Assembly: GCF_024978135.1 (NCBI RefSeq) | Contig: NZ_JANTEZ010000006.1 | Span: 124,001 to 188,000 of the forward strand | Length of the DNA: 64,000 bases | Reading direction: 5' to 3' | Source: Herbiconiux gentiana | GTDB taxonomy: Bacteria; Actinomycetota; Actinomycetes; Actinomycetales; Microbacteriaceae | Shown here: one piece after another, positions 1 to 64,000 of the stretch | How positions within the stretch are numbered: the stretch's first letter is position 1 | Layout: each line of letters starts with the position of its first letter | Translations under genes and position numbers: made by a program | The notes under the pieces: model-generated | The model's input: only the letters and a program-made list of their open reading frames with translations | Told to the model about the DNA's origin: nothing | The model's database searches: none

Positions 1-722
1 CCGAGCGGGAAGGCGACACCCGAGAAGACGAACACCAGCGGCAGGATGTAGAGCAGGATGCGCTGCTGGCGGTACATCGGGCTGGCCTTAGCCTCGGGCG
101 ACTGGTTCTTCGCCATGATCTGCAGCTGAGTGTAGAACTGCGACGCGGTCATCAGCACGACCATGAGGCCCGCGATGACCATGACCTGCCAGGGGCCCCC
201 GGCGTTGAATGAACCGATGAAGGTGTCATGCAGGGGAGCCACGCCGAACAGCGTGGCGTCACCGAACTGCTTGCCGAGGTTCGCATCGAGCGGGCCGACG
301 CCGGCCTGACCCTTCTGCGCATTGTTCAGCACCGAGAACAGGCTGAAGAAGATGGGCATCTGCAGCAGCAGCGGGAGACAGGAAGCCAGGGGATTCGTGC
401 CCGTCTTGCGGTAGAGCTCCATCGTCTCGCGCGACATCGCCTCGCGCGAGAACTGATCCTTCTTGCCGCGGTACTTGTCTTGGATCTTCTTCAGCTGCGG
501 TGCGACCTCGAGCATCTTGCGCTGACTCTTGATCTGACGTACGAAGATCGGGATGAGGGCGGCACGGACGACCAGCACCAGACCCACGATCGAGAGCACC
601 CAGGTCAGACCGGCGGCGGGGTCGAGACCGAAGAAGGTCCAGACGTAGTGCCAGGCGACCAGGATCAGCTCCACGACCCATTTGATGGGCCAGAGGATCG
701 TATCGAGAAGCGGGATTTCCAT
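1..722 (-). CDS. yidC: Membrane protein insertase YidC (C-terminus cut by window edge)
   Basis: YidC/Oxa1 family insertase, which places proteins in the cytoplasmic membrane alone or with SecYEG. The visible 240 codons start at ATG 722 (MEIPLLDTILWPIKWVVELI) and include the first membrane segment, the cytoplasmic helical hairpin rich in Lys/Gln (QIKSQRKMLEVAPQLKKIQD), the MPIFFSLFSVL membrane segment and a later segment. The reading frame runs off position 1, so the C-terminal tail is missing. It follows yidD by 9 bp in the leftward rpmH-rnpA-yidD-yidC run, the normal arrangement near bacterial origins. The early start keeps the family's short actinobacterial N-terminus, without the large periplasmic P1 domain of proteobacteria. 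Confidence 0.95.
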   Translation of the reverse strand, partial: MEIPLLDTILWPIKWVVELILVAWHYVWTFFGLDPAAGLTWVLSIVGLVLVVRAALIPIFVRQIKSQRKMLEVAPQLKKIQDKYRGKKDQFSREAMSRETMELYRKTGTNPLASCLPLLLQMPIFFSLFSVLNNAQKGQAGVGPLDANLGKQFGDATLFGVAPLHDTFIGSFNAGGPWQVMVIAGLMVVLMTASQFYTQLQIMAKNQSPEAKASPMYRQQRILLYILPLVFVFSGVAFPL

Positions 723-731
723 GGGGTGGGG

Positions 732-1043
732 TCAGCCCTTTCCGTGGCTAGCTGGTATGACGAAACCGAACGGCGTGAGCCGGTATCTCTGCCGGCGCGC
801 GGGAGGCACGTCGTCGACGCCGCCCTTCGCCCATGGGTGGCAGCGAGCGATGCGGTAGACGCCCATCGCCGAACCGACGACGACGCCCCGCTGCTGGATG
901 GCCTGCAGAGTGTAGGAGGAGCACGAGGGGTAGTAGCGGCAGACGTCTCCGTACAAGGGGGAGATCACCGCGCGGTAAGCGCGGAGCAGCAGCACCGCCA
1001 GATTGCGGGGGAGCAGTACGATCGCCGTCACCACTGACATCAT
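732..1043 (-). CDS. yidD: Membrane protein insertion efficiency factor YidD
   Basis: Small (103 aa) membrane-associated protein of the YidD/DUF37 family, thought to assist YidC-dependent insertion. The family core is visible: a hydrophobic N-terminus, then RAYRAVISPLYGDVCRYYPSCSSYTLQAI with the conserved cysteines, then the RCHPWAKGGVDDVP block. The start codon overlaps the rnpA stop by 4 bp, indicating translational coupling, and yidC starts 9 bp downstream. Start at ATG 1043. The family is well recognised from these motifs, although its exact mechanism is not settled. Confidence 0.95.
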   Translation of the reverse strand: MMSVVTAIVLLPRNLAVLLLRAYRAVISPLYGDVCRYYPSCSSYTLQAIQQRGVVVGSAMGVYRIARCHPWAKGGVDDVPPARRQRYRLTPFGFVIPASHGKG

Positions 1044-1384
1044 GCGAGTACTGATCCTTTGGTGAGAGAACGCGACAGTTCTTCGAAGAGTACGCCGTAA
1101 GGCTGTGACGCAGCTTCGGGCAGTGCGCGCACGACCACGTCGGTGCCCGGGGCGAGCGAGGGGAGCAGTGCGAAGCTCGCCGCCTTCAATCGGCGACGCA
1201 CGCGGTTGCGCACGACGGCGACGCCGACCGATTTCGCCACGATGAACCCGAAACGCGCATCCGACGACGAATCATCGGATGCGCGAATGTAGGTGACGGT
1301 GCTGGGACCGACGTACTTCTTGCCGCGACGCACGGTGCCGCGATAGTCGGCGCCCTGCGTGATGCGGTTGCTCTTGGCCAGCAC
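1040..1384 (-). CDS. rnpA: Ribonuclease P protein component
   Basis: Protein subunit of RNase P, which helps the catalytic RNA cleave 5' leaders of pre-tRNA. 114 aa, typical length. The N-terminal aromatic region (the GADYRGTVRRGKK stretch), the central strand and the conserved basic helix VGVAVVRNRVRRRLKAA (the RNR motif) are all visible. Start is GTG 1384, 14 bp after the rpmH stop. It overlaps yidD at its end. Co-transcription with rpmH from the promoter upstream of rpmH is likely. Confidence 0.96.
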   Translation of the reverse strand: MLAKSNRITQGADYRGTVRRGKKYVGPSTVTYIRASDDSSSDARFGFIVAKSVGVAVVRNRVRRRLKAASFALLPSLAPGTDVVVRALPEAASQPYGVLFEELSRSLTKGSVLA

Positions 1385-1398
1385 CGCGGGTCTGGGGC

Positions 1399-1536
1399 CT
1401 ACGCGGAGAGTTCGGTGCGACCCTTACGGCGCCGAGCCGAAAGGATCGAGCGGCCGGCACGGGTGCGCATGCGCAGACGGAAGCCGTGCACCTTGGCGCG
1501 GCGACGGTTGTTCGGCTGGAAGGTTCGCTTGCTCAT
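1399..1536 (-). CDS. rpmH: 50S ribosomal protein L34
   Basis: 45-residue ribosomal protein L34, starting [20 protein letters not shown] and ending in a basic tail ([11 protein letters not shown]). This matches the family's length and its conserved KRTFQPN...RMRTRAGR pattern. Start ATG 1536 is preceded by a GGAG-type ribosome site about 7 nt upstream. It is the first gene of the leftward rpmH-rnpA-yidD-yidC run. A near-consensus promoter lies about 90 bp upstream (1624-1652), next to DnaA boxes. Confidence 0.97.
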
Positions 1537-1623
1537 AATGATCTCCGGTGGGGCAGGCCTTCAGGGTGAACGCCCGGCTTAAGTAAGAGGTGCGGCTGCA
1601 AAACCACACAAGTCAACTGACTA

Positions 1624-1652
1624 AATCTACGGCCCAGAACGCCCGGGGTCAA
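1624..1652 (-). promoter_or_regulatory. Promoter of rpmH operon
   Basis: On the minus strand TTGACC (1652-1647), a 17-nt spacer and TAGATT (1629-1624) form a near-consensus housekeeping promoter reading toward rpmH. It lies about 20 bp from the DnaA-box pair at 1674-1694, so DnaA binding could affect it. Confidence 0.7.
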
Positions 1653-1673
1653 ACCGGCGGCGCAAAGGATCAA

Positions 1674-1694
1674 TTATCCACACGCTGTGGACAA
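1674..1694. promoter_or_regulatory. Pair of inverted DnaA boxes upstream of dnaA
   Basis: A perfect TTATCCACA at 1674-1682 (+) is followed 3 nt later by TGTGGACAA (1686-1694), the complement of TTGTCCACA. A third site with one mismatch (TGTGTATGA, 1699-1707) follows. They lie in the 322-bp rpmH-dnaA intergenic region (1537-1858), between the rpmH promoter and the likely dnaA promoter. Likely roles are dnaA autoregulation and a left arm of the origin. I see nothing else in that gap except the two promoters. Confidence 0.8.
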
Positions 1695-1732
1695 AATCTG
1701 TGTATGACACGCACCCCGTCAATACAGCGAAC

Positions 1733-1761
1733 TTGCCCTCTGTCGTGCCAGTAGTTAGCTT
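1733..1761 (+). promoter_or_regulatory. Candidate dnaA promoter
   Basis: TTGCCC (1733-1738), 17-nt spacer, TAGCTT (1756-1761), about 100 bp before the dnaA start and directly downstream of the DnaA boxes. It is the best-spaced pair in the gap. Other TAnnnT hexamers (1761, 1769) nearby make the exact choice uncertain. Confidence 0.45.
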
Positions 1762-1858
1762 AGATTCCTACAGTTACTAACAGCCGTCCCGGGGGCAGGA
1801 TGACGGCGCTGTCGAACGGAACGGTTCGACGAGACGAGCGCGTTCGACAGGAGTTCCA

Positions 1859-3319
1859 TTGGCAGACGGTGCCGCTTCCACGGAGGACAACTGGCGAACG
1901 GTCCTCCAGGTGCTGTCGACCGATGACCGGATCACCCCGCAGCTGAGGGGCTTCCTCGGCCTGGTGGTGCCGAAGGGCATCCTGGGCGGTTCGTTCTACC
2001 TCGAGGTGCCGAACGACTTCACCCGCGACATGCTCGAGCAACGGGTCCGTCCCTCCCTCCTCTCCGCGCTCGGCACCCTCGACGACGCGCTGGCGGTCTC
2101 GAACTTCTCGGTGGTCGTGAACCCCGACATCGACGACTACGACAGCGGCGCCGACAACCCCGCGCCCTCGGTGGCGGTCGACACGCGCGACGAGCTGACC
2201 CAGCCCGTCGTCACCTCGAGCTACGCCGAGTCGATCCCCCACGCTCAGGAGACCGTCGGCCCGGCTCGCAACAACGACACCCGGCTCAATCCCAAGTACA
2301 GCTTCGACAACTTCGTCATCGGCGGCTCGAACCGCTTCGCCCACGCGGCCGCGGTCGCCGTCGCCGAGGCGCCGGCCAAGGCTTACAATCCCCTCTTCAT
2401 CTACGGCGACTCCGGGCTCGGCAAGACCCACCTCCTGCACGCCATCGGGCACTACGCCATCTCCCTCTATCCCGGGGTGCGGGTGCGGTACGTCAGCTCC
2501 GAGGAGTTCACGAACGACTTCATCAACTCGATCGCCAACAACCGCGGCGCCGCGTTCCACAGCCGCTACCGCGACATCGACCTGCTGCTGATCGACGACA
2601 TCCAGTTCCTGCAGGGCAAGGCCGAGACGCAGGAGGCCTTCTTCCACACCTTCAACACCCTGCACGACCACAACAAGCAGGTGGTCATCACCTCCGACCT
2701 GCCGCCCAAGCACCTCACGGGCTTCGAAGACCGGATGCGCACGCGCTTCGAGTGGGGTCTGATCACCGACGTGCAGACCCCCGACCTCGAGACCCGCATC
2801 GCGATCCTGCGCAAGAAGGCGCAGAGCGAGCGGCTCCGGGTGCCCGACGACATCCTCGAGTTCATGGCCACCAAGGTCTCGAGCAATGTGAGGGAGCTCG
2901 AGGGCACGCTCATCCGCGTCACGGCCTTCGCGAGCCTGAACCGCACGCCCGTCGACATGCAGCTGGTGCAGACGGTGCTGAAAGACCTGATCACGCTCGA
3001 CGACGACAACGTCATCGCGCCGGTCGACATCATCAACCACACCGCCGAGTACTTCAAGCTCTCGGTCGACGACCTCTACGGCTCGAGCCGGTCGCAGGCG
3101 ATCGCCACAGCCCGGCAGATCGCGATGTACCTGTGCCGCGAGATGACGAGTCTGTCGCTGCCGAAGATCGGGCAGCTGTTCGGCGGTCGGGATCACACCA
3201 CGGTGATGTACGCCAACAACAAGATCGGCAAGCTGATGACCGAGAAGCGCTCGATCTACAACCAGGTCACCGAGATCTCGAACCGCATCAAGCACAACCA
3301 GCGCTACAAGAGCGCCTGA
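1859..3319 (+). CDS. dnaA: Chromosomal replication initiator DnaA
   Basis: Initiator ATPase that binds DnaA boxes and melts the origin. 486 aa. Domain I (about 1-90, with NWRTVLQVL), a variable acidic linker, then the AAA+ domain with Walker A GDSGLGKTH near residue 185, Walker B LLLIDDIQF near 240, and sensor and arginine-finger regions. The C-terminal DNA-binding domain ends in the DnaA signature LPKIGQLFGGRDHTTVMYA (about 430-450). The start is TTG 1859 with AGGAG 5 nt upstream, because no ATG/GTG gives the family N-terminus. DnaA boxes lie on both sides of the gene, so autoregulation is likely. Confidence 0.98.
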   Translation: MADGAASTEDNWRTVLQVLSTDDRITPQLRGFLGLVVPKGILGGSFYLEVPNDFTRDMLEQRVRPSLLSALGTLDDALAVSNFSVVVNPDIDDYDSGADNPAPSVAVDTRDELTQPVVTSSYAESIPHAQETVGPARNNDTRLNPKYSFDNFVIGGSNRFAHAAAVAVAEAPAKAYNPLFIYGDSGLGKTHLLHAIGHYAISLYPGVRVRYVSSEEFTNDFINSIANNRGAAFHSRYRDIDLLLIDDIQFLQGKAETQEAFFHTFNTLHDHNKQVVITSDLPPKHLTGFEDRMRTRFEWGLITDVQTPDLETRIAILRKKAQSERLRVPDDILEFMATKVSSNVRELEGTLIRVTAFASLNRTPVDMQLVQTVLKDLITLDDDNVIAPVDIINHTAEYFKLSVDDLYGSSRSQAIATARQIAMYLCREMTSLSLPKIGQLFGGRDHTTVMYANNKIGKLMTEKRSIYNQVTEISNRIKHNQRYKSA

Positions 3320-3683
3320 GAGCCGCCTGTCGACGTTTTCCACAGATTGTGAAAAAGATGTGGAGAAACCGGCTCAGGATGTTGAACACCGCCCCGATCG
3401 TGTGGAATCGTTCTCCGGCCGTTCAGGTCCCGTCCCTCGCTGTCACCATGTCATTCACACGGTGCCAACAACTCACACGGGTGTAGTTCCGCTCAGTGTC
3501 GAGCTTTAAACAGACTTATCCACATATCCACAGCGGTTAAGACTGTTAAAAATCCAACATTAATGAAAATCACATCCCACAACCTTGTGATTCGAGCCGG
3601 TCATGACGCGTCACAGCCGTCGTCGCCGCATGCGGATAACATGAATCCGACCAGAGGTCTCAAATGCCGACAGAGGTGACTGC
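3320..3683. other. oriC: Chromosomal replication origin oriC (dnaA-dnaN intergenic)
   Basis: The 364-bp gap holds many DnaA boxes: TTTTCCACA (3336-3344,+), TGTGAAAAA (3348-3356,-), TTATCCACA (3516-3524,+). One-mismatch sites are TGTGGAGAA (3359-3367), TCATTCACA (3451-3459) and ATATCCACA (3524-3532). An AT-rich block follows at 3533-3572. Location between dnaA and dnaN is the standard actinobacterial oriC position. No gene is present in the gap. Confidence 0.9.
3533..3572. other. AT-rich stretch, likely DNA unwinding element
   Basis: About 40 bp with many A/T bases (GGTTAA..GTTAAAAA..ATTAATGAAAAT) directly downstream of the 3516/3524 DnaA-box pair. This is conspicuous in a roughly 70% GC region. 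Position beside tandem boxes fits the unwinding element; assignment is inference. Confidence 0.6.
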
Positions 3684-4829
3684 GTGAAGTTCCAAGTAAA
3701 CCGAGACGTCTTCAGCGAAGCAGTGTCCTTCGCCGTGAAGCTGCTTCCTCAGCGCACCACGCTGCCGATCCTGAGCGGAGTGCTGATCGAGGCCACCGAC
3801 GACGGTCTCAAGCTGTCGTCCTTCGACTACGAGGTCTCGGCGCAGACGCAGATCGCCGCCGACATCGAGGAGCCGGGTGTCATCCTCGTCTCCGGTCGCC
3901 TGCTCTCCGACATCGCGAGTCGCCTGCCGAACGCACCCGTGCGCTTCAGCACCGAGGACTCGCGCATCGTCGTCAGCTGCGGCACCGCGCGCTTCACCCT
4001 GCTGAGCATGCCGGTCGAGGAGTACCCGACCCTGCCCCAGGTGGGCGCCGAGTCGGGGCTGCTCCCGGCCGAGCAGTTCGCCGCCGCGGTCTCGCAGGTC
4101 GCCGTGGCCGCCTCGCGGGACGACGTCACCCCGGTCATCACCGGTGTGCAGCTCGAGGTCAGCGAGAACAGCATCTCGCTCGTCGCCACCGACCGCTACC
4201 GCGTCGCCGTGCGCAACATCGACTGGGACTCCAACGACTCCGGCACGACCACCGCGACCGCGCTGGTGCCGGCACGCACCCTGCAGGAGGTCGGCAAGAC
4301 CTTCGGCAACGCGGGCACCATCTCGGTGGCCATCACCAACTCCGACGATCGCGAGCTGATCGCGTTCAAGAGCGACAAGAAGACCGTCACCACCCTGCTC
4401 ATCAAGGGCAACTTCCCTCCCGTGAAGCGCCTGTTCCCCGAGAGCGTCGACAACTATGCGGTGATCAACACCGCCGACCTGATCGAGGCGACCAAGCGCG
4501 TGTCCCTGGTGCTTGAGCGCGAAGCGGCGCTGCGGTTCACCTTCACGATCGACGGTGTGACCCTCGAGGCCATCGGCTCCGAGCAGGCGCAGGCCTCCGA
4601 GTCGATCGACGCGCTGCTCACCGGTCAGGACACGGTGGTCTCGCTGAAGCCCCAGTTCCTGCTCGACGGGCTGAGCGCGGTGCACTCGGAGTTCGTGCGC
4701 ATCTCGTTCACCAAGACCGACAACCCCAACAAGCCGGGGCCGGTGCTCATCACGAGCCAGTCGTCGAAGGACCAGCCCGGTTCCGACGACTACAAGTACC
4801 TGTTGCAGCCGAACCTGCTGCTGCGCTGA
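3684..4829 (+). CDS. dnaN: DNA polymerase III sliding clamp (beta subunit)
   Basis: Processivity clamp that forms a dimeric ring on DNA and is the docking site for polymerases and repair proteins. 381 aa with the three-fold clamp repeat. It begins MKFQVNRDVFSEAVSFAVKL and contains LPILSGVLIEA, the SGRLLSDIASRLP block and the C-terminal LLQPNLLLR variant of the usual MP(V/M)R(L/M) end. GTG start at 3684 with GAGGTGA upstream. It follows oriC. Proteins elsewhere in the window carry possible clamp-binding peptides (NucS C-terminus, AlkB-like N-terminus). Confidence 0.98.
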   Translation: MKFQVNRDVFSEAVSFAVKLLPQRTTLPILSGVLIEATDDGLKLSSFDYEVSAQTQIAADIEEPGVILVSGRLLSDIASRLPNAPVRFSTEDSRIVVSCGTARFTLLSMPVEEYPTLPQVGAESGLLPAEQFAAAVSQVAVAASRDDVTPVITGVQLEVSENSISLVATDRYRVAVRNIDWDSNDSGTTTATALVPARTLQEVGKTFGNAGTISVAITNSDDRELIAFKSDKKTVTTLLIKGNFPPVKRLFPESVDNYAVINTADLIEATKRVSLVLEREAALRFTFTIDGVTLEAIGSEQAQASESIDALLTGQDTVVSLKPQFLLDGLSAVHSEFVRISFTKTDNPNKPGPVLITSQSSKDQPGSDDYKYLLQPNLLLR

Positions 4830-4898
4830 GCCCGCTGCATCTGCTGCAGCAGCTCTGAACCACTCGACACCCGCGACATGACACAGAAGGAGACGGCC

Positions 4899-5786
4899 AT
4901 GGAGATCGGCCTCATCGGACTCGGCAAGATGGGCAACAACATGCGTGCCCGCCTCAAGAAGGCCGGCATCGGCGTGGTAGGCTACGACACCAACCCCGCC
5001 GTGAGCGACGTCGCCGACCTGGCCGCGCTCGCCGCCGCGCTCCCCGCGCCCCGCATCGTCTGGGTGATGGTGCCGGCTGGCAAGATCACCGACAGCGTGA
5101 TCGACGACCTGTCGAACGTGCTCGACGAGGGCGACCTCATCATCGACGGCGGCAACTCGAAGTGGACCGAGGACTTCAAGCACTCCGAGCTGCTCAGCCC
5201 CAAGGGCATCCAGTTCATGGATGCCGGAGTCTCGGGCGGCGTCTGGGGCCTCGAGAACGGCTACGGCCTGATGGTCGGCGGCACGGCCGAGATGGTCGAG
5301 CGCGCCATGCCCGTCTTCGACGCCCTGCGCCCCGAGGGCCCGCGGGCCGAGGGCTTCGTGCACGTCGGCGAGGTCGGCGCCGGCCACTACGCCAAGATGG
5401 TGCACAACGGTATCGAGTACGGCATGATGCAGGCCTATGCCGAGGGCTACGAGCTCCTCGACGCGAAGAAGGACATCATCAAGGACGTCACCGGCACCTT
5501 CAAAGCCTGGCAGCGCGGAACCGTCGTGCGCTCCTGGCTGCTCGACCTCCTCGTGCGCGCCCTCGAGGCCGACCCCGAGTTCGACCAGATCGAGGGCTAC
5601 GTCGAAGACTCCGGCGAGGGCCGCTGGACCCTCGAGGAGGCCATCGAGAACGCCGTGCCGATGCCCGCGATCAGCGCCGCGATCTTTGCCCGCTTCGTCT
5701 CGCGTCAGGACGACTCGCCCTCGATGAAGGCCGTCGCCGCCCTGCGCAACCAGTTCGGCGGCCACGCGGTCAAAGAGCTCGACTGA
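4899..5786 (+). CDS. gnd: 6-phosphogluconate dehydrogenase, decarboxylating (short type)
   Basis: Oxidative pentose phosphate enzyme converting 6-phosphogluconate to ribulose 5-phosphate with NAD(P) reduction. 295 aa, the short GndA/YqeC-type length rather than about 470. N-terminal Rossmann motif MEIGLIGLGKMGNNM, the substrate motif IIDGGNSKWTED, VSGGVWGLENGYGLMVGG and the catalytic lysine region HYAKMVHNGIEYGMMQA are visible. ATG 4899 is chosen over ATG 4878 because AAGGAG (4887-4892) sits 6 nt before it. Placement between dnaN and recF is the common actinobacterial arrangement. Confidence 0.95.
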   Translation: MEIGLIGLGKMGNNMRARLKKAGIGVVGYDTNPAVSDVADLAALAAALPAPRIVWVMVPAGKITDSVIDDLSNVLDEGDLIIDGGNSKWTEDFKHSELLSPKGIQFMDAGVSGGVWGLENGYGLMVGGTAEMVERAMPVFDALRPEGPRAEGFVHVGEVGAGHYAKMVHNGIEYGMMQAYAEGYELLDAKKDIIKDVTGTFKAWQRGTVVRSWLLDLLVRALEADPEFDQIEGYVEDSGEGRWTLEEAIENAVPMPAISAAIFARFVSRQDDSPSMKAVAALRNQFGGHAVKELD

Positions 5787-5803
5787 GCCGACCCGCCCAG
5801 GTC

Positions 5804-7015
5804 GTGATCGTCCGTCATCTCAGCCTCACCGACTTCCGCAACTACCGCACCGCGGAGGTCGCGCTGGAGCCGGGTGCGAACCTGTTCGTGGGGCGGAACG
5901 GTCAGGGCAAGACCAACCTCGTCGAGTCGCTGGGGTACCTCAGCACTCTCGGCTCGCACCGGGTCTCGAACGATCAGGCGCTCATCCGCGCGGGTGAGGA
6001 CGCCGCGATCGTTCGGGCCCGGCTCGAGCACGACGGCCGGGAGCTGCTGGTCGAGCTGCAGCTGAACCGCGCATCCGCCAACCGCGCCCAGGTCAACCGG
6101 GCGGCGATCAAGCCGCGCGAGCTGCCGCGGTACATCTCGACCGTGCTGTTCGCCCCCGAAGACCTGGCGCTGGTGCGCGGCGAGCCGTCGACCCGCCGTC
6201 GTTTCGTCGACGCGCTGCTCGGGGCAAAGGCACCGCGCCTGCTCGGGGTGTTCTCCGACTACGAGCGGGTGCTGAAGCAGCGCAACGCCCTGCTGAAGTC
6301 GGCACGGGCATCCGGTTTGAAGGATGCGAAGCTCACCACTCTCGAGCTCTGGAACGAGCGGCTGGTCGACCTGGGCGCCGAGATCATGGCCGAGCGCCTC
6401 GCGATCGTGGCCGCGCTCGGACCCTTCGTGCGCGAGGCCTACCAGGCCGTGGCGGGGTCGGATCAGGAGCCGACACTCGAGGTCGTGATGAGCGTGCTGT
6501 CCGAGCATCCGGAGACCGACACCGACGACAGCGGCGAGCCGGCCCCCTCGGTGGGTGCGGGGCTCAGCCGCGACGACCTGGCGGAGGCGTTTCGGGCCGC
6601 CCTCGACCGGGTCGCCCGGGCCGAGCGCGACCGGGGCATCACGCTGGTCGGCCCCCATCGCGACGACGTGCTGTTCCGGCTGAACACCCTCCCGGCCAAG
6701 GGGTACGCGAGCCACGGCGAGTCGTGGTCGTTCGCCCTCGCCCTGAAGCTGGCCTGCGCCGAACTGCTGCGGGCCGATTCGTCGACCGGCGACCCGATCG
6801 TCATCCTCGACGACGTGTTCGCCGAGCTCGACCAGCGCCGGCGGGGGCGGTTGGCGGATGCGGTGAAGGACTACCAGCAGGTGCTGATCACCGCGGCCGT
6901 CTACGACGACGTGCCCGAGGAGCTGACCGCCCACACGGTGCGCATCGAGGCCGGCGCGATCGTGGAGGCGGAGACGCCCGAAGCGGCGGAGACGCCAGAG
7001 GCCCCCGATGCCTGA
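5804..7015 (+). CDS. recF: DNA replication and repair protein RecF
   Basis: SMC-like ATPase that helps load RecA at gaps during recombinational repair. 403 aa. Starts VIVRHLSLTDFRNYRTAEVAL with Walker A GRNGQGKTN near residue 32. The ABC signature lies in the SHGESWSFALALKLA region, and Walker B is DPIVILDDVFAELD, all in family order. GTG 5804 is the only good start after the gnd stop; an in-frame open frame continuing upstream through gnd is accidental. The stop overlaps the dciA start by 8 bp. A short extra C-terminal EAETPEAAETPEA repeat is present. Confidence 0.96.
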   Translation: MIVRHLSLTDFRNYRTAEVALEPGANLFVGRNGQGKTNLVESLGYLSTLGSHRVSNDQALIRAGEDAAIVRARLEHDGRELLVELQLNRASANRAQVNRAAIKPRELPRYISTVLFAPEDLALVRGEPSTRRRFVDALLGAKAPRLLGVFSDYERVLKQRNALLKSARASGLKDAKLTTLELWNERLVDLGAEIMAERLAIVAALGPFVREAYQAVAGSDQEPTLEVVMSVLSEHPETDTDDSGEPAPSVGAGLSRDDLAEAFRAALDRVARAERDRGITLVGPHRDDVLFRLNTLPAKGYASHGESWSFALALKLACAELLRADSSTGDPIVILDDVFAELDQRRRGRLADAVKDYQQVLITAAVYDDVPEELTAHTVRIEAGAIVEAETPEAAETPEAPDA

Positions 7016-7517
7016 GCCCACCCGCCGCAACCCGGAATCGCAGAACGTCTACCTGCGGCTGAAGACCGCGTTCGGCGACCCGACGTCGCGGGCAGCCCGG
7101 TGGCGGGAGAAGAAGACGAGGGCCCGCGGCGACGACGAGGCGAGCGTGCCCTACGGGGTGGGTCGCGACCCGAAAGGCCTCGGCGACGTGATGTCGGGTC
7201 TCTCCAGCGAGCTCGGCTGGGGCTCGTCGCTCGCGAAGAGCGACCTGCTGCTGGCATGGACCGAGATCGCCGGCCCCGAGACCGCCGAGCACAGTCGTCC
7301 GATCGGCATCACCGACTCCGTGCTGACCGTGCAGTGCGACTCGACGGCCTGGGCGACGCAGCTGCGGCACATGCGTGTGCTGATCATGACGACGATCGCC
7401 CAGCGGTTCCCCGAGGCGGGTATCGAGTCCATTCGCTTCGAAGCCCCCCACGCCCCGTCGTGGAAACGGGGCTCCAGATCGATTCCAGGGCGGGGTCCTC
7501 GCGATACCTATGGCTGA
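7008..7517 (+). CDS. dciA: DciA-like helicase-associated protein (DUF721)
   Basis: DUF721 family protein, now linked to loading or operating the replicative helicase DnaB in bacteria without DnaC. 169 aa: a basic N-terminal extension (EKKTRARG), then the DUF721 core with LAKSDLLLAWTEIAGPETAEHS, LTVQCDSTAWATQLRHM and RFPEAGIESIRF. It overlaps recF by 8 bp and lies before gyrB, the usual position in this phylum (Rv0004 in Mycobacterium). Family assignment is strong; helicase role rests on the family. Confidence 0.9.
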   Translation: MPEPTRRNPESQNVYLRLKTAFGDPTSRAARWREKKTRARGDDEASVPYGVGRDPKGLGDVMSGLSSELGWGSSLAKSDLLLAWTEIAGPETAEHSRPIGITDSVLTVQCDSTAWATQLRHMRVLIMTTIAQRFPEAGIESIRFEAPHAPSWKRGSRSIPGRGPRDTYG

Positions 7518-7594
7518 CGGGGCAAATATGGTCACGCCCTCGGAGAAATCTCGTCTACGGGGCGTCTGAGCGCTTTTTCCCATCCCGGGTTTGA

Positions 7595-7600
7595 TAGAAT
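7595..7600 (+). promoter_or_regulatory. Candidate -10 element of gyrB
   Basis: TAGAAT preceded by TTGA, 52 bp before the gyrB start, in an otherwise GC-rich gap (7518-7652). No convincing -35 at 17 nt (GCTTTT). Confidence 0.4.
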
Positions 7601-7637
7601 TAAGGGTCGCCTGCCCGGCCGTTGGGCGCGGCACTGA

Positions 7638-9626
<1,989 letters not shown>

Positions 9627-9647
9627 CCCTTCGATCGAGACTGACAC

Positions 9648-12215
9648 ATGACTGACGAAATCACTCCGCCCACCGGCGATCGCATCGAGCAGGTCGATCT
9701 CCAGCTGGAGATGCAGCGCTCCTACCTCGACTACGCGATGAGCGTCATCGTCGGGCGCGCCCTGCCCGACGTGCGCGACGGCCTGAAGCCCGTGCACCGC
9801 CGCGTGATCTACGCGATGTACGACGGCGGGTACCGTCCCGACCGGGCCTTCTCCAAGTCGGCCCGCGTGGTCGGCGAGGTGATGGGTCAGTTCCACCCGC
9901 ACGGCGACACGTCGATCTACGACACCCTGGTGCGGCTCATCCAGCCGTGGAGCCTGCGCTACCCGCTCGCGCTCGGCCAGGGCAACTTCGGCTCACCCGG
10001 AAACGACGGCGCCGCCGCCCCGCGGTACACCGAGACGAAGATGGCTCCGCTCGCGCTCGAGATGGTGCGCGACATCCAGGAAGAGACCGTCGACTTCCAG
10101 GACAACTACGACGGCCGCACGCTCGAGCCCGTCGTACTGCCGAGCCGCTTCCCGAACCTGCTGGTCAACGGCTCGGTCGGCATCGCGGTCGGCATGGCCA
10201 CGAACATCCCGCCCCACAACCTGCGCGAGGTCGCCGCCGGTGCCATCTGGTACCTCGAGAACCCCGATGCCTCGCGCGAGGAGCTGCTCGAGGCCCTGAT
10301 GCAGCGCATCAAGGGCCCCGACTTCCCCACCGGCGCGCAGATCCTCGGCGTCAAGGGCATCCACGACGCCTACCGCACGGGCCGCGGCTCCATCACGATG
10401 CGTGCCGTCGTGAACGTCGAGGAGCTGCAGGGCCGCACCTGCCTCGTGGTCACCGAGCTGCCCTATCAGGTCAACCCCGATAACCTCGCGATCAAGATCG
10501 CCGACCTGGTGAAGGACGGCCGGCTCGCCGGCATCGCCGACATCCGCGACGAGACCTCGGGCCGCACCGGTCAGCGCCTCGTGATCGTGCTGAAGCGCGA
10601 CGCCGTGGCCAAGGTCGTGCTGAACAACCTCTACAAGCACACCTCGCTGCAGGAGAACTTCGGCGCCAACATGCTGGCGATCGTCGACGGCATCCCGCGC
10701 ACCCTCCCGCTCGACGGCTTCATCACCGAGTGGGTCGCGCACCAGATCGACGTCATCGTGCGCCGAACCCGCTTCCGCCTGCGCGAGGCCGAGGCCCGCA
10801 TGCACATCCTGCGCGGCTACCTGAAGGCACTCGACGCCCTCGACGAGGTGATCGCGCTGATCCGCCGCTCGCCCACGGTCGAGGAGGCCCGCGACGGCCT
10901 GATGGAGCTGCTCGACATCGACGAGCTGCAGTCCCGCGCCATCCTCGAGCTGCAGCTGCGCCGCCTCGCCGCGCTCGAGCGGCAGAAGATCCAGGAGGAG
11001 GCCGAGGCCCTCCAGCTGAAGATCGACGAGTACAACGTCATCCTCGGCAGCCCGCAGCGCCAGCGCGAGATCATCACCGAGGAGCTCGGCGAGATCGTCG
11101 AGAAGTTCGGCGACGACCGGCGCACCGAGATCATGTTCGGCTTCGACGGCGACATGAACATCGAAGACCTCATCCCCGAGGAGGAGATGGTCGTCACCGT
11201 CACCCGCGGCGGGTACGTCAAGCGCACGCGCAGCGACAACTACCGCAGCCAGCACCGCGGCGGCAAGGGCGTCAAGGGCGCCCAGTTGCGAGCGGATGAC
11301 GTGGTCGAGCACTTCTTCGTCACGACCACCCACCACTGGCTGCTGTTCTTCACCAATCGCGGCCGGGTCTACCGCACGAAGGCCTACGAGCTGCAGGAAG
11401 CCGGGCGCGACGCCAAGGGCCAGCACGTCGCCAACCTGCTCGCGCTCGCACCCGACGAGCAGATCACGCAGATCCTCGACATCCGCGACTACGAGGCCGC
11501 CCAGTACCTGGTGCTCGCCACCAAGGGCGGGCTGCTGAAGAAGACGTCGCTCACCGAGTACGACACCAACCGCTCGGGCGGCATCATCGCGATCAACCTG
11601 CGCGACGACGACGAGCTCGTCTCGGCGCTGCTGGTCGACGAGGACAGCGATCTGCTCCTGGTGTCCAAGAAGGGCATGTCGATCCGCTTCACGGCGAGCG
11701 ACGAGGCGCTCCGGCCGATGGGCCGGGCCACCTCCGGCGTGATCGGGATGAAGTTCCGCGGCGACGACTCGCTCCAGGGCGCCTCCGTCGTCTCCGACGA
11801 GGGCTTCGTCTTCATCGTCACCGAGGGCGGCTACGCCAAGCGCACCTCGGTCGACGAGTACCGCGTGCAGGGCCGCGGCGGTCTGGGCATCAAGGTGGCC
11901 AAGCTGCAGGATGCCCGGGGCGATCTGATCGGCTCCCTGATCGTCGGGGAGGACGACGAGGTGCTTGTGGTTCTTGCCAGCGGCAAGGTGGTACGCTCTG
12001 CCGTGGCCGAAGTTCCGGCCAAGGGACGCGACACGATGGGCGTGGTCTTCGCCCGCTTCGCGGACGATGATCGCATCATCGCGGTGGCCAAGAACACCGA
12101 ACGCAACCTGGAGTCCGAGCTCGAGGCGGGTGCTGAGCCCGTGTTGACGACGGCACTCGAGGAGAGCGCAGACGCCGGGTCTGCGCCTGGAGAGGACGTA
12201 ACGACGGATGAGTAA
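9648..12215 (+). CDS. gyrA: DNA gyrase subunit A
   Basis: DNA breakage-reunion subunit of gyrase. 855 aa. The winged-helix/tower region carries the catalytic tyrosine in AAAPRYTE. The quinolone region reads [10 protein letters not shown], with Thr at the Escherichia coli Ser83 position and Asp at the Asp87 position, so no obvious resistance change. The C-terminal six-bladed wrapping domain contains the GyrA box in [10 protein letters not shown] near residue 528. The acidic C-terminal tail overlaps the DUF3566 gene by 8 bp. It sits 21 bp after gyrB. Confidence 0.98.
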
Positions 12216-12615
12216 TCTTGGCGACAAATTCGCGAAGAAGACGGCAAGAGTCGCCAACACCAAGCAGGTCCGGCTGAAGCTGGTCTACATCGACTTCTGG
12301 TCGGTGCTGAAGATCTCGTTCCTGCTCGCCATCATCCTCGGCATCGTGACCGTGGTCGCCAGCTTCCTGGTGTGGTCGGTGCTGAACCAGACCGGTGTGT
12401 TCGACTCGATCAACACGCTGCTGCAGGACATCGCGGGCGCCGGCAACTTCGACCTGTTCGACTTCGCCTCGCTGCCGCAGGTGATGGGCTTCTCCATCGT
12501 CGTGGCCATCCTGAACGTCATCGTCATCACCGCGCTCGGAGCGATCTGGGCCGCGCTGTACAACCTGGCCGTGCGGATCACCGGCGGCATCATGCTGGGC
12601 TTCACCAACAAGTGA
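12208..12615 (+). CDS. DUF3566 membrane protein downstream of gyrA
   Basis: 135-aa membrane protein of the actinobacterial DUF3566 family (Rv0007-like position). Two hydrophobic segments are visible, [21 protein letters not shown] and [20 protein letters not shown], plus a conserved C-terminal [15 protein letters not shown]. Shorter than the mycobacterial homologue because it lacks the long disordered N-terminus. It overlaps the gyrA stop by 8 bp, so translation is probably coupled. Function unknown; the conserved link to gyrase genes suggests an envelope or division role, which is inference. Confidence 0.88.
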
Positions 12616-12681
12616 CGCCCGACCGGCTCGATTGTGTGATCGGGCACTGCGTAGGGTAATCTCTACTCTGGTCAAAAAAAC

Positions 12682-12755
12682 GGGGCTATAGCTCAGGCGG
12701 TTAGAGCGCTTCGCTGATAACGAAGAGGTCCAAGGTTCAAGTCCTTGTAGCCCCA
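12682..12755 (+). tRNA. tRNA-Ile (GAT anticodon)
   Basis: 74-nt cloverleaf. Acceptor arms GGGGCTA (12682-12688) and TAGCCCC (12748-12754) pair. Anticodon arm CTTCG/CGAAG encloses CTGATAA with GAT at 12716-12718. T-arm contains GGTTCAAGTCC. No CCA is encoded. It is followed 22 bp later by tRNA-Ala, as in other actinobacterial origins. Confidence 0.97.
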
Positions 12756-12777
12756 CCCGTAGATTCACTCCCCGAAC

Positions 12778-12850
12778 GGGGCCTTAGCTCAGTTGGTAGA
12801 GCGCCTGCTTTGCAAGCAGGATGTCGGGAGTTCGATTCTCCCAGGCTCCA
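12778..12850 (+). tRNA. tRNA-Ala (TGC anticodon)
   Basis: 73-nt cloverleaf. Acceptor GGGGCCT (12778-12784) pairs with AGGCTCC (12843-12849) with one G-T pair. Anticodon stem CCTGC/GCAGG encloses TTTGCAA, anticodon TGC at 12811-12813. T-loop GTTCGATTC. Not CCA-encoded. A strong hairpin follows 12 bp downstream. Confidence 0.97.
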
Positions 12851-12861
12851 CTCCACATCGA

Positions 12862-12893
12862 AGAAGCCCCCCACCGGTCGGTGAGGGGCTTCT
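12862..12893 (+). terminator. Strong hairpin terminator after tRNA-Ala
   Basis: AGAAGCCCC (12862-12870) pairs perfectly with GGGGCTTCT (12885-12893), and the interior CACCG/CGGTG extends the stem. The T-run is weak, so it may work as a long GC hairpin. It also faces the convergent 12914-13465 gene and could act in both directions. Confidence 0.75.
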
Positions 12894-12913
12894 GTCGTGC
12901 GAGGGGCTGGGGG

Positions 12914-13465
12914 TCAGCTCTCGGGGTTGGTCTCGGGCTCCGGGTCCTCGTCGGCGATCCAGAGCTCGTCGTCGGCCCGGAACGTCTGCCACAGGGCATA
13001 GCCGACACCCACGAGGGTGACGACGCCGAGGCTCACGACGAAGGCGGTGCCGACCTTCGAGCCGCCCGACTTCGGGGCCGACTTCTTGACGGCCTTGCCG
13101 GCCTTCTGGACCTTCTTGCCGGCTTCCTTGAGGAACTCCGGGTTCTTGGACGACTGCAGCACCGCTGCGGCGGAGCCGAGCGTGCTGGCGAGCGCGGGGA
13201 TGACCTCGGAGGAGAACTGCTTCTTCACGGTCGAACCGGCCACCTTGACCTCGGCGACCTTGCGGCTCACCGTGGGGGCGACGGAATCGACTGCGCTCTT
13301 GACGCGGGGCTTGACCTGCTCCTCGGTGAGGAAGCTGGCCTGCTTGCCGGCCTCACGGATGATCGTGTTGGCACGGTCGAGCACGTCCTGCTGGTCGAGC
13401 CACAGTTCTTCTGCCGAACCCTTCAGGCGCTTGAGCGCCTTGCGACGCTTGCGGGAAAGACTCAT
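12914..13465 (-). CDS. Hypothetical C-terminally anchored membrane protein
   Basis: 183 aa, not recognised beyond a general actinobacterial type. The N-terminus is very basic (MSLSRKRRKALKRLKG). A long Lys/Val/Ala-rich helical middle (about 30-125) follows, then one hydrophobic segment near 140-160 (VGTAFVVSLGVVTLVGVGYALW) and an acidic tail. Start ATG 13465 has GGAGGTTT about 6 nt upstream. It is read convergently toward the tRNA pair and divergently from ppiA. The layout suggests a tail-anchored or bitopic protein; function unknown. Confidence 0.75.
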   Translation of the reverse strand: MSLSRKRRKALKRLKGSAEELWLDQQDVLDRANTIIREAGKQASFLTEEQVKPRVKSAVDSVAPTVSRKVAEVKVAGSTVKKQFSSEVIPALASTLGSAAAVLQSSKNPEFLKEAGKKVQKAGKAVKKSAPKSGGSKVGTAFVVSLGVVTLVGVGYALWQTFRADDELWIADEDPEPETNPES

Positions 13466-13607
13466 GGGAAACCTCCATCGGCGAAAGCACGGACAACCTC
13501 ATCTTGGCACGCTCTGCACCGCGGCAGTAGTTCGCGGCCCTGATCATCCGCTCCCCATCGCCTGGGCCTTCACTGGATGCGGCGCGCCGGTGTGACAGAA
13601 TCGAGCC

Positions 13608-14147
13608 ATGCCCGCTCACACCCATGTCGCGACCATCACCACCAACCACGGCCCCATCGTCGTGAACCTCTACGGTCACCACGCTCCCAAGACCGTCAAG
13701 AACTTCGTCGGCCTCGCCACCGGCGGGATCGAGTGGACCGACCCCAAGACCGGCAAGCCCACCACGGCGCCCCTCTACGAGAACATCGTCTTCCACCGCA
13801 TCATCCCCGGCTTCATGATCCAGGGCGGCGACCCCCTGGGCAACGGCACCGGCGGCCCCGGCTTCCGCTTCGACGACGAGATCAACCCCGAGCTCGACTT
13901 CACCGAGCCCTACATCCTCGCCATGGCCAACGCCGGCCTGCAGGGCGGCAAGGGCACGAACGGCTCGCAGTTCTTCATCACCGTGGGCCCGACCACCTGG
14001 CTGCAGGGCAAGCACACCATCTTCGGCGAGGTCGCCGACGACGCCTCGCGTCGCATCGTCGACAAGCTGGCCGGCGTCGCCACCGACGCCTATGACCGCC
14101 CGCTCGACGAGGTCGTACTCGAGAACGTCACCGTCACCGAGGTCTGA
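13608..14147 (+). CDS. ppiA: Cyclophilin-type peptidyl-prolyl isomerase
   Basis: Cis-trans prolyl isomerase that speeds protein folding. 179 aa cytosolic cyclophilin without signal peptide. Core motifs are in order: NLYGHHAPKTVKNFVGLA, FHRIIPGFMIQGGDP (catalytic Arg and Phe), ILAMANAG, GTNGSQFFITV and HTIFGEV. The equivalent gene holds the same place in Mycobacterium (Rv0009). Upstream, CAGAAT lies 6 nt before the ATG and could be a weak -10 of a leaderless mRNA, but it lacks the leading TA. Confidence 0.95.
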   Translation: MPAHTHVATITTNHGPIVVNLYGHHAPKTVKNFVGLATGGIEWTDPKTGKPTTAPLYENIVFHRIIPGFMIQGGDPLGNGTGGPGFRFDDEINPELDFTEPYILAMANAGLQGGKGTNGSQFFITVGPTTWLQGKHTIFGEVADDASRRIVDKLAGVATDAYDRPLDEVVLENVTVTEV

Positions 14148-14182
14148 GACGCACTCGCTGATCCACCGACGCTGATCCACCG

Positions 14183-15040
14183 ATGACGAGCGCCCCGGTC
14201 TCGGCCGACGACTACTGCTACCGCCACCCCGGCCGGCAGAGCTTCGTGCTCTGCCAGCGCTGCGGGCGCACCATCTGCCCCGAGTGCCAGGTGCAGGCGG
14301 CGGTGGGCGTGCACTGTGTGGAGTGCGCGCGCCGAGACCGGGCGAGCATCCCGCGCCCGAAGCGCAGTCGGGCGTTCGCCCGCCGGGTGACGGGCGCCGA
14401 TGCACCCGTCGTCACGTACTCGCTGATCGCGCTCTGCGTGGTCGTCTTCGGCCTGCAGCTCATCCCTGGCCTCGGCGTCACGAACGCCCTGCTCTTCGCT
14501 CCGGCCTACGTGCAGCCCGCGACGGGCGCTCCGCTCGAGCCATGGCGCATGATCACCGCGATCTTCACGCACTCCACGGCGTCGCTGCTGCCGCTGCACA
14601 TCCTGCTGAACATGTACTCGCTGTTCATCTTCGGCGGGGTGCTCGAGCGGATGCTCGGGCGGGTGCGGTTCCTCGCCCTCTACCTCATCGCGGGCTTCGG
14701 CGGCTCGGTGGCCGTCGACCTGCTGGGCGACCCGCTGCAAGGGACGGTCGGGGCATCCGGAGCCATCTTCGGTCTGATGGGCGCCTTCTTCATCATCAAC
14801 CGGCACCTCGGCGGCAACAGCATCCAGTTCGTGGTGCTGGTGGTGCTCAACCTGGCCTGGGGATTCTTCGTGCCGGGCATCTCGTGGCAGGCCCACGTGG
14901 GCGGTATCGTCGCCGGCGGGCTGGTGGCGCTGGTGCTCGTGCGCACCCGCAACCGGAGTCAGCGCACGGCGCAGATCGTCGGCGTCGCGGCGATCGCGGC
15001 GGCCCTCGTGGCCCTCACCGTGATTCGTGCACTGGTCTGA
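14183..15040 (+). CDS. Rhomboid family intramembrane serine protease with zinc-binding N-terminus
   Basis: 285 aa. Residues about 12-55 form a B-box-like zinc-binding module with paired cysteines (CQRCGR, CPECQ, CVECARR). Six membrane segments follow. The catalytic serine is in GASGAIFG (near residue 190) and the catalytic histidine in WQAHVGG (near 240), so the dyad is intact. Rhomboids cleave membrane-embedded substrates; the substrate here is unknown. It lies between ppiA and crgA, and its 3' side holds a DnaA-box-like cluster. Confidence 0.93.
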   Translation: MTSAPVSADDYCYRHPGRQSFVLCQRCGRTICPECQVQAAVGVHCVECARRDRASIPRPKRSRAFARRVTGADAPVVTYSLIALCVVVFGLQLIPGLGVTNALLFAPAYVQPATGAPLEPWRMITAIFTHSTASLLPLHILLNMYSLFIFGGVLERMLGRVRFLALYLIAGFGGSVAVDLLGDPLQGTVGASGAIFGLMGAFFIINRHLGGNSIQFVVLVVLNLAWGFFVPGISWQAHVGGIVAGGLVALVLVRTRNRSQRTAQIVGVAAIAAALVALTVIRALV

Positions 15041-15061
15041 ATGCTAGATCGACTAACAGAG

Positions 15062-15109
15062 TTATCCACACTGTGGAATTCTCCACAGGAGTTTCCACAT
15101 TGGGGATAA
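15062..15109. promoter_or_regulatory. Second cluster of DnaA-box-like sequences, beside crgA
   Basis: One perfect TTATCCACA (15062-15070,+). Three single-mismatch copies: TTCTCCACA (15079-15087,+), GTTTCCACA (15091-15099,+) and TGGGGATAA (15101-15109,-). Two weaker copies overlap (15072-15080; ATAATCACA from 15107). It occupies the gap between the convergent rhomboid and crgA genes, about 11.5 kb from oriC. Confidence 0.6.
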
Positions 15110-15124
15110 TCACACCGGTGTAGT

Positions 15125-15391
15125 TCAGCGCCACCTGGTGGTCATGATGAAGCCGATGAAGGCGATGCCGAAGCCGATCAGGATGTTCCAGCTGCCCAGG
15201 TCGGGAACGGGGAACAGGCCCTGGCTCACGTAGAACACGATGATCCACAGCAGACCGACGATCATGAACCCGAACATGACCGGCTTGAACCAGACCGGGT
15301 TGGGGTTCTGCGCCGAGTCGTCGGAGCTGGAGCGCTGGACGTCGCGAGTGCGACGGGCGACATCCTTCGTTGATGCTTTGTCTCGGGCCAT
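15125..15391 (-). CDS. crgA: Cell division protein CrgA
   Basis: Small (88 aa) divisome membrane protein found in Actinobacteria, known to interact with FtsZ and septal penicillin-binding proteins. The N-terminal 30 residues are charged, then NPVWFKPVMFGFMIVGLLWI and WNILIGFGIAFIGFIMTTRWR give two membrane segments with the family's typical WR end. ATG 15391 is preceded by TAGAAT at 7 nt, with no Shine-Dalgarno, so the mRNA may be leaderless. It is flanked by DnaA-box-like sites on both sides. Confidence 0.95.
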   Translation of the reverse strand: MARDKASTKDVARRTRDVQRSSSDDSAQNPNPVWFKPVMFGFMIVGLLWIIVFYVSQGLFPVPDLGSWNILIGFGIAFIGFIMTTRWR

Positions 15392-15398
15392 GCCGACG

Positions 15399-15404
15399 AT
15401 TCTA
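15399..15404 (-). promoter_or_regulatory. -10 element of crgA (leaderless candidate)
   Basis: TAGAAT on the minus strand ending 7 nt before the crgA ATG; no ribosome site fits between. Confidence 0.55.
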
Positions 15405-15432
15405 ACGGGGATCATCCCCCGTTCTCCACCGG

Positions 15433-15441
15433 TTCTCCACA
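15433..15441 (+). promoter_or_regulatory. Single DnaA-box-like site upstream of crgA and srtE
   Basis: TTCTCCACA, one mismatch from TTWTNCACA and identical to the copy at 15079. A partial copy (TTCTCCACC) lies just before it at 15422. It is in the divergent crgA/sortase promoter region. Confidence 0.35.
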
Positions 15442-15478
15442 GGCGGCGGCTTCGTGGCCGCTGCTCAGCCACAACTCC

Positions 15479-15484
15479 TAGGAT
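15479..15484 (+). promoter_or_regulatory. -10 element of the sortase gene (leaderless candidate)
   Basis: TAGGAT, then six nucleotides (TGGGGG), then ATG 15491. Confidence 0.5.
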
Positions 15485-15490
15485 TGGGGG

Positions 15491-16297
15491 ATGACCGACA
15501 GCGCCCAGGGTGAGCTCCGGCGCCCCCGACGGCAGAAGCGCAGCCCCGTCTCCCGGGTGATCGGGGTGTTCGGTGAGCTCCTCATCACGGCCGGTCTGCT
15601 CGTGCTGCTCTTCCTCGGCTGGCAGTTCACGCTTAACGGCGTGATCCTGAGCAACCAGCAGGCCTCCGACGCCGATCAGCTGATCGACGGCTGGCAGAAC
15701 GGCGGCGCCTCCGACGGTGCCACGGCCGCCCCGGTCGCTCCTAACACCGACGGCACAACCGCGAGCCCGGCCTTCGCCTACGGCGAGCCGCCGGCACCCG
15801 ACGCCGCTCCCGGCGACGCCGAGGAGTTCGCGGTGGTCTACGTGCCGCGCTTCGGCTCGGACTTCAAGAAGACCATCGCCGAGGGGGTCGACCCGCGCTC
15901 GGTGCTGAACAAGGGCGGGGCCGGTCACTACACCACCACGCAGATGCCGGGCGAGGTCGGCAACTTCGCCATCGCGGCGCACCGCGACGGCTGGGGCAGC
16001 CCGTTCCTGAAGATCAACGAGCTGCAGCTGGGCGACAAGATCTACGTCGAGACCCAGGCCGGCTGGTACACCTACACGTTCCGCGGGCTCGAGTACGTCA
16101 CGCCCTACGGTGTCGGGGTCATCGACCCCGTGCCGCAGGTGCCGAACGCGGCGCCGACCGACCGCATCCTCACGATGACGAGCTGCAACCCGCTCTACGT
16201 GGCGAGTGAGCGCATCATCGCCTACTCGGTGCTCACCGACTGGACGCCGCGCTCCGTCGGAGCCCCGGCGGAGATCTCGGGATTGGTGGGAGCCTGA
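15491..16297 (+). CDS. srtE: Class E sortase
   Basis: Membrane transpeptidase that anchors surface proteins to peptidoglycan; class E enzymes prefer LAXTG-type signals. 268 aa: basic N-terminus, membrane segment near 25-50 (VIGVFGELLITAGLLVLLFL), an Ala/Pro/Thr linker, then the catalytic domain with the histidine in FAIAAHRDGWG, the cysteine in ILTMTSCNP and the arginine in SERIIAYS. The stop overlaps the next small ORF by 1 bp. A candidate LAXTG substrate is encoded at 28917-30062. Class E sortases commonly lie between crgA and trpG in Actinobacteria. Confidence 0.93.
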   Translation: MTDSAQGELRRPRRQKRSPVSRVIGVFGELLITAGLLVLLFLGWQFTLNGVILSNQQASDADQLIDGWQNGGASDGATAAPVAPNTDGTTASPAFAYGEPPAPDAAPGDAEEFAVVYVPRFGSDFKKTIAEGVDPRSVLNKGGAGHYTTTQMPGEVGNFAIAAHRDGWGSPFLKINELQLGDKIYVETQAGWYTYTFRGLEYVTPYGVGVIDPVPQVPNAAPTDRILTMTSCNPLYVASERIIAYSVLTDWTPRSVGAPAEISGLVGA

Positions 16298-16458
16298 TGT
16301 ACGCGACGCTCTGGCGACTGATCCCGGGGCCGATCTGGCTGCGCATCCTGATCGTGCTCGTGCTTCTCGCGGCGGTGCTCTACCTGCTCGCGTTCTTCGT
16401 GTTCCCCTGGGTCGATCAGATGACGGCCCCCAGCCAGGATGTGACGGTGGATCGATGA
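16297..16458 (+). CDS. Small single-span membrane protein between srtE and trpG
   Basis: 53 aa, starts MYATLWRLIPGPIWLRILIV and has one hydrophobic segment (about 15-40) ending at FFVFPWVD, then a short polar tail. Its ATG shares a base with the sortase stop, and its TGA overlaps the ATG of trpG (ATGA). Translation of all three is therefore probably coupled. Length and membrane span suggest a small accessory protein of the sortase or division machinery; function is unknown. Confidence 0.75.
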   Translation: MYATLWRLIPGPIWLRILIVLVLLAAVLYLLAFFVFPWVDQMTAPSQDVTVDR

Positions 16459-17093
16459 CCCGTGTTCTCGTGATCGACAACTACGACAGCTTCGTCTACA
16501 CGCTGAACGGCTACCTGCAGCAGCTCGGGGCCGAGACGGAGGTCGTGCGCAACGACTCCTTCGACGCCGCCGACGCGGCCGAGACCATCGCCGGGTACGA
16601 CGCGGTGCTCGTCTCGCCGGGCCCGGGCAAGCCGAGCGAGGCCGGGGTCTCCATCCCGGTCGTGCTGGCCGCCCTCGACTCGGGCACCCCGCTGCTCGGG
16701 GTGTGCCTCGGTCACCAGGCCATCGCCGAGGCGCTCGGGGCCACCGTGACGAACGCCGAAGAGCTCATGCACGGCAAGACCTCGGTCATCCGGCACGACG
16801 ACGACCCGTTCTACGACGGTGTTCCCGACGGCTTCACGGCCACCCGGTACCACTCGCTCGCCGTGGTCGACGGCACGGTGCCCGATTCGCTCGTGGTGAC
16901 CTCGCGCACCGACGGCGGCGTCATCATGGGCGTGCGCCACGTGACGGCCCCGGTCTACGGGGTGCAGTTCCACCCCGAGTCGGTGCTCACCGAGGGCGGC
17001 TACCGGATGCTCGGCAACTGGCTCGCGACCGCGGGCCTCGCCGAGGCGCCCGAACGGGCCGCCACGCTGAACCCGCTGCTGCGCGCGGTCTAG
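16455..17093 (+). CDS. trpG/pabA: Glutamine amidotransferase (anthranilate/aminodeoxychorismate synthase component II)
   Basis: Class I glutamine amidotransferase supplying ammonia to a chorismate-using partner for tryptophan or folate synthesis. 212 aa. Starts MTRVLVIDNYDSFVYTLNGY, with oxyanion motif SPGPGKPSEAG, nucleophile cysteine in GVCLGHQAIAEA near residue 80, and the His/Glu pair in QFHPESVLTEGG. The family cannot be split between TrpG and PabA by motif; the origin-linked gene in actinobacteria is usually called trpG or pabA. No partner synthase gene is adjacent. It overlaps the 53-aa ORF by 4 bp. Confidence 0.93.
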   Translation: MTRVLVIDNYDSFVYTLNGYLQQLGAETEVVRNDSFDAADAAETIAGYDAVLVSPGPGKPSEAGVSIPVVLAALDSGTPLLGVCLGHQAIAEALGATVTNAEELMHGKTSVIRHDDDPFYDGVPDGFTATRYHSLAVVDGTVPDSLVVTSRTDGGVIMGVRHVTAPVYGVQFHPESVLTEGGYRMLGNWLATAGLAEAPERAATLNPLLRAV

Positions 17094-17103
17094 CCCCTGT
17101 TCG

Positions 17104-18819
17104 TCAGGCGCCGCTGCAGTAGAAGATCGTGATCGCCGACTTCTGCGCGGCGTCGCCCTCGCGGATCGACTGGCTCGACACGGGCTGACTCACGCCCGCG
17201 CTCTGCGGTGTGGCCGCGCATCCGGGATCGGGCTGCACCGTGACCTCGAGCTGCAGGCCGGTGAGGGTGGTCTGCGCATCGGTGTACGGCTCGCCGGTGA
17301 CGTTCGGCACCGAGACGAGCCCGGTCGACACCACCAGCTCGATGGTGTCGCCGGCGAAAGCGCCGGTCCCCCCGTCGGGATCGGTGCGGATGACGACGTC
17401 GGACGGGACGTCGGGCGAGTTCTCCTTGACCGTCTGGCCGACCGAGAAGCCCGCCGTCGTGAGGGCGTTGCTCGCATCCGTCGCCGACTGACCGGCCACC
17501 GTGGGAACCGTGACCGACTGGCGGCCCTGCGACACCCGCACGTCGATGACGGTGCCCGGGCCGACGATGGTGCCGGCGGGCGGATCGCTGTCGACGACCT
17601 GACCCGCGGGGATGGTGTCGCTGTAGACGTCGTAGCGCGCGGACACCAGATCGAGCTGCTGCAGGGTGGCGTCGGCCGCCTCGTAGCTCTGACCGGTCAT
17701 GGTGGGGATCTCGCGGGAGGTGGAGGGCAGCGTGTCGGTGGGGGTGAGGGTCAGCACCCAGAACACGATCGCCACCAGGATGACGGCGACCGAGACGACT
17801 CCCGCCCAGATCCAGACGACCGGGGGCCGGGACTGCGTGCGCACCGAGTACTCGTCGTCGCCGGCGAGCTGGATGAGCGCCGAGTCGTTGCCCTGCGTGA
17901 GGCTCGGCGGGGCGCCGAAGAGCGAGGACTGGAAGTCGTCGGCCGGCACCCGCTTCGACGGGATCTTGCCCGCGCCGGCGATCTGCAGGTCGGTGCGGAA
18001 CTCGACGGCGTTCTGGAAGCGGGCGAAGCGGTCTTTCGCCAGGGCGTGCAGGGTGACCTGGTCGATGGCCGGGGAGACCTGCGGATTGATGGTCGACGGG
18101 GCGACCGGCATCTCGCTGACGTGCTGGTAGGCCACGGCCACCGGCGTCTCGCCCTTGAACGGGGGCTGACCGGTGAGCATCTCGAAGAGCACCACACCGG
18201 TGGAGTAGAGGTCGGTGCGGGCGTCGACCGACTCGCCGCGCGCCTGCTCCGGCGAGAAGTACTGCGCCGTGCCGAGGATCGCGGTGGTCTGCGCGACGGT
18301 GGCGGAGGAGTCGGAGATGGCGCGGGCGATGCCGAAGTCCATCACCTTCACCTGGCCGCCGTGCGTGATCATCACGTTGCCCGGCTTGATGTCGCGGTGC
18401 ACGACGCCGGCGCGGTGCGAGTACTCCAGAGCGGTCAGGATGCCCTCGGTGATGCGGATCGCCTCGGCCGAGTCGACCGGGCCCTCCTTGATCACGTCTT
18501 TGAGCAGCTTGCCCTCGACGAACTCCATCACGATGAACGGGACGATTCCCTCGAAGCCGCCGGCCTCGGCCACCCGCTCCTCGCCGGCGTCGAACACGCG
18601 CACGATCGTGGGGTGCGCCATGCGGGAGGCGGCCTGCGCCTCTTGCCGGAAGCGGGTGCGGAAGACCGGGTCGCCCGCGAGCGACGACTTCAGCAGCTTG
18701 ATCGCCACCTGGCGCCCGAGCCGCTCGTCGCGCCCGGAGTAGACGTTCGACATGCCGCCGCGCCCGATGAGCTCACCGATGCGATACCTCCCGGCGAGGA
18801 GGCGGGTGTCATCGGTCAC
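17104..18819 (-). CDS. pknB: Serine/threonine protein kinase PknB with PASTA domains
   Basis: 571 aa membrane kinase that senses peptidoglycan fragments and controls growth and division. Kinase domain 1-270: glycine loop IGRGGMSNVYSG, HRDIKPGNVMI, DFGIARA, SPEQARGE. One membrane segment is near 330-355 (VVWIWAGVVSVAVILVAIVF). Three PASTA repeats follow (about 370-440, 440-505, 505-571); the last carries two cysteines and ends with a Cys near the C-terminus. GTG 18819 with GGAG upstream. It is last in the fhaA-fhaB-pstP-rodA-pbpA-pknA-pknB run, 60 bp after pknA. Confidence 0.97.
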   Translation of the reverse strand: MTDDTRLLAGRYRIGELIGRGGMSNVYSGRDERLGRQVAIKLLKSSLAGDPVFRTRFRQEAQAASRMAHPTIVRVFDAGEERVAEAGGFEGIVPFIVMEFVEGKLLKDVIKEGPVDSAEAIRITEGILTALEYSHRAGVVHRDIKPGNVMITHGGQVKVMDFGIARAISDSSATVAQTTAILGTAQYFSPEQARGESVDARTDLYSTGVVLFEMLTGQPPFKGETPVAVAYQHVSEMPVAPSTINPQVSPAIDQVTLHALAKDRFARFQNAVEFRTDLQIAGAGKIPSKRVPADDFQSSLFGAPPSLTQGNDSALIQLAGDDEYSVRTQSRPPVVWIWAGVVSVAVILVAIVFWVLTLTPTDTLPSTSREIPTMTGQSYEAADATLQQLDLVSARYDVYSDTIPAGQVVDSDPPAGTIVGPGTVIDVRVSQGRQSVTVPTVAGQSATDASNALTTAGFSVGQTVKENSPDVPSDVVIRTDPDGGTGAFAGDTIELVVSTGLVSVPNVTGEPYTDAQTTLTGLQLEVTVQPDPGCAATPQSAGVSQPVSSQSIREGDAAQKSAITIFYCSGA

Positions 18820-18879
18820 AGGTGCTGCTCCACGGGGTTCTCGGTCGGACAGGTGTCGAGGTCAGGCTACCGGCAGGAC

Positions 18880-20640
18880 TCAACCCGCGGGTGTCTCGCT
18901 CGGCTTGGGCGTGGGGCCGCCGCCGGAGATCGACAGGGTGAGCGCCGGCGAGAATCCCGAGGCCGAGCCGGAGCAGGTGACCTGGTACTTGATCTCGATC
19001 GTCGAGGTCTCGGGGCCGGTCGCGGTGAACTCCGCGCTCGTGGCGGTTCCCGGCTCGGCCTGCAGCGTCGCATTCGTGGCCTGCAGCGTGTAGCCGTCGA
19101 GCGTGGTGCCCGAGGGGCAGCTGTACGACGACCACGACACGGTGAAGTCCTCACCGGGCTCGACGCTGCCGGAGTCGGTGGTGGGGGCCGACGACGGGGC
19201 GTCTGGCACGATCACGTCGCCGTAGACGGTGAGCTGGATGGTCGTTCCCGGGTCGACGTTGCCGACGGGGGTGGCCTGGTAGACGACGTCGACCTGGTCG
19301 GCCGACGGGGCGGCGTTGCCGACCACGCGGCTCGCGGACAGGCCCAGGCCGTCGAGGACGGCGGAGGCGTCGGCGAACGACTTGCCCTTGAGCTCGGCCT
19401 CGGAGACCGCGATGCGGGAGTTCGTGGGCGTGGGGGTGGGCGCGGCCGAGGTGGGCGCCGCCGAGGTGGGGGGAGCGCTCGTGGCCGTGGTCGGCGCGGT
19501 GACGGAACCGCTGTTGCCCTGGAACAGCACTGTAACGAGGGTTCCGATGCCGATGACCAGCAGGATGATGATCAGCACGATCAGGGGCCAGGTCCAGGGG
19601 CTGCGCTTCCTCGGTGCCTCCTCGACCGCGTCGGTCTCGGGATCGGCAGGGAACAGCAGCGGGTTCGCGGCCGCGCCTCCGGCGGCACCGGCGCCCGCCG
19701 CGGCGAGCACGGTGGTGGCCTGGGTGGGCGCCCCGGCTGCGGGCATGACGGTGGTGGCCGAGGTGGGGGGCAGCGGCTCGTCACCGAGCACCGCGGGAAC
19801 GGCGGCCGCCGCGGAGGCGATGTCACCGCGCCGCAGCGCCATGGCGGCGCGTGCCAGGGCGCCCGTGGACGACGGGCGGTCTTCGGGCTTCTTGGCGATG
19901 CAGGAGAGCACGAGGTTGCGCACCGGGGTGGCGATCGTGGTGGGCAGGTCGGGCGGCGTCTCGTTGATCTGCGCCATGGCGATGGCGACCTGCGACTCGC
20001 CGGTGAACGGGCGCTTGCCCGCCAGGCACTCGTAGGCGACGATGCCGAGCGAGTAGATGTCGGTGGTGGGGGAGGCCGGCTGACCGCTCGCCTGCTCGGG
20101 CGAGAGGTACTGCACCGTTCCCATCACCTGACCGGTGGCCGTGAGCGGCACCTGGTCGGCGATGCGGGCGATGCCGAAGTCGGTGATCTTCACGCGACCG
20201 TCGGGGGTGATCAGCAGGTTGCCCGGCTTGATGTCGCGGTGCACGAGGCCCGCGGCGTGCGCGGCCTGCAGGGCCAGCGCGGTCTGCGCGACGATGTCGA
20301 GCACCCGATCGGTGGAGAGCACGTGCTCGCGCTCGAGGATGGTGGAGAGCGCCTCACCGGGCACCAGCTCCATCACGAGGTAGGCGCTGCCCTCCTCCTC
20401 GCCGTAGTCGAAGACGTTCGCGATGCCCTCGTGGTTGACGAGCGCGGCGTGCCGGGCCTCGGCGCGGAAGCGCTCGAGGAAGCCCGGGTCGCCCAGGTAC
20501 TCGTCTTTCAGGATCTTGATCGCGACGGTGCGGCCGATCACGAGGTCGGTCGCCTGCCAGACCTCTCCCATGCCGCCGATCGCGATGCGATTCGACAGCT
20601 CGTACCGGCCCCCGAAGGTCACCCCTGCTGTGGGTCTCAT
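18880..20640 (-). CDS. pknA: Serine/threonine protein kinase (PknA position) with extracellular domain
   Basis: 586 aa. Kinase domain in residues 1-275 (IAIGGMGEVWQATD, HRDIKPGNLLI, DFGIARIAD, SPEQASGQ), an Ala/Thr/Pro linker, a membrane segment near 360-385 (WTWPLIVLIIILLVIGIGTL), a PT-rich stretch, one PASTA-like repeat (SFADASAVLDGLGLSASRVV) and a last extracellular beta-rich domain of about 100 residues with two cysteines. Mycobacterial PknA lacks such an extracellular part, so this version can probably bind an external ligand itself. The start overlaps the pbpA stop by 4 bp. Confidence 0.93.
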   Translation of the reverse strand: MRPTAGVTFGGRYELSNRIAIGGMGEVWQATDLVIGRTVAIKILKDEYLGDPGFLERFRAEARHAALVNHEGIANVFDYGEEEGSAYLVMELVPGEALSTILEREHVLSTDRVLDIVAQTALALQAAHAAGLVHRDIKPGNLLITPDGRVKITDFGIARIADQVPLTATGQVMGTVQYLSPEQASGQPASPTTDIYSLGIVAYECLAGKRPFTGESQVAIAMAQINETPPDLPTTIATPVRNLVLSCIAKKPEDRPSSTGALARAAMALRRGDIASAAAAVPAVLGDEPLPPTSATTVMPAAGAPTQATTVLAAAGAGAAGGAAANPLLFPADPETDAVEEAPRKRSPWTWPLIVLIIILLVIGIGTLVTVLFQGNSGSVTAPTTATSAPPTSAAPTSAAPTPTPTNSRIAVSEAELKGKSFADASAVLDGLGLSASRVVGNAAPSADQVDVVYQATPVGNVDPGTTIQLTVYGDVIVPDAPSSAPTTDSGSVEPGEDFTVSWSSYSCPSGTTLDGYTLQATNATLQAEPGTATSAEFTATGPETSTIEIKYQVTCSGSASGFSPALTLSISGGGPTPKPSETPAG

Positions 20641-22088
20641 TTACTCAGCACCGCCTCTAGTACTCGTTTCGCGATCGGCGCGGCCAATTCGTTGCCTGTG
20701 CCCGATTGGCCCAGCCCACCGCCGTCTTCCACGACAACAGCGACGGCGACCCGAGGGTTGTCAGCCGGGGCGAAACCGGTGAACCACAGGGTGTAGGGAT
20801 CGTCCTCCCCGTTCTCTGCGGTGCCGGTCTTACCAGCCACACTGACGCCGTCTATTCTTGCATTAGTCGCCGCGCCGTTATCGACTGCCTCGACCATCAG
20901 CTTCGAAAGTTCCGAAGCTGTTACATCGGTCAGCGGGGTCGAGAACTCTTCGGGCTCGAAGCTCTGCAGCACGCTCAGATCGGGGGCCCTGATCTCGTCG
21001 ACGAGGTCGGGCGTCATGATCGTGCCGCCGTTCGCGACCGCGGCCGAGAGCATCGCGACCTGCAGCGGCGTCGCCACGTCGCTGCCCTGGCCGAAGGCCG
21101 AGAGGGCGAGCTGGGCGTCGTCGAGACCGCGGGGGTACTGGCTGGTCGAGACGTCCATCGGGATGGACAGCTCGCTGCCGAATCCGAAGGCGTTGGCCAT
21201 GTCGCCGAGCGACGACTCGCCCATCTCGACGCCGAGCTCCGCCATCGGGATGTTGCAGGAGAGCACGAACGCGGTGGCGATCGAGACCTGGTCGCCGCCG
21301 CCGCAGGTTCCGCCGCCGGCGTTCGCGACAGTCGAGTCGCTGCCCGGAAGCGGCAGGCGCGCGAGGTTCGGCTCGGTGTGGTCGACCGGCAGGCCGGCGT
21401 TCTGCAGCGCCGCCGAGGTGGTGATGATCTTGAAGGTCGAACCGGGCGGGTTCAGGTCGTTGATGGTCTTGTTGATCAGCGGGTCGCCCTGGGCGGCCAG
21501 CAGCTGGTCGTAGGTGTCGAGCACCTGCTGGCTGTCGTGGGCCGCGAGGGCGTTCGGGTCGTAGTCGGGCTTCGACACCATGGCCAGGATGCGCCCGGTG
21601 GACGGCTCGATGGCGACGACGGCGCCCTGGTAGCTGCCGAGCGCGTCGTAGGCCGCCTGCTGCACGACCGGGTCGATCGTCAGCTCGACCGAGGCGCCCT
21701 GCGGGTTCTTGCCGGTGACGAGGCGGTCGAGGTACTCCAGGAACTGGGAGTCGCTCGTGCCGCTGAGGTAGTCGTTCATCGCCTGCTCGATCTGGCTCGA
21801 GCCCTGGCCGAGCGTGTAGTACCCGGTCACCGCGCTGTAGAGCGGACCCTGCGGATAGCTGCGCTGGTACTTGAACTCGTCGTCGGTCGGCACCGAGACC
21901 GCGATCGGCTGGCCGTCGACGAGGATCGGCCCGCGCTCGACGTCGTAGCTGGCGTAGATCGTGCGGGCGTTCCGGGCGTCGCTCGCCAGGTTGTCGGCCT
22001 GGAAGAACTGGATCAGCGTCGTGGAGACGAGCAGCGCCAGGAACATCGCGAACACGACGATGCTCACGCGCTTGAGTTCTCGGGTCAC
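20637..22088 (-). CDS. pbpA: Penicillin-binding protein A (class B transpeptidase)
   Basis: 483 aa class B penicillin-binding protein that cross-links peptidoglycan, working with the glycosyltransferase RodA. N-terminal membrane anchor VSIVVFAMFLALLVSTTLIQ, an N-terminal non-catalytic module (YDVERGPILVDGQPIA), then the transpeptidase domain with SxxK in PPGSTFKII, SxN in VLSCNIPMAE and KTG in VAGKTGTAE, all intact. GTG 22088. It lies 4 bp after the rodA stop and overlaps pknA by 4 bp, so the three are probably coupled. Confidence 0.97.
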   Translation of the reverse strand: MTRELKRVSIVVFAMFLALLVSTTLIQFFQADNLASDARNARTIYASYDVERGPILVDGQPIAVSVPTDDEFKYQRSYPQGPLYSAVTGYYTLGQGSSQIEQAMNDYLSGTSDSQFLEYLDRLVTGKNPQGASVELTIDPVVQQAAYDALGSYQGAVVAIEPSTGRILAMVSKPDYDPNALAAHDSQQVLDTYDQLLAAQGDPLINKTINDLNPPGSTFKIITTSAALQNAGLPVDHTEPNLARLPLPGSDSTVANAGGGTCGGGDQVSIATAFVLSCNIPMAELGVEMGESSLGDMANAFGFGSELSIPMDVSTSQYPRGLDDAQLALSAFGQGSDVATPLQVAMLSAAVANGGTIMTPDLVDEIRAPDLSVLQSFEPEEFSTPLTDVTASELSKLMVEAVDNGAATNARIDGVSVAGKTGTAENGEDDPYTLWFTGFAPADNPRVAVAVVVEDGGGLGQSGTGNELAAPIAKRVLEAVLSK

Positions 22089-22092
22089 GGGT

Positions 22093-23490
22093 CTAGATCA
22101 CCAGCCTCGGCTGATTGCGCACTGTGTCCGACAGGCGGAGCAGGAGCGCCACGATGATCCAGTTGGCCACGAGCGACGAGCCGCCGGCCGCGAGGAACGG
22201 CGTGGTCAGACCGGTCAGGGGGATGACCCGGGTGACGCCGCCGATCACGATGAAGCACTGCAGGGCGAGCGTGAACGAGAGGCCGACGCCGAGCAGCCGG
22301 CCGAAGTCGTCCTGCCCCGCGAAGCTGATCCGGAGTCCACGCGAGATGAACAGGAGGTAGAGGCCGAAGATGGCGAACAGCCCTGCCAGCCCGAGCTCCT
22401 CGCCGAGCGACGCGATGATGTAGTCGCTCTGCGCCAGCGGCGTGATGTCGGGCCGGCCCTCGCCGAGTCCGGTGCCGATCAGGCCGCCGTTGGCGAGGCC
22501 GAACAGCCCCTGTACCAGCTGGTAGCTGCCGCCCTGGGCGTCGTAGATGTCGGGGTTGAAGGCGTCGAGCCAGTTGGTGAAGCGGTCGTTGACGTAGACG
22601 AGCACCTGACCGGCGATCACCCCGCCCGCGAGGAACAGGCCGACCCCGAGCACGACCCAGCTGGCCCGCCCGGTGGCCACGTAGATCATCACGACGAACA
22701 GGCCGAAGTACAGAAGGGCCGTTCCGAGGTCGCGCTGGAAGATGATGATCGCCATCGAGAGCGCCCAGAGCACGAGGATGGGGCCGAGGTCGCGGCCGCG
22801 CGGGAAGCGGAGGCCGAGCATCCGTCGCCCCACCATCGAGAGGCTGTCGCGGCGCGAGACGAGGTAGCCCGCGAAGAACACGGCCAGGGCGATCTTCGCC
22901 ACCTCGCCGGGCTGGAACGAGAACGCGCCGACGTGGATCCAGACGCGGGCGCCGTTGATCTCCTGGCCGAGCACCGGCAGCATCGGCAGGAGCAGCAGCA
23001 CACCGGCGGCCAGCCCGGCCACGTAGGTGTAGCGCTGCAGCACGCGGTGGTTGCGGATGACGACGATCACGACGATCGCGAGGGCGACGGCCACCGACGT
23101 CCAGACCACCTGGCGCAGGGCCGTCGACTCCCAGCCGGTGAGCTTCTCGGCGATGTCGATGCGATAGATCACCGCGATGCCGATGCCGTTCAGGAGCGAC
23201 GCGATCGGCAGGATGAACGGGTCGGCGTTGGTGGCGACGAGCCGCAGCGCGATGTGCATGGCGAACACCAGCACCGCGAGCCCCGCGCCCAGCGTGACGA
23301 CGGTGAGGTCGGCGTAGCCGAGGGCGCCGAACTGCACGATCACGACCGCGAAGGCGTTGGTGGCGCAGACGAACAGCAGCAGGAACAGCTCGAGGTTGCG
23401 CAGCTTCTGGGGCACACGGATGCGCCGAATGCCCTTGCCCGGCGTGGGGGCGGGGCTCGACGAGACGGGGGCGGTGGGGGCGGCCGACAT
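22093..23490 (-). CDS. rodA: SEDS peptidoglycan glycosyltransferase RodA/FtsW
   Basis: 465 aa polytopic SEDS protein that polymerises lipid II. About 12 membrane segments; family motifs QEINGARVWIHVGAFSFQPGEVAKI, FQRDLGTALLYF and the C-terminal GGSSLVANW region are present. The catalytic-type Asp of SEDS proteins lies in the NDRFTNWLDAFNPD loop region. ATG 23490 shares a base with the pstP stop. Neighbouring pbpA is its transpeptidase partner. Confidence 0.96.
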   Translation of the reverse strand: MSAAPTAPVSSSPAPTPGKGIRRIRVPQKLRNLELFLLLFVCATNAFAVVIVQFGALGYADLTVVTLGAGLAVLVFAMHIALRLVATNADPFILPIASLLNGIGIAVIYRIDIAEKLTGWESTALRQVVWTSVAVALAIVVIVVIRNHRVLQRYTYVAGLAAGVLLLLPMLPVLGQEINGARVWIHVGAFSFQPGEVAKIALAVFFAGYLVSRRDSLSMVGRRMLGLRFPRGRDLGPILVLWALSMAIIIFQRDLGTALLYFGLFVVMIYVATGRASWVVLGVGLFLAGGVIAGQVLVYVNDRFTNWLDAFNPDIYDAQGGSYQLVQGLFGLANGGLIGTGLGEGRPDITPLAQSDYIIASLGEELGLAGLFAIFGLYLLFISRGLRISFAGQDDFGRLLGVGLSFTLALQCFIVIGGVTRVIPLTGLTTPFLAAGGSSLVANWIIVALLLRLSDTVRNQPRLVI

Positions 23491-24851
23491 CAGGGCGCCG
23501 GGGTCTCGGTCGCGGCGGGTGCGGGCGTTCCGGACGGGGCAGGCGTGGGCGTCGGGGTCGCGCCCGGCGTCGGGGTGCTGCTGCCGTCGTCGGCGGGGGT
23601 GGCGGAGTTCAGGCGCTCGACGATCTCGCGGGCATCCTGAACCGAATCGGCAGTGATGGTGTTCTCGACCTGGTTCTGCGCATAGGGGGTGAGCGCGTCG
23701 GTGTCGATCTCGGTCTCCTGGTAGACGTGCGAGAGCGAGACGGGCCCGACGCCCTGCTGGATGCCCTGGTAGATCGAGACGTGGCCGTTCGACTCGCCCA
23801 CGTAGTAGCGCGTCTGCGTCCACCGGTAGCCGGCCCAGAGACCGGCGGCGACCAGGGCGACCACGATGACGGCGCCGACCAGCCAGGTGATCTTGCGGCG
23901 GCGGCTGCGGCGCCGGTCTTCTTCGATCAGCTCGTCGAGGTAGTCCTCGGAGCCGGGCTCGAAGTGGCTCGGTTCGGTGCTCGCAGGGCCGCGGGGGTGC
24001 AGCCGCAGACCGGGGATGCCGGCCAGGTTCGTGGACCGGGTCGTGCGGCGGCCGGTGCGGCGCTCGAAGGCGATGGGCGATGCCGCCGAGCCCACGACCA
24101 CGGGCTCGATCTCGGGGGTCTCGAGCGACTGGTGCACGTCGACCACCACGACGGTGACGTTGTCGGGGGCGCCGTGGTCGAGGCTCTCCTTCACCAGGGC
24201 GTTGGCGGCGTCGCTCGGCGAGACCTGGTTCTTCAGGATCTTCTCGATGTCGTCGTGCTCGACCACGCCCGAGAGGCCGTCGGAGCAGAGCATCCACCGG
24301 TCGCCGGGTCGGGTGTCCATCACCTGGAGGTCGACCTCGGGGGCCGCGTCGACGTCGCCGAGCACGCGCATCAGCACCGAGCGCCGGGGGTGGGTCTTGG
24401 CCTCCTCGGGCGTGATGCGGCCCGAGTCGACGAGACGCTGCACGAAGGTGTGGTCGACGGTGATCTGGGTGAGCACGTCGTCGCGCAGGCGGTAGACGCG
24501 CGAGTCGCCGATGTGGGCCAGGGCGACCGAGTGGCCCACGCGCACGAGGGCGCTCAGGGTGGTGCCCATGCCGGTGAGCTCCGGATGCTCGTACACCGTC
24601 TCGGTGAGCACGGCGTTCGCGGCCACGATCGCCTCCTGCAGCGCGAACTCGGCGTCGACCGCCGAGCCGTACTCGCCGTCGATCTCGGCCAGCCGCTGGA
24701 GGGCCAGGGCGCTCGCGACGTCGCCGCCGGCGTGCCCGCCCATGCCGTCGGCCACCGCGAAGAGCGTCTCGCCCGCGAACCCGGAGTCCTGGTTGTTGGA
24801 GCGGATCTTGCCCACGTGGGAGACGGCTGCGCTCACCGTAACGATCGCCAC
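23490..24851 (-). CDS. pstP: PP2C-family serine/threonine phosphatase PstP
   Basis: 453 aa membrane phosphatase that reverses PknA/PknB phosphorylation. The PP2C domain (1-240) shows the metal-binding motifs SNNQD (around D22), VADGMGGHAGGD (D35, G36), LCSDGLSGVV and GAPDNVTVVVVD. A juxtamembrane basic region and one membrane span near 320-342 (WLVGAVIVVALVAAGLWAGY) lead to an extracellular part ending in a Thr/Pro tail. GTG start 3 bp after fhaB; the stop overlaps rodA by 1 bp. Confidence 0.97.
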   Translation of the reverse strand: MAIVTVSAAVSHVGKIRSNNQDSGFAGETLFAVADGMGGHAGGDVASALALQRLAEIDGEYGSAVDAEFALQEAIVAANAVLTETVYEHPELTGMGTTLSALVRVGHSVALAHIGDSRVYRLRDDVLTQITVDHTFVQRLVDSGRITPEEAKTHPRRSVLMRVLGDVDAAPEVDLQVMDTRPGDRWMLCSDGLSGVVEHDDIEKILKNQVSPSDAANALVKESLDHGAPDNVTVVVVDVHQSLETPEIEPVVVGSAASPIAFERRTGRRTTRSTNLAGIPGLRLHPRGPASTEPSHFEPGSEDYLDELIEEDRRRSRRRKITWLVGAVIVVALVAAGLWAGYRWTQTRYYVGESNGHVSIYQGIQQGVGPVSLSHVYQETEIDTDALTPYAQNQVENTITADSVQDAREIVERLNSATPADDGSSTPTPGATPTPTPAPSGTPAPAATETPAP

Positions 24852-24854
24852 GGG

Positions 24855-25484
24855 CTACCGCCGCAGTTCGAAGCTCGTGGCGCCGATTCGGATCGGCGTG
24901 TTCAGGGGAACATGGACGGGGGAGGTGACGCGCTGGCCGTCGAGGAAGGTGCCGTTGGTGGAGTCGAGGTCCTGGATGACCCACTCCTCGCCCCAGACCA
25001 TGAGGCGGGCGTGGTGGGTGGAGGTGTAGTCGTCGCGGATGACCACGCTCGAGTCGCTCGAGCGGCCGATGGTGAGGGGCTCGGTGCCGAGGGGGATCTC
25101 GCTGTTGTTCTTGGGGCCGGAGGTGATGACGAGGCGGCCGGCGTTGGCGGTGGTGGCGCGCGGGGGGCCGGAGAGCTCGGTGCCGGGGGCCGGGACGAAG
25201 GTGGGGACCTTGGGGGCGGGGGGTGCGGGGGTCGCGGGGGTGGAGGGGGCTGCGGCGGCTGTGGGGCGCTGGGCTCCGCCGGGTGCTGCTGCGGCGCCGG
25301 CTGCTGCGCTGCCTGGTCCGGCCGCTCCGGTCGCTCCGGCCGCGGCCGGGGTCGCGTCGCTGCGGAGCTTGCGCACGCGCTGGCCGAACAGGTCGGACCG
25401 CATCGCGTAGACGATGATGAAGATGAACACCCAGAGCAGGGCCAGGAAGGCCAGCTGCAGGATGAGCAGTGTGAGTTCGCTCAT
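24855..25484 (-). CDS. fhaB: FHA domain protein FhaB (FipA)
   Basis: 209 aa. N-terminal membrane segment (LLILQLAFLALLWVFIFIIVYAM), an Ala/Pro linker, then a C-terminal FHA domain (about 120-205) with TIGRSSDSSVVI, the TSTHHARL loop and LDSTNGTFLDGQ, which binds phosphothreonine. The mycobacterial homologue links PknA/PknB phosphorylation to FtsZ and FtsQ. ATG 25484 is chosen over upstream in-frame codons because the membrane segment must be N-terminal and only 7 bp separate it from fhaA. Confidence 0.95.
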   Translation of the reverse strand: MSELTLLILQLAFLALLWVFIFIIVYAMRSDLFGQRVRKLRSDATPAAAGATGAAGPGSAAAGAAAAPGGAQRPTAAAAPSTPATPAPPAPKVPTFVPAPGTELSGPPRATTANAGRLVITSGPKNNSEIPLGTEPLTIGRSSDSSVVIRDDYTSTHHARLMVWGEEWVIQDLDSTNGTFLDGQRVTSPVHVPLNTPIRIGATSFELRR

Positions 25485-25491
25485 GGCCCGC

Positions 25492-26262
25492 CTACCGCCA
25501 GAATCCGCCGGCGTCGGGGGTGCCGCCGTTCGGCGCGCTGCGCGGCGCGCTCCTCGGGGCGTTCGCACCCGGAGCGCTCGGCCCGCGGCCTCCAGGCGCC
25601 GTCTGCGGGACGATGCGGAAGACGATGGTCGTGCGCCCGATCTGGATGACCGAGTCGGGGTCGAGGTTCGCCCGCTGGAACGGCCGGCCGTTCAGCTGCG
25701 AGCCGTTCGTGGAGCCGAGGTCGCGCGCCTGGGCGTGCTGTCCGTCCCACAGGATCTCGACGTGCTTGCGGGAGGTGCCGGTGTCGTCGATCGTGATGTC
25801 GGCGTCGCTGCCGCGCCCCACCACGGTGCGCGCCTTGGTGATCGGGTGGCGGCGACCCGCGACGTCGAGCACGGGCATCCAGCTGACCTCGCTCTGCACG
25901 TTGGCCGAGTCGATCTGGATGACGCCGGTGGTGAGCTTCGGGTCGTCGACCAGCTCGATGGCGACGCCGCCAGCGAACTGGAAGCCCTGCTGGGCGGCGT
26001 GCTGCTGCACGATCTGGTTCAGGTCGTCGACGAGGGTCGGGCCGATGCCCGTCATGCGCTCGTAGTCGGCCGGGGCGAGCAGCACGCGGAAGCTGTTGGG
26101 CGCGAGGATGCGGTCGCGCGAGACGACGGCCGCCTTCGTGTCGAGCTCGCGCTTCAGCGCGGAGGAGATCTCGACCGGCTGGAGCCCCGAGCGGAAGGTC
26201 TTCGCGAAGGCGCCGTTGACGGCGCGCTCGAGACCCTTCTCGAAGTTGTCCAGTATTCCCAC
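25492..26262 (-). CDS. fhaA: FHA domain protein FhaA (DUF3662-FHA)
   Basis: 256 aa. N-terminal DUF3662 domain (MGILDNFEKGLERAVNGAFA through the NSFRVLLAPADYERM region), a short linker, and a C-terminal FHA domain (about 155-230) with VVGRGSDADITI, TSRKHVEI and DLGSTNGSQLNG. The mycobacterial homologue binds phosphorylated MviN to regulate lipid II export. GTG 26262 with GGAGAGAC upstream. It is the first gene of the seven-gene leftward signalling/growth operon; its promoter must lie in 26263-26488, where I see no clear consensus. Confidence 0.95.
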   Translation of the reverse strand: MGILDNFEKGLERAVNGAFAKTFRSGLQPVEISSALKRELDTKAAVVSRDRILAPNSFRVLLAPADYERMTGIGPTLVDDLNQIVQQHAAQQGFQFAGGVAIELVDDPKLTTGVIQIDSANVQSEVSWMPVLDVAGRRHPITKARTVVGRGSDADITIDDTGTSRKHVEILWDGQHAQARDLGSTNGSQLNGRPFQRANLDPDSVIQIGRTTIVFRIVPQTAPGGRGPSAPGANAPRSAPRSAPNGGTPDAGGFWR

Positions 26263-26488
26263 GTCTCTCCGTTTCCTGTTCTCCCGGCATCGCTCGGCCT
26301 CGGGAGGGAGGCGTCGGGGTGTCGTTCGATGCTCCGCGCAGGCGGCGCGGGCTCTTTAAGGCGTGAATGCTACGTCGATGTTACTTGTCTTGGGTGTTAA
26401 TGCACTCTCAGCACCCCGGCGGGCAGGTTCTCGGTCGCGTGGGCCGGTTTCGCACCTGCCTTCCGCGCGTGCTAATCTCTCCTAGTTC

Positions 26489-26572
26489 GCGCGAGTGGCG
26501 GAATTGGCAGACGCGCTGGCTTCAGGTGCCAGTGCCCGCAAGGGCGTGGGGGTTCAAGTCCCCCCTCGCGCA
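26489..26572 (+). tRNA. tRNA-Leu (CAG anticodon)
   Basis: 84-nt class II tRNA with a variable arm (TGCCCGCAAGGGCG). Acceptor GCGCGAG (26489-26495) pairs with CTCGCGC (26565-26571). Anticodon stem CTGGC/GCCAG encloses TTCAGGT with CAG at 26523-26525. A leucine tRNA next to fhaA is also present in Mycobacterium. No repeated 3' end suggesting an integrated element was seen. Confidence 0.96.
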
Positions 26573-26575
26573 CGG

Positions 26576-26627
26576 ACGAATGGGATGCCGGTCGGCTGGA
26601 GGAGTACCTCCGGGGGCCGGCATTCGT
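26576..26627 (+). terminator. Compound hairpin after tRNA-Leu
   Basis: ACGAA+TGCCGG (26576-26580, 26586-26591) pairs with CCGGCA+TTCGT (26617-26627) with a 5-nt bulge, and an inner GGAGG/CCTCC stem (26598-26611). Short T-rich sequence follows. Probable terminator for the tRNA. Confidence 0.6.
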
Positions 26628-26688
26628 CGTTTCTGCGGTTGTTGCGGTCTGTTGCTGGCTTCTGCGGGCTGTTGCTGGCTTTTGCTGG

Positions 26689-27513
26689 TCAGCGGGGTTC
26701 GATGAAGGTGGTCAGGGCCTCGGTGAGCCGGGCGCGCATCCGCTCGTCGTCGATGCTCGCCGTGCCGTCGCCCGGCTGCACGCCGTAGTCGCCGAACGAG
26801 GCGTGGTTGGCGCCGTCGATCACCACGAAGCGGGCGTCGGGCGGGAGGTCGACGCGGGAGTCGTCGATCTTCGCGGGGGTGCTGAGGCCGTCGTCGGTGC
26901 CCGAGACCGAGAGCACGGGGATGCCGCCGTCGCTGAGGTCGCCGGCGCAGTACGAGCCGAGGAGCACGAGGCCCTTCACGTCGGCATCGGTCGCGTACTG
27001 GCAGGCCTTGACGCCGCCGAGGGAGTGGCCGCCGACGTACCAGTCGTCGACGCCGGGGGCCAGATCGGTGAAGGTGCTGAACGGCCGGAACTCGAGGATC
27101 GCGAAGTTGAGGATCGGGCGGACGATCACCACCGTGGTGCCGCTGTCGACGAGGCCGCTGAGCTTGTCGGCGTAGGCGAGCGGGTCGACCTTGGCGCCCG
27201 CGAGGAAGACGAGGCCGGTGCCGTTCGGCTCGGCGGATCCGTTCGGTTCGCCGGATCCGTTCGACTCGCCGGTGGGGGTCATCACGACGGCGCCGTGGGT
27301 CCAGTGGATGGCGACGGCGGGGTCGTCGGCGACCGCCTGCACGGGGGCGAGCTCGGCGGCGTAGGTGATGTGCGCGTCGACGAGGAAGCCCACGATCAGG
27401 GCGACCAGGAGCGTGGCGAGCGCAAGCGCGGCGGGCTTCAGGATGCGGATCGTTCGTCCGGGCATCCGGCGACGGGTCTGTCGGCGGGTCTGCCGGCTTG
27501 TCTGCCTGGGCAT
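26689..27513 (-). CDS. Membrane-anchored alpha/beta hydrolase
   Basis: 274 aa. Very basic N-terminus (RQTSRQTRRQTRRRMPGRT), then a signal-anchor segment (LKPAALALATLLVALIVGFL) and an extracellular alpha/beta-hydrolase domain with nucleophile elbow YVGGHSLGGVKA, an acid-containing VSGTDDGLSTP loop and a histidine in DGANHASFGDYG. An inserted NGSGEPNGSAEPNG repeat (about 27225-27265) sits in a surface loop and comes from a short DNA duplication. The start overlaps the upstream gene's stop by 1 bp. Substrate unknown; the fold is that of esterase/lipase-like enzymes. Confidence 0.85.
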   Translation of the reverse strand: MPRQTSRQTRRQTRRRMPGRTIRILKPAALALATLLVALIVGFLVDAHITYAAELAPVQAVADDPAVAIHWTHGAVVMTPTGESNGSGEPNGSAEPNGTGLVFLAGAKVDPLAYADKLSGLVDSGTTVVIVRPILNFAILEFRPFSTFTDLAPGVDDWYVGGHSLGGVKACQYATDADVKGLVLLGSYCAGDLSDGGIPVLSVSGTDDGLSTPAKIDDSRVDLPPDARFVVIDGANHASFGDYGVQPGDGTASIDDERMRARLTEALTTFIEPR

Positions 27514-28808
27514 CAGCGGGCGTGCATCGTGTCGTAGCGGGCGAGGGCGTCGGCGTCGGTCGCGAGCGTGGCGGAGCGGCGGGCCCCGTCGAGGGCGGCG
27601 ACCGGGTCGGCCTCGAGGCGGGCGAGCTGCAGTTCGCGTTCGGCGGCCGCCAGGCGCGTGCGGGCGTCGGTGCCGACGCCGCTGCGGCGCGACGAGATCA
27701 GCTCGCTCGCCGCACTGATGTGGCTCTCGGCGATCGCGAGGGCGCCGGCCAGGGCGTCGCGGGCCGAGTCCAGGCGCTGCTGGGCGGTGCGGGCCGTGTG
27801 CAGGGCGTGGTCGAGCTCGGTGGCAGCGGCGTTGAGGGCGTCGATGTCGGCAGTCGGATGCGCGGGGCGGCGCGTCTCGGCCAGGGCGACGGTGTCGCGC
27901 ACCCGCTTCTCGGCGTCGAGGATGTGCTGGGCCGCGTCGGCGTCGGCGACCGTCGCTCGCAGGGCCTCGGCATCGGCGAGGCGGATTGCGGCCTGGGCCA
28001 GGGCGCTGGCGCGGTCGGCGCGGGCCCGGCGGAGGGCGTCGCGGGTGCGATCGACGGAGTCGAGGCGGGTGACGGCCTCGCGGAGGAGCTGCTCGGCGCG
28101 CTGCACGTCCTTGGCGACGGGGGCGACGGCGGCGGTCTGCAAGTCCTGCTCGGCCTGCCGGGTGGCGGCGGCCGCGGCGTCGAGGGCGTCCCGGGCGAGG
28201 CTGTCGGCGTCGTCGACGGCGCTCAGGGCCGCCGGGTCGTAGGCGTCGCGCAGTTCGTCGAGGGTGGCGGAGGCGAGCGGGAGGCGTTCGCGGGCGTCGT
28301 CGATGCCGTCGCGGAGGCGCGCGAGGGCGTCGGGGGCGGCGGTCTCGGCGCGGCGGCGCTCGCCGACGGCTCGCGTCTGGGCGGCGACGAGGGCGAGGGC
28401 CGAGTCGCTGAGGGAGAGGATGCGCTTGCTCCAGTCGCGCTGCTCCTGCTCGGTGTCGGGGAAGGAGTCGTCGAGGCGCTGCTTCAGGGCGAAGGCCTCG
28501 GAGGCGCGTGCCTTCGCGGTGTCGAGCGCCTCGGCGAACTCGTGCACGATGGCGTCGTCGAATTCGGCGCGGGCGAACTCGAGCTCGTCGGCGGCGTCGC
28601 GGATGGCGTCGTCCATCTGCACGAGCTGGATGTTCGCACGCTTGACGAGCTCGTCGACGGGGAGGCGGGTGGGGGCGACGGTGCGGCGCTGGGCGGCGGT
28701 GGCCTTCTGCCTCGTGCCGCGGCGGCGCAGGACCGTGGACGCGGCGGCCAGGGTGACGAGCACCGCGCCGAGGATGATCGCGCTCGGCAGCAGGTCGAAT
28801 CCGTCCAT
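27513..28808 (-). CDS. Membrane-anchored coiled-coil protein of unknown function
   Basis: 431 aa with one N-terminal membrane segment (LLPSAIILGAVLVTLAAAST) followed by about 400 residues that are almost entirely Ala/Arg/Asp/Glu/Leu-rich helix, likely several coiled coils. The pattern resembles the C-terminal helical part of actinobacterial TPM-domain proteins, but no TPM domain is present. It shares a base with the hydrolase start, so the two are probably co-translated. The ATG is preceded by TAGGCT at 6 nt. No enzymatic motif is visible. Confidence 0.75.
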   Translation of the reverse strand: MDGFDLLPSAIILGAVLVTLAAASTVLRRRGTRQKATAAQRRTVAPTRLPVDELVKRANIQLVQMDDAIRDAADELEFARAEFDDAIVHEFAEALDTAKARASEAFALKQRLDDSFPDTEQEQRDWSKRILSLSDSALALVAAQTRAVGERRRAETAAPDALARLRDGIDDARERLPLASATLDELRDAYDPAALSAVDDADSLARDALDAAAAATRQAEQDLQTAAVAPVAKDVQRAEQLLREAVTRLDSVDRTRDALRRARADRASALAQAAIRLADAEALRATVADADAAQHILDAEKRVRDTVALAETRRPAHPTADIDALNAAATELDHALHTARTAQQRLDSARDALAGALAIAESHISAASELISSRRSGVGTDARTRLAAAERELQLARLEADPVAALDGARRSATLATDADALARYDTMHAR

Positions 28809-28814
28809 AGGGAC

Positions 28815-28820
28815 AGCCTA
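28815..28820 (-). promoter_or_regulatory. -10 element of the coiled-coil gene (leaderless candidate)
   Basis: TAGGCT (minus strand), six nucleotides, then ATG 28808. Confidence 0.5.
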
Positions 28821-28916
28821 CGGAGGGAGGGTGGGTGCCGGCTGGTGCCGGCTGGCTTCGCGGTGAGTAGTGATTGCTCATAACGCCCTCAGCGGCTTCT
28901 GCGCGAGGTTGGGGCC

Positions 28917-30062
28917 ATGTTCTTTCTGCACCGCTCACGCTCCGCCGCTGTCTTCGCGGGGGCTCTCCTGGTCGCCGGCGTGTTGGGTGGTGCGGTCGCC
29001 CCGGCGTCTGCGGCTCCCGGCGATCAGATCTCGGTGTCGACGCCGGCGCTCCTGCCCGACTTTGGGTACGTGAAGCAGGGCAGCGTGATCCCTCGCACGA
29101 TCGAGCTGCTGAACGACGGCGTCGACAACATCACCATCGATCCGGCGCCGCTCTCGGCGTTGACCGCTCCCTTCTCATTGACCGGCACCACCATCAAGGC
29201 GGGCGAGGTCATCGCGCCGGGGCAACGGCGCACCATCTCCGTGACGCTGACGGCCCCGCCCGCTCCCACCGTGGCGATGCAGCCCATCACGCTGACCGTG
29301 GTGTCGGCCGACCGCATGGGCACGACTCCCTTCCTGCTCGCTTTCCGGTCGGAGTCGCTGACCACGGCACGGGCGCACTTCGACGTGACGACTCCCGACG
29401 GTGGGTCGACGCTCGACTTCGGATCGGTGAAGGTGGGGTCGACCTCTCTGCGGCGGTTGACGCTGACCGTGCGGGGCATCGACCCGCTGTCGTTCGCCGA
29501 GTCCGACGTGCGGGTGACCGACGCCGGCGGGGCGGTCGTGAGCGCGGTGAAGGTGGCCGGCTCGACGTTCGGAACGGGGAAGATCTACCGTCCCTCGGAG
29601 AGCGCGACGGTCGACCTCGCGCTGGCGCCGACGGCCGCCGGGTCGTTCTCGGGCACGGTGACGATCACCGGTCGCATCATGAACGGCAACCCCGAGTCGC
29701 CGAGCGTCGTCGTGGCGCTACCGTTCACCGCGGTCGCGACCGCCGGGCCCACGCCGACGCCGACGCCCACCCCGACTGCCACGCCGCGACCCACTCCGGG
29801 CCCGACCGGCACCGCCACTCCCCGGCCCACCACGACGGTGACGCCGCTACCGTCGGGTACCGCCACGCCCGGTGTCGGCGGAGCCGGATCCGGATCCGGT
29901 ACCGGTGGGGCTGGCGGCTCGCGCGGTGCCGGAGGTGCGGGTTCCTCGCTGGCGAGCACCGGCGCCGAGCCGCTGGTCGCGTCGGGCTTCGGCCTCCTGA
30001 TGCTGCTCGGCGGTGCCGCTGCGGTCGTCCTCGGCATCCGTCGCCGCCGCCTGCACGGCTGA
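28917..30062 (+). CDS. Secreted surface protein with LAXTG cell-wall sorting signal
   Basis: 381 aa. Signal peptide 1-37 (SAAVFAGALLVAGVLGGAVA, cleavage near ASA-APG). Two beta-sandwich, choice-of-anchor/Ig-like modules occupy about 40-250 (each with a VIPRTIELLNDG- or STSLRRLTLTV-like strand pattern). A Thr/Pro-rich spacer (about 278-318) and a Gly-rich stretch follow. The C-terminal sorting signal is LASTG at 345-349, a hydrophobic span and RRRR. LAXTG is the preferred motif of class E sortases, so the sortase at 15491-16297 is the likely anchoring enzyme. Adhesin or structural role is inferred only. Confidence 0.85.
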   Translation: MFFLHRSRSAAVFAGALLVAGVLGGAVAPASAAPGDQISVSTPALLPDFGYVKQGSVIPRTIELLNDGVDNITIDPAPLSALTAPFSLTGTTIKAGEVIAPGQRRTISVTLTAPPAPTVAMQPITLTVVSADRMGTTPFLLAFRSESLTTARAHFDVTTPDGGSTLDFGSVKVGSTSLRRLTLTVRGIDPLSFAESDVRVTDAGGAVVSAVKVAGSTFGTGKIYRPSESATVDLALAPTAAGSFSGTVTITGRIMNGNPESPSVVVALPFTAVATAGPTPTPTPTPTATPRPTPGPTGTATPRPTTTVTPLPSGTATPGVGGAGSGSGTGGAGGSRGAGGAGSSLASTGAEPLVASGFGLLMLLGGAAAVVLGIRRRRLHG

Positions 30063-30094
30063 CCCCACCCTCGCCCACGACCCGCCCCGTCCCC

Positions 30095-30115
30095 CGACGC
30101 CGGCGGGCCGTCGGC
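30095..30115. terminator. Possible bidirectional hairpin between convergent genes
   Basis: CCGACG (30095-30100) pairs with CGTCGG (30110-30115) around a GC-rich loop, in the 66-bp gap between two converging genes. No T-run. Confidence 0.35.
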
Positions 30116-30128
30116 GTTCCGGGAGGGG

Positions 30129-30800
30129 CTAGAGGAGCGCCGACGAGAGCTGGTCGACCGAGTGGACGACCGCGATCGCGCCGACCGCCTCGGCGGGGGA
30201 GCCGTAGCCCCACTCGACCATGATGACCGGCACCCCGTGGGCCGCGGCGCCGATGATGTCGTGCTCGCGGTCGCCCACCATCACGATGTTCGCCAGGTCG
30301 ACCGACTGCGCGCGCAGGCGGCGCAGCGCCTCCTCCACCACGTCGGCCTTGGCGCTCCGGGTCTCGTCCTCCGATGAGCCGCAGATGACCTCGAAGCAGT
30401 CGGCCACCTCGAGGTGCTCGAGGATGCGCAGCGCCTGCGTCTCCGACTTCGAGGTCGCGATCGCGAGCGGGATCCCGGCGGCGTGCAGCGTGCGCACCAG
30501 ATCGATCATCCCCGGGTAGACCCGAGCATCGTCCTGCGGCCCCTCCGACGCGGCGAGCCCGCGGTAGACCACGAGCGCCTCCCGGGCCTCGGCCTCCGTC
30601 ATCGACGCCACGTCGCGGAAGCCGTCGAGGATCGGCGGCCCCACGAAGGCCACGAGCTCAGCCGGCAGCGGCACCGGCCGCCCCATCGCCTGCAGGGTGC
30701 GCGAGAGCCGGCCGATGATGCCCGGAGCGGAATCGGTGATGGTTCCGTCGAGGTCGAAGAGGATGCACGACCACGGCTTGGACGGGTTCTGCTCAGTCAC
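30129..30800 (-). CDS. HAD-superfamily phosphatase (Gph/PpaX-like)
   Basis: 223 aa haloacid dehalogenase-type hydrolase. Motif I is FDLDGTITDS (nucleophile D16, acid D18), with an alpha-helical cap (about 25-90), motif II Thr-Ser in AIATSKSE, motif III Lys in the RSAKADVVEEAL region, and motif IV VMVGDREHDIIGA. The closest general type is phosphoglycolate phosphatase/pyrophosphatase PpaX; the substrate is not certain. GTG 30800 is preferred over ATG 30869, because TAGGAT lies 7 nt upstream of GTG and the longer start would consume the promoter of the divergent transporter. Confidence 0.88.
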   Translation of the reverse strand: MTEQNPSKPWSCILFDLDGTITDSAPGIIGRLSRTLQAMGRPVPLPAELVAFVGPPILDGFRDVASMTEAEAREALVVYRGLAASEGPQDDARVYPGMIDLVRTLHAAGIPLAIATSKSETQALRILEHLEVADCFEVICGSSEDETRSAKADVVEEALRRLRAQSVDLANIVMVGDREHDIIGAAAHGVPVIMVEWGYGSPAEAVGAIAVVHSVDQLSSALL

Positions 30801-30807
30801 CCGCCCA

Positions 30808-30813
30808 ATCCTA
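30808..30813 (-). promoter_or_regulatory. -10 element of the HAD gene (leaderless candidate)
   Basis: TAGGAT (minus strand), seven nucleotides, then GTG 30800. Supports the shorter start. Confidence 0.5.
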
Positions 30814-30874
30814 GGGTCGCCCCGCGGCCGAGCGGAGCGGGCCCGCAGCTTCGCCGCCCTAGACTCCACCTGAA

Positions 30875-32047
30875 ATGGTCAGCTCCCTCGCCCGCCGCGC
30901 CCCCGTGGTCATCACCCTGCTCCTGCTCGCCGCAGCCGTCGTGGTGGTCGCCTCCGGGGTGCTCCCCTGGCCCGACTTCAGCGCCCTCGTCGAACGCGTC
31001 GCCCCGGTGCTCGCGTTCGTCATCGCCATCACGATCGTCGCCGAACTGGCGAGCGATGCCGGGGTCTTCACCGCCCTCGCCGAACGCATCGCGGGCTGGG
31101 GCCGCGGACGCATCTGGGCGCTCTGGCTGCTCGTCATCGCGCTCGCCGTGGTCAGCACGGCGTTCCTCTCTCTCGACACCACCGCCGTACTGGTCACCCC
31201 GGTGGTCGTGGTGCTGGCGCTGCACGTCGGCGTCTCGCCGATCCCGTTCGCCCTCGCGACGGTGTGGCTGGCGAACACGGCCTCCCTCTTCCTGCCGGTG
31301 TCGAACCTCACGAACCTCTTGGCGGCGCGGTCCTTCGACGGTGGACCGGTGCAGTTCCTCGGCATCGTCTGGGCGCCGGCGCTCGTGGGTGTGGTCGTGA
31401 GCGTAGCTATCCTCTCCGTCGTCTACCGGTCGCGGCTCGTCGGGCGGTACCTCGTGCCCGAGCGCACGCCCATCCGGGATCGCGGCCTGCTTGTCTACTC
31501 GGCGATCGTCGTCGTGCTGCTGCTGCCGATGCTCGTCTCGGGCCTCGAGGTGGCGTGGGTCGCGGGAGTGGCGGCCGTGCTGCTGCTCGCCGCGTTCCTC
31601 GTGCGCCGGCGGGAGGCGATCTCGGTCGGGCTCGTGCCCTGGCAGGCGCTCGGCATCGCGTTCGGCCTGTTCGTGCTGGTCGAGGCGGCCCATGCCCACG
31701 GCCTCGAGGATCTGCTCGCCTCCGTCAGCGGCAGCGGCGACGACCCGCTCAGTCTGCTGCACCTCGCGGCGGTCGCGGCCGTCAGCGCCAACGGCATCAA
31801 CAATCTCCCGGCCTACCTCGTGCTCGAGCCGCAGGCGGGCAGCCAGCTGCGGCTGGTGGCGCTGCTGATCGGCGTCAATCTCGGCCCGCTCGTCACCCCG
31901 TGGGCCTCGCTCGCGACCCTGCTCTGGCACCAGCGCCTCACGGCCTTGGGCGTCACGATCTCGTGGCCGCGCTTCATGGGTCTCGGACTGATCGCGGTGG
32001 CGATCATCGTCCCCCTCGCCACGCTGGCGCTCGCCTTCACGGCCTGA
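30875..32047 (+). CDS. SLC13/ArsB-like membrane transporter
   Basis: 390 aa, about 10-11 hydrophobic segments. It resembles the ArsB/NhaD/CitMHS ion transporter superfamily: an SLDTTAVLVTPVVV half-site in the first half, VWLANTASLFLPVSNLTNLL after it, and the matching AVSANGINNLPAYLV and LIGVNLGPLVTPWASLATL in the second half. ArsB proteins export arsenite, but no arsR or arsC is nearby, so the substrate (arsenite, anion or dicarboxylate) is open. Divergent from the HAD gene; TAGACT lies 9 nt before the ATG. Confidence 0.85.
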   Translation: MVSSLARRAPVVITLLLLAAAVVVVASGVLPWPDFSALVERVAPVLAFVIAITIVAELASDAGVFTALAERIAGWGRGRIWALWLLVIALAVVSTAFLSLDTTAVLVTPVVVVLALHVGVSPIPFALATVWLANTASLFLPVSNLTNLLAARSFDGGPVQFLGIVWAPALVGVVVSVAILSVVYRSRLVGRYLVPERTPIRDRGLLVYSAIVVVLLLPMLVSGLEVAWVAGVAAVLLLAAFLVRRREAISVGLVPWQALGIAFGLFVLVEAAHAHGLEDLLASVSGSGDDPLSLLHLAAVAAVSANGINNLPAYLVLEPQAGSQLRLVALLIGVNLGPLVTPWASLATLLWHQRLTALGVTISWPRFMGLGLIAVAIIVPLATLALAFTA

Positions 32048-32060
32048 CTCCGGGGTGCAT

Positions 32061-32184
32061 GGTGGCGGCGCTGGGGCGGTCGCGCATCCTGACCCCGGCG
32101 GTGGGTGGGTGGCGGTGCCGGTCGGTCGCGCTTGCTGAACCCGGTGAGGGTGGGTGGCGGCGCTGGGGCGGCTGCGCATCCTGA
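32061..32184. repeat. Three tandem copies of a 45-47 bp intergenic repeat
   Basis: Units begin at 32061, 32108 and 32153 with GGTGGCGG. The first and third share 32 bp with two mismatches; the middle copy is more diverged. They fill most of the 32048-32222 gap between the transporter and the SseB gene. No ORF or known element recognised. Confidence 0.7.
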
Positions 32185-32222
32185 GCTCTCAGGCGTGGCG
32201 AGCGGATGCTCGGGCCGAAACG

Positions 32223-32624
32223 TCAGGCCTCGACGAACTCGCGCTTCACGACCTGGCCCAGGGAGCCGACGTCGAACTGCACGGCGACGAAGTCGGCCGT
32301 CGACACGAGCGCGAGCGCCTCGGGCGCGGGAAGGATCATCGCCTGCGCGAGCGCCCGCTGCTCCTCGGGGACCGCGAGCCGCAGCTCGGCGATCGAGGTG
32401 AACAGCGGCAGCACGAGCTCACCCGTCGTCGACAGGACGGTGCGCAGCTGCGGGTCGGCCGCATCCGTCGACCCGGTGATGTCGACCACGAGGCCGCCGG
32501 TGCGCATCGCCTTCAGCAGGGCGTCGAGGGTGGTGCGGTTCGGCAGCGCCGCGAAGGTCTCGAGCGCCTTGCGCAGCGGCCGGTTCGAGTACGACTTGGG
32601 GAAGGCGGGTCTGCGGGAAGCCAC
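32223..32624 (-). CDS. SseB family protein
   Basis: 133 aa corresponding to an SseB N-terminal-type domain. It is a compact alpha/beta protein with LETFAALPNRTTLDALLKAM at the start of the domain, VLSTTGELVLPLFTSIAELR in the middle and a final strand. Related proteins lie beside many actinobacterial housekeeping genes; the molecular role is not known. GTG 32624 has TAGGGT ending 7 nt upstream and no Shine-Dalgarno, so it may be leaderless. The next gene upstream on this strand is nucS, separated by a palindrome-rich gap. Confidence 0.8.
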   Translation of the reverse strand: MASRRPAFPKSYSNRPLRKALETFAALPNRTTLDALLKAMRTGGLVVDITGSTDAADPQLRTVLSTTGELVLPLFTSIAELRLAVPEEQRALAQAMILPAPEALALVSTADFVAVQFDVGSLGQVVKREFVEA

Positions 32625-32630
32625 GCTCCC

Positions 32631-32636
32631 ACCCTA
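32631..32636 (-). promoter_or_regulatory. -10 element of the SseB gene (leaderless candidate)
   Basis: TAGGGT (minus strand), six nucleotides, then GTG 32624. Confidence 0.5.
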
Positions 32637-32644
32637 ACGACCCC

Positions 32645-32702
32645 GCGAGTGGTCACTTCTGGCGCGAACCTCGCGCAGGTGGCGCCGAAAGTGACCACTC
32701 GC
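32645..32702. repeat. Palindromic intergenic element, copy 1
   Basis: GCGAGTGGTCACTT (32645-32658) and its exact complement AAGTGACCACTCGC (32689-32702) enclose 30 bp that are themselves rich in GGCGC/GCGCC. A related copy begins 16 bp further on. It lies in the 32625-32860 gap between the SseB gene and nucS, which otherwise has nothing I recognise. Confidence 0.75.
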
Positions 32703-32718
32703 CCCTACGAGATCCGCG

Positions 32719-32774
32719 CGAGTGGGCGGTTTCGGCGCGAAAGTGGCGCGGGTGGCGCCGAAAGTGACCAGTCG
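32719..32774. repeat. Palindromic intergenic element, copy 2 (diverged)
   Basis: Left arm 32719-32738 and right arm 32755-32774 are an imperfect inverted repeat. The right arm repeats copy 1 almost exactly (GGCGCCGAAAGTGACCA then CT or GT). Same family as copy 1. Confidence 0.65.
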
Positions 32775-32860
32775 GCGAAAAGGTGGGACGCGACGGAGGG
32801 CGCGCGGCCGGAGGGGCGGAACGGCAGGGGGACCCGACGGGAGGGGAGGTGGCGGGCGGG

Positions 32861-33556
32861 TCAGAACAGGCGGGAGTCGGCGTCGTCGAGGCCGCGCATC
32901 GCGTCGTAGTCGAGCGTGACGCAGCGGATGCCGCGGTCGAGCGCCAGCGTGCGCGCCTGCGGCTTGATCTCCTGCGCGGCGAAGACGCCCTGCACGGGGG
33001 CGAGGTGCGGGTCGCGGTTCATCAGCTCGAGGTAGCGGGTGAGCTGCTCGACGCCGTCGATGTCGCCGCGGCGCTTGATCTCGACGGCGACGGATGCCCC
33101 GGCCGAGTCGCGGGCCAGGATGTCGACGGGGCCGATCGCGGTCATGTACTCGCGACGCACGAGGGTGTGGCCGTCGCCGAGCAGCTCGATCTGCTCGGCG
33201 AGGAGCTTCTGCAGGTGCGCCTCGACGCCGTCCTTCACGAGGCCGGGGTCGATGCCGAGCTCGTGCGCCGAGTCGTGCTCGACGTCGTAGAGGGAGACCA
33301 CGAGCACGTCGTCGGTCTTCTTCTGCGTCACCTTCCAGAGCTCGGTGATGCCCGCCTCGGCCTGGTCGGCGTCGGGCTCCTGCACGGTGATGGTGCAGGG
33401 CGGGCTCATCCAGTTCAGGGGCTTGTAGCTGCCGCCGTCGGAGTGCACCAGGATGCTGCCGTCGCTCTTCAGCATCAGCAGCCGTTTCGCGAGCGGCAGG
33501 TGGGCGCTGAGGCGGCCGGCGTAGTCGACGGAACAGGTGGCAATGACGAGACGCAC
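32861..33556 (-). CDS. nucS: Mismatch-specific endonuclease NucS (EndoMS)
   Basis: 231 aa nuclease that replaces MutS/MutL mismatch repair in most Actinobacteria by double-strand cleavage at G-T, G-G and T-T mismatches. It begins [20 protein letters not shown] (dimerisation/DNA-binding domain). The RecB-like catalytic domain carries D145 in GPVDIL, and E159 and K161 in VAVEIKRR. The C-terminal DADSRLF occupies the position where family members bind the sliding clamp. GTG 33556 with TACGCT 6 nt upstream suggests leaderless mRNA. Normal length, all catalytic residues present. Confidence 0.96.
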
Positions 33557-33562
33557 CAGTAG

Positions 33563-33568
33563 AGCGTA
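33563..33568 (-). promoter_or_regulatory. -10 element of nucS (leaderless candidate)
   Basis: TACGCT (minus strand), six nucleotides, then GTG 33556. Confidence 0.5.
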
Positions 33569-33579
33569 ACCGCCCGCCC

Positions 33580-33653
33580 GGCCTCACCCGCCCGGTCGGC
33601 AGGTGGGGGGCGACCGGCCGGCAGGTGAGGGAGCCCGGTCGCCAGGTGAGGCC
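33580..33653. repeat. Inverted repeat with short direct repeats before nucS
   Basis: GGCCTCACC (33580-33588) is complementary to GGTGAGGCC (33645-33653), and between them GGTCGGCAGGTG / GGCCGGCAGGTG / GGTCGCCAGGTG recurs. It could end transcription of the MFS gene that stops at 33666. Confidence 0.4.
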
Positions 33654-33665
33654 GACCGGCCCGGG

Positions 33666-34883
33666 TCAGCGGCGGGGCGCGCGCTCGCGGGCGGCGGGCG
33701 AGGCGAGGCCGGCGAGCAGCACGAGCACGAGCACGAGCAGCAGGGCGTGCAGGATGCCGAACTCGTGTCCGAGCAGGCCGATCACCGGCGGCCCCACCAG
33801 GAACGCGGTGTACCCGATGATCGCCACCGCGCTCACGCGGGCGGCCGAGACCTTGGGGTCGGTGGTGTCGGCGGCGGCCGACATGCCCACCGGGAAGCCG
33901 AGCGAGCTGCCGAGCGCCCACAGGGCCGCACCCACGAAGGCCAGCCACGGCGCCGGGGCGAAGATGAACAGCAGCAACCCGAGCACGGCGAGGCCGGCAC
34001 TCACCCGCAGCACCGGGACCCGCCCGAAGCGGTCGAGCACCGGGCCGCCGGCGACGCGGCCGACCGTCATCGACACCGTGAACACGCCGAACGCGATGGC
34101 GCCGGTGGTGTTCGACTGGTCGTAGCCGTCGACCATCGCGATGGCCAGCCAGTCGTTGGCCGAGCCCTCGGCGAAGGCCATGCCGAGCATGATCAGGCCG
34201 ATGGCGAGCAGCCGCACGTCCTTCCACACGCCGAGCGACTCGGCGAGGCGCTCGCGGAGGGGCTTCTTCGGCGCGTCGTCGAGTTCGGAGGCCTCCGCGC
34301 CCTTCGGCACGAAGCGGATGGCGACGAGCACCGAGGCCAGCACCACGACGGCCATCACCGCGAGGTGCACCACGACGGGCACCGAGAGAGCGGATGCGAG
34401 AGCACCGATGCCCGCCCCGGCGACGGTGCCGAAGCTGAAGAACGCGTGCATGAGCGGCATCAGCGTCTTGCCGATGGCGCGTTCGGCGGCGGCGCCCTCG
34501 ACGTTCATCATCACGTCGACCGCCCCGTTGCCGAAGCCGAAGAGGGCGAGCCCCACGGCCACCACGGCGGGCGCGACGATCGTGTCGGTACCGAGCCCGA
34601 TGCCGACGAGGCCCACCGAGACGAGGCCCAGCACCACGGCCATGCCGGCCCGGGCGCCGATGCGGGCCATGATTGGGGGCGCCGCAATCAGCCCGACCAC
34701 CGAACCCGCCGACATCGCGAAGATCAGCAGACCGACCTGAGCCGTGTCGATGCCGAGCTGATCGCGCACGGCGGGGAGCCGCGCGACCCAGCTCGCGATC
34801 GAGACGCCGCTGAGGGCGAAGACCACGAAGATCGCGTTGCGCCAGGCGTGCAGCCGGCGGAGCGGGAGCATGGTGGTCGTCAT
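33666..34883 (-). CDS. MFS transporter (fucose-permease-like)
   Basis: 405 aa with 12 predicted membrane segments in two halves. The first-half loop region PPIMARIGARAGM and the second-half loop GPVLDRFGRVPVL match MFS loop 2-3/8-9 signatures, and GNGAVDVMMNVEGAAAER resembles the FucP/YbjJ subgroup. ATG 34883 has GAGGA 5 nt upstream. It diverges from the LacI-type regulator, which probably controls it, so a sugar or sugar-like substrate is likely but unproven. Confidence 0.85.
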   Translation of the reverse strand: MTTTMLPLRRLHAWRNAIFVVFALSGVSIASWVARLPAVRDQLGIDTAQVGLLIFAMSAGSVVGLIAAPPIMARIGARAGMAVVLGLVSVGLVGIGLGTDTIVAPAVVAVGLALFGFGNGAVDVMMNVEGAAAERAIGKTLMPLMHAFFSFGTVAGAGIGALASALSVPVVVHLAVMAVVVLASVLVAIRFVPKGAEASELDDAPKKPLRERLAESLGVWKDVRLLAIGLIMLGMAFAEGSANDWLAIAMVDGYDQSNTTGAIAFGVFTVSMTVGRVAGGPVLDRFGRVPVLRVSAGLAVLGLLLFIFAPAPWLAFVGAALWALGSSLGFPVGMSAAADTTDPKVSAARVSAVAIIGYTAFLVGPPVIGLLGHEFGILHALLLVLVLVLLAGLASPAARERAPRR

Positions 34884-35002
34884 GGGAATCCTCGGTGACT
34901 CGAAGGTGGCGGTGGCGTTGGCGGTGGCGGAGCGGTGGCGACGAAGCGGCGGCGAGGTCAGGGGCCGGATATGCGGTGTGACCTCGAATCGAATCGTTTC
35001 GA

Positions 35003-35016
35003 TCGAATCGATTCGA
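35003..35016. promoter_or_regulatory. Perfect 14-bp palindrome, candidate LacI-type operator
   Basis: TCGAATCGATTCGA, immediately upstream of the TACAGT -10 of the LacI gene. Further partial copies (GAATCG, CGATCGAATCG) lie at 34984-35005. Position and symmetry suit autoregulation and control of the divergent MFS gene. Confidence 0.65.
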
Positions 35017-35017
35017 C

Positions 35018-35023
35018 TACAGT
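35018..35023 (+). promoter_or_regulatory. -10 element of the LacI gene (leaderless candidate)
   Basis: TACAGT, seven nucleotides, then ATG 35031. The operator palindrome ends 1 bp before it. Confidence 0.6.
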
Positions 35024-35030
35024 AGCGAGC

Positions 35031-36095
35031 ATGAGCGGCGGATCGCAAGGCACGCACCGGGCGACCCTGTCGCACGTGGCGGAGCGCGCCGGGGTGTCCC
35101 GGTCGACGGCGTCCCTGGCGTTCAGCGGCAACGGGCCCGTGTCGGCCGCCACCCGTGACCGGGTGCTCGCGGCGGCGGCCGCGCTGGGCTACGGCGGTCC
35201 CGATCCGCGGGCCCGGTCGCTGCGGCAGGGCCGCTCGGGCGTCGTGGGCATCGTCTTCGACGAGCGGCTGCTGCACGCCTTCCGCGACCCGGTGAACGTG
35301 CAGACGCTCGACGGCATCGCCGACGGGCTCGGGGTCGACAGCAACGGCCTGCTGCTGCTCACCGAGACGGGAGCGGTGGGGGAGGGCATCCGCTCGGCCG
35401 CCGTGGACGCCGCCGTGCTGATGGGCTGCAGCACCGTGCTCGACGACGTGATCGCGTCGCTGGGGCGGCGGGGCATCCCGCTGGTGTCGATCGAGGGGGG
35501 CGAGCGCGAGGGGGTCGTCGACATCGGGCTCGACAACGTCACCGCCTCGGAGGAGCTCGCCCGGCACCTGCACGAGCTCGGACACCGGAGGGTCGGCACC
35601 GTGCTGCTCGGCGTCGACCCCGACCGGGTGTCGCGCCCGGTGGCCGTCGACGAGCTGCCGCAGATCACCGCCCCCGTGACGGCCGACCGACTGCGCGGGG
35701 CGGCCCGCGTCTTCCCGGGGCTGACGGCGTACACGGCCGGGTACAACCTGGTCGAGAACGGCGCCGCCGCGGCCGCCGCGCTGCTCGACGTGCCGGCCGG
35801 GGAGCGGCCGACCGCGATCATGGCGCAGAGCGACCTGCTCGCCGTCGGGGTGCTGCGCGCCGCCGAGGAGCGGGGCCTGTCGGTGCCGGGTGACCTCTCG
35901 GTGACCGGCTTCGACGGGGTGCGCATCGACGGCCTCACCGGCCACGAGCTCACCACGATGCGCCAGCCCGCCGCCGACAAGGGCCGCGCGGCCGGCGAGG
36001 CGGTGGCCGCGCTGATCGCGGGCGACGAGGCGCACTCCCTTCAGTTCGCCTGCGAGCTGCGCCTCGGCGACACCACCGGGCCGGTTCCCGCCTGA
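35031..36095 (+). CDS. LacI family transcriptional regulator
   Basis: 354 aa. N-terminal LacI helix-turn-helix (TLSHVAERAGVSRSTASLAF, about residues 11-31) with hinge region, then a periplasmic-binding-like effector domain: GVVGIVFDERLLHAF, MAQSDLLAVGVLRAAEERGL and the VTGFDGVRIDGLTGHELTTMRQP C-terminal block (Asp and Arg typical of ligand pockets). ATG 35031 was chosen because it directly follows a good -10 and gives the standard N-terminus. Divergent MFS gene at 33666-34883 is the likely target. Confidence 0.93.
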   Translation: MSGGSQGTHRATLSHVAERAGVSRSTASLAFSGNGPVSAATRDRVLAAAAALGYGGPDPRARSLRQGRSGVVGIVFDERLLHAFRDPVNVQTLDGIADGLGVDSNGLLLLTETGAVGEGIRSAAVDAAVLMGCSTVLDDVIASLGRRGIPLVSIEGGEREGVVDIGLDNVTASEELARHLHELGHRRVGTVLLGVDPDRVSRPVAVDELPQITAPVTADRLRGAARVFPGLTAYTAGYNLVENGAAAAAALLDVPAGERPTAIMAQSDLLAVGVLRAAEERGLSVPGDLSVTGFDGVRIDGLTGHELTTMRQPAADKGRAAGEAVAALIAGDEAHSLQFACELRLGDTTGPVPA

Positions 36096-36175
36096 CCACC
36101 GCTCTGGCACGGCGGGGCGGCGGGGCGCTACTGTCGTGCCAGGTGCCGCCGGGCATCGGGGGAGGGTTGCGGCGC

Positions 36176-37861
36176 ATGGCGCACGAAGCAGCGAGCCCCA
36201 GCACGAAGACCACCCCAGGCACCACCGCCGGCACTGCCCCCGCCCGCGGCCCCCTCGTGCTCCTCGCCCTCGTGCTCGCCTCGGGCGTCGCCAACCTCAA
36301 CCTCTCGGTCGCCAACGTCGCCCTGCCCTCCATCGGCCAGGCCTTCGACGCCTCGCAGACCGCGCTCAACCTCGTGGCGGTGGGCTTCTCGCTCGGCCTG
36401 GCGGGCTCGGTGCTCTACCTCGGCGCCCTCGGCGACCGCTACGGGCGCAAGCGGATGCTCGTGCTCGGCCTCGCCCTCAGCATCCCCGCCGCGCTGCTGG
36501 CCGCCTTCGCGCCGGGCATCGAGGTGCTCTTCGTGGCCCGGGTCTTCGGCGGCGTCGCGGCCGGCATGGCCTACCCCACCACCCTCGCGCTGATCGCCGC
36601 GCTCTGGACCGGCCCGAAGCGCATCGCCGCCATCGCCCTCTGGTCGGGCCTCGGCGGCGCCATCTCGGCCCTCGGCCCGCTCGCCTCCGGCTGCCTGATC
36701 GGCGTCTTCGACTGGAGCGCGGTCTTCCTGATGACCATCCCGCTGGCGGCGGTGACGCTCGTGATCGTGCTGCTCGTGGTGCCGGCGAAGGTGAACGAGG
36801 GCAGCGATCCGGTCGACAACCTCGGGGGAGTGCTGTCGATCGTGCTGGTGGCCGCGCTGGTGCTGGGGATCAACTTCGCGGCGGTGCCCGGGGCGCAGCT
36901 GTTCGCCCTCGGGCTCGGCGCCGTGGCGGTGGTGGCGGGAGTGGGCTTCGTGCTGCGGCAGCGGCGGGCCGCGCATCCGCTCTACGACCTGCGTATCGCG
37001 TCGCGCCGCACCTTCTGGGTGGCGGCCGTCGGCGGCATCATCGTGTTCGGGTCGCTGATGGGTGCGATGTACGTGGGGCAGCTGTTCCTGCAGAACGTGC
37101 TGCGGTACTCGGCGCTCGAGGCGGGGGCGAGCATCCTGCCCGCGGCCCTGCTGATGGTGCTCGCGGCCCCGCTGTCGAGCCGGCTCGTGCTGCGCTTCGG
37201 CGCACGGGTGGTGTTCCTGCTCGGTTTCGCGTTCTGCCTGCTCGGCTTCCTCACGATGCTGCTGTTCTGGGACGTCGGCGTGAGCTACCTGCCCGTCGGC
37301 GTCGGCTACGCACTGATCGGCGTGGGGGTGGGGCTCGCCGGGCCGCCCTCGTCGCGCTCGCTCACCGACTCGGTTCCGGTCGCGCGGGCGGGCATGGCGT
37401 CGGGCACGTCCGATCTGCAGCGCGACCTCGGCGGGTCGATCATGCAGTCGGTGCTGGGGGCCATTCTCACGGCCGGCTATTCGGCGGCCATCGCGCGGTC
37501 GATAGCGGATGCTCCCGCCACCGTGCAGTCCGAGGTGACGTCGAGCGTGGCCGCGCAGCTGCAGAAGTCGTTCGACGGGGCGGTGTCGATCGCGAAGCAG
37601 TATCCGCAGTACGCCGACGGCATCGTCGAGGCCGCGCGGCAGTCGTTCCTCGACGGGGCCGACTGGGCCTACGCGACCGGGATGCTCACCATGCTGATCG
37701 GGGCGGTGCTGGTGTTCCTCTTCTATCCGCACCGGGAGCGGGAGCACGAGCTCTTCCACGAGTACGCCGGCGGCGGGGGCGACGCGCCGGCGCCCGCAAG
37801 CGGCCGGGCCGGCGCCGCCGCCCCCGCCGGCGGGAACGCGGAGCCGCGCACGGGAGGATAG
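36176..37861 (+). CDS. MFS drug exporter, DHA2 (14-segment) family
   Basis: 561 aa with about 14 membrane segments. Characteristic DHA2/EmrB-QacA features: LNLSVANVALPSIGQAFDAS near the first segment, the GDRYGRKRMLVLGL loop motif, and PLASGCLIGVFDWSAVFLM with the motif C region. A long soluble loop between the last segments holds AQLQKSFDGAVSIAKQY. ATG 36176 preceded by GGAGGG (36161-36166) is preferred to GTG 36143. Substrate unknown; multidrug or metabolite export is typical. The gene follows the LacI regulator in the same direction after 80 bp. Confidence 0.85.
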   Translation: MAHEAASPSTKTTPGTTAGTAPARGPLVLLALVLASGVANLNLSVANVALPSIGQAFDASQTALNLVAVGFSLGLAGSVLYLGALGDRYGRKRMLVLGLALSIPAALLAAFAPGIEVLFVARVFGGVAAGMAYPTTLALIAALWTGPKRIAAIALWSGLGGAISALGPLASGCLIGVFDWSAVFLMTIPLAAVTLVIVLLVVPAKVNEGSDPVDNLGGVLSIVLVAALVLGINFAAVPGAQLFALGLGAVAVVAGVGFVLRQRRAAHPLYDLRIASRRTFWVAAVGGIIVFGSLMGAMYVGQLFLQNVLRYSALEAGASILPAALLMVLAAPLSSRLVLRFGARVVFLLGFAFCLLGFLTMLLFWDVGVSYLPVGVGYALIGVGVGLAGPPSSRSLTDSVPVARAGMASGTSDLQRDLGGSIMQSVLGAILTAGYSAAIARSIADAPATVQSEVTSSVAAQLQKSFDGAVSIAKQYPQYADGIVEAARQSFLDGADWAYATGMLTMLIGAVLVFLFYPHREREHELFHEYAGGGGDAPAPASGRAGAAAPAGGNAEPRTGG

Positions 37862-37865
37862 GTGC

Positions 37866-38630
37866 ATGCTCCTCACCGTGCTCGGCACCGCGACCCCCTA
37901 CCCGCGACCCGACGAGCCCTGCTCGGGCTACCTGCTGCAGAGCGAGCCCGCCGCCGACGGCCGACGCACCTCGGTCTGGCTCGACGCCGGCACCGGCACC
38001 TTCGCCGAATTGCAGCGCCGCATCACGCTCGACCAGCTCGATGCCGTCGTCGTCTCGCACCGCCACGCCGACCACTCCGCCGACCTGCTCGTGGCCTACT
38101 ACGCCTTGCGCTTCAGCGAGCACCGGCCGAGCGGCCCGATCCCGCTGATCGCCCCCGAGGGGATGCTCGATCGACTCGCGGCGTATCTCGGCCCGAATTC
38201 GGTCGACGAATTGCCGCGCGTGTTCGAGCACCGGCCGATGAGCGGGTTCGGTGAGGCGTCGATCGGCTCGCTGCGCGTGGAGTGGGGGCCGGTGCAGCAC
38301 GGGGTGCCCGCCTTCGGGCTCACGGTGGAGGAGGACGGCCGCCGTTTCGCCTACTCCGGCGACTCGGCGCCCTGCCTGTCGCTCGAGGAGATCGGGGAGC
38401 GAGCAGATCTCTTCCTCGTCGAGTGCGGGTACGACGAGCCGGTGCGAAGCGACGCCGTGCACCACACCCCGGAGGACGCGGGCCGCTCGGCCACGGCGGC
38501 GGGGGCCGCACGCCTCGTGCTGACGCATCGCGCCGAGACGCTGACCGTCGAGGCCGCCCGGGAACGGGCATCCGCCCACTTCGACGGAGGGATCGACGTG
38601 GCGGTGCGGGGCCTCAGGGTGGAGATCTAA
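37866..38630 (+). CDS. MBL-fold metallo-hydrolase (RNase Z-like)
   Basis: 254 aa metallo-beta-lactamase fold. It begins MLLTVLGTATPYPRPDEPCS, the strand-loop also seen in RNase Z-like MBL proteins, with the metal motif HRHADHSADL, a histidine in VQHGVPAFG, FAYSGDSAPC (Asp ligand), and LTHRAE near the C-terminus. The substrate cannot be told; related actinobacterial proteins are cyclic-nucleotide or RNA processing-like. GGAGG lies upstream. It is 4 bp from the DHA2 gene and its stop overlaps the end of the converging MATE gene by 4 bp. Confidence 0.85.
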   Translation: MLLTVLGTATPYPRPDEPCSGYLLQSEPAADGRRTSVWLDAGTGTFAELQRRITLDQLDAVVVSHRHADHSADLLVAYYALRFSEHRPSGPIPLIAPEGMLDRLAAYLGPNSVDELPRVFEHRPMSGFGEASIGSLRVEWGPVQHGVPAFGLTVEEDGRRFAYSGDSAPCLSLEEIGERADLFLVECGYDEPVRSDAVHHTPEDAGRSATAAGAARLVLTHRAETLTVEAARERASAHFDGGIDVAVRGLRVEI

Positions 38631-39955
38631 GCCGCCCCGCCCGGCGCCCCCGTCACGATCCACCGCGACCCGCGCGCCCGCAGCCCGAGCGTCAGCGCCC
38701 GCGCCCCGATGTAGCCCAGCCCGAACGCGAGCCACAGCCACACGAGGCCGGCGGTTCCGGGCGGATGCACGAGCTCCACCGCCACGAGCAGCGGCAGATA
38801 CGCCACCAGCGTGAGCAGCCCCGCGAGGGCGAGGTAGCGCGCATCCCCGGCCCCGATCAGCACGCCGTCGAGCACGAACACGAACCCGGCCAGTGGGATG
38901 CCGACCGCCATCGTGAGGAGCGTCGCGGTGACGGCCTGCTGCACCTCGGGCGACGAGCTGAACACCGGCCCCGCGAACGGTGCGGCCACCGCGACGAGCA
39001 CGCCGAGAGCCACGCCGGCGCCGATGCCCCAGCGGATGAGCCGCCGCGTGACGGCGTGCACCCGCTGAACCTCGGAGGCGCCCAGCCCGTGCCCGATCAG
39101 CGCCTGCCCGGCGATCGCCAGCGCGTCGAGGATGAAGGCCAGCGTCGAGTAGACCGTCAGCGCGATCTGGAACGCCGCGAGCTCGGTCACCCCGAGCGAC
39201 GACGCCACGACCACCGAGCCCACGAGCGCCGCCCGCAGGCTCGCGGTGCGCAGCAGCAGCCAGCCGCCCGCGAGGGCCGCCCCCGAGACGCCGTCGACGC
39301 CGGGTCGCACCGAGACTCCGGATGCCCGGGCCGCCCGCACCGCCATCACGACGTACACGGCGGCCATCCCCCACTGCGCCAGCACGGTGCCGGCGGCCGA
39401 CCCCGCGATGCCCCAGCCGGCGCCGTAGATCAGCACGGCGTTGAGCGCGGCGTTCGCGGCGAAGCCGGACACGGCGACGACGAGCGGGGTGCGGGTGTCC
39501 TGCAGCCCGCGCAGCAGCCCGGTGGCCGCGATCACGACGAGCATGCCGGGCAGCCCGATCAGCGACACCGTGAGGTACGTGACCGCCTCGGCGGAGACCG
39601 CGGAGGTGGAGCCGAACAGCCCGACCAGGGGGCCCGCGAGCGGCCAGGCCACGAGCGCGAGCGCGACCCCGATGGCGAGCGCGAGCCACATGCCGTCGAT
39701 GCCCGCCTTGATCGCGCCGGGCCGGTCGCCCGCTCCGAGCCGCCGCGCGACCGCGGGTGTGGTCGCGTAGGCGAGGAAGATCAGCAGGCCCACCGCGGTC
39801 TGCAGCAGCGTGCTCGCGACGCCCAATCCGGCGAGCGGCGTCTCGCCGAGGTGGCCCACGAGGGCGGTGTCGGTGAGCAGGAAGAGGGGTTCGGCGACCA
39901 GGGCCCCGAGGGCCGGCACCGCGAGTCGCAGGATGTCGCGGTCGAGGCTGGGCAT
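38627..39955 (-). CDS. MATE family efflux transporter (DinF-like)
   Basis: 442 aa, 12 membrane segments. N-terminal RDILRLAVPALGALVAEPLF and LTDTALVGHLGETPLAGLGVAS are the standard MATE/DinF start, and the second half repeats the pattern (SLGVTELAAFQIALTVYSTL). It exports cationic or aromatic compounds in exchange for H+ or Na+; the substrate is unknown. ATG 39955 follows TAGGCT by 6 nt, without Shine-Dalgarno. It shares the promoter gap with the divergent M13 peptidase (65 bp between starts). Confidence 0.9.
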   Translation of the reverse strand: MPSLDRDILRLAVPALGALVAEPLFLLTDTALVGHLGETPLAGLGVASTLLQTAVGLLIFLAYATTPAVARRLGAGDRPGAIKAGIDGMWLALAIGVALALVAWPLAGPLVGLFGSTSAVSAEAVTYLTVSLIGLPGMLVVIAATGLLRGLQDTRTPLVVAVSGFAANAALNAVLIYGAGWGIAGSAAGTVLAQWGMAAVYVVMAVRAARASGVSVRPGVDGVSGAALAGGWLLLRTASLRAALVGSVVVASSLGVTELAAFQIALTVYSTLAFILDALAIAGQALIGHGLGASEVQRVHAVTRRLIRWGIGAGVALGVLVAVAAPFAGPVFSSSPEVQQAVTATLLTMAVGIPLAGFVFVLDGVLIGAGDARYLALAGLLTLVAYLPLLVAVELVHPPGTAGLVWLWLAFGLGYIGARALTLGLRARGSRWIVTGAPGGAA

Positions 39956-39961
39956 CCCCTC

Positions 39962-39967
39962 AGCCTA
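39962..39967 (-). promoter_or_regulatory. -10 element of the MATE gene (leaderless candidate)
   Basis: TAGGCT (minus strand), six nucleotides, then ATG 39955. Confidence 0.5.
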
Positions 39968-40008
39968 GAACTGCACGGGAGCCTGGATGGGTGTCGGAGG
40001 GGGGTGAT

Positions 40009-40014
40009 TAGAGT
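40009..40014 (+). promoter_or_regulatory. -10 element of the M13 peptidase gene (leaderless candidate)
   Basis: TAGAGT, six nucleotides (TGCCTA), then GTG 40021. Confidence 0.55.
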
Positions 40015-40020
40015 TGCCTA

Positions 40021-41979
40021 GTGACTGCTTCCGGAATCGACCTCGAAGAACTCGACCCCACCGTGCGCGCGCAGGACGACCTGTTCCGCCACGTCAACGG
40101 CCGGTGGATCGCCCGCACCGCGATCCCCGACGACAAGGCCCGCTACGGCTCGTTCTACCAGCTCGCCGAAGAGGCCGAGAAGGCCGTGCGCGCGATCATC
40201 GAGGAGTCGACCGACGCTCCCGAGGGCACCGAGGCCCGCAAGTTCGGCGACCTCTACACGAGCTTCATGGACGTCGAGCGCATCGAGTCGCTCGGCGCCG
40301 CTCCGCTCGAGCCGCAGCTCGCGCTGGTCGACGCGATCGACGACCGCGCCTCGCTCGCGCGCACGCTGGGGCGACTCGAGCGTCAGGGCGTGCCGGGCAT
40401 CCTGAGGCTGTTCGTCGACAACGACCCGGGCGACCCCGAGCGCTACCTCGTGTTCGCCGAGCAGGGCGGCATCTCGCTGCCCGACGAGAGCTATTTCCGC
40501 GACGAGAAGTTCGCCGCGGTGCGCGAGGCCTACGTCGGTCACATCGAGCGGATGCTCGCCCTGGCCGGTCTCGACGACGCCCCCCGCCGAGCCCAGCGCG
40601 TGTTCGAGCTGGAGACGCTGATCGCGGCCTCGCACTGGGACAACGTGCGCACCCGCGACGCGCAGGCGACGTACAACCTCCTGACCTGGGGCGAGCTGCT
40701 GTCGCTCGCGAGCTCGGGTGGCGAGCTGCTCGGCCTGTGGCGCGACTCGCTCGAGGCCCCCGCGGGTGTGTTCGACGAGCTCGTCGTGCGCGAGCCGAGC
40801 TTCGTCACCGGGCTCGCCGCCGCCCTGGTCGAGGCTCCGCTGGAGAGCTGGAAGGACTGGCTCGCCTGGAACGTCGTGCACGGCTGGGCGCCCTACCTCT
40901 CCGGCGATTTCGTCGAGGAGAACTTCGACTTCTACGCCCGCACGCTCACCGGCACCCCGAGCATCCGCGACCGCTGGAAGCGCGGCGTCTCGCTCGTCGA
41001 GGGCTCCATGGGCGAGGCCGTCGGTCGCATCTACGTCGAGAAGCACTTCCCGCCCACGGCGAAGGCCGCGATGGACGTGCTGGTCGAGAACCTGATCGAG
41101 GCCTACCGGCAGTCGATCGAGACTCTCGAGTGGATGAGCCCGGCCACCCGGGAGCGCGCCCTCGAGAAGCTGGCCAAGTTCACCCCGAAGATCGGCTTCC
41201 CGGCGCGCTGGCGCGACTACTCCGCGCTGTCGATCGACCCGGGCGACCTGATCGCGAACGTGCGGGCCACCAGCGAGTTCGAGTTCCAGCGCGAGCTCGG
41301 CAAGATCGGCAAGCCGCTCGACCGCGACGAGTGGTTCATGACGCCGCAGACGATCAACGCGTACTACAACCCGGGCTTCAACGAGATCGTCTTCCCGGCG
41401 GCCATCCTGCAGCACCCGTTCTTCGACGAGAACCGCGACGCGGCGGCCAACTACGGAGCGATCGGTGCGGTGATCGGGCACGAGATCGGCCACGGCTTCG
41501 ACGACCAGGGCTCGCGCTTCGACGGCGACGGCCGGCTCACCGACTGGTGGACCGAGGCCGACCGCGAGGCGTTCGAGACCCTCACCTCGTCGCTGATCGC
41601 GCAGTACGACGCGCTGGCCCCGGCCCAGGTGCCCGACCACCACGTCAACGGGGCGCTGACCATCGGCGAGAACATCGGTGACCTCGGCGGGCTCGGCATC
41701 GCCTGGAAGGCGTACCTGCTCTCGCTCGACGGCGAGGAGCCGCCGGTGATCGACGGCCTGACCGGCGCCCAGCGCTTCTTCCTCTCCTGGGCGCAGGCCT
41801 GGCAGCAGAAGTCGCGCGACGAGGAGGTCATCCGGCTGCTCTCGATCGACCCGCACTCCCCGAACGAGTTCCGCTGCAACCAGATCGTGCGCAACATCGA
41901 CGAGTTCTACGCCGCCTTCGACGTGGCGTCGTCCGACGCTCTCTGGTTGGACCCGGCCGACCGTGTCACCATCTGGTGA
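40021..41979 (+). CDS. pepO: M13 family zinc metallopeptidase (PepO/neprilysin-like)
   Basis: 652 aa oligopeptidase. The N-terminal helical domain starts DPTVRAQDDLFRHVNGRWI. Catalytic zinc site IGHEIGHGFDDQG near residue 485 (two His, one Glu), the third ligand in GENIGDLGGL near 548, and the substrate-binding NAYYNPGFNEIVFPAAIL stretch. The C-terminal HPHSPNEFRCN-type motif is present, and the ending follows the family Trp-type tail (VTIW). No signal peptide, so it is cytosolic, cutting short peptides. GTG start with a -10 hexamer 6 nt upstream. Confidence 0.95.
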   Translation: MTASGIDLEELDPTVRAQDDLFRHVNGRWIARTAIPDDKARYGSFYQLAEEAEKAVRAIIEESTDAPEGTEARKFGDLYTSFMDVERIESLGAAPLEPQLALVDAIDDRASLARTLGRLERQGVPGILRLFVDNDPGDPERYLVFAEQGGISLPDESYFRDEKFAAVREAYVGHIERMLALAGLDDAPRRAQRVFELETLIAASHWDNVRTRDAQATYNLLTWGELLSLASSGGELLGLWRDSLEAPAGVFDELVVREPSFVTGLAAALVEAPLESWKDWLAWNVVHGWAPYLSGDFVEENFDFYARTLTGTPSIRDRWKRGVSLVEGSMGEAVGRIYVEKHFPPTAKAAMDVLVENLIEAYRQSIETLEWMSPATRERALEKLAKFTPKIGFPARWRDYSALSIDPGDLIANVRATSEFEFQRELGKIGKPLDRDEWFMTPQTINAYYNPGFNEIVFPAAILQHPFFDENRDAAANYGAIGAVIGHEIGHGFDDQGSRFDGDGRLTDWWTEADREAFETLTSSLIAQYDALAPAQVPDHHVNGALTIGENIGDLGGLGIAWKAYLLSLDGEEPPVIDGLTGAQRFFLSWAQAWQQKSRDEEVIRLLSIDPHSPNEFRCNQIVRNIDEFYAAFDVASSDALWLDPADRVTIW

Positions 41980-42004
41980 CCCGAGCGGGGAGGAGCAGCT
42001 GAGC

Positions 42005-42967
42005 ATGCCGGAATCGATCCGCCGACGGGCGCGGGAGGACCGCGACGAGGCCGCTCCGCGCGGCCGGCGGTCCGACGCGATCGAGAACGACGGCGGCATC
42101 TTCCGCAAGGGCTTCGCGTCGCTGACCGAACTGGCGCTGTCGGGCGTTCAGGTGACGGCCTGCGCGGTCGACCTGGGCTCGGGCAAGGTGCTGTTCTCGG
42201 TCGACGACCACCTCTCGGTTCCGACGGCGTCGATCGGCAAGGTGCTGCTGCTGATCGAGGTGGCGGCGCGCATCTCGGCGCGGGACGGTTCGTCCACCGA
42301 GTCGCGGCCGCGCCCCGTGCGTCCCGGGCCGGGGGCGGAGGCGCTGAGCATCCTGAACCGCACGGCCGGTGACGAGATCGCCGATTCGGGCCTCTGGCAG
42401 CACCTGCAGGTGCCGGCGCTGCCGGTGAGCGACCTCGCGGCGCTGATCGGGGCGACGAGCGACAACCTCGCCACCAACGTGCTGTTGCGCCGGATCGGGC
42501 TCGACACGGTGCGGGCCCGGGCCGAGTCGCTGGGCCTTCGTCGCACGCTGCTGCTCGACATCGTGCGCGAGGAGCGGGGGCCCGACGACGCGCCGCAGCT
42601 CTCGGTGGGGTCGGCGCGCGAGCTCGCCATCCTGTTCGGGCGGCTGCACGCCGGCACCGTGGTCGACGAGACCACCTCGCGGCTCGTGCGCGGCTGGCTC
42701 AGCCTCGGCACCGACCTCTCATTGGTGGCGAGCGCCTTCGGCCTCGACCCGCTGGCGCACGTCGAGGCCGACCACGGGCTGCGGCTGTTCAACAAGACGG
42801 GCACGGATGCGGGCATCCGCTCGGAGGCCGGGGTGATCACGGGGCCGCAGGGCGGCATCTCCTACGCCGTCACCATGCGCTTCAACGACGCCGAGCTCTC
42901 GGGCCGGCTCGCCGTGCTCGACGCGATGCGGGTGCTCGGCACCGACTTCCTCGAGTACGTCTACTGA
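42005..42967 (+). CDS. Class A beta-lactamase-like serine hydrolase, no signal peptide
   Basis: 320 aa. All three penicillin-recognising motifs are present: SIGK (S76), SDN (152-154) and KTG (264-266). The N-terminus is hydrophilic (MPESIRRRAREDRDEAAPRG) with no signal peptide or lipobox, unusual for a beta-lactamase. This suggests a cytosolic or non-classically exported hydrolase. ATG 42005 has AGGAG 9 nt upstream. Whether it hydrolyses beta-lactams cannot be said; the absence of the classic ExxLN stretch in an obvious form argues for caution. It ends 7 bp inside the converging LysR gene. Confidence 0.8.
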   Translation: MPESIRRRAREDRDEAAPRGRRSDAIENDGGIFRKGFASLTELALSGVQVTACAVDLGSGKVLFSVDDHLSVPTASIGKVLLLIEVAARISARDGSSTESRPRPVRPGPGAEALSILNRTAGDEIADSGLWQHLQVPALPVSDLAALIGATSDNLATNVLLRRIGLDTVRARAESLGLRRTLLLDIVREERGPDDAPQLSVGSARELAILFGRLHAGTVVDETTSRLVRGWLSLGTDLSLVASAFGLDPLAHVEADHGLRLFNKTGTDAGIRSEAGVITGPQGGISYAVTMRFNDAELSGRLAVLDAMRVLGTDFLEYVY

Positions 42968-43935
42968 GCCGCGCGGCCGGTGCGGGCGGACGCGCCCCCG
43001 GCGGTCAGGCCCGTGAGCAGCCGCAGCGTCTCGGCGACGGCCGGGATGTGGTCGGCGCCCGGGCGGGTGACCGCCACGAGCATCCGGTGGTCACCGGCCC
43101 GGGTGCGGTGGGCCGTCACGCCGGGCGGCAGGGCCGAGGCCGAGATCGCCAGTTCGGGCAGCAGTGCCACCCCGAGACCGGCGGCCACCATGCTCATCAC
43201 GGCGACGAAGTTGTCGGTCTCGAAGGCGATGCTGGGCGCGAAGCCCGCGCGGGCGCAGGAGTCGAGCAGGTGACCTCGGCAGCGCGGGCAGCCCGCGATC
43301 CAGTTCTCCCCTCGCAGCTCGGCGAGGTCCACGGGGTCGCCCGCGCTCGCCGCCGGGTGGCCCGCCGGGGCGAGCAGCAGCACGTCGTCGCGGGCCAACT
43401 CGTGCACCGTCAGCCCTTCGGCGCTCGCATCGAACGGGTCGTGCCGGTCGGCCGGGTGCCGGAACGCCACGGCCAGGTCGCTGACCCCGTCCCGCACGCC
43501 GGCGACCGCCTCCGGCGGCTCGGCCTCGAGGTACGTCACCTGCACACCGCTGTGCTCGGCGGCGAGGGCTCCGATCAGCCGAGGCACGATGGTCGACGAC
43601 GCCGAGGGGAACGCCGCCAGCCGCACCCGCCCCGAGCGCAGCCCCGCGAGGTCGGCGAGTTCGCCCGCCGCCGCGTCGAGGGCGGTGAGCACGGCATCGG
43701 CGTGACGGGCGAGCACCTCACCCGCATCCGTCAGCCGGATGCCCCGCCCCGAGCGCGTCACGATCGGCATGCCGAGGCGCGCCTCGACCCGCTTCAGCTG
43801 CTGGCTGACGGCCGGCTGGCTGTAGCCGAGCACGGTGGCGGCGCGGGTGATCGACCCGTATTCGGCGACGGCCGCGACCACCCGCAGCGTCTGCGAGTCG
43901 AGGTCGAAGCTGCCGGACGGGGGTGCGAGGGCCAT
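42961..43935 (-). CDS. LysR family transcriptional regulator
   Basis: 324 aa. N-terminal winged helix with LRVVAAVAEYGSITRAATVL and GYSQPAVSQQLKRVEARLGM, then an effector domain with LAAFPSASSTIVPRLIGALA and a VPRL-type periplasmic-binding fold. Two cysteines (GCPRCRG) sit in the effector domain and could sense redox or metal. ATG 43935 has TACGCT 7 nt upstream. A symmetrical site (43951-43977) lies directly upstream, between it and the divergent aminotransferase, the likely target. Confidence 0.93.
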   Translation of the reverse strand: MALAPPSGSFDLDSQTLRVVAAVAEYGSITRAATVLGYSQPAVSQQLKRVEARLGMPIVTRSGRGIRLTDAGEVLARHADAVLTALDAAAGELADLAGLRSGRVRLAAFPSASSTIVPRLIGALAAEHSGVQVTYLEAEPPEAVAGVRDGVSDLAVAFRHPADRHDPFDASAEGLTVHELARDDVLLLAPAGHPAASAGDPVDLAELRGENWIAGCPRCRGHLLDSCARAGFAPSIAFETDNFVAVMSMVAAGLGVALLPELAISASALPPGVTAHRTRAGDHRMLVAVTRPGADHIPAVAETLRLLTGLTAGGASARTGRAAQ

Positions 43936-43942
43936 GGTGGGG

Positions 43943-43948
43943 AGCGTA
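43943..43948 (-). promoter_or_regulatory. -10 element of the LysR gene (leaderless candidate)
   Basis: TACGCT (minus strand), seven nucleotides, then ATG 43935. The LysR-type binding site begins 3 bp upstream of it. Confidence 0.5.
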
Positions 43949-43950
43949 GC

Positions 43951-43977
43951 GCATCCATAACGTTACGTGATGGATGC
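43951..43977. promoter_or_regulatory. LysR-type binding site (T-N11-A palindrome)
   Basis: GCATCCAT (43951-43958) and its exact complement ATGGATGC (43970-43977) around an 11-nt spacer. The central T (43958) and A (43970) give a textbook T-N11-A box inside a dyad, placed between the divergent LysR gene and aminotransferase. Confidence 0.75.
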
Positions 43978-43992
43978 CATGAACGACTGGGC

Positions 43993-45141
43993 ATGGACCA
44001 ATGGATGCGCGACCTCGATGCTGGAGGCATGACACTCCTCGACGCCGCTCCGGCCCTCTCGGTCGCCGAGCTGCAGCAGCACTTCGACGCCCGCCCGGGC
44101 TACCTCTCGGCCTGCATGGTGGGAGTGCCCCCGCGCGAGACGGTCGCCGCGCTCACCGCCGACCTGGCGGCCTGGGCCGAGGGGCACCGCGCTCCCGGCG
44201 CCTACGGTCTCGCGGTCGAGCAGGCGCGGGCGGCCTACGCCGAGCTGGTGGGTGTGCCCGTCGGGTGGGTGGCGACCGGGTCGCAGGTCTCGGCGACGGC
44301 GGGGATGGTGGCGGCGTCGCTGCCCGAGGGCTCCGAGGTGCTGCTGGTCGAGGGCGACTTCAGCTCGATGGTGTTCCCCTTCCTCGTGCAGCAGCAGCTC
44401 GGGCGCATCTCGGTGCGGTGCGTGCCCGTCGAGGGGGTGGCCGAGAGCATCCGCTCGACGACGACCCTGGTCTCGTTCTCGCTGGTGCAGTCGGCGACCG
44501 GTGCGGTGGCCGACGCCGACGCCATCGTGGCCGCGGCCGAGCGGCACGGGGCGGCCACGTTCTGCGACACCACGCAGGCCTGCGGCTGGATGCCCGTGGA
44601 CGCCTCCCGCTTCGACGTGACCGTCTGCCACAGCTACAAGTGGCTCTGCGCGCCGCGCGGGGCGTCGCTCACCACGGTGCGCCCGTCGTACCTCGGGCGG
44701 GTGCAGCCGCTGCTCGCCGGCTGGTACTCGGGCGACGACGTCTGGGGCTCGTGCTACGGGCCCGCCATGCAGCTGGCTCCGGATGCGCGGCGACTCGACC
44801 TCTCGCCGGCCTGGCCCGTGTGGATCGGTGCGGCCGCGTCGCTGGAGCTGTTCGCGTCGGCCGACCTCGACGCGGTGCGCTCGCACTGTGTCGGTCTCGC
44901 CGCTTCGCTGCGCGCACGGCTGCGGGCGGCCGGGGTCGCGTCGGTCGGCAGCGACGACTCGGCGATCGTGACCTGGCCCGACGCCGACGGTCGCGCGATC
45001 GCGGCGCTCACGGCGGCCGACGTGGCCGCCTCGGCGCGCTCGGGCCGCTGCCGCGTCGCCTTCCACGTCTGGAACACGCCCGCCGACGTCGAGCTGGTGG
45101 TCGCCGCCCTCGAAATCTCTTCTCTTCTCGCAGCCCGCTGA
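43993..45141 (+). CDS. Class V aminotransferase (PLP-dependent)
   Basis: 382 aa fold-type I PLP enzyme of the class V aminotransferase/cysteine desulfurase group. PLP-binding aspartate motif FCDTTQACGW, the Schiff-base lysine motif VCHSYKWLCAPRG, and GDFSSMVFPFL in the N-terminal half. The reaction is not certain (kynureninase-like, isopenicillin epimerase-like or desulfurase-like). Start ATG 43993, though ATG 44029 is also in frame and is closer to GGAGG (1 nt spacing, too close). Divergent LysR regulator and dyad upstream suggest induction by a metabolite. Confidence 0.83.
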   Translation: MDQWMRDLDAGGMTLLDAAPALSVAELQQHFDARPGYLSACMVGVPPRETVAALTADLAAWAEGHRAPGAYGLAVEQARAAYAELVGVPVGWVATGSQVSATAGMVAASLPEGSEVLLVEGDFSSMVFPFLVQQQLGRISVRCVPVEGVAESIRSTTTLVSFSLVQSATGAVADADAIVAAAERHGAATFCDTTQACGWMPVDASRFDVTVCHSYKWLCAPRGASLTTVRPSYLGRVQPLLAGWYSGDDVWGSCYGPAMQLAPDARRLDLSPAWPVWIGAAASLELFASADLDAVRSHCVGLAASLRARLRAAGVASVGSDDSAIVTWPDADGRAIAALTAADVAASARSGRCRVAFHVWNTPADVELVVAALEISSLLAAR

Positions 45142-45143
45142 GG

Positions 45144-45149
45144 TATCCT
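45144..45149 (+). promoter_or_regulatory. -10 element of the 342-aa secreted protein gene (leaderless candidate)
   Basis: TATCCT, eight nucleotides, then ATG 45158. Confidence 0.45.
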
Positions 45150-45157
45150 CATGTACC

Positions 45158-46186
45158 ATGCGGAAGCGCCAACATTTCCCCCTCGGCGGGCTGCTCGCTC
45201 GGGTGGTCGTGGGAGTCGTCGTGGTGTCGGCAGCCCTCGTCCCCGCCCCATCCGCGTCCGCGCTCGCGATCGACTGCAGCTACACCCCGGGGCTTCCCGC
45301 GTTCGTCGACCGATTGAAGGACTCGAGCCTCACCTGCGCGAACCGGGGCGAACCGCGCGGCTCGACGCCCGGAGGTGGACAGCTCGGCCGGCCCGGCAGC
45401 ACGGTGGGCGGTGCGGCGTCGACGGCGGTCTCCGCGTGCCGCTATCCGGCTCCGAGCGTGCCCGACTGGTTGTACGCGAACGGGCCGGTCTTCGCCGTCG
45501 ATCTCCCGGTGGTGCACTACCCCGACCCGGGCGGCTCCGACGACGTGCTCGCGGACTACCGCACCGAGTACCGTGACGCGAAGGGCAACCGCTTCGCCAC
45601 GCGCGACTACGTCGTGTCGACGAAGCGGTCGCTCACCGTGCCGGCGCGCATGTACCTCACCGACTACAACCTCGTGCACTACCCGGCGCAGATCAGCCTG
45701 GGCTGGCAGTGCGATCAGCCGAGGTGGGGCGCCGAGAGCTACTCCGACCTGACGCCGACGGCGGGGCCGGTCGATCCCGGTGTGACGACACCGCTGCCTG
45801 CCGGGATCTTCACACCACCGGTCATCGTGGGTGGCAGCTCGATCGGCGCCATTCCCGGCCGGCCGGGTGAGTACTTCTACCGACTCGACGTGAGGAACGA
45901 CGACTCGGAGCCGCAGGCGGCGTTGATCTCCATCGATGTGGGCCAGCTCGCGATCACGGAGGTGCTCGGGCTGCCGGGGGCGGGCAGCTGCCCCGCCGCG
46001 ACGCCGCGCACCCAGATCTGCTCGGTCTCGTCGGTGCTGCCGGGTCAGACGCAGACGTTCACGTTCCGGGTCAGGGCCGAACCCGGGTATGAGAAGACCG
46101 GCAGACTGACGGCCAAGGTGGATTCGCTGGTAGCCGTGCCCAGGCGATTCGTGAGCTCGTCGGTGACCCAGGTCGGCGTGGGGTGA
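45158..46186 (+). CDS. Secreted protein of unknown function
   Basis: 342 aa. A signal peptide is clear (RVVVGVVVVSAALVPAPSAS, cut near ASA-LAI). The mature part starts with a cysteine-bearing segment (IDCSYTPGLPAFVDR), a Gly/Ser-rich stretch, and beta-rich C-terminal parts; six cysteines overall may form disulfides. No anchor motif or known enzyme motif, so it is probably secreted or loosely wall-bound. No homologous family recognised. It follows the aminotransferase by 16 bp but has its own -10-like hexamer. Confidence 0.72.
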   Translation: MRKRQHFPLGGLLARVVVGVVVVSAALVPAPSASALAIDCSYTPGLPAFVDRLKDSSLTCANRGEPRGSTPGGGQLGRPGSTVGGAASTAVSACRYPAPSVPDWLYANGPVFAVDLPVVHYPDPGGSDDVLADYRTEYRDAKGNRFATRDYVVSTKRSLTVPARMYLTDYNLVHYPAQISLGWQCDQPRWGAESYSDLTPTAGPVDPGVTTPLPAGIFTPPVIVGGSSIGAIPGRPGEYFYRLDVRNDDSEPQAALISIDVGQLAITEVLGLPGAGSCPAATPRTQICSVSSVLPGQTQTFTFRVRAEPGYEKTGRLTAKVDSLVAVPRRFVSSSVTQVGVG

Positions 46187-46311
46187 TGCGACTTGGCGGG
46201 TGACGGCGACGAGGGAGAGCGATCGCGGGCGGGGCGGGCCGGGCGGAGATCGGCGGGACGGGCCGGCCGTGCCGGGGCTGGCCGGGCCGGGCCGGGCCGG
46301 GGCATCGCGGC

Positions 46312-46716
46312 TCAGTCGATGAGGTCGAGGGCCGCCAGGCGCGCGAGGGTCTCGGCGCCTGCGGGCGGGCAGCGATCCGAGTCGGCGGTGGTGACCCAGT
46401 GCACCGCCGAGACCTCGGCCCAGGGGCGCGGGTCGTCGGGGGTCGTGCCGGCGAAGAGCTGCATCTCGACCAGGCGGCCGACGGGCTCGCCGTGCGCCTG
46501 CACCGTCACCGTGAACAGCGGCTCGAGGGCGGCCGGGTCGACGGTGACGCTGACCTCCTCGACGGCCTCGCGAGCCGCGGCCTCGGCGGCGGTCTCGCCG
46601 GGGTCGATCTTGCCGCCGGGGAGGTAGAGCACGTCGCGGGCGCGCGCCGTCACCATCAGCAGTCGCCGCTCGCGGATCAGCGCGAGTGCCGCCACCCGGA
46701 TCGTCGGCAGCGTCAT
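46312..46716 (-). CDS. NUDIX hydrolase
   Basis: 134 aa. The Nudix box is GGKIDPGETAAEAAAREAVE followed by EVSV, with the metal-binding REAVEE core intact; the usual Gly of the EEXGU end is Ser here. Nudix enzymes hydrolyse nucleoside diphosphates linked to another moiety; the substrate (oxidised nucleotide, sugar nucleotide or other) is unknown. ATG 46716. It lies 20 bp after hemA on the same strand. Confidence 0.9.
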   Translation of the reverse strand: MTLPTIRVAALALIRERRLLMVTARARDVLYLPGGKIDPGETAAEAAAREAVEEVSVTVDPAALEPLFTVTVQAHGEPVGRLVEMQLFAGTTPDDPRPWAEVSAVHWVTTADSDRCPPAGAETLARLAALDLID

Positions 46717-46736
46717 GACAGCGTCACGGGAGCGGC

Positions 46737-48092
46737 TCAGCCGTCGGCGCGGCGGTAGGACTCGAGCGAGACCGGCGAGCCCCCGGCGGAGGCGGAGGCG
46801 GAGGCGGAGGCCGCAGCGGCAGCGGCGCCGGCTGCGCGGTCGGCCGCGGCGCCGCCCAGGCCGAACAGCGTCTCGACGGCGGCGAACACCTCGGCCGAGC
46901 GACCGTCGCGGGCGAGCTCGCGGGCGCGCACCGACGGCGAGTGCAGGATGACGCCGACGAGGTGGCGCAGCGCCTTCTGCGTCTCCTCCGAGTCGCCGCG
47001 GTCGCGCGAGCGGCCCAGTTCGTCGTCGAGCAGGTCGAACAGGTGCGAGCGCAGGGCGACGACGGCCGGGGTGACCTCGGCCTCGGCCTTGCCGGCACGG
47101 TACTCGGCGGCGGCGCGGTCGACGAGGGCGCGTGCATCCGACTCGGCGTTCAACTCGTCGAGGGGGGCGTGCAGGCTGATGGTCTCGAGGTCGAGCAGCT
47201 CGGCGCCGCCGACACCCGACACCAGCGGGTCGACGTTGCGCGGCAGGCCGAGGTCGATCACCAGGCGCCGGGTGAACGCCCCCGGAACCGAGGCGGCGGC
47301 CTGCAGGTGCGTGGCGTCGAGCACGTAGGTCTCGGCGGTCGAGCAGGTGATGATCACGTCGGCGGTCGCGATGGCGCCGAGGTAGTCGCCGGCGGCGACG
47401 GGCGCGATCTGCTGCTTCGCGGCGAAGGCGACGGCGCGGCCCGAGGGCGAGTAGACGCGGATGTCGGTGACCCCGCGGTCGCGCAGATTGGCCAGGGTGA
47501 CCCGGGCGTACTGGCCGGTGCCGACGAGCAGCACGCGCGTCTGCGCCCAATCGGTGACCCGGCTCTCGGCCAGGTCGAGGGCGAGCCGCACGAGCGAGCG
47601 CCCGGCGCCGCCGAGGCCCGTCTTCGTCTTCACGTCGCGGGAGGTGTGCGAGGCCCGCTGGAACAGGCGCTCGAGGTCGCTCGAGGTGGTGCCCGACAGT
47701 CGCGCGGTGGTGAGGGCACGCTTGACCTGCCCGGCGATCTCGTCCTCGCCCACGACGACCGACTCGAGGCCCGACGACACGGCGAAGAGGTGGTCGGCCA
47801 CGCTGTCGCCCGAGAGCACGGTGAGGCTGTCGCGCAGTTCGGCGACGTCGATGTCGGATGCTCCGCCGAACGTCGCGGCCGCCTCCTCGACGGCCAGCGA
47901 GATGCCGGCCGTGAGCGGCTCGTCGATGTCGAGGTAGGCCTCGAAGCGGTTGCACGTGGCCAGCACCACGGCGCCCTGCACGAAGTCGCTGTGCTCGACG
48001 AGGCCCTTGGCCACGTCGGAGGTGCCGAGCGAGAGCTTCTCGAGGAGGTCGAAGCTCGCGTTGCGATGGTTCGCGGTCAGGCAGATGAGCAC
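46737..48092 (-). CDS. hemA: Glutamyl-tRNA reductase
   Basis: First committed enzyme of C5 haem synthesis: reduces glutamyl-tRNA(Glu) to glutamate-1-semialdehyde. 451 aa. Catalytic cysteine in [19 protein letters not shown]-binding [17 protein letters not shown], and the dimerisation domain at the end. GTG 48092 is chosen, giving [20 protein letters not shown], because TACAAT, a perfect -10, ends 6 nt before it. The alternative TTG 48113 would put the hexamer inside the coding region. Likely leaderless. HemL is made at the far end of the cluster. Confidence 0.96.
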
Positions 48093-48098
48093 CAGATG

Positions 48099-48104
48099 AT
48101 TGTA
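48099..48104 (-). promoter_or_regulatory. -10 element of hemA (leaderless candidate)
   Basis: TACAAT (minus strand), six nucleotides, then GTG 48092. The hexamer matches the consensus pattern very well. Confidence 0.6.
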
Positions 48105-48179
48105 CTCCTGCAACGACCGGCCCCTGCCGGGAGCGGGCGGATGCGCATCCGCCCACCCCCGACCGGCGGCGCCTCGGGG

Positions 48180-49373
48180 TCAGTCCCAGAGCACCGTGGG
48201 GTTCGCTGAGGCCATGTCGATCGACGGGGCGCCGAGCGACGGACCGAAGAGCACGTCGCAGGTGCCGCTCGCACCGTTCTGCGTGCACTGGCCCGAGGTC
48301 GACACCGAGCCGATGAACTCGCCCTGCGCGAGAGTGGGGTTGTCGTAGCTCAGGGTCGGCACCATGTTCTGGATGGTGACGGTGGCGTCGGCCGAGATGC
48401 TGCGCGTGATCGTGCCGTCGGTGAGCTGCGTGCCGTCGTCGAGCGTGGCGGGCAGCTCGAGGCCGCAGCCGGCGGCCAGCGTGGTCGATGCGACGCAGGC
48501 GTCGACGGCCGACTGCACGAGGGTTCGGAACTGGGCGAGGGCGGCGTCACTCAGGCCGGGCTCGATGTCGCCGACGTCGACCGAGCCGAAGGGCTCGGTG
48601 GCGGTGACGGTCGTCGTGCCCGTGAGCGTGAAGTTCGGCAGGGTGGTGGCGAGCTGGTAGGTGCCCGGGAAGAGCTGCACCTCGGTGCCGCTGACCTCCT
48701 GGCCGTTCACGGTGAGCCCGAGACCGTCGAAGCGGTCGACGTTGAGGTAGCTGAGGCCGCCGGTGATCTTCCAGCCGTCGTCGTCGTAGTCGTCGACGCT
48801 GTACTCGGCGGTGACCGGGGTTCCGCCGAGCGAGTAGCTGACGGTCACGTCGCCGTAGCCGTTCTCGGTGGTGTCGTCGACGATCGCGACGTCGGTGATC
48901 GGGGCGAGCTCGTTCGACGCGGCGAGCACCTCGTCGGTGAGCAGGGTGTCGTCGTCGGGGGCCTGACTGATCAGGCCGAGCGCGGTCTCGGAGTCGGCGT
49001 CGGAGAGCGCGGTGAAGAACGCCTCGACGGTCTCGGAGGCGGTGCCGGAGTCGCCGGAGCCGCTGCCGCCTCCGGAGTCGCCGCCGGCGGCACCGGCGAA
49101 CACGCGCGAGACGACGACGGCGATGACGATGATCACGACGATGACGAGCAGCAGGCCACCGCCGACGATGCCGAGGATGGCGCCGGTGCCGAGCCCCTTC
49201 TTGGGCGGCCGGCCGGGCTGGCCGGGCTGGCCGGGTTCATTCGGATACCCCGGGTGAGGCTGCGGCTGCTGCCAGTGGCCTTGAGGAGCCGGGTCCTGCC
49301 ACTGCTGAGGAGGAAGCGGCGGCAGTCCGGGTTCGTTCGGTCCGGACGGGGGCGTCGGTGGATTCTGGCTCAC
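48180..49373 (-). CDS. Membrane-anchored protein with proline-rich cytoplasmic tail
   Basis: 397 aa. Residues 1-60 are Pro/Gln/Gly-rich (PPLPPQQWQDPAPQGHWQQP), then one membrane span (about 61-95, GAILGIVGGGLLLVIVVIIV), a Gly/Ser linker, and a 280-residue extracellular part. That part starts with a DUF4878/lumazine-like AFFTALSDADSETALGLI helix and continues with beta-rich repeats and four cysteines. Such actinobacterial proteins are often called DUF4878-like; function unknown. GTG 49373. Divergent from hemE. Confidence 0.7.
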   Translation of the reverse strand: MSQNPPTPPSGPNEPGLPPLPPQQWQDPAPQGHWQQPQPHPGYPNEPGQPGQPGRPPKKGLGTGAILGIVGGGLLLVIVVIIVIAVVVSRVFAGAAGGDSGGGSGSGDSGTASETVEAFFTALSDADSETALGLISQAPDDDTLLTDEVLAASNELAPITDVAIVDDTTENGYGDVTVSYSLGGTPVTAEYSVDDYDDDGWKITGGLSYLNVDRFDGLGLTVNGQEVSGTEVQLFPGTYQLATTLPNFTLTGTTTVTATEPFGSVDVGDIEPGLSDAALAQFRTLVQSAVDACVASTTLAAGCGLELPATLDDGTQLTDGTITRSISADATVTIQNMVPTLSYDNPTLAQGEFIGSVSTSGQCTQNGASGTCDVLFGPSLGAPSIDMASANPTVLWD

Positions 49374-49445
49374 ACCGCCTGTCTACCATCGGCCGTGCCA
49401 TCGCCCCATGGGGAGTTCTCCCCGCTCCCGCCCGGAGCGACTCCG

Positions 49446-49451
49446 TATCAT
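49446..49451 (+). promoter_or_regulatory. -10 element of hemE (leaderless candidate)
   Basis: TATCAT, six nucleotides (CGGGGG), then GTG 49458. Confidence 0.55.
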
Positions 49452-49457
49452 CGGGGG

Positions 49458-50540
49458 GTGACCCTGCCCGAGACGCATCCCCTCCGCGACGGCCGCACCG
49501 CCGACTCCGCCCTCGTGACGACCTACCGGGGCGTTCGCGGCGACCGCACCCCGGTCTGGTTCATGCGTCAGGCGGGCCGGTCCCTGCCCGAGTACCGCGA
49601 GCTCCGGGTGGGCACGCGGATGCTCGATGCCTGCCTCGATCCGGCCATGGCCAGCGAGATCACGCTGCAGCCGGTGCGGCGGCACGGCGTCGACGCGGGC
49701 ATCTTCTTCAGCGACATCGTCATCCCGCTGAAGCTCGCGGGCGTCGACGTCGAGATCGTGCCCGGCCGCGGGCCGGTGCTGGCCCAGCCCGTGCGCACCC
49801 TCGCCGACGTCTCTGCGCTCCCCGATCCCGACGGCGCCGACTTCACCGCCATCGAGCAGGGCGTAGCCCTCACGGTCGCCGCGCTCGGCCGCACCCCTCT
49901 GATCGGCTTCGCCGGCGCTCCCTTCACCCTCGCGGCCTACCTGGTCGAGGGCGGCCCGTCAAAGGACCACATCCGCGCCCGCACCCTGATGCACGCCGAC
50001 CCCGAGGCGTGGGAGGGCCTGCTCTCCTGGGCCGCCGCCGTGACCGGACGGTTCCTGCGCGCCCAGCTGCTCGCCGGCGCGAGCGCGGCGCAGCTCTTCG
50101 ACTCCTGGGTCGGCTCGCTCTCGAAGACCGACTACGTCGAGCGGGTCGCCCCCTTCTCCCGCGCCGCGCTCGAGCCGATCCGCGACCTCGACGTGCCGGT
50201 CGTGCACTTCGGCGTCGGCAGCGGCGAGGTGCTGGTGCCGATGCACCAGGTGGGCGCCGACGTCGTGGGCGTCGACTGGCGGCTGCCGCTCGACGAGGCC
50301 TCGCGACGGCTCGGCGGGGGTGTCACCCTGCAGGGCAACGTCGACCCGGCCCTGCTCGCCGCGCCCTGGCCGGTGCTCGAGGCGCACGTGCTCGACGTGC
50401 TGCGCCGTGGCCGGAGCGCCCCCGCCCACGTGCTGAACCTCGGCCACGGGGTGCCGCCCGAGACCGATCCCGACGTGCTCACCCGCATCGTCGAACTCGT
50501 CCACGAGCGGGGCGGGGCGGCGGCCGAGGAGTCGCGATGA
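49458..50540 (+). CDS. hemE: Uroporphyrinogen III decarboxylase
   Basis: 360 aa. Decarboxylates uroporphyrinogen III to coproporphyrinogen III. Signature WFMRQAGRSLPEYRELR, FFSDIVIPLKLAG, LIGFAGAPFTLAAYLVEGGP and NLGHGVPPETDPD are visible. GTG 49458 is supported by the TATCAT hexamer 6 nt upstream and by the normal N-terminal length. It overlaps hemY by 4 bp (ATGA), starting the main rightward haem operon. Confidence 0.97.
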   Translation: MTLPETHPLRDGRTADSALVTTYRGVRGDRTPVWFMRQAGRSLPEYRELRVGTRMLDACLDPAMASEITLQPVRRHGVDAGIFFSDIVIPLKLAGVDVEIVPGRGPVLAQPVRTLADVSALPDPDGADFTAIEQGVALTVAALGRTPLIGFAGAPFTLAAYLVEGGPSKDHIRARTLMHADPEAWEGLLSWAAAVTGRFLRAQLLAGASAAQLFDSWVGSLSKTDYVERVAPFSRAALEPIRDLDVPVVHFGVGSGEVLVPMHQVGADVVGVDWRLPLDEASRRLGGGVTLQGNVDPALLAAPWPVLEAHVLDVLRRGRSAPAHVLNLGHGVPPETDPDVLTRIVELVHERGGAAAEESR

Positions 50541-52057
50541 GCGATCGGGCAGACACCGACGCCACGGGTGCCGCCGACGCGAATGGTGCCGCCGACGTGT
50601 CCGGTGCCGCCGACGTGGACGTGCTGGTCATCGGCGGCGGTGCCGCCGGTCTCGTGGCCGCGCTGCAGCTCGCGAAGCTCGGCCACTCGGTGCACGTCGT
50701 CGAGGCCCGCGAGCGGCCGGGCGGCTTCGTGGGCGCGCACGAGCTGGCGGGCATCCGCCTCGACTCGGGGGCCGAGAGCTTCGCCACCCGCAAGGGCACG
50801 GTGGCGGCGCTCGCCGCCGAGGTGGGTCTCGGCGACGACGTCGTGGCACCGAACCGCGCCGGCGCGTGGGTGCGCTGGACCGGAGGCACGGCCCCGCTGC
50901 CGGCAGCGGGCATCCTGGGCATTCCGGGGGTGCCGCTGGCCGACGACGTGCGCCGGGTGATCGGCTGGGGCGGCAGCCTGCGGGCCTACCTCGACCGGCT
51001 GATGCCGTTGCTGCGGGTGCGCCCCGAGCACGACCTGGGCGACATCGTGCGCCGCCGCATGGGCCGCCGCGTGCTCGACCGGCTCGTCACGCCGGTGGTC
51101 GCGGGGGTGCACTCGGCCGACCCGTCCGACGTCGACGTGCGCACGGTCGCACCCGGTCTGACCCAGGCGATGACCACTCAGGGGTCGCTCTCGGGGGCCG
51201 TGATGGCCCTCCGCGAGCAGGCACCGGCGGGAAGCCAGGTGCAGGGCATCGTCGGCGGCATGCACCGCCTCGTCACCGCGCTCGAGGAGCAGCTCGCCTT
51301 CTACGGCGGCACCCTCGAGACCGACACGCGGGTGGTCTCGGTGCAGCGCCTCGATCAGGGGCAGCGCCTCGACCAGGGGGCGGATGCACGGCCGGGCTGG
51401 AGCGTCGAGCTCGCCCCCGCCACCGCCGAACCTCGGCACGTCACGGCCCGCGCCCTCGTCGTGGCGGCGGGCTTCCGGCCTGCGCTCGCCCTCCTCGCCG
51501 ACGCCGGAGTGCCGGGACTGCCGCCCGCCGAGGCCTGGCCCGAGCCCGCCTCGGTCGCCATCGCCACGCTCGTCATCGACGACGCCCGCCTCGACGACCA
51601 CCCGCGGGGCACCGGGGTGCTGGTCGCGCCCGGCACGACCGGTGTCACCGCGAAGGCCCTCACCCACGCCACCGCCAAGTGGGCCTGGCTCGCCGCCCGG
51701 CTGCCGGCGCACCGCCACGTGCTGCGCCTGAGCTACGGCCGCGGCGGCGAGACCCTCGTCGAGCCGGAGCTCGACACCGTGGTCGCCGACGCCTCGACCC
51801 TGCTCGGGGTGCCGCTCTCGCGCGCCGCCGTCGTCGACTCCGACCTGGTGCGCTGGGACGACTCCCTCGCCTTCGCCACGGTGGGCCACAAGGCCCGGGT
51901 GGCGCAGCTGTCGGAGGCCGTCGCCGCCGTGCCCGGCCTCGACGTCGTCGGCGCATGGGTGTCGGGCACGGGCCTGGCCGCGACGGTCGAGCAGGCGAAG
52001 GCCACCGCATCCGGCATCGCGGCCGAGCTGCGCGGCGACCCGCGCCTGCCCGGCTGA
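50537..52057 (+). CDS. hemY: Coproporphyrinogen III oxidase (CgoX/HemY)
   Basis: 506 aa FAD enzyme oxidising coproporphyrinogen III to coproporphyrin III in the Gram-positive haem route. N-terminal dinucleotide motif VLVIGGGAAGLVAALQLAK, with E-binding VVEARERPGG. C-terminal FAD contact VVGAWVSGTGLAATVEQAK. Two small duplications are notable: an N-terminal GAAD-type repeat (three copies before residue 30) and QRLDQGQRLDQG near residue 275. Overlaps hemE by 4 bp. With HemH and HemQ present, the coproporphyrin-dependent route is expected. Confidence 0.94.
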   Translation: MSDRADTDATGAADANGAADVSGAADVDVLVIGGGAAGLVAALQLAKLGHSVHVVEARERPGGFVGAHELAGIRLDSGAESFATRKGTVAALAAEVGLGDDVVAPNRAGAWVRWTGGTAPLPAAGILGIPGVPLADDVRRVIGWGGSLRAYLDRLMPLLRVRPEHDLGDIVRRRMGRRVLDRLVTPVVAGVHSADPSDVDVRTVAPGLTQAMTTQGSLSGAVMALREQAPAGSQVQGIVGGMHRLVTALEEQLAFYGGTLETDTRVVSVQRLDQGQRLDQGADARPGWSVELAPATAEPRHVTARALVVAAGFRPALALLADAGVPGLPPAEAWPEPASVAIATLVIDDARLDDHPRGTGVLVAPGTTGVTAKALTHATAKWAWLAARLPAHRHVLRLSYGRGGETLVEPELDTVVADASTLLGVPLSRAAVVDSDLVRWDDSLAFATVGHKARVAQLSEAVAAVPGLDVVGAWVSGTGLAATVEQAKATASGIAAELRGDPRLPG

Positions 52058-52143
52058 GGCCGCCCACGACCGCGTCCATGCGGCCGCGGGACGGGGGGAC
52101 TACGCTTTGGAGCACCCTGTCCCCGACCTATCGGAGTTCACAC

Positions 52144-52569
52144 ATGCGCGGAAAGATCATCTTCGTCGTCGGGCTGTCGACGGGCTACGTGCTCGGCACG
52201 AGGGCGGGCCGTCAGCGCTACGAGCAGATCAAGGCCGGAGCCGACAAGGTGTGGAACACCCCCGCGGTGCAGTCGGGTGTGCAGAAGGTGCAGGAGTTCG
52301 CCGGCGCCCGGGTCGACACCGCGAAGGCGGAGCTGTCGAAGAAGGCGCGCAAGACGCTCGCCGGGCTGATCGGCCGCGAGCCGCTCGACGGCCCGCAGCA
52401 GAGCGCCGCCGCCCGCAAGGCCGGCTCGACCGCCCCCCGCACGCCCGCGCCGAAGGCGCCCGCCGTCACGAAGTCGCCCGCCAAGCCCGCCGCCGCGAAG
52501 AAGTCGGGCACCAAGCCCGCCTCGACCACCCAGCCCTCCGACGACCAGCACCAGCCCTCCGACGACTAG
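52144..52569 (+). CDS. YtxH-like membrane protein
   Basis: 141 aa. Short N-terminal hydrophobic segment with the YtxH-type GxxxG pattern (IIFVVGLSTGYVLGTRAGRQ), an amphipathic helical middle, and a Lys/Pro/Ala-rich tail (PKAPAVTKSPAKPAAAKKSG). YtxH family members are small general stress proteins with unclear function. ATG 52144 with CGGAG 7 nt upstream. It is followed 13 bp later by a holin-X type gene and a DUF3618 gene, a membrane trio often seen together in Actinobacteria. Confidence 0.78.
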   Translation: MRGKIIFVVGLSTGYVLGTRAGRQRYEQIKAGADKVWNTPAVQSGVQKVQEFAGARVDTAKAELSKKARKTLAGLIGREPLDGPQQSAAARKAGSTAPRTPAPKAPAVTKSPAKPAAAKKSGTKPASTTQPSDDQHQPSDD

Positions 52570-52582
52570 AAGGACTCCGATC

Positions 52583-52987
52583 GTGACCGAAGAACGCGAC
52601 AAGAAGGCCCGACGCTCGCTCGTCTCCCTCCTGGCCGAGCTGCCCACCCTCATCATCCAGCTGCTGAAGGACGAGCTCGAGAACTTCAAGCGCGAGATCA
52701 CCGCGAAGCTCGCGAAGCTCGGCATCGGCGTCGGCCTGTTCGTGGCCGCCGCCCTGCTGGCGTTCTTCGCCTTCGCCACCCTGATCGCCGCCGCCGTGCT
52801 CGGCATCGCCACCGCGCTGCCGGCCTGGCTCTCGGCGCTGATCGTGGGCGTCGCCCTGCTGCTGATCGCGGGCATCCTGGTGCTCATCGGGGTGAGGTCG
52901 CTGAAGAAGGGCCTGCCGCCGGTGCCGGAGGAGACCATCGAGAGCATCAAGAAGGACGTCAACACCGTGAAGGGGCTCGGCCAGTGA
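52583..52987 (+). CDS. Phage holin family / actinobacterial holin-X-like protein
   Basis: 134 aa with a conserved hydrophilic start (RSLVSLLAELPTLIIQLLKD), two long membrane segments (GVGLFVAAALLAFFAFATLI and LPAWLSALIVGVALLLIAGI) and a charged tail. This matches the Hol-X/DUF1469 family, common as chromosomal membrane proteins and not a sign of a prophage here. GTG 52583. Its stop overlaps the DUF3618 start by 4 bp. Probable role in membrane or envelope stress; not experimentally clear. Confidence 0.85.
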   Translation: MTEERDKKARRSLVSLLAELPTLIIQLLKDELENFKREITAKLAKLGIGVGLFVAAALLAFFAFATLIAAAVLGIATALPAWLSALIVGVALLLIAGILVLIGVRSLKKGLPPVPEETIESIKKDVNTVKGLGQ

Positions 52988-53274
52988 GCGACAAGGCGGT
53001 GTCGAAGACCGCGACCACGCCGGCCGAGCGCAGCACGCCGGCGCTGCACGCCGACATCCAGAAGACGCGCGACGAGCTGCGCTCGACGCTCGACGCGATC
53101 GAGTTCAAGCTGAACGTGCCGAAGCAGGCGCGCCACGCGGCGCACCGGCTGAAGAGCCGCTTCAACCGCCTCCGCGCCGAGAATCCGACCGCGGTCCACG
53201 CGGGCATCGGCGGCGCCGTCGTGGTGCTGGCCGGAGTGGCCGTTCTCGGCTTCCGCGCCGCTTCGAAGGGGTAG
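52984..53274 (+). CDS. DUF3618 domain protein
   Basis: 96 aa. The N-terminal part is hydrophilic, then the DUF3618 core HADIQKTRDELRSTLDAIEF and a single C-terminal membrane segment (AGIGGAVVVLAGVAVLGFRA). Family members accompany YtxH- and holin-like proteins in actinobacterial genomes. GTG or ATG-type overlap start at 52984 couples it to the holin-X gene. Function unknown. Confidence 0.85.
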   Translation: MSDKAVSKTATTPAERSTPALHADIQKTRDELRSTLDAIEFKLNVPKQARHAAHRLKSRFNRLRAENPTAVHAGIGGAVVVLAGVAVLGFRAASKG

Positions 53275-53388
53275 CGTTGTAGTCGAGGCCCGGGCATCCG
53301 CTCGCCCCGGCCCGTCTGAACCGGTCTCGAGCCGGTCGTACGGGCGCGCCACCGCCTCGCCGTACCACCAGTGAAACGAAGAGGGATC

Positions 53389-54126
53389 ATGACTGACCCG
53401 ACAGTCCGAACCGACGAGACCACCCGCGACGTCGAGGACTCGGAGGAGGTGCCGGCGCTCGGCTACACGCTGTGGGCGGTCTTCCGCCGCAACCCCGAGC
53501 GGGCGCTGGTGCTCGACGGCAGCGAGGTTCCGGATGCGGTGGCCGAGCTCGACGCGGCGGTCGCGATGATCGAGGCCGAGGACGTGATGCTCCGCGGCTT
53601 CTACGACGTCTCGGGCCTGCGGGCCGACGCCGACGTAATGGTCTGGTTGCACGGCAGCGTGCCGGAGACCCTGCAGTGGGCCCTGCGTCAGCTGCGTCGC
53701 ACGCAGCTGTTCGCGCCGCTGCTGCCGACCTGGAACGCGATGGGCGTGCACCGCGACGCCGAGTTCTCGTCGAACCACCTGCCCGCCTTCATGCGGGGCA
53801 AGGAGCCGAGGGGCTGGGTCACGGTCTATCCGTTCGTGCGCTCCTACGACTGGTACATCCTGCCCGAGGAGGACCGGCGCGCGATGCTCGCCGACCACGG
53901 CCGCAAGGGCGGCGCGTTCCGCTCGGTGCTCGCCAACACGGTCGCTTCGTTCGCGCTCGGCGACTACGAGTGGATCCTGGCGCTCGAGGACGACGAGCTC
54001 ACCAACCTGGTCGACATGATGCGGGCGCTGCGCCAGACCGAGGCCCGGCGGCACGTGCGCGAAGAGGTGCCGTTCTACACCGGGCGGCGCATCGACGCCG
54101 CCGAGATCGTGGAGGTTCTGCAGTGA
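53389..54126 (+). CDS. hemQ: Coproheme decarboxylase (HemQ/ChdC)
   Basis: 245 aa chlorite-dismutase-fold enzyme converting coproheme to haem b, the last step of the coproporphyrin route. Conserved WAVFRRNPE, GFYDVSGLRADADVMVWLHG, and PFVRSYDWYILPEEDRRAML with the Tyr/Lys-rich active-site stretch, then HGRKGGAFRSVLANTVASFA with the haem-ligand His. ATG 53389 follows GAAGAGGG; GTG 53371 is a weaker alternative. It overlaps hemH by 4 bp (GTGA). Confidence 0.96.
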   Translation: MTDPTVRTDETTRDVEDSEEVPALGYTLWAVFRRNPERALVLDGSEVPDAVAELDAAVAMIEAEDVMLRGFYDVSGLRADADVMVWLHGSVPETLQWALRQLRRTQLFAPLLPTWNAMGVHRDAEFSSNHLPAFMRGKEPRGWVTVYPFVRSYDWYILPEEDRRAMLADHGRKGGAFRSVLANTVASFALGDYEWILALEDDELTNLVDMMRALRQTEARRHVREEVPFYTGRRIDAAEIVEVLQ

Positions 54127-55316
54127 CCGACACCGTCGCGCCGGTCGTGCGCAACGCCAGCCCCGCGGCCGCGGCCGGGCCCGAGCACGTCTCGGAGCCG
54201 ACGGCCTACGACGCCATCCTGCTCGCCTCGTTTGGCGGGCCCGAGGGCCAGGACGACGTCATCCCCTTCCTCCGCAACGTCACCCGCGGCCGGGGCATCC
54301 CCGACGAGCGTCTCGAGGAGGTCGCCCACCACTACCGCGCCTTCGGCGGCGTCAGCCCGATCAACGCGCAGAACCGCCAGCTCAAGGCGGCGCTCGAGGC
54401 CGAGCTCGCCGCCCGGGGCATCGATCTGCCCGTGCTCTGGGGCAACCGCAACTGGGACCCGTACCTCCCCTCGGTGCTGCGAGACGCGGATGCCCGGGGG
54501 CTGCGCACCCTGATCGCCGTCGCCACCAGCGCCTACAGCTCCTACAGCTCGTGCCGTCAGTACCGCGAGGACTTCGCCATGGCGCTCGACGAGACCGGCC
54601 TCGCCTCGACGATGACCATCGACAAGGTGCGGCAGTTCTTCGACCACCCCGGATTCGTGCAGCCGTTCATCGACGGCCTCTCGGCGGCGCTCACCGGCAT
54701 CCGCGAGAAGTTCGACGACATCGACCTGGCGACCGAGGTGGAGGTGCTGTTCAGCACGCACTCGATCCCCACGGCCGACGCCGAGCGCTCGGGGCCGTCG
54801 TTCCGGGAGCTCGGCCCCGAGGGCGCCTACGCCGCCCAGCACAAGGCCGTGGCGGAGGTCGTGCAGCTGGCGGCGACGTCGGGGCTCGAGGGTCAGCCCG
54901 ACGTGCCCTGGCAGCTGGTCTACCAGTCCCGCTCGGGCCCGCCCTCGCAGCCCTGGCTGGAGCCCGACATCAACGACGCGATCGCCGAGCTCCCGGCTCG
55001 GGGCATCCGCGCGGTCGTGATCGTGCCGCTCGGGTTCGTGAGCGACCACATGGAGGTCATGTGGGACCTCGACAACGAGGCGCTGGAGAGCTGCGCCGAG
55101 CACGGCCTGTACGGCGTGCGCACCCCGACGCCCGGGGTCGACCCGGCCTACGTCGCCGGGCTCGTCGACCTCGTCGTCGAGCGCATCGAGGGCACACCGG
55201 CCGGCGAGCGGCCCCACGTCACCGGGCTCGGGCCCTGGTACGACGTGTGTCGCCCTGGGTGCTGCGAGAACGTGCGGCTCGGGTTCAAGCCGGCCGTGTC
55301 GGGGCTCGCACCCTGA
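54123..55316 (+). CDS. hemH: Coproporphyrin ferrochelatase
   Basis: 397 aa. Inserts iron into coproporphyrin III. The start region ILLASFGGPEGQDDVIPFL, metal-site histidine in VLFSTHSIP and glutamate in the DHMEVMWDLD region are visible. Cysteines are placed as in [2Fe-2S] actinobacterial ferrochelatases: one in YSSCRQYRED and a C-terminal CRPGCCEN cluster. GTG 54123 overlaps the hemQ stop. A short Ala/Pro N-terminal extension precedes the domain. Confidence 0.96.
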   Translation: MTDTVAPVVRNASPAAAAGPEHVSEPTAYDAILLASFGGPEGQDDVIPFLRNVTRGRGIPDERLEEVAHHYRAFGGVSPINAQNRQLKAALEAELAARGIDLPVLWGNRNWDPYLPSVLRDADARGLRTLIAVATSAYSSYSSCRQYREDFAMALDETGLASTMTIDKVRQFFDHPGFVQPFIDGLSAALTGIREKFDDIDLATEVEVLFSTHSIPTADAERSGPSFRELGPEGAYAAQHKAVAEVVQLAATSGLEGQPDVPWQLVYQSRSGPPSQPWLEPDINDAIAELPARGIRAVVIVPLGFVSDHMEVMWDLDNEALESCAEHGLYGVRTPTPGVDPAYVAGLVDLVVERIEGTPAGERPHVTGLGPWYDVCRPGCCENVRLGFKPAVSGLAP

Positions 55317-55367
55317 GCGGCGCAGTCGCCGCCGCATCCACAGAGGTCTAGAGGAACAGCAGTCATC

Positions 55368-56348
55368 GTGAACAGGAAGCTTCGGGTCGCCACACGGGGA
55401 AGCGCACTCGCGCGCGCCCAGACGGGGCACGTCGTCGCCGCCCTCGTCGAGGCCACCGGCGTCGAGGTGGAGGCGGTGATCATCACCTCGGAGGGGGACC
55501 GCTCGAAGGAATCGCTCGCGTCGCTGGGCGGCACCGGCGTCTTCGCCAGCGCCCTGCGGGAAGCGCTCGTCGCCGGTGACTGCGACCTGATCGTGCACTC
55601 CTTGAAAGACCTCCCGACCGCCCGCTACGAGGGCCTCGTCATCGGCGCGGTGCCGGTGCGCGAAGACCCGCGCGACGTGCTCTGCGCGCGCGACGGACTG
55701 ACCCTCGAGGAGCTGCCGGAGGGTGCCCGCGTCGGCACCGGGTCACCCCGACGGGTGGCGCAGCTGCTCGCCCTGCGGCCCGATCTCACGGTGGTCGACA
55801 TCCGGGGCAACGTCGACACGCGCCTCGGCCGCGTGCGGGCCGGTGACCTCGACGCGGTGGTGCTGGCGTCAGCGGGGCTCACCAGGCTCGATAGGCTAGA
55901 CGCAGCATCCGAGATCTTCGCCCTCGACCTCTGGCCGACGGCGCCGGGGCAGGGTGCCCTCGCGATCGAGACCCGAGAGGGAGACAGCATTCCCGAGTTG
56001 CTCAGCATCGAACACCCGCCGACGCGCACCGCGGTGCTCGCCGAGCGCTCGGTGCTGGCCGCGCTCGAGGCCGGCTGCGCCGCCCCGATCGGAGCCACGG
56101 CCACCGTCTCGGGCGACGAGCTGACCCTCTCGGCCACCGTCTACCAGGCCGACGGGGCCGTCGAGCTGGGCTGCGAGCGATCGGCCCTGCTGCTCGGCGA
56201 CGACATCCACGTGGCGTCGCTGCTCGGCGAGGCCGTGGCGCGTCAGCTGCTCGACGACGGCGCGGCCGAGCTCGCGCCGGTAGGCCCGTCGGCCGACGGC
56301 GGAGCCGACCCCACCACCTCCGCACGCTGGCCGGGCGGCACCGAATGA
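55368..56348 (+). CDS. hemC: Hydroxymethylbilane synthase (porphobilinogen deaminase)
   Basis: 326 aa. Polymerises four porphobilinogen molecules. N-terminal RKLRVATRGSALARAQTGHV, the central HSLKDLPT catalytic loop, substrate-binding ARVGTGSPRRVAQL, and the cofactor-bearing cysteine in GCAAPIGATA near residue 240. GTG 55368 with AGAGGAA upstream. Overlaps hemD by 4 bp. Confidence 0.97.
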   Translation: MNRKLRVATRGSALARAQTGHVVAALVEATGVEVEAVIITSEGDRSKESLASLGGTGVFASALREALVAGDCDLIVHSLKDLPTARYEGLVIGAVPVREDPRDVLCARDGLTLEELPEGARVGTGSPRRVAQLLALRPDLTVVDIRGNVDTRLGRVRAGDLDAVVLASAGLTRLDRLDAASEIFALDLWPTAPGQGALAIETREGDSIPELLSIEHPPTRTAVLAERSVLAALEAGCAAPIGATATVSGDELTLSATVYQADGAVELGCERSALLLGDDIHVASLLGEAVARQLLDDGAAELAPVGPSADGGADPTTSARWPGGTE

Positions 56349-57136
56349 CGGCCTGGGCGCAGCGCCCGCTCGGCGGCTGGCGCATCCTCGTCCCGCGCGG
56401 AGGCCCGTGGGGTCACGGTGTCGCCGCTGACCTGCGGGCCGTCGGCGCGAAGCCGATCGTCGCGCCCATGATCAACTTCGCCCCCACCGAAGACGACGAG
56501 ACGCTGCAGCAGGCGCTGCGGGCCCTCGCCGCCGGTCGGTTCGACTGGCTCACCATGACGAGCGCCACCACGGTCGACGTGCTCACCGCGCATCAGGCCG
56601 TGGTTCCGCCCGAGACGCACATCGCCGCTGTGGGCGAGACCACGGCGGCCGCGCTGACGGCGGCCGGCTACAAGGTCGACCTGGTGCCGCCGGAGGACAA
56701 CTCGGCCGCCGGCCTGCTGCGTGAGCTCAAGCGCTTCGAGCAGTTCGGGCCCGAACTGAAGGTGCTGACCCTGCGCAGCGACATCGCCAAGCCCGTGCTC
56801 ACCGAGGGGCTGATCGCGCGGGGTCACACGGTGGAGTCCGTGGTGGCGTACCGCACGGTCGGTGTGGCCGTCGATCCGCAGATCCGCACCGACGTCGCCG
56901 AGGGGTCGATCGACGCGATCTTCGTGACCTCGGGGTCGGTGGCGGAGCAGGTGCAGCAGCAGCTCGGGCCGATCCCGTCGTCGACGCTCGTGGCGGCCAT
57001 CGGCCCGCGCACGGCCGAAGACGCGCGGGCCTACGGCCTGCGCGTCGACGTGATCGCGAAGGGGCGCTCGGCCGAGTCGCTCATCAACGCGGTCATCGAG
57101 GTCGCGAAGCAGCGCGCCGACGCCGACGCCGACTGA
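56345..57136 (+). CDS. hemD: Uroporphyrinogen III synthase
   Basis: 263 aa. Closes and inverts ring D to form uroporphyrinogen III. Two HemD lobes: the N-terminal ILVPRGGPWGHGVAADLRAV and DWLTMTSATTVDVL, and the C-terminal IDAIFVTSGSVAEQVQQQL and VAAIGPRTAEDARAYGLRVD. It overlaps hemC by 4 bp. HemD is weakly conserved overall, but position after hemC fixes the call. A palindrome (57165-57214) sits downstream, before the converging AlkB-like gene. Confidence 0.95.
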   Translation: MTAWAQRPLGGWRILVPRGGPWGHGVAADLRAVGAKPIVAPMINFAPTEDDETLQQALRALAAGRFDWLTMTSATTVDVLTAHQAVVPPETHIAAVGETTAAALTAAGYKVDLVPPEDNSAAGLLRELKRFEQFGPELKVLTLRSDIAKPVLTEGLIARGHTVESVVAYRTVGVAVDPQIRTDVAEGSIDAIFVTSGSVAEQVQQQLGPIPSSTLVAAIGPRTAEDARAYGLRVDVIAKGRSAESLINAVIEVAKQRADADAD

Positions 57137-57164
57137 CCCGCCCCCGCGCCGATCTCCCCGTCGG

Positions 57165-57214
57165 GGTCGCGCAAAGTCCCCTTCGCGGTCCAGCCCAGGT
57201 GCATTTGCGCGACC
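57165..57214. repeat. Inverted repeat between hemD and the AlkB-like gene
   Basis: GGTCGCGCAAA (57165-57175) and its exact complement TTTGCGCGACC (57204-57214), 28-bp spacer. It lies in a gap between converging genes and may end transcription from both sides; no T-run. Confidence 0.55.
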
Positions 57215-57230
57215 AGGGTGACGCGGCGCG

Positions 57231-57878
57231 TCAGCGCGGCCAGTCGGGGCGGAACTGCACGCTGATGCGCGGGCCGACCGCCTGCTTCGTCTTGAGGATG
57301 GCGTGCTCGTGGGTGCGCTGGCAGCTGCCGCCCATGACGATGAGGTCGCCGTGCCCGACCGGGAAACGCAGCGTCTCACCCACCGCGCGGCCGTTCACCG
57401 GCTTCGGTCGCACCGACAGCGTGCGCGCGGCGCCCACCGAGAGGATCGCCACCATCGTGTCGCGGTCGATCGTGCGCCCGACGCGATCGCCGTGCCAGGC
57501 CACGCTGTCGTCGCCCGTGCGGTAGAAGCACAGCCCCGCCGTCTCGAACACCTGGCCCGGAGGGCGGCCGTAATGGTCGTTCAGCGCATCCTGTGCCCGG
57601 GTGAGCGCCAGATCGGGATAGACCGAGCCCACCCCGAAGCGCGACACCAGCCGCGGAACGTCGACCACCCGGTCGTACATCTCCCGCCGATCGGCCTGCC
57701 ACGGCACGTCGAGGGCGAGCCGCTCGAACAGCGCGTCGGAGTTCGTGACCCACCCCGGCCGCAGGTCGACCCAGGCCCCGTCGCCGAGCATCGTGCGCTC
57801 GACCGCGCCGCCCAGCGGCTCGAGCCCGGGGTCGGCGTCGAGGTCGTCGAAGAGCGAGGTCTGGAAGTCGATGTTCAT
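57231..57878 (-). CDS. AlkB-type alpha-ketoglutarate-dependent dioxygenase
   Basis: 215 aa Fe(II)/2-oxoglutarate dioxygenase of the AlkB family, which repairs alkylated nucleic acid by oxidative demethylation. Iron ligands H129 and D131 in AWHGDR and H192 in QRTHEHAI; 2-oxoglutarate arginines R204 and R210 in RISVQFRP. The first residues MNIDFQTSLFDD contain QTSLF (6-10), close to the QL(S/D)LF sliding-clamp motif. ATG 57878 with TAGGGT 6 nt upstream. A LexA-like box overlaps the promoter. It stands opposite to the haem genes around it. Confidence 0.92.
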   Translation of the reverse strand: MNIDFQTSLFDDLDADPGLEPLGGAVERTMLGDGAWVDLRPGWVTNSDALFERLALDVPWQADRREMYDRVVDVPRLVSRFGVGSVYPDLALTRAQDALNDHYGRPPGQVFETAGLCFYRTGDDSVAWHGDRVGRTIDRDTMVAILSVGAARTLSVRPKPVNGRAVGETLRFPVGHGDLIVMGGSCQRTHEHAILKTKQAVGPRISVQFRPDWPR

Positions 57879-57884
57879 GCCTCC

Positions 57885-57890
57885 ACCCTA
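57885..57890 (-). promoter_or_regulatory. -10 element of the AlkB-like gene (leaderless candidate)
   Basis: TAGGGT (minus strand), six nucleotides, then ATG 57878. GGAGG is present but only 1 nt from the ATG. Confidence 0.5.
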
Positions 57891-57897
57891 TCGACAT

Positions 57898-57913
57898 TCG
57901 AACATCTGTTCTA
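57898..57913. promoter_or_regulatory. LexA-type SOS box
   Basis: TCGAACATCTGTTCTA matches the actinobacterial LexA consensus TCGAAC-N4-GTTCGA at 11 of 12 fixed positions. It lies just upstream of the -10 of the AlkB-like gene and covers its -35 region (57908-57913), the right place for LexA repression. Confidence 0.7.
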
Positions 57914-57970
57914 GTCCCGCAGGACGCCCCGGCATCGCCCGCGCCCGGCATCGCCCCAGGCGCACCGATC

Positions 57971-57976
57971 TAAGCT
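57971..57976 (+). promoter_or_regulatory. -10 element of hemB (leaderless or very short leader)
   Basis: TAAGCT, seven nucleotides (GGAGGTC), then ATG 57984. The GGAGG could also serve as a ribosome site with short spacing, so leaderless status is uncertain. Confidence 0.4.
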
Positions 57977-57983
57977 GGAGGTC

Positions 57984-58979
57984 ATGACTTCCGGCTCCTT
58001 CCCCGAGATCCGACCGCGCCGGCTGCGCGGCACTCCGGCGCTGCGCCGCCTGGTCGCCGAGACCCGCATCGACCCCGCCCAGCTCGTGCTGCCGCTGTTC
58101 GTGCGCGACGACATCGACGCCCCCGTGCCGCTGAACTCCATGCCCGGCGTGCTGCAGCACACCTTCGAGAGTCTCCGCGGAGCAGTGACCGAAGCGGCCG
58201 AGGTCGGCCTCGGCGGTGTGATGCTCTTCGGTGTGCCCGCCGACGCCGACAAGGATGCGGTCGGCACCGCCGCCACCGACCCCGACGGCGTGCTCAACGC
58301 CGCCACACGCATCGTGGTCGAGGAGGCCGGCGACGCGCTCGTGGTGCAGACCGATCTCTGCCTCGACGAGTTCACCGACCACGGCCACTGCGGCGTGCTG
58401 GATGCCCGGGGAGCCGTCGACAACGACGCCACCCTCGTGCGCTACCGGGACATGGCCCTCGAGCAGGCCCGCGCGGGCAGCCACCTGCTCGGCCTCTCCG
58501 GAATGATGGACGGCCAGGTCGCGGCCGTGCGCGACGCGCTCGACGGCGAGGGCTTCCAGGACGTCGCGATCCTCGCCTACGCGGCGAAGTACGCTTCGGC
58601 GTTCTACGGCCCCTTCCGCGAGGCCGTCGGCTCGACGCTGCGCGGTGACCGCAAGAGCTACCAGCTCGATCCGGCGAACCGCCGCGAGGGCCTCCGCGAG
58701 GCCGTGCTCGACGTCGAGGAGGGCGCCGACATCGTCATGGTCAAGCCCGCCCTGAGCTACCTCGACCTGGTGGCCGACGTCTCCGCCGCGGTGCCCGTGC
58801 CGGTCTGGGCGTACCAGGTGTCGGGGGAGTACGCCATGATCGAGGCGGCGGCCGCCAACGGCTGGATCGACCGGGAGCGGGCGATCCTCGAGTCGCTCAC
58901 GAGCATCCGTCGAGCCGGCGCCGAGGCCGTGCTCACCTACTGGGCGGTCGAGGTCGCCCGAAGCCTGAAGGGCCTGTGA
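57984..58979 (+). CDS. hemB: Delta-aminolevulinic acid dehydratase (porphobilinogen synthase)
   Basis: 331 aa. Condenses two ALA into porphobilinogen. [20 protein letters not shown] at the start, [20 protein letters not shown], the [14 protein letters not shown] block and [15 protein letters not shown] with the two active-site lysines are present. Metal-site residues lie in [17 protein letters not shown]. It overlaps hemL by 1 bp. Expressed divergently from the AlkB-like gene. Confidence 0.97.
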
Positions 58980-60325
58980 TGACCAGCAACGCCACCGAGT
59001 TCGCCCGCGCCCAGCGCTCCATCCCGGGCGGCGTGAACTCCCCGGTGCGCGCCTTCCGCTCGGTCGGCGGCACCCCGCGCTTCATGGTGTCGGCGAAGGG
59101 CCCCTACATCACCGACTCCGAGGGCCGCGAGTACGTCGACCTGGTCTGCTCCTGGGGCCCCGCGGTGCTCGGGCACGCGCATCCCGAGGTCGTCAGGGCG
59201 GTTCAGGATGCGGCGGCCCGCGGTCTCTCGTTCGGAGCCACCACCCCGGCCGAGACCGACCTGGCCGAACTCGTGCGCGCCCGCGTCATCGCCGGTGGTG
59301 TCGCCCCGATCGAGAAGCTGCGGCTCGTCTCGACCGGAACCGAGGCGACCATGACCGCCATCCGCCTCGCCCGCGGGTTCACCGGCCGCGACGTGCTGAT
59401 CAAGTTCGCCGGCCACTACCACGGCCACTCCGACCCGTTGCTGGCCGAGGCCGGCTCCGGGCTCGCCACCCTCGCCCTGCCCGCCTCGGCCGGGGTGCCG
59501 GCCGCGACAGCCGCGCTCACCATCGTGCTGCCGTACAACGACCTCGATGCGGTGCGCGCGGCCTTCGCCGAGTTCGGCCAGCAGGTCGCCGCGATCATCG
59601 TCGAGGCGGCTCCCGCGAACATGGGCGTCGTTCCTCCCGCGCCGGGCTTCAACGCGGCGCTCGCCGACATCGCGCACGAGAACGGTGCGCTGCTGATCGT
59701 CGACGAGGTGCTCACGGGGTTCCGCGTCGGGGCCGCCGGCTGGTGGGGGCTCGAGAACTCCGCCGGGCCCGATGGAGCGGTCGCGCATCCGTACACCCCC
59801 GACCTCGTCACCTTCGGCAAGGTCGTCGGCGGCGGTATGCCGCTCGCGGCGCTCGGCGGGCGGGCCGACGTGATGGACCACCTCGCCCCGCTCGGCCCGG
59901 TCTACCAGGCCGGCACGCTCTCGGGGAACCCGATCGCGGTCGCCGCGGGTCTCACCACGCTGCGCCTGGCCGACGCGGCGGTCTACGAGACGCTCGACGC
60001 CGTCTCGACGACCATCTCCGACGCCGTCTCGGCCGCCTTCTCCGAGGCCGGGGTCGCGCACAGCCTGCAGCGGGCGGGCAGCCTGTTCAGCTTCACCTTC
60101 GGCTCCGACGTCGCCCCGCGCGACTACGCCGACGTGCAGCGTCAGGAGGGCTTCCGCTACGCGCCCTTCTTCCACAGCATGCTCGACGCGGGCGTCTCGC
60201 TGCCGCCGTCGGTCTACGAGGCCTGGTTCGTCTCGGCCGCGCACGACGACCGGGCGATCGGCCGCATCCTGGATGCCCTGCCCGCCGCCGCGCGGGCGGC
60301 CGCCGCTGCGACGCCGGCCGCCTGA
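58979..60325 (+). CDS. hemL: Glutamate-1-semialdehyde 2,1-aminomutase
   Basis: 448 aa PLP enzyme converting glutamate-1-semialdehyde to 5-aminolevulinate. [20 protein letters not shown] start, [32 protein letters not shown], and [20 protein letters not shown] with the PLP lysine. [18 protein letters not shown] completes the site. ATG 58979 overlaps the hemB stop by 1 bp (TGATG), better than GTG 58976. With hemA, this completes ALA synthesis. Confidence 0.97.
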
Positions 60326-60406
60326 TCGCGATGATCTCTCGAATCGTTACCCCCGACTCGGCGCAGGGCCTCCCGCTCGCCGGGTCGCCCACGGCAGGAT
60401 AGACGC

Positions 60407-60781
60407 ATGGCCGTTCTCTTCGTCCACACCGATCGCCTCGAGATCCGTCTCACCCGGGCCGAGAAGGTGCTGTCGTTCCGCCGCACCGACATCGTGGTGC
60501 CGCTCGACAGCATCCGCTCGGCCGCGCTCACCGACGACCCGTGGGTGTGGGTACGGGGCATCCGCGCGCCCGGGGCGGCCGTGCCGTTGACGCTGGCGGT
60601 CGGCACCTGGAAGTTCCACGACGGCAAGGACTTCCTGCTCGTCAAGGGCACACGCACCTCGGTGGTGATCGACCTCGAGGGCCAGGAGTTCTCGCGGATC
60701 ATCGTGACGACCTCCCACTCGATCCAGCTGCTGCGCGCGCTGCGGCTGCCGCCGCTGGAAGGCACCGAGATCATCGAGTAG
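60407..60781 (+). CDS. Conserved hypothetical protein, PH-like
   Basis: 124 aa, soluble and beta-rich with a C-terminal helix (SHSIQLLRALRLPP). It resembles small actinobacterial PH-like (bacterial pleckstrin-type) proteins: LEIRLTRAEKVLSFRRTDIV and PLTLAVGTWKFHDGKDFLLV strands, then FSRIIVTTSH. No catalytic motif. It is 81 bp after hemL, and its stop is 2 bp from the end of the converging oxidoreductase gene. Function unknown. Confidence 0.72.
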   Translation: MAVLFVHTDRLEIRLTRAEKVLSFRRTDIVVPLDSIRSAALTDDPWVWVRGIRAPGAAVPLTLAVGTWKFHDGKDFLLVKGTRTSVVIDLEGQEFSRIIVTTSHSIQLLRALRLPPLEGTEIIE

Positions 60782-60783
60782 GG

Positions 60784-61791
60784 CTAGGCGCCCACGCGCA
60801 CCACCGTGCGCCCCCGCACCTCGCCCGCGAGGATGCGCTCGGCCACCGCCGGCACGTCCTCGAACCCGACCGTCGTGGTCAGCGAATCGAGCAGCTCCAG
60901 GTCGAGCTCCTCGGCCAGCGCCGCCCACGCCCGCTCCCGCAGCGCCCGCGGCGCCTCCACCGAATTCGCCCCGGTGAGCGTCACCGAGCGCAGGATGAAC
61001 GGCAGCACCGTCGTCGGCAGGTCGGAGCCCTGCGCCAGACCGCAGGCCACCACGGTTCCGCCGTACCGGGTCTGCGCGAGCACGGTCGCCAGGGTGCGGC
61101 TGCCCACGCTGTCGACGGCGCCCGCCCAGGTGGCCTTCTGCAGCGGCCCGCCCTCGTCGTCGGCCAGCACCGAGCGGTCGATCACCCGAGCGGCGCCGAG
61201 CCGGCGCAGGTAGTCGCCCTCGGCCTCGGCGCGACCGCTCGACGCGACCACCGAGTAGCCGCGGCCGGCGAGCAGGGCGATCGCGATCGACCCGACCCCG
61301 CCGGCGGCGCCCGTGACGAGCACCTCCCCGTCATCCGGTTCGACCCCGGCGTCGGCGAGGGCGAGCACGGCGAGCATGCTCGTGAAGCCCGCGGTGCCGA
61401 TCGCGGCGGCCTGCTCGGGGGTGAGGCCCTCGGGCAGGGGCAGCAGAGCATCCGCCCGCACCCGCGCGTGCTCGGCCAGCCCGCCGTGCCGCGTCTCGCC
61501 GAGACCGTCGCCGTTCAGCAGCACGACGTCACCGATCGAGAAGGCGGATGCGCGTGAGGCCGTCACCCGCCCGACCACGTCGATGCCCGGCACGAGCGGG
61601 TACCGGCGCACGATGCCGGGGCGACCGGTGAGGGCCATGCCGTCCTTGTAGTTGACGCTCGTCGCGAGCACCTCGAGGTCGACGGTGCCGGTGGTATCCG
61701 CGCTCTCGTCGTCGCCGAAGATCTCGCTCAGGTCGCGGTCGACGAGTTCGGCCGCCGCACCCTTCTCGGTCACCAGGTAGGCACGGGACAT
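60784..61791 (-). CDS. Zinc-type alcohol dehydrogenase-like oxidoreductase (AcuI/YhdH-like)
   Basis: 335 aa MDR-family reductase. N-terminal substrate domain with TSVNYKDGMALTGRPGIVRRYPLVPGID, the YhdH/AcuI signature, then the NADPH-binding VLVTGAAGGVGSIAIALLAG motif near residue 150. No zinc-binding cysteine set, consistent with quinone-oxidoreductase or acrylyl-CoA reductase types. ATG 61791 with GGAGG 5 nt upstream. Short imperfect GATG-rich repeats (61809-61860) lie upstream. Confidence 0.88.
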   Translation of the reverse strand: MSRAYLVTEKGAAAELVDRDLSEIFGDDESADTTGTVDLEVLATSVNYKDGMALTGRPGIVRRYPLVPGIDVVGRVTASRASAFSIGDVVLLNGDGLGETRHGGLAEHARVRADALLPLPEGLTPEQAAAIGTAGFTSMLAVLALADAGVEPDDGEVLVTGAAGGVGSIAIALLAGRGYSVVASSGRAEAEGDYLRRLGAARVIDRSVLADDEGGPLQKATWAGAVDSVGSRTLATVLAQTRYGGTVVACGLAQGSDLPTTVLPFILRSVTLTGANSVEAPRALRERAWAALAEELDLELLDSLTTTVGFEDVPAVAERILAGEVRGRTVVRVGA

Positions 61792-61871
61792 GATTCCTCC
61801 TCGAATCGGGTGATGATGGGTCGGGATGATGCGTCGGGACGATGGGCCGGGACGCAGTGGCGTCATCCGGG

Positions 61872-62678
61872 TCAGGAGACGTCGCGCCGCCAGCTGGTGG
61901 CAAAGCCGATCAGCGTGGCCACCGCGGCGATGGCGGCGAGCACCAGGCCGCCCTGCCACCACTCCAGGGCCACCCCGCCGCCGCCCGACATGGCGGTGTA
62001 GATGCTCGACCCCACGAGCGCGTCACTCGCCGAGCCAGGCAGGAACTGCCCGATCTGCGCCGACCAGTCGGTGATGCCGGAGCCCAGCCGCAGCAGCGGC
62101 TCGACGAACTGGGTGAACGCCAGCACGATCACGATCGCCGCGACCTGACTGGGCACGAGCGTGCCGAGGCCCACGCCGATCGCGGCCCAGAGCGCCATGG
62201 CCAGCAGCGAGCGGCCGACGAAGGCCCAGGTGGCGGGGTCGGAGAGCAGAGGGTCGATGCCGAAGCCCGCGAGCACCGCGGCACCCGCACCCATCGACGC
62301 CAGCAGGGCGAGCACGCCGAAGCCGGCGCCCGCGAGGAACAGCGTGATCAGCTTCGCCGCGAGCACCACCCCACGTCGCGGGGTCGCGAGGAAGGTGGGC
62401 GTCAGCGACTGGAAGCGGAACTCGCTCGTGACCGCCAGCGCCCCGAACAGCACCGGGAAGACGTAGCCGACCGAGGTGGCGAAGCCGTAGATGAGCAGCG
62501 GGATCTGCGCGTCGGGCAGCACCGGGCCGTTCGTGTTGGTGCCGAGCCCGCCGAAGATCGCACCGAGCCCGCCGGCGCAGATGCCGACGTAGCCGACCAT
62601 GATGAGGGCCAGCACCCACCAGAGCCGGGTGCTGGTGATCTTGGTGGTCTCCGACCGCACCGCGTGGACGAGGCTCAC
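61872..62678 (-). CDS. ABC-2 type transporter permease
   Basis: 268 aa membrane protein with six predicted segments, starting VSLVHAVRSETTKITSTRLW, typical of ABC-2 export permeases (NatB/BcrB-like). GTG 62678 overlaps the ATPase stop by 4 bp, so the two form one exporter. No substrate-binding protein nearby, as usual for exporters. The substrate is unknown; drug or peptide export is usual for the type. Confidence 0.9.
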   Translation of the reverse strand: MSLVHAVRSETTKITSTRLWWVLALIMVGYVGICAGGLGAIFGGLGTNTNGPVLPDAQIPLLIYGFATSVGYVFPVLFGALAVTSEFRFQSLTPTFLATPRRGVVLAAKLITLFLAGAGFGVLALLASMGAGAAVLAGFGIDPLLSDPATWAFVGRSLLAMALWAAIGVGLGTLVPSQVAAIVIVLAFTQFVEPLLRLGSGITDWSAQIGQFLPGSASDALVGSSIYTAMSGGGGVALEWWQGGLVLAAIAAVATLIGFATSWRRDVS

Positions 62679-63577
62679 AGCGCACCCTCCTCGCCGACGA
62701 GGGTGAGGAAGCTCTCCTCGAGACCCGTGCGCTTCTGCGACAGCCCGGTCAAGGGGATGCCCGCGTCGAACGCGAGCCGCCCGATCTCCCCCGCCTCGGC
62801 GTTGTCGACCAGTACCCCCGAGCGCAGGTTCGAGACGGTGTAGCCGGCCCCGCGGATGATCTCGGCGAGTCGGTCGCGGTCGTCGGCGTTCACCTGCACC
62901 TGCTTCGTGTCGGAGGTGTCGAGGGTCGACAGCTCGCCGCGGTGCACCAGGGTGCCGTGGGAGATGATGACGACCTCGTCGACGGTCTGCTGCACCTCGC
63001 TGAGGAGGTGGGAGCTGATCAGCACGGTGCGGCCCTCGGCGGCCATGGCGCGAAGGAGCAGCCGGATCCACTTGATGCCCTCGGGGTCGAGGCCGTTGAT
63101 CGGCTCGTCGAGCACGAGCACCCCCGGGTCGCCGAGCAGCGCGAAGGCGAGTCCGAGGCGCTGGCGCATGCCGAGGGAGTAGCCGCCGACCCGGCGGTTC
63201 GCGTAGCCGGCGAGCCCGACCTTTTCGAGCGCCGCATCCGGAGCCGTCTTCGGCAGGCCGGCGGCCTGGGCGTACACGGCCAGGTGGTTGCGGGCCGAGC
63301 GGCCGGGGTGGAAGCTGGCGGCCTCGAGCGAGGCGCCGACGGTGGAGAGCGGGGAGTCGAGCTGCGCGTAGGCGGTGCCGCCGAAGCTCGCGCTGCCCGA
63401 GCTCGGCTGCACGAGACCGAGCAGCATTCGGAGCGTGGTGGTCTTGCCGGCACCGTTCGGCCCGAGGAACCCGGTGACCTGGCCTGGTTCGACGGTGAAG
63501 GAGAGGTCGGAGACCGCAGCCACCTGCCCGAACTGCTTCGTGAGGCCTGAGAATTCGATGGGTACGCCGGTGGGCAT
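62675..63577 (-). CDS. ABC transporter ATP-binding protein
   Basis: 300 aa. Walker A GPNGAGKTTTLRMLLG near residue 39, Q-loop region, signature YSLGMRQRLGLA, Walker B GVLVLDEPINGLDPEG and H-loop SSHLLSEVQQ. It resembles the BcrA/CcmA drug-exporter ATPase group with a C-terminal regulatory extension (about 215-300). ATG 63577; it pairs with the permease. Promoter at 63634-63663. Confidence 0.94.
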   Translation of the reverse strand: MPTGVPIEFSGLTKQFGQVAAVSDLSFTVEPGQVTGFLGPNGAGKTTTLRMLLGLVQPSSGSASFGGTAYAQLDSPLSTVGASLEAASFHPGRSARNHLAVYAQAAGLPKTAPDAALEKVGLAGYANRRVGGYSLGMRQRLGLAFALLGDPGVLVLDEPINGLDPEGIKWIRLLLRAMAAEGRTVLISSHLLSEVQQTVDEVVIISHGTLVHRGELSTLDTSDTKQVQVNADDRDRLAEIIRGAGYTVSNLRSGVLVDNAEAGEIGRLAFDAGIPLTGLSQKRTGLEESFLTLVGEEGAL

Positions 63578-63633
63578 GGATGCCTGTCCTGTCGGTGTCC
63601 GGAAGGGGAACGCGCGGCCGCCACCGCCCGTCC

Positions 63634-63663
63634 AGCCTAGGGTGGCGCTCGCGGCTTGTCACA
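63634..63663 (-). promoter_or_regulatory. Promoter of the ABC exporter
   Basis: Minus strand TGTGAC (63663-63658), 18-nt spacer, TAGGCT (63639-63634), leaving a leader of about 50 nt. Confidence 0.5.
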
Positions 63664-63712
63664 GGAAACCCGGAATCCCTGAGAGAATCCCAGAGACGAA
63701 AGGACGCTGTGG

Positions 63713-64000
63713 ATGGCTCCACGGGACGCCGACGCGGCTGAGCGCGAGCTCGAGGACTCCTCCCTCGCCGAGCACATCCGTCGCCGCACTCTGCGCGCCT
63801 CGGTGGGGCTCGTCGTCGACAGCGTGTTCTTCTTCGTCGGCACCGTCTCGATCGGCTGGCTGGCCTTCCTCGTCATCACCGAGTCGTTCGCCCGGGGCTG
63901 GCAGCAGCTCTGGTTCCTGCTCGTGTTCTGGGTGGTCGTGGCCTACCTGCTGCTGCCGCGGGTGCACAGCATCCTGACCCTGTTCTACGTGCCCGACTAC
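63713..64000 (+). CDS. Membrane protein, truncated by window edge (possible LssY_C family)
   Basis: The first 96 codons (MAPRDADAAERELEDSSLAE start) run off the right edge. Two hydrophobic segments are visible: SVGLVVDSVFFFVGTVSIGW to about residue 57, and QLWFLLVFWVVVAYLLL. The end, LPRVHSILTLFYVPDY, resembles the sequence before an LssY C-terminal domain in other actinobacterial proteins. That domain lies outside the window, so the call is tentative. AAAGGA sits 8 nt or more before the ATG. Confidence 0.6.
   Translation, partial: MAPRDADAAERELEDSSLAEHIRRRTLRASVGLVVDSVFFFVGTVSIGWLAFLVITESFARGWQQLWFLLVFWVVVAYLLLPRVHSILTLFYVPDY

Follow-up and report, generated by a model that had tools for sequence, protein, structure and literature searches.

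How does a bacterial AlkB enzyme find its substrate? AlkB is a textbook direct-reversal enzyme that works on single-stranded DNA, and how it locates rare lesions on exposed single strands is, to our knowledge, unsettled. The question is raised by a gene in a stretch of 64,000 nucleotides from the Herbiconiux gentiana genome (hereafter the window, by which we mean the whole stretch that was analysed). A sequence-only reading of the window had noticed that an alkB-type gene combines a LexA-type box over its -35 region, a -10 element spaced for a leaderless mRNA and, among its first residues, a peptide (QTSLF) close to the beta-clamp-binding consensus, and had interpreted the gene as coding for a DNA-damage-induced demethylase recruited to replication forks by DnaN. 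Our computational analysis confirms the observation itself and partly supports the interpretation. AlkB under LexA is ordinary for an actinobacterium and already known; a clamp-type tail that recurs throughout the phylum is not ordinary, and the N-terminal peptide is the new part.

The gene occupies positions 57231-57878 on the minus strand and encodes, from an ATG start, a protein of 215 residues. Its identity as an AlkB-type 2OG-Fe(II) dioxygenase is borne out by a PF13532 match with an E-value of 3.4e-13 and 50.7 bits, against a curated cut-off of 31.2 (an NCBIfam search at 0.001 matched no family), and by a search of PDB sequences that returns human ALKBH3 first (E 5.4e-17) and ALKBH2 second. 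An AF2 model built on a 36-sequence alignment has a mean pLDDT of 84 and a pTM of 0.84, and it adopts the AlkB fold, with ALKBH3 again as the best solved match in a fold search (TM 0.72, E 1.6e-14, 28% identity). The catalytic residues named beforehand, H129, D131, H192, R204 and R210 (57249-57494, minus strand; placed by alignment and sequence reading), are all present as the HxD...H iron triad and the RxxxxxR motif, and none of the five varies across alignment A3 with its 36 rows; in AlkB enzymes, the first three are the Fe ligands and the two arginines lie on the 2OG side. At an E-value of 0.001 the protein is the only PF13532 match of its own genome, which also encodes LexA (PF01726). An Ada-type protein is encoded on a different contig, so alkB is not adjacent to ada, unlike in Escherichia coli. 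The gene product probably belongs to the AlkB-family demethylases that repair DNA by direct reversal, with a presumed lesion spectrum.

On the coding strand, the promoter reads in the order box TAGAACAGATGTTCGA, 7 nt, TAGGGT, 6 nt, ATG. The predicted LexA (SOS) box (57898-57913, minus strand) matches 11 of the 12 fixed letters of TCGAAC-N4-GTTCGA, and its first six letters, TAGAAC (57908-57913, minus strand), are the -35-like hexamer itself, at a spacing of 17 nt, as read from the sequence, from the -10 element TAGGGT (57885-57890, minus strand). Within the 3.85 Mb of the genome, six sites, the alkB box among them, lie no more than two mismatches from TCGAACATATGTTCGA; allowing three mismatches yields 14 sites, compared with five for the reversed control pattern. 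The transcript would be expected to start at 57878 or an adjacent nucleotide. A GGAGG is found 1 nt upstream of the ATG, which is too close to the start codon to work as a Shine-Dalgarno sequence; window alkB accordingly has a -10 element 6 nt from its start and no Shine-Dalgarno sequence at working distance, the leaderless-type arrangement that had been proposed for it.

Box and promoter layout recur in relatives, all counts of which are to be read with the proviso that related sequences are not independent trials. We compared 58 near relatives (set A, L001-L058; L001 is a Herbiconiux with 95% identity to the AlkB of the window's genome) and 115 mostly class-level relatives (set B, L089-L197 and L308-L313); at class level, 109 loci besides the window's own were hand- or rank-picked, and 30 genomes were added, from among at least 225 genomes with a match. 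A box with at least 10 of the 12 fixed letters lies upstream of alkB in 57 members of set A and 108 of set B, or 165 of 173 combined, compared with 27 of 5120 dinucleotide-shuffled upstream regions, and chance as the source of the box is ruled out by this control. In the more distant set C, which comprises 19 same-class loci (L230-L248) and 38 loci from other classes (L259-L296), such a box is present at 28 of 57. Of 166 relatives, 157 have the sequence TAnnnT at 5-8 nt upstream of the start codon that was chosen for them, versus 404 of 8300 dinucleotide shuffles, and GGAG, GAGG or AGGA occurs 5-14 nt upstream of the start in only four of the 166. These 166 loci are L001-L058 and L089-L197 minus L139, for which a wrong ORF had been chosen; they omit L079 and L088, which are the window's own gene, and their start codons were chosen by script, in the cases of L145 and perhaps L186 wrongly. 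Together, these counts show that the SOS-plus-leaderless layout is class-wide.

The surroundings of the gene tell us less. As described in the sequence-only reading, alkB runs antiparallel to its plus-strand neighbours (56345-57136, 57984-58979 and 58976-60325), three genes that we take, following that reading, to be haem genes, the one starting at 57984 presumably being hemB. Any of the three haem-type neighbours is found within flanks of up to 3 kb at only nine of the 58 near relatives (L001-L009), and the position therefore looks incidental; we have rejected the haem neighbourhood as meaningful context. The SOS box lies in the interval between the divergent alkB and presumed hemB genes (57898-57984), 70 nt from the hemB ATG, and where this order is retained, as it is in a few relatives, LexA could also touch presumed hemB.

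Is LexA control of alkB a new wiring, as had been suggested by reference to E. coli, where AlkB is controlled by Ada? The contrast with E. coli is genuine, but the novelty is not, and we reject it in view of published work on two actinobacteria. In Streptomyces venezuelae, ChIP-seq identifies alkB (vnz_32390) as a target of LexA, and RNA-seq after mitomycin C gives a fold change of 11.02 for the gene (PMC9380542); in Mycobacterium tuberculosis, Rv1000c is a listed SOS-box gene whose protein is detected only after mitomycin C (PMC8151990). Two points count against the LexA part. The printed S. venezuelae alkB site, GGTTACGCTGGATC at -20, marked as SPR-validated (PMC9380542), does not correspond to the palindrome that class-level relatives (L118-L197) show some 35 nt upstream, and M. 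tuberculosis AlkB accumulates without RecA and PafBC too (PMC8151990). The printed site also contains TAnnnT (PMC9380542, Table 1). For window alkB, the predicted box would imply LexA binding and induction by damage.

The candidate clamp-binding motif QTSLF comprises codons 6-10 (57849-57863, minus strand) and lies in an N-terminal tail, the Herbiconiux-type peptide of which, spanning Q6 and F10, reads MNIDFQTSLFDDLDA. An alignment of the first 15 residues across Microbacteriaceae had been named as a check; our wider comparison shows that the motif is conserved phylum-wide: scored as Q-x-[STNC]-[LIM]-[FLWMI], it is present in the tails of 216 of 230 actinobacterial relatives (sets A, B and C). 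Among near relatives it is found in 48 of 58, all ten misses being Frigoribacterium proteins in which T replaces Q; set B has it in 113 of 115 (misses QGALF in L308 and L309), and set C in 55 of 57, with one miss reading QPSLV (L242) and another cut by a contig end (L285). A fourth set of 26 diverged proteins scoring below 135 bits (set D) has the motif in six members and lacks it in 20. All four sets together comprise 256 loci, from which L079, L088, L198-L228 (repeats) and loci with a cut core match were omitted; of 50 genomes with a match in other classes, 47 were read. The ten Frigoribacterium AlkBs (L041-L048, L052 and L055) read TASLL, TASLF or TSSLL and have kept SOS boxes of 11-12 letters.

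Neither chance nor the way in which relatives were collected appears to create this pattern. Motif matches number 211 in 6163 tail positions versus four in 40810 core positions. In the locus DNA that was analysed, the motif falls among the first 25 residues of 28 of 552 ORFs, every one of them an AlkB by eye; with no other protein among these N-terminal matches, we reject chance as the source. Ascertainment through the query peptide was considered too, and does not seem to be the source either: the exact peptide MNIDFQTS recurs only in L001 and L002 of the 58 near relatives, and 37 of the 38 other-class relatives, which were found only via the tail-less profile A2, have the motif, the one miss being the contig-end cut. 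(The genomes of the 19 same-class loci in set C were first matched by a tail-including profile and then re-searched with A2.) Over the 256 loci, box and motif occur together at 182 and are both absent at 22, with 40 having the motif only and 12 the box only, an association that is confounded by descent. Set C has the box at only 28 but the motif at 55 of its 57 loci; the two are therefore not strictly linked, and the tail is independent of SOS control.

Which partner might such a tail have? Clamp-binding motifs take the form Q-phi-x-[L/M]-[F/L], besides a hexameric form (PMC11139829), with phi standing for L, I, V or A, so that Ala counts as aliphatic at position 2 (PMC13254535). The proposed closeness of QTSLF to QL(S/D)LF gains strength from the phylum-wide conservation of the motif and from exact forms in some actinobacterial and cyanobacterial AlkBs; in QTSLF itself, Q, L4 and F5 fit the consensus, but position 2 is Thr and thus not aliphatic. 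Judged strictly, with Ala allowed, 65 of the 230 actinobacterial tails conform and 165 fail, position 2 being mostly Ala, Gly, Pro, Thr or Ser; exchanging L2 for Ala is reported to weaken the peptide Ac-QLDLF about 40-fold (PMC11139829). A conserved D after the motif and a hydrophobic residue before it lie outside the clamp consensus. The C-terminus of NucS, [E/K]-[L/Y]-[T/R]-L-F, belongs to a region needed for binding to the clamp (DnaN) in Corynebacterium glutamicum (PMC8228993), and therefore T at position 3 and a residue other than Q at position 1 do occur in this phylum. In the excerpts consulted from the CC-licensed PMC literature, we found no report of beta-clamp binding by a bacterial AlkB, and the one mention of AlkB in the corresponding part of a clamp review is that of the human APIM motif (PMC11139829).

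Outside Actinobacteria, we read nine cyanobacterial proteins, 17 others (16 plasmid-borne and one from a phage) and the E. coli protein, all picked by hand or by accession, several without an annotated start and one (L336) within an open frame only 159 residues long. Eight of the nine cyanobacterial plasmid AlkBs have a Q-type motif at the N-terminus. Four are exact, namely QLSLF (Synechocystis), QLSLNL (Nostoc and Calothrix) and QLNLF (Nostoc C057), and near forms are QMSLF (Calothrix and Nostoc HK-01), QLSLW (Planktothrix) and QLNIW (Picosynechococcus); the ninth, from Kovacikia, has no such Q-type motif. Two of these forms, QLSLW and QLNIW, end in Trp, which in the last motif position is reported to weaken binding (PMC11139829). 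The 17 others include three Q-type proteins, all from Burkholderiales plasmids (QNDLF, QQGLF and QQELF), 11 with only [D/S]LF and three with neither. Viral contigs gave no confirmed AlkB relative when searched with profile A3, and three relatives, without a Q-type motif near their likely starts, when searched with the Synechocystis protein.

A like peptide is found at the other end of an unrelated protein of the same genome. A radical-SAM photolyase-like protein (L076, G000:C10:20805-21971) ends in QPTLF, and its gene has a LexA box at G000:C10:21956-21971. We read the best 30 of the places from 49 genomes with a match (L357-L386), the genome's own copy included: a Q-type clamp-like motif closes 27 of these 30 proteins, 20 as scored by script and seven accepted by eye (QLRLY, QLRLI, QLSLI, QLTLI, QLALPGF, QLLLPGF and QLPLDL), two end in -LF without Q and one has nothing, while a box of at least 10 letters is present at 21 of the 30. 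C-termini among these copies also include QLTLL, QLSLL, QLELFA and QATLF. P and A at motif position 2 are seen in this family too, within the same phylum. A loose C-terminal pattern is matched by 24 of the 552 ORFs, namely by this protein in 16 cases and by eight others, four of which are near-identical. In S. venezuelae, a radical-SAM protein is likewise a LexA target with a fold change of 19.97 (PMC9380542). Judged by these sequences, it looks like a second SOS-induced clamp client.

Further proteins of the genome served as controls. The known types of clamp binder end or read as QPALW (DinB-like), RQLLVPWG (ImuB-like) and DSRLF (NucS), which indicates that clamp motifs are loose in this genome and is silent on binding by AlkB; no clear clamp motif was seen in the part of the DnaE loci that was read. 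The NucS ORF (PF01939) lies within the window itself, at 32867-33226, and its DSRLF is a Q-less clamp-type C-terminus. Elsewhere in the genome, a perfect LexA palindrome (L074, G000:C1:138889-138904) stands 10 nt before an ImuA'-like ORF and beside PF00817 and PF07733 matches, a locus that, named by eye and position, is probably the mutasome operon, and a one-mismatch box (L075, G000:C4:17789-17804) stands 10 nt before an ORF of 107 residues.

We favour the clamp as the partner because of the cyanobacterial motifs, the Burkholderiales and E. coli forms, the NucS C-terminus and the second LexA-box protein. On balance, it seems likely to us that AlkB is an SOS-induced demethylase tethered to the beta clamp by its N-terminal motif. 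A different partner, such as the RecA filament, SSB or a chaperone, might instead be docked by the peptide, with AlkB still being SOS-induced and brought to single-stranded DNA, and among the competing explanations this one survives best, unlikely as we consider it. It would suit an enzyme that works on single strands, as well as the flanking hydrophobic residue and D, which go past the clamp consensus; yet four of the nine cyanobacterial tails match the clamp consensus exactly, two of them in its hexameric form, the radical-SAM protein, an unrelated SOS protein, ends in a like peptide, and the pattern QxSLF is not known to us from any ligand of RecA or SSB. Also in favour of another partner, AlkB is listed among the E. 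coli SSB partners in a review (PMC11253446).

Alternatively, the tail may be no docking peptide at all but a structural element that packs onto the core or onto the DNA-binding lid, its conservation then arising from folding or catalysis. Residues 11-20 of the AF2 model, with a mean pLDDT of 87, hint that the stretch after the motif may pack on the core, and many AlkBs that lack the Q begin with [D/S]LF (11 of 17). Residues 1-10, however, have a mean pLDDT of only 58, and the distance between motif and core varies from 6 to 48 residues in sets A, B and C, which makes the motif part of an accessible and flexible segment. Of 15 PDB chain sequences of E. coli AlkB, 12 lack residues 1-11 and start at residue 12-14, beyond the MLDLF with which that protein begins. 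Moreover, in six genomes from which at least two copies were read, the motif is present in one copy and absent from its sister copy or copies with the same core (L231 versus L314 and L318, L230 versus L317, L232 versus L316, L234 versus L315, L269 versus L306, and L272 versus L307). Calculated from 229 tails, 218 of which were anchored on the motif, the column information amounts to 4.1 bits for Q, 2.0 for position 2, 4.0 for S, 4.1 for L, 3.3 for F/L and 3.2 for the D that follows, as opposed to 0.8-1.7 bits for linker columns. Conserved columns in a variable tail of changing length are more in keeping with a short linear motif used for docking than with part of the fold, and we regard the structural explanation as rather improbable. 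That only the LexA-controlled demethylase is real and the motif is inherited sequence without a present binding role, as the replaced Q in ten of ten Frigoribacterium proteins and the mostly suboptimal position 2 might suggest, is very hard to square with four motif columns of 3.3-4.1 bits across the phylum amid variable neighbours and with zero non-AlkB matches among 552 ORFs.

How might a clamp-tethered AlkB work? LexA bound over the -35 region would keep alkB off, and RecA-driven cleavage of LexA upon DNA damage would free the promoter, from which an mRNA most likely beginning at the ATG would be made. The flexible N-terminal tail would then dock AlkB onto DnaN through Q6-T-S-L-F10, and DnaN might hold the enzyme by replication forks or post-replicative gaps, where exposed single-stranded template carrying N1-methyladenine or N3-methylcytosine would be its substrate. 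Clamp binding, recruitment to forks, LexA binding, induction by damage and the lesion spectrum of the window AlkB are thus the predictions that this scheme makes.

If this is true, an N-terminal clamp motif would offer a simple answer to the problem of lesion finding by AlkB, and one that sits in the very stretch missing from most PDB chains of the E. coli protein. Docking to the clamp would then be a logic shared by the human and the bacterial enzymes. The actinobacterial SOS response would induce clamp-bound error-free repair beside the clamp-bound mutasome (ImuB/DnaE2), and competition between AlkB and the mutasome for the same clamp pocket would bear on the balance of repair and mutagenesis. 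From a wider perspective, and more tentatively than for the enzyme itself, clamp tethering may be an old shared trait of bacterial AlkBs that was kept in Actinobacteria and Cyanobacteria, partly eroded in Pseudomonadota (E. coli MLDLF) and acquired independently in human ALKBH2; the actinobacterial AlkB might then belong to a wider set of LexA-induced, clamp-tethered repair proteins including the SOS-box radical-SAM protein ending in Q[LPA][ST]L[FL].

Several known systems share parts of this design. S. venezuelae vnz_32390 and Rv1000c are actinobacterial AlkBs assigned to LexA control, with induction or detection following mitomycin C; a clamp motif or a leaderless start is not among the features described in the excerpted accounts, and the printed S. 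venezuelae LexA site differs from the palindrome at window alkB (PMC9380542, PMC8151990). E. coli AlkB (b2212) belongs to the same family, as its PF13532 match in the control genome shows, and begins with MLDLF, in which the initiator Met stands where the QLDLF consensus has its Q (L323 392-1042); it thus lacks the Q, shows 13% identity to the window model in the fold search and, unlike window alkB, is encoded directly downstream of ada. Human ALKBH3, the nearest solved structure by both sequence and fold at 28% identity, is not known to be under SOS control. Two proteins with a docking motif at the same end as that of AlkB are Hda, a regulator of replication initiation rather than a repair enzyme, and human ALKBH2, whose APIM motif is N-terminal. 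In Hda, a clamp motif lies in a disordered N-terminus, as we propose for AlkB (PMC11139829). ALKBH2 is itself an AlkB-family demethylase docked on PCNA by a short motif, which has the form [KR]-[FYW]-[LIVA]-[LIVA]-[KR] and addresses another clamp, so that the likeness would be convergent (PMC11139829, PMC7261172). Finally, actinobacterial NucS/EndoMS differs from AlkB in being an endonuclease, in having E or K at position 1 and in placing its motif at the C-terminus, but it shares with AlkB a role in repair and, at one end of the chain, a clamp-type motif, in its case xx[T/R]LF (PMC8228993).
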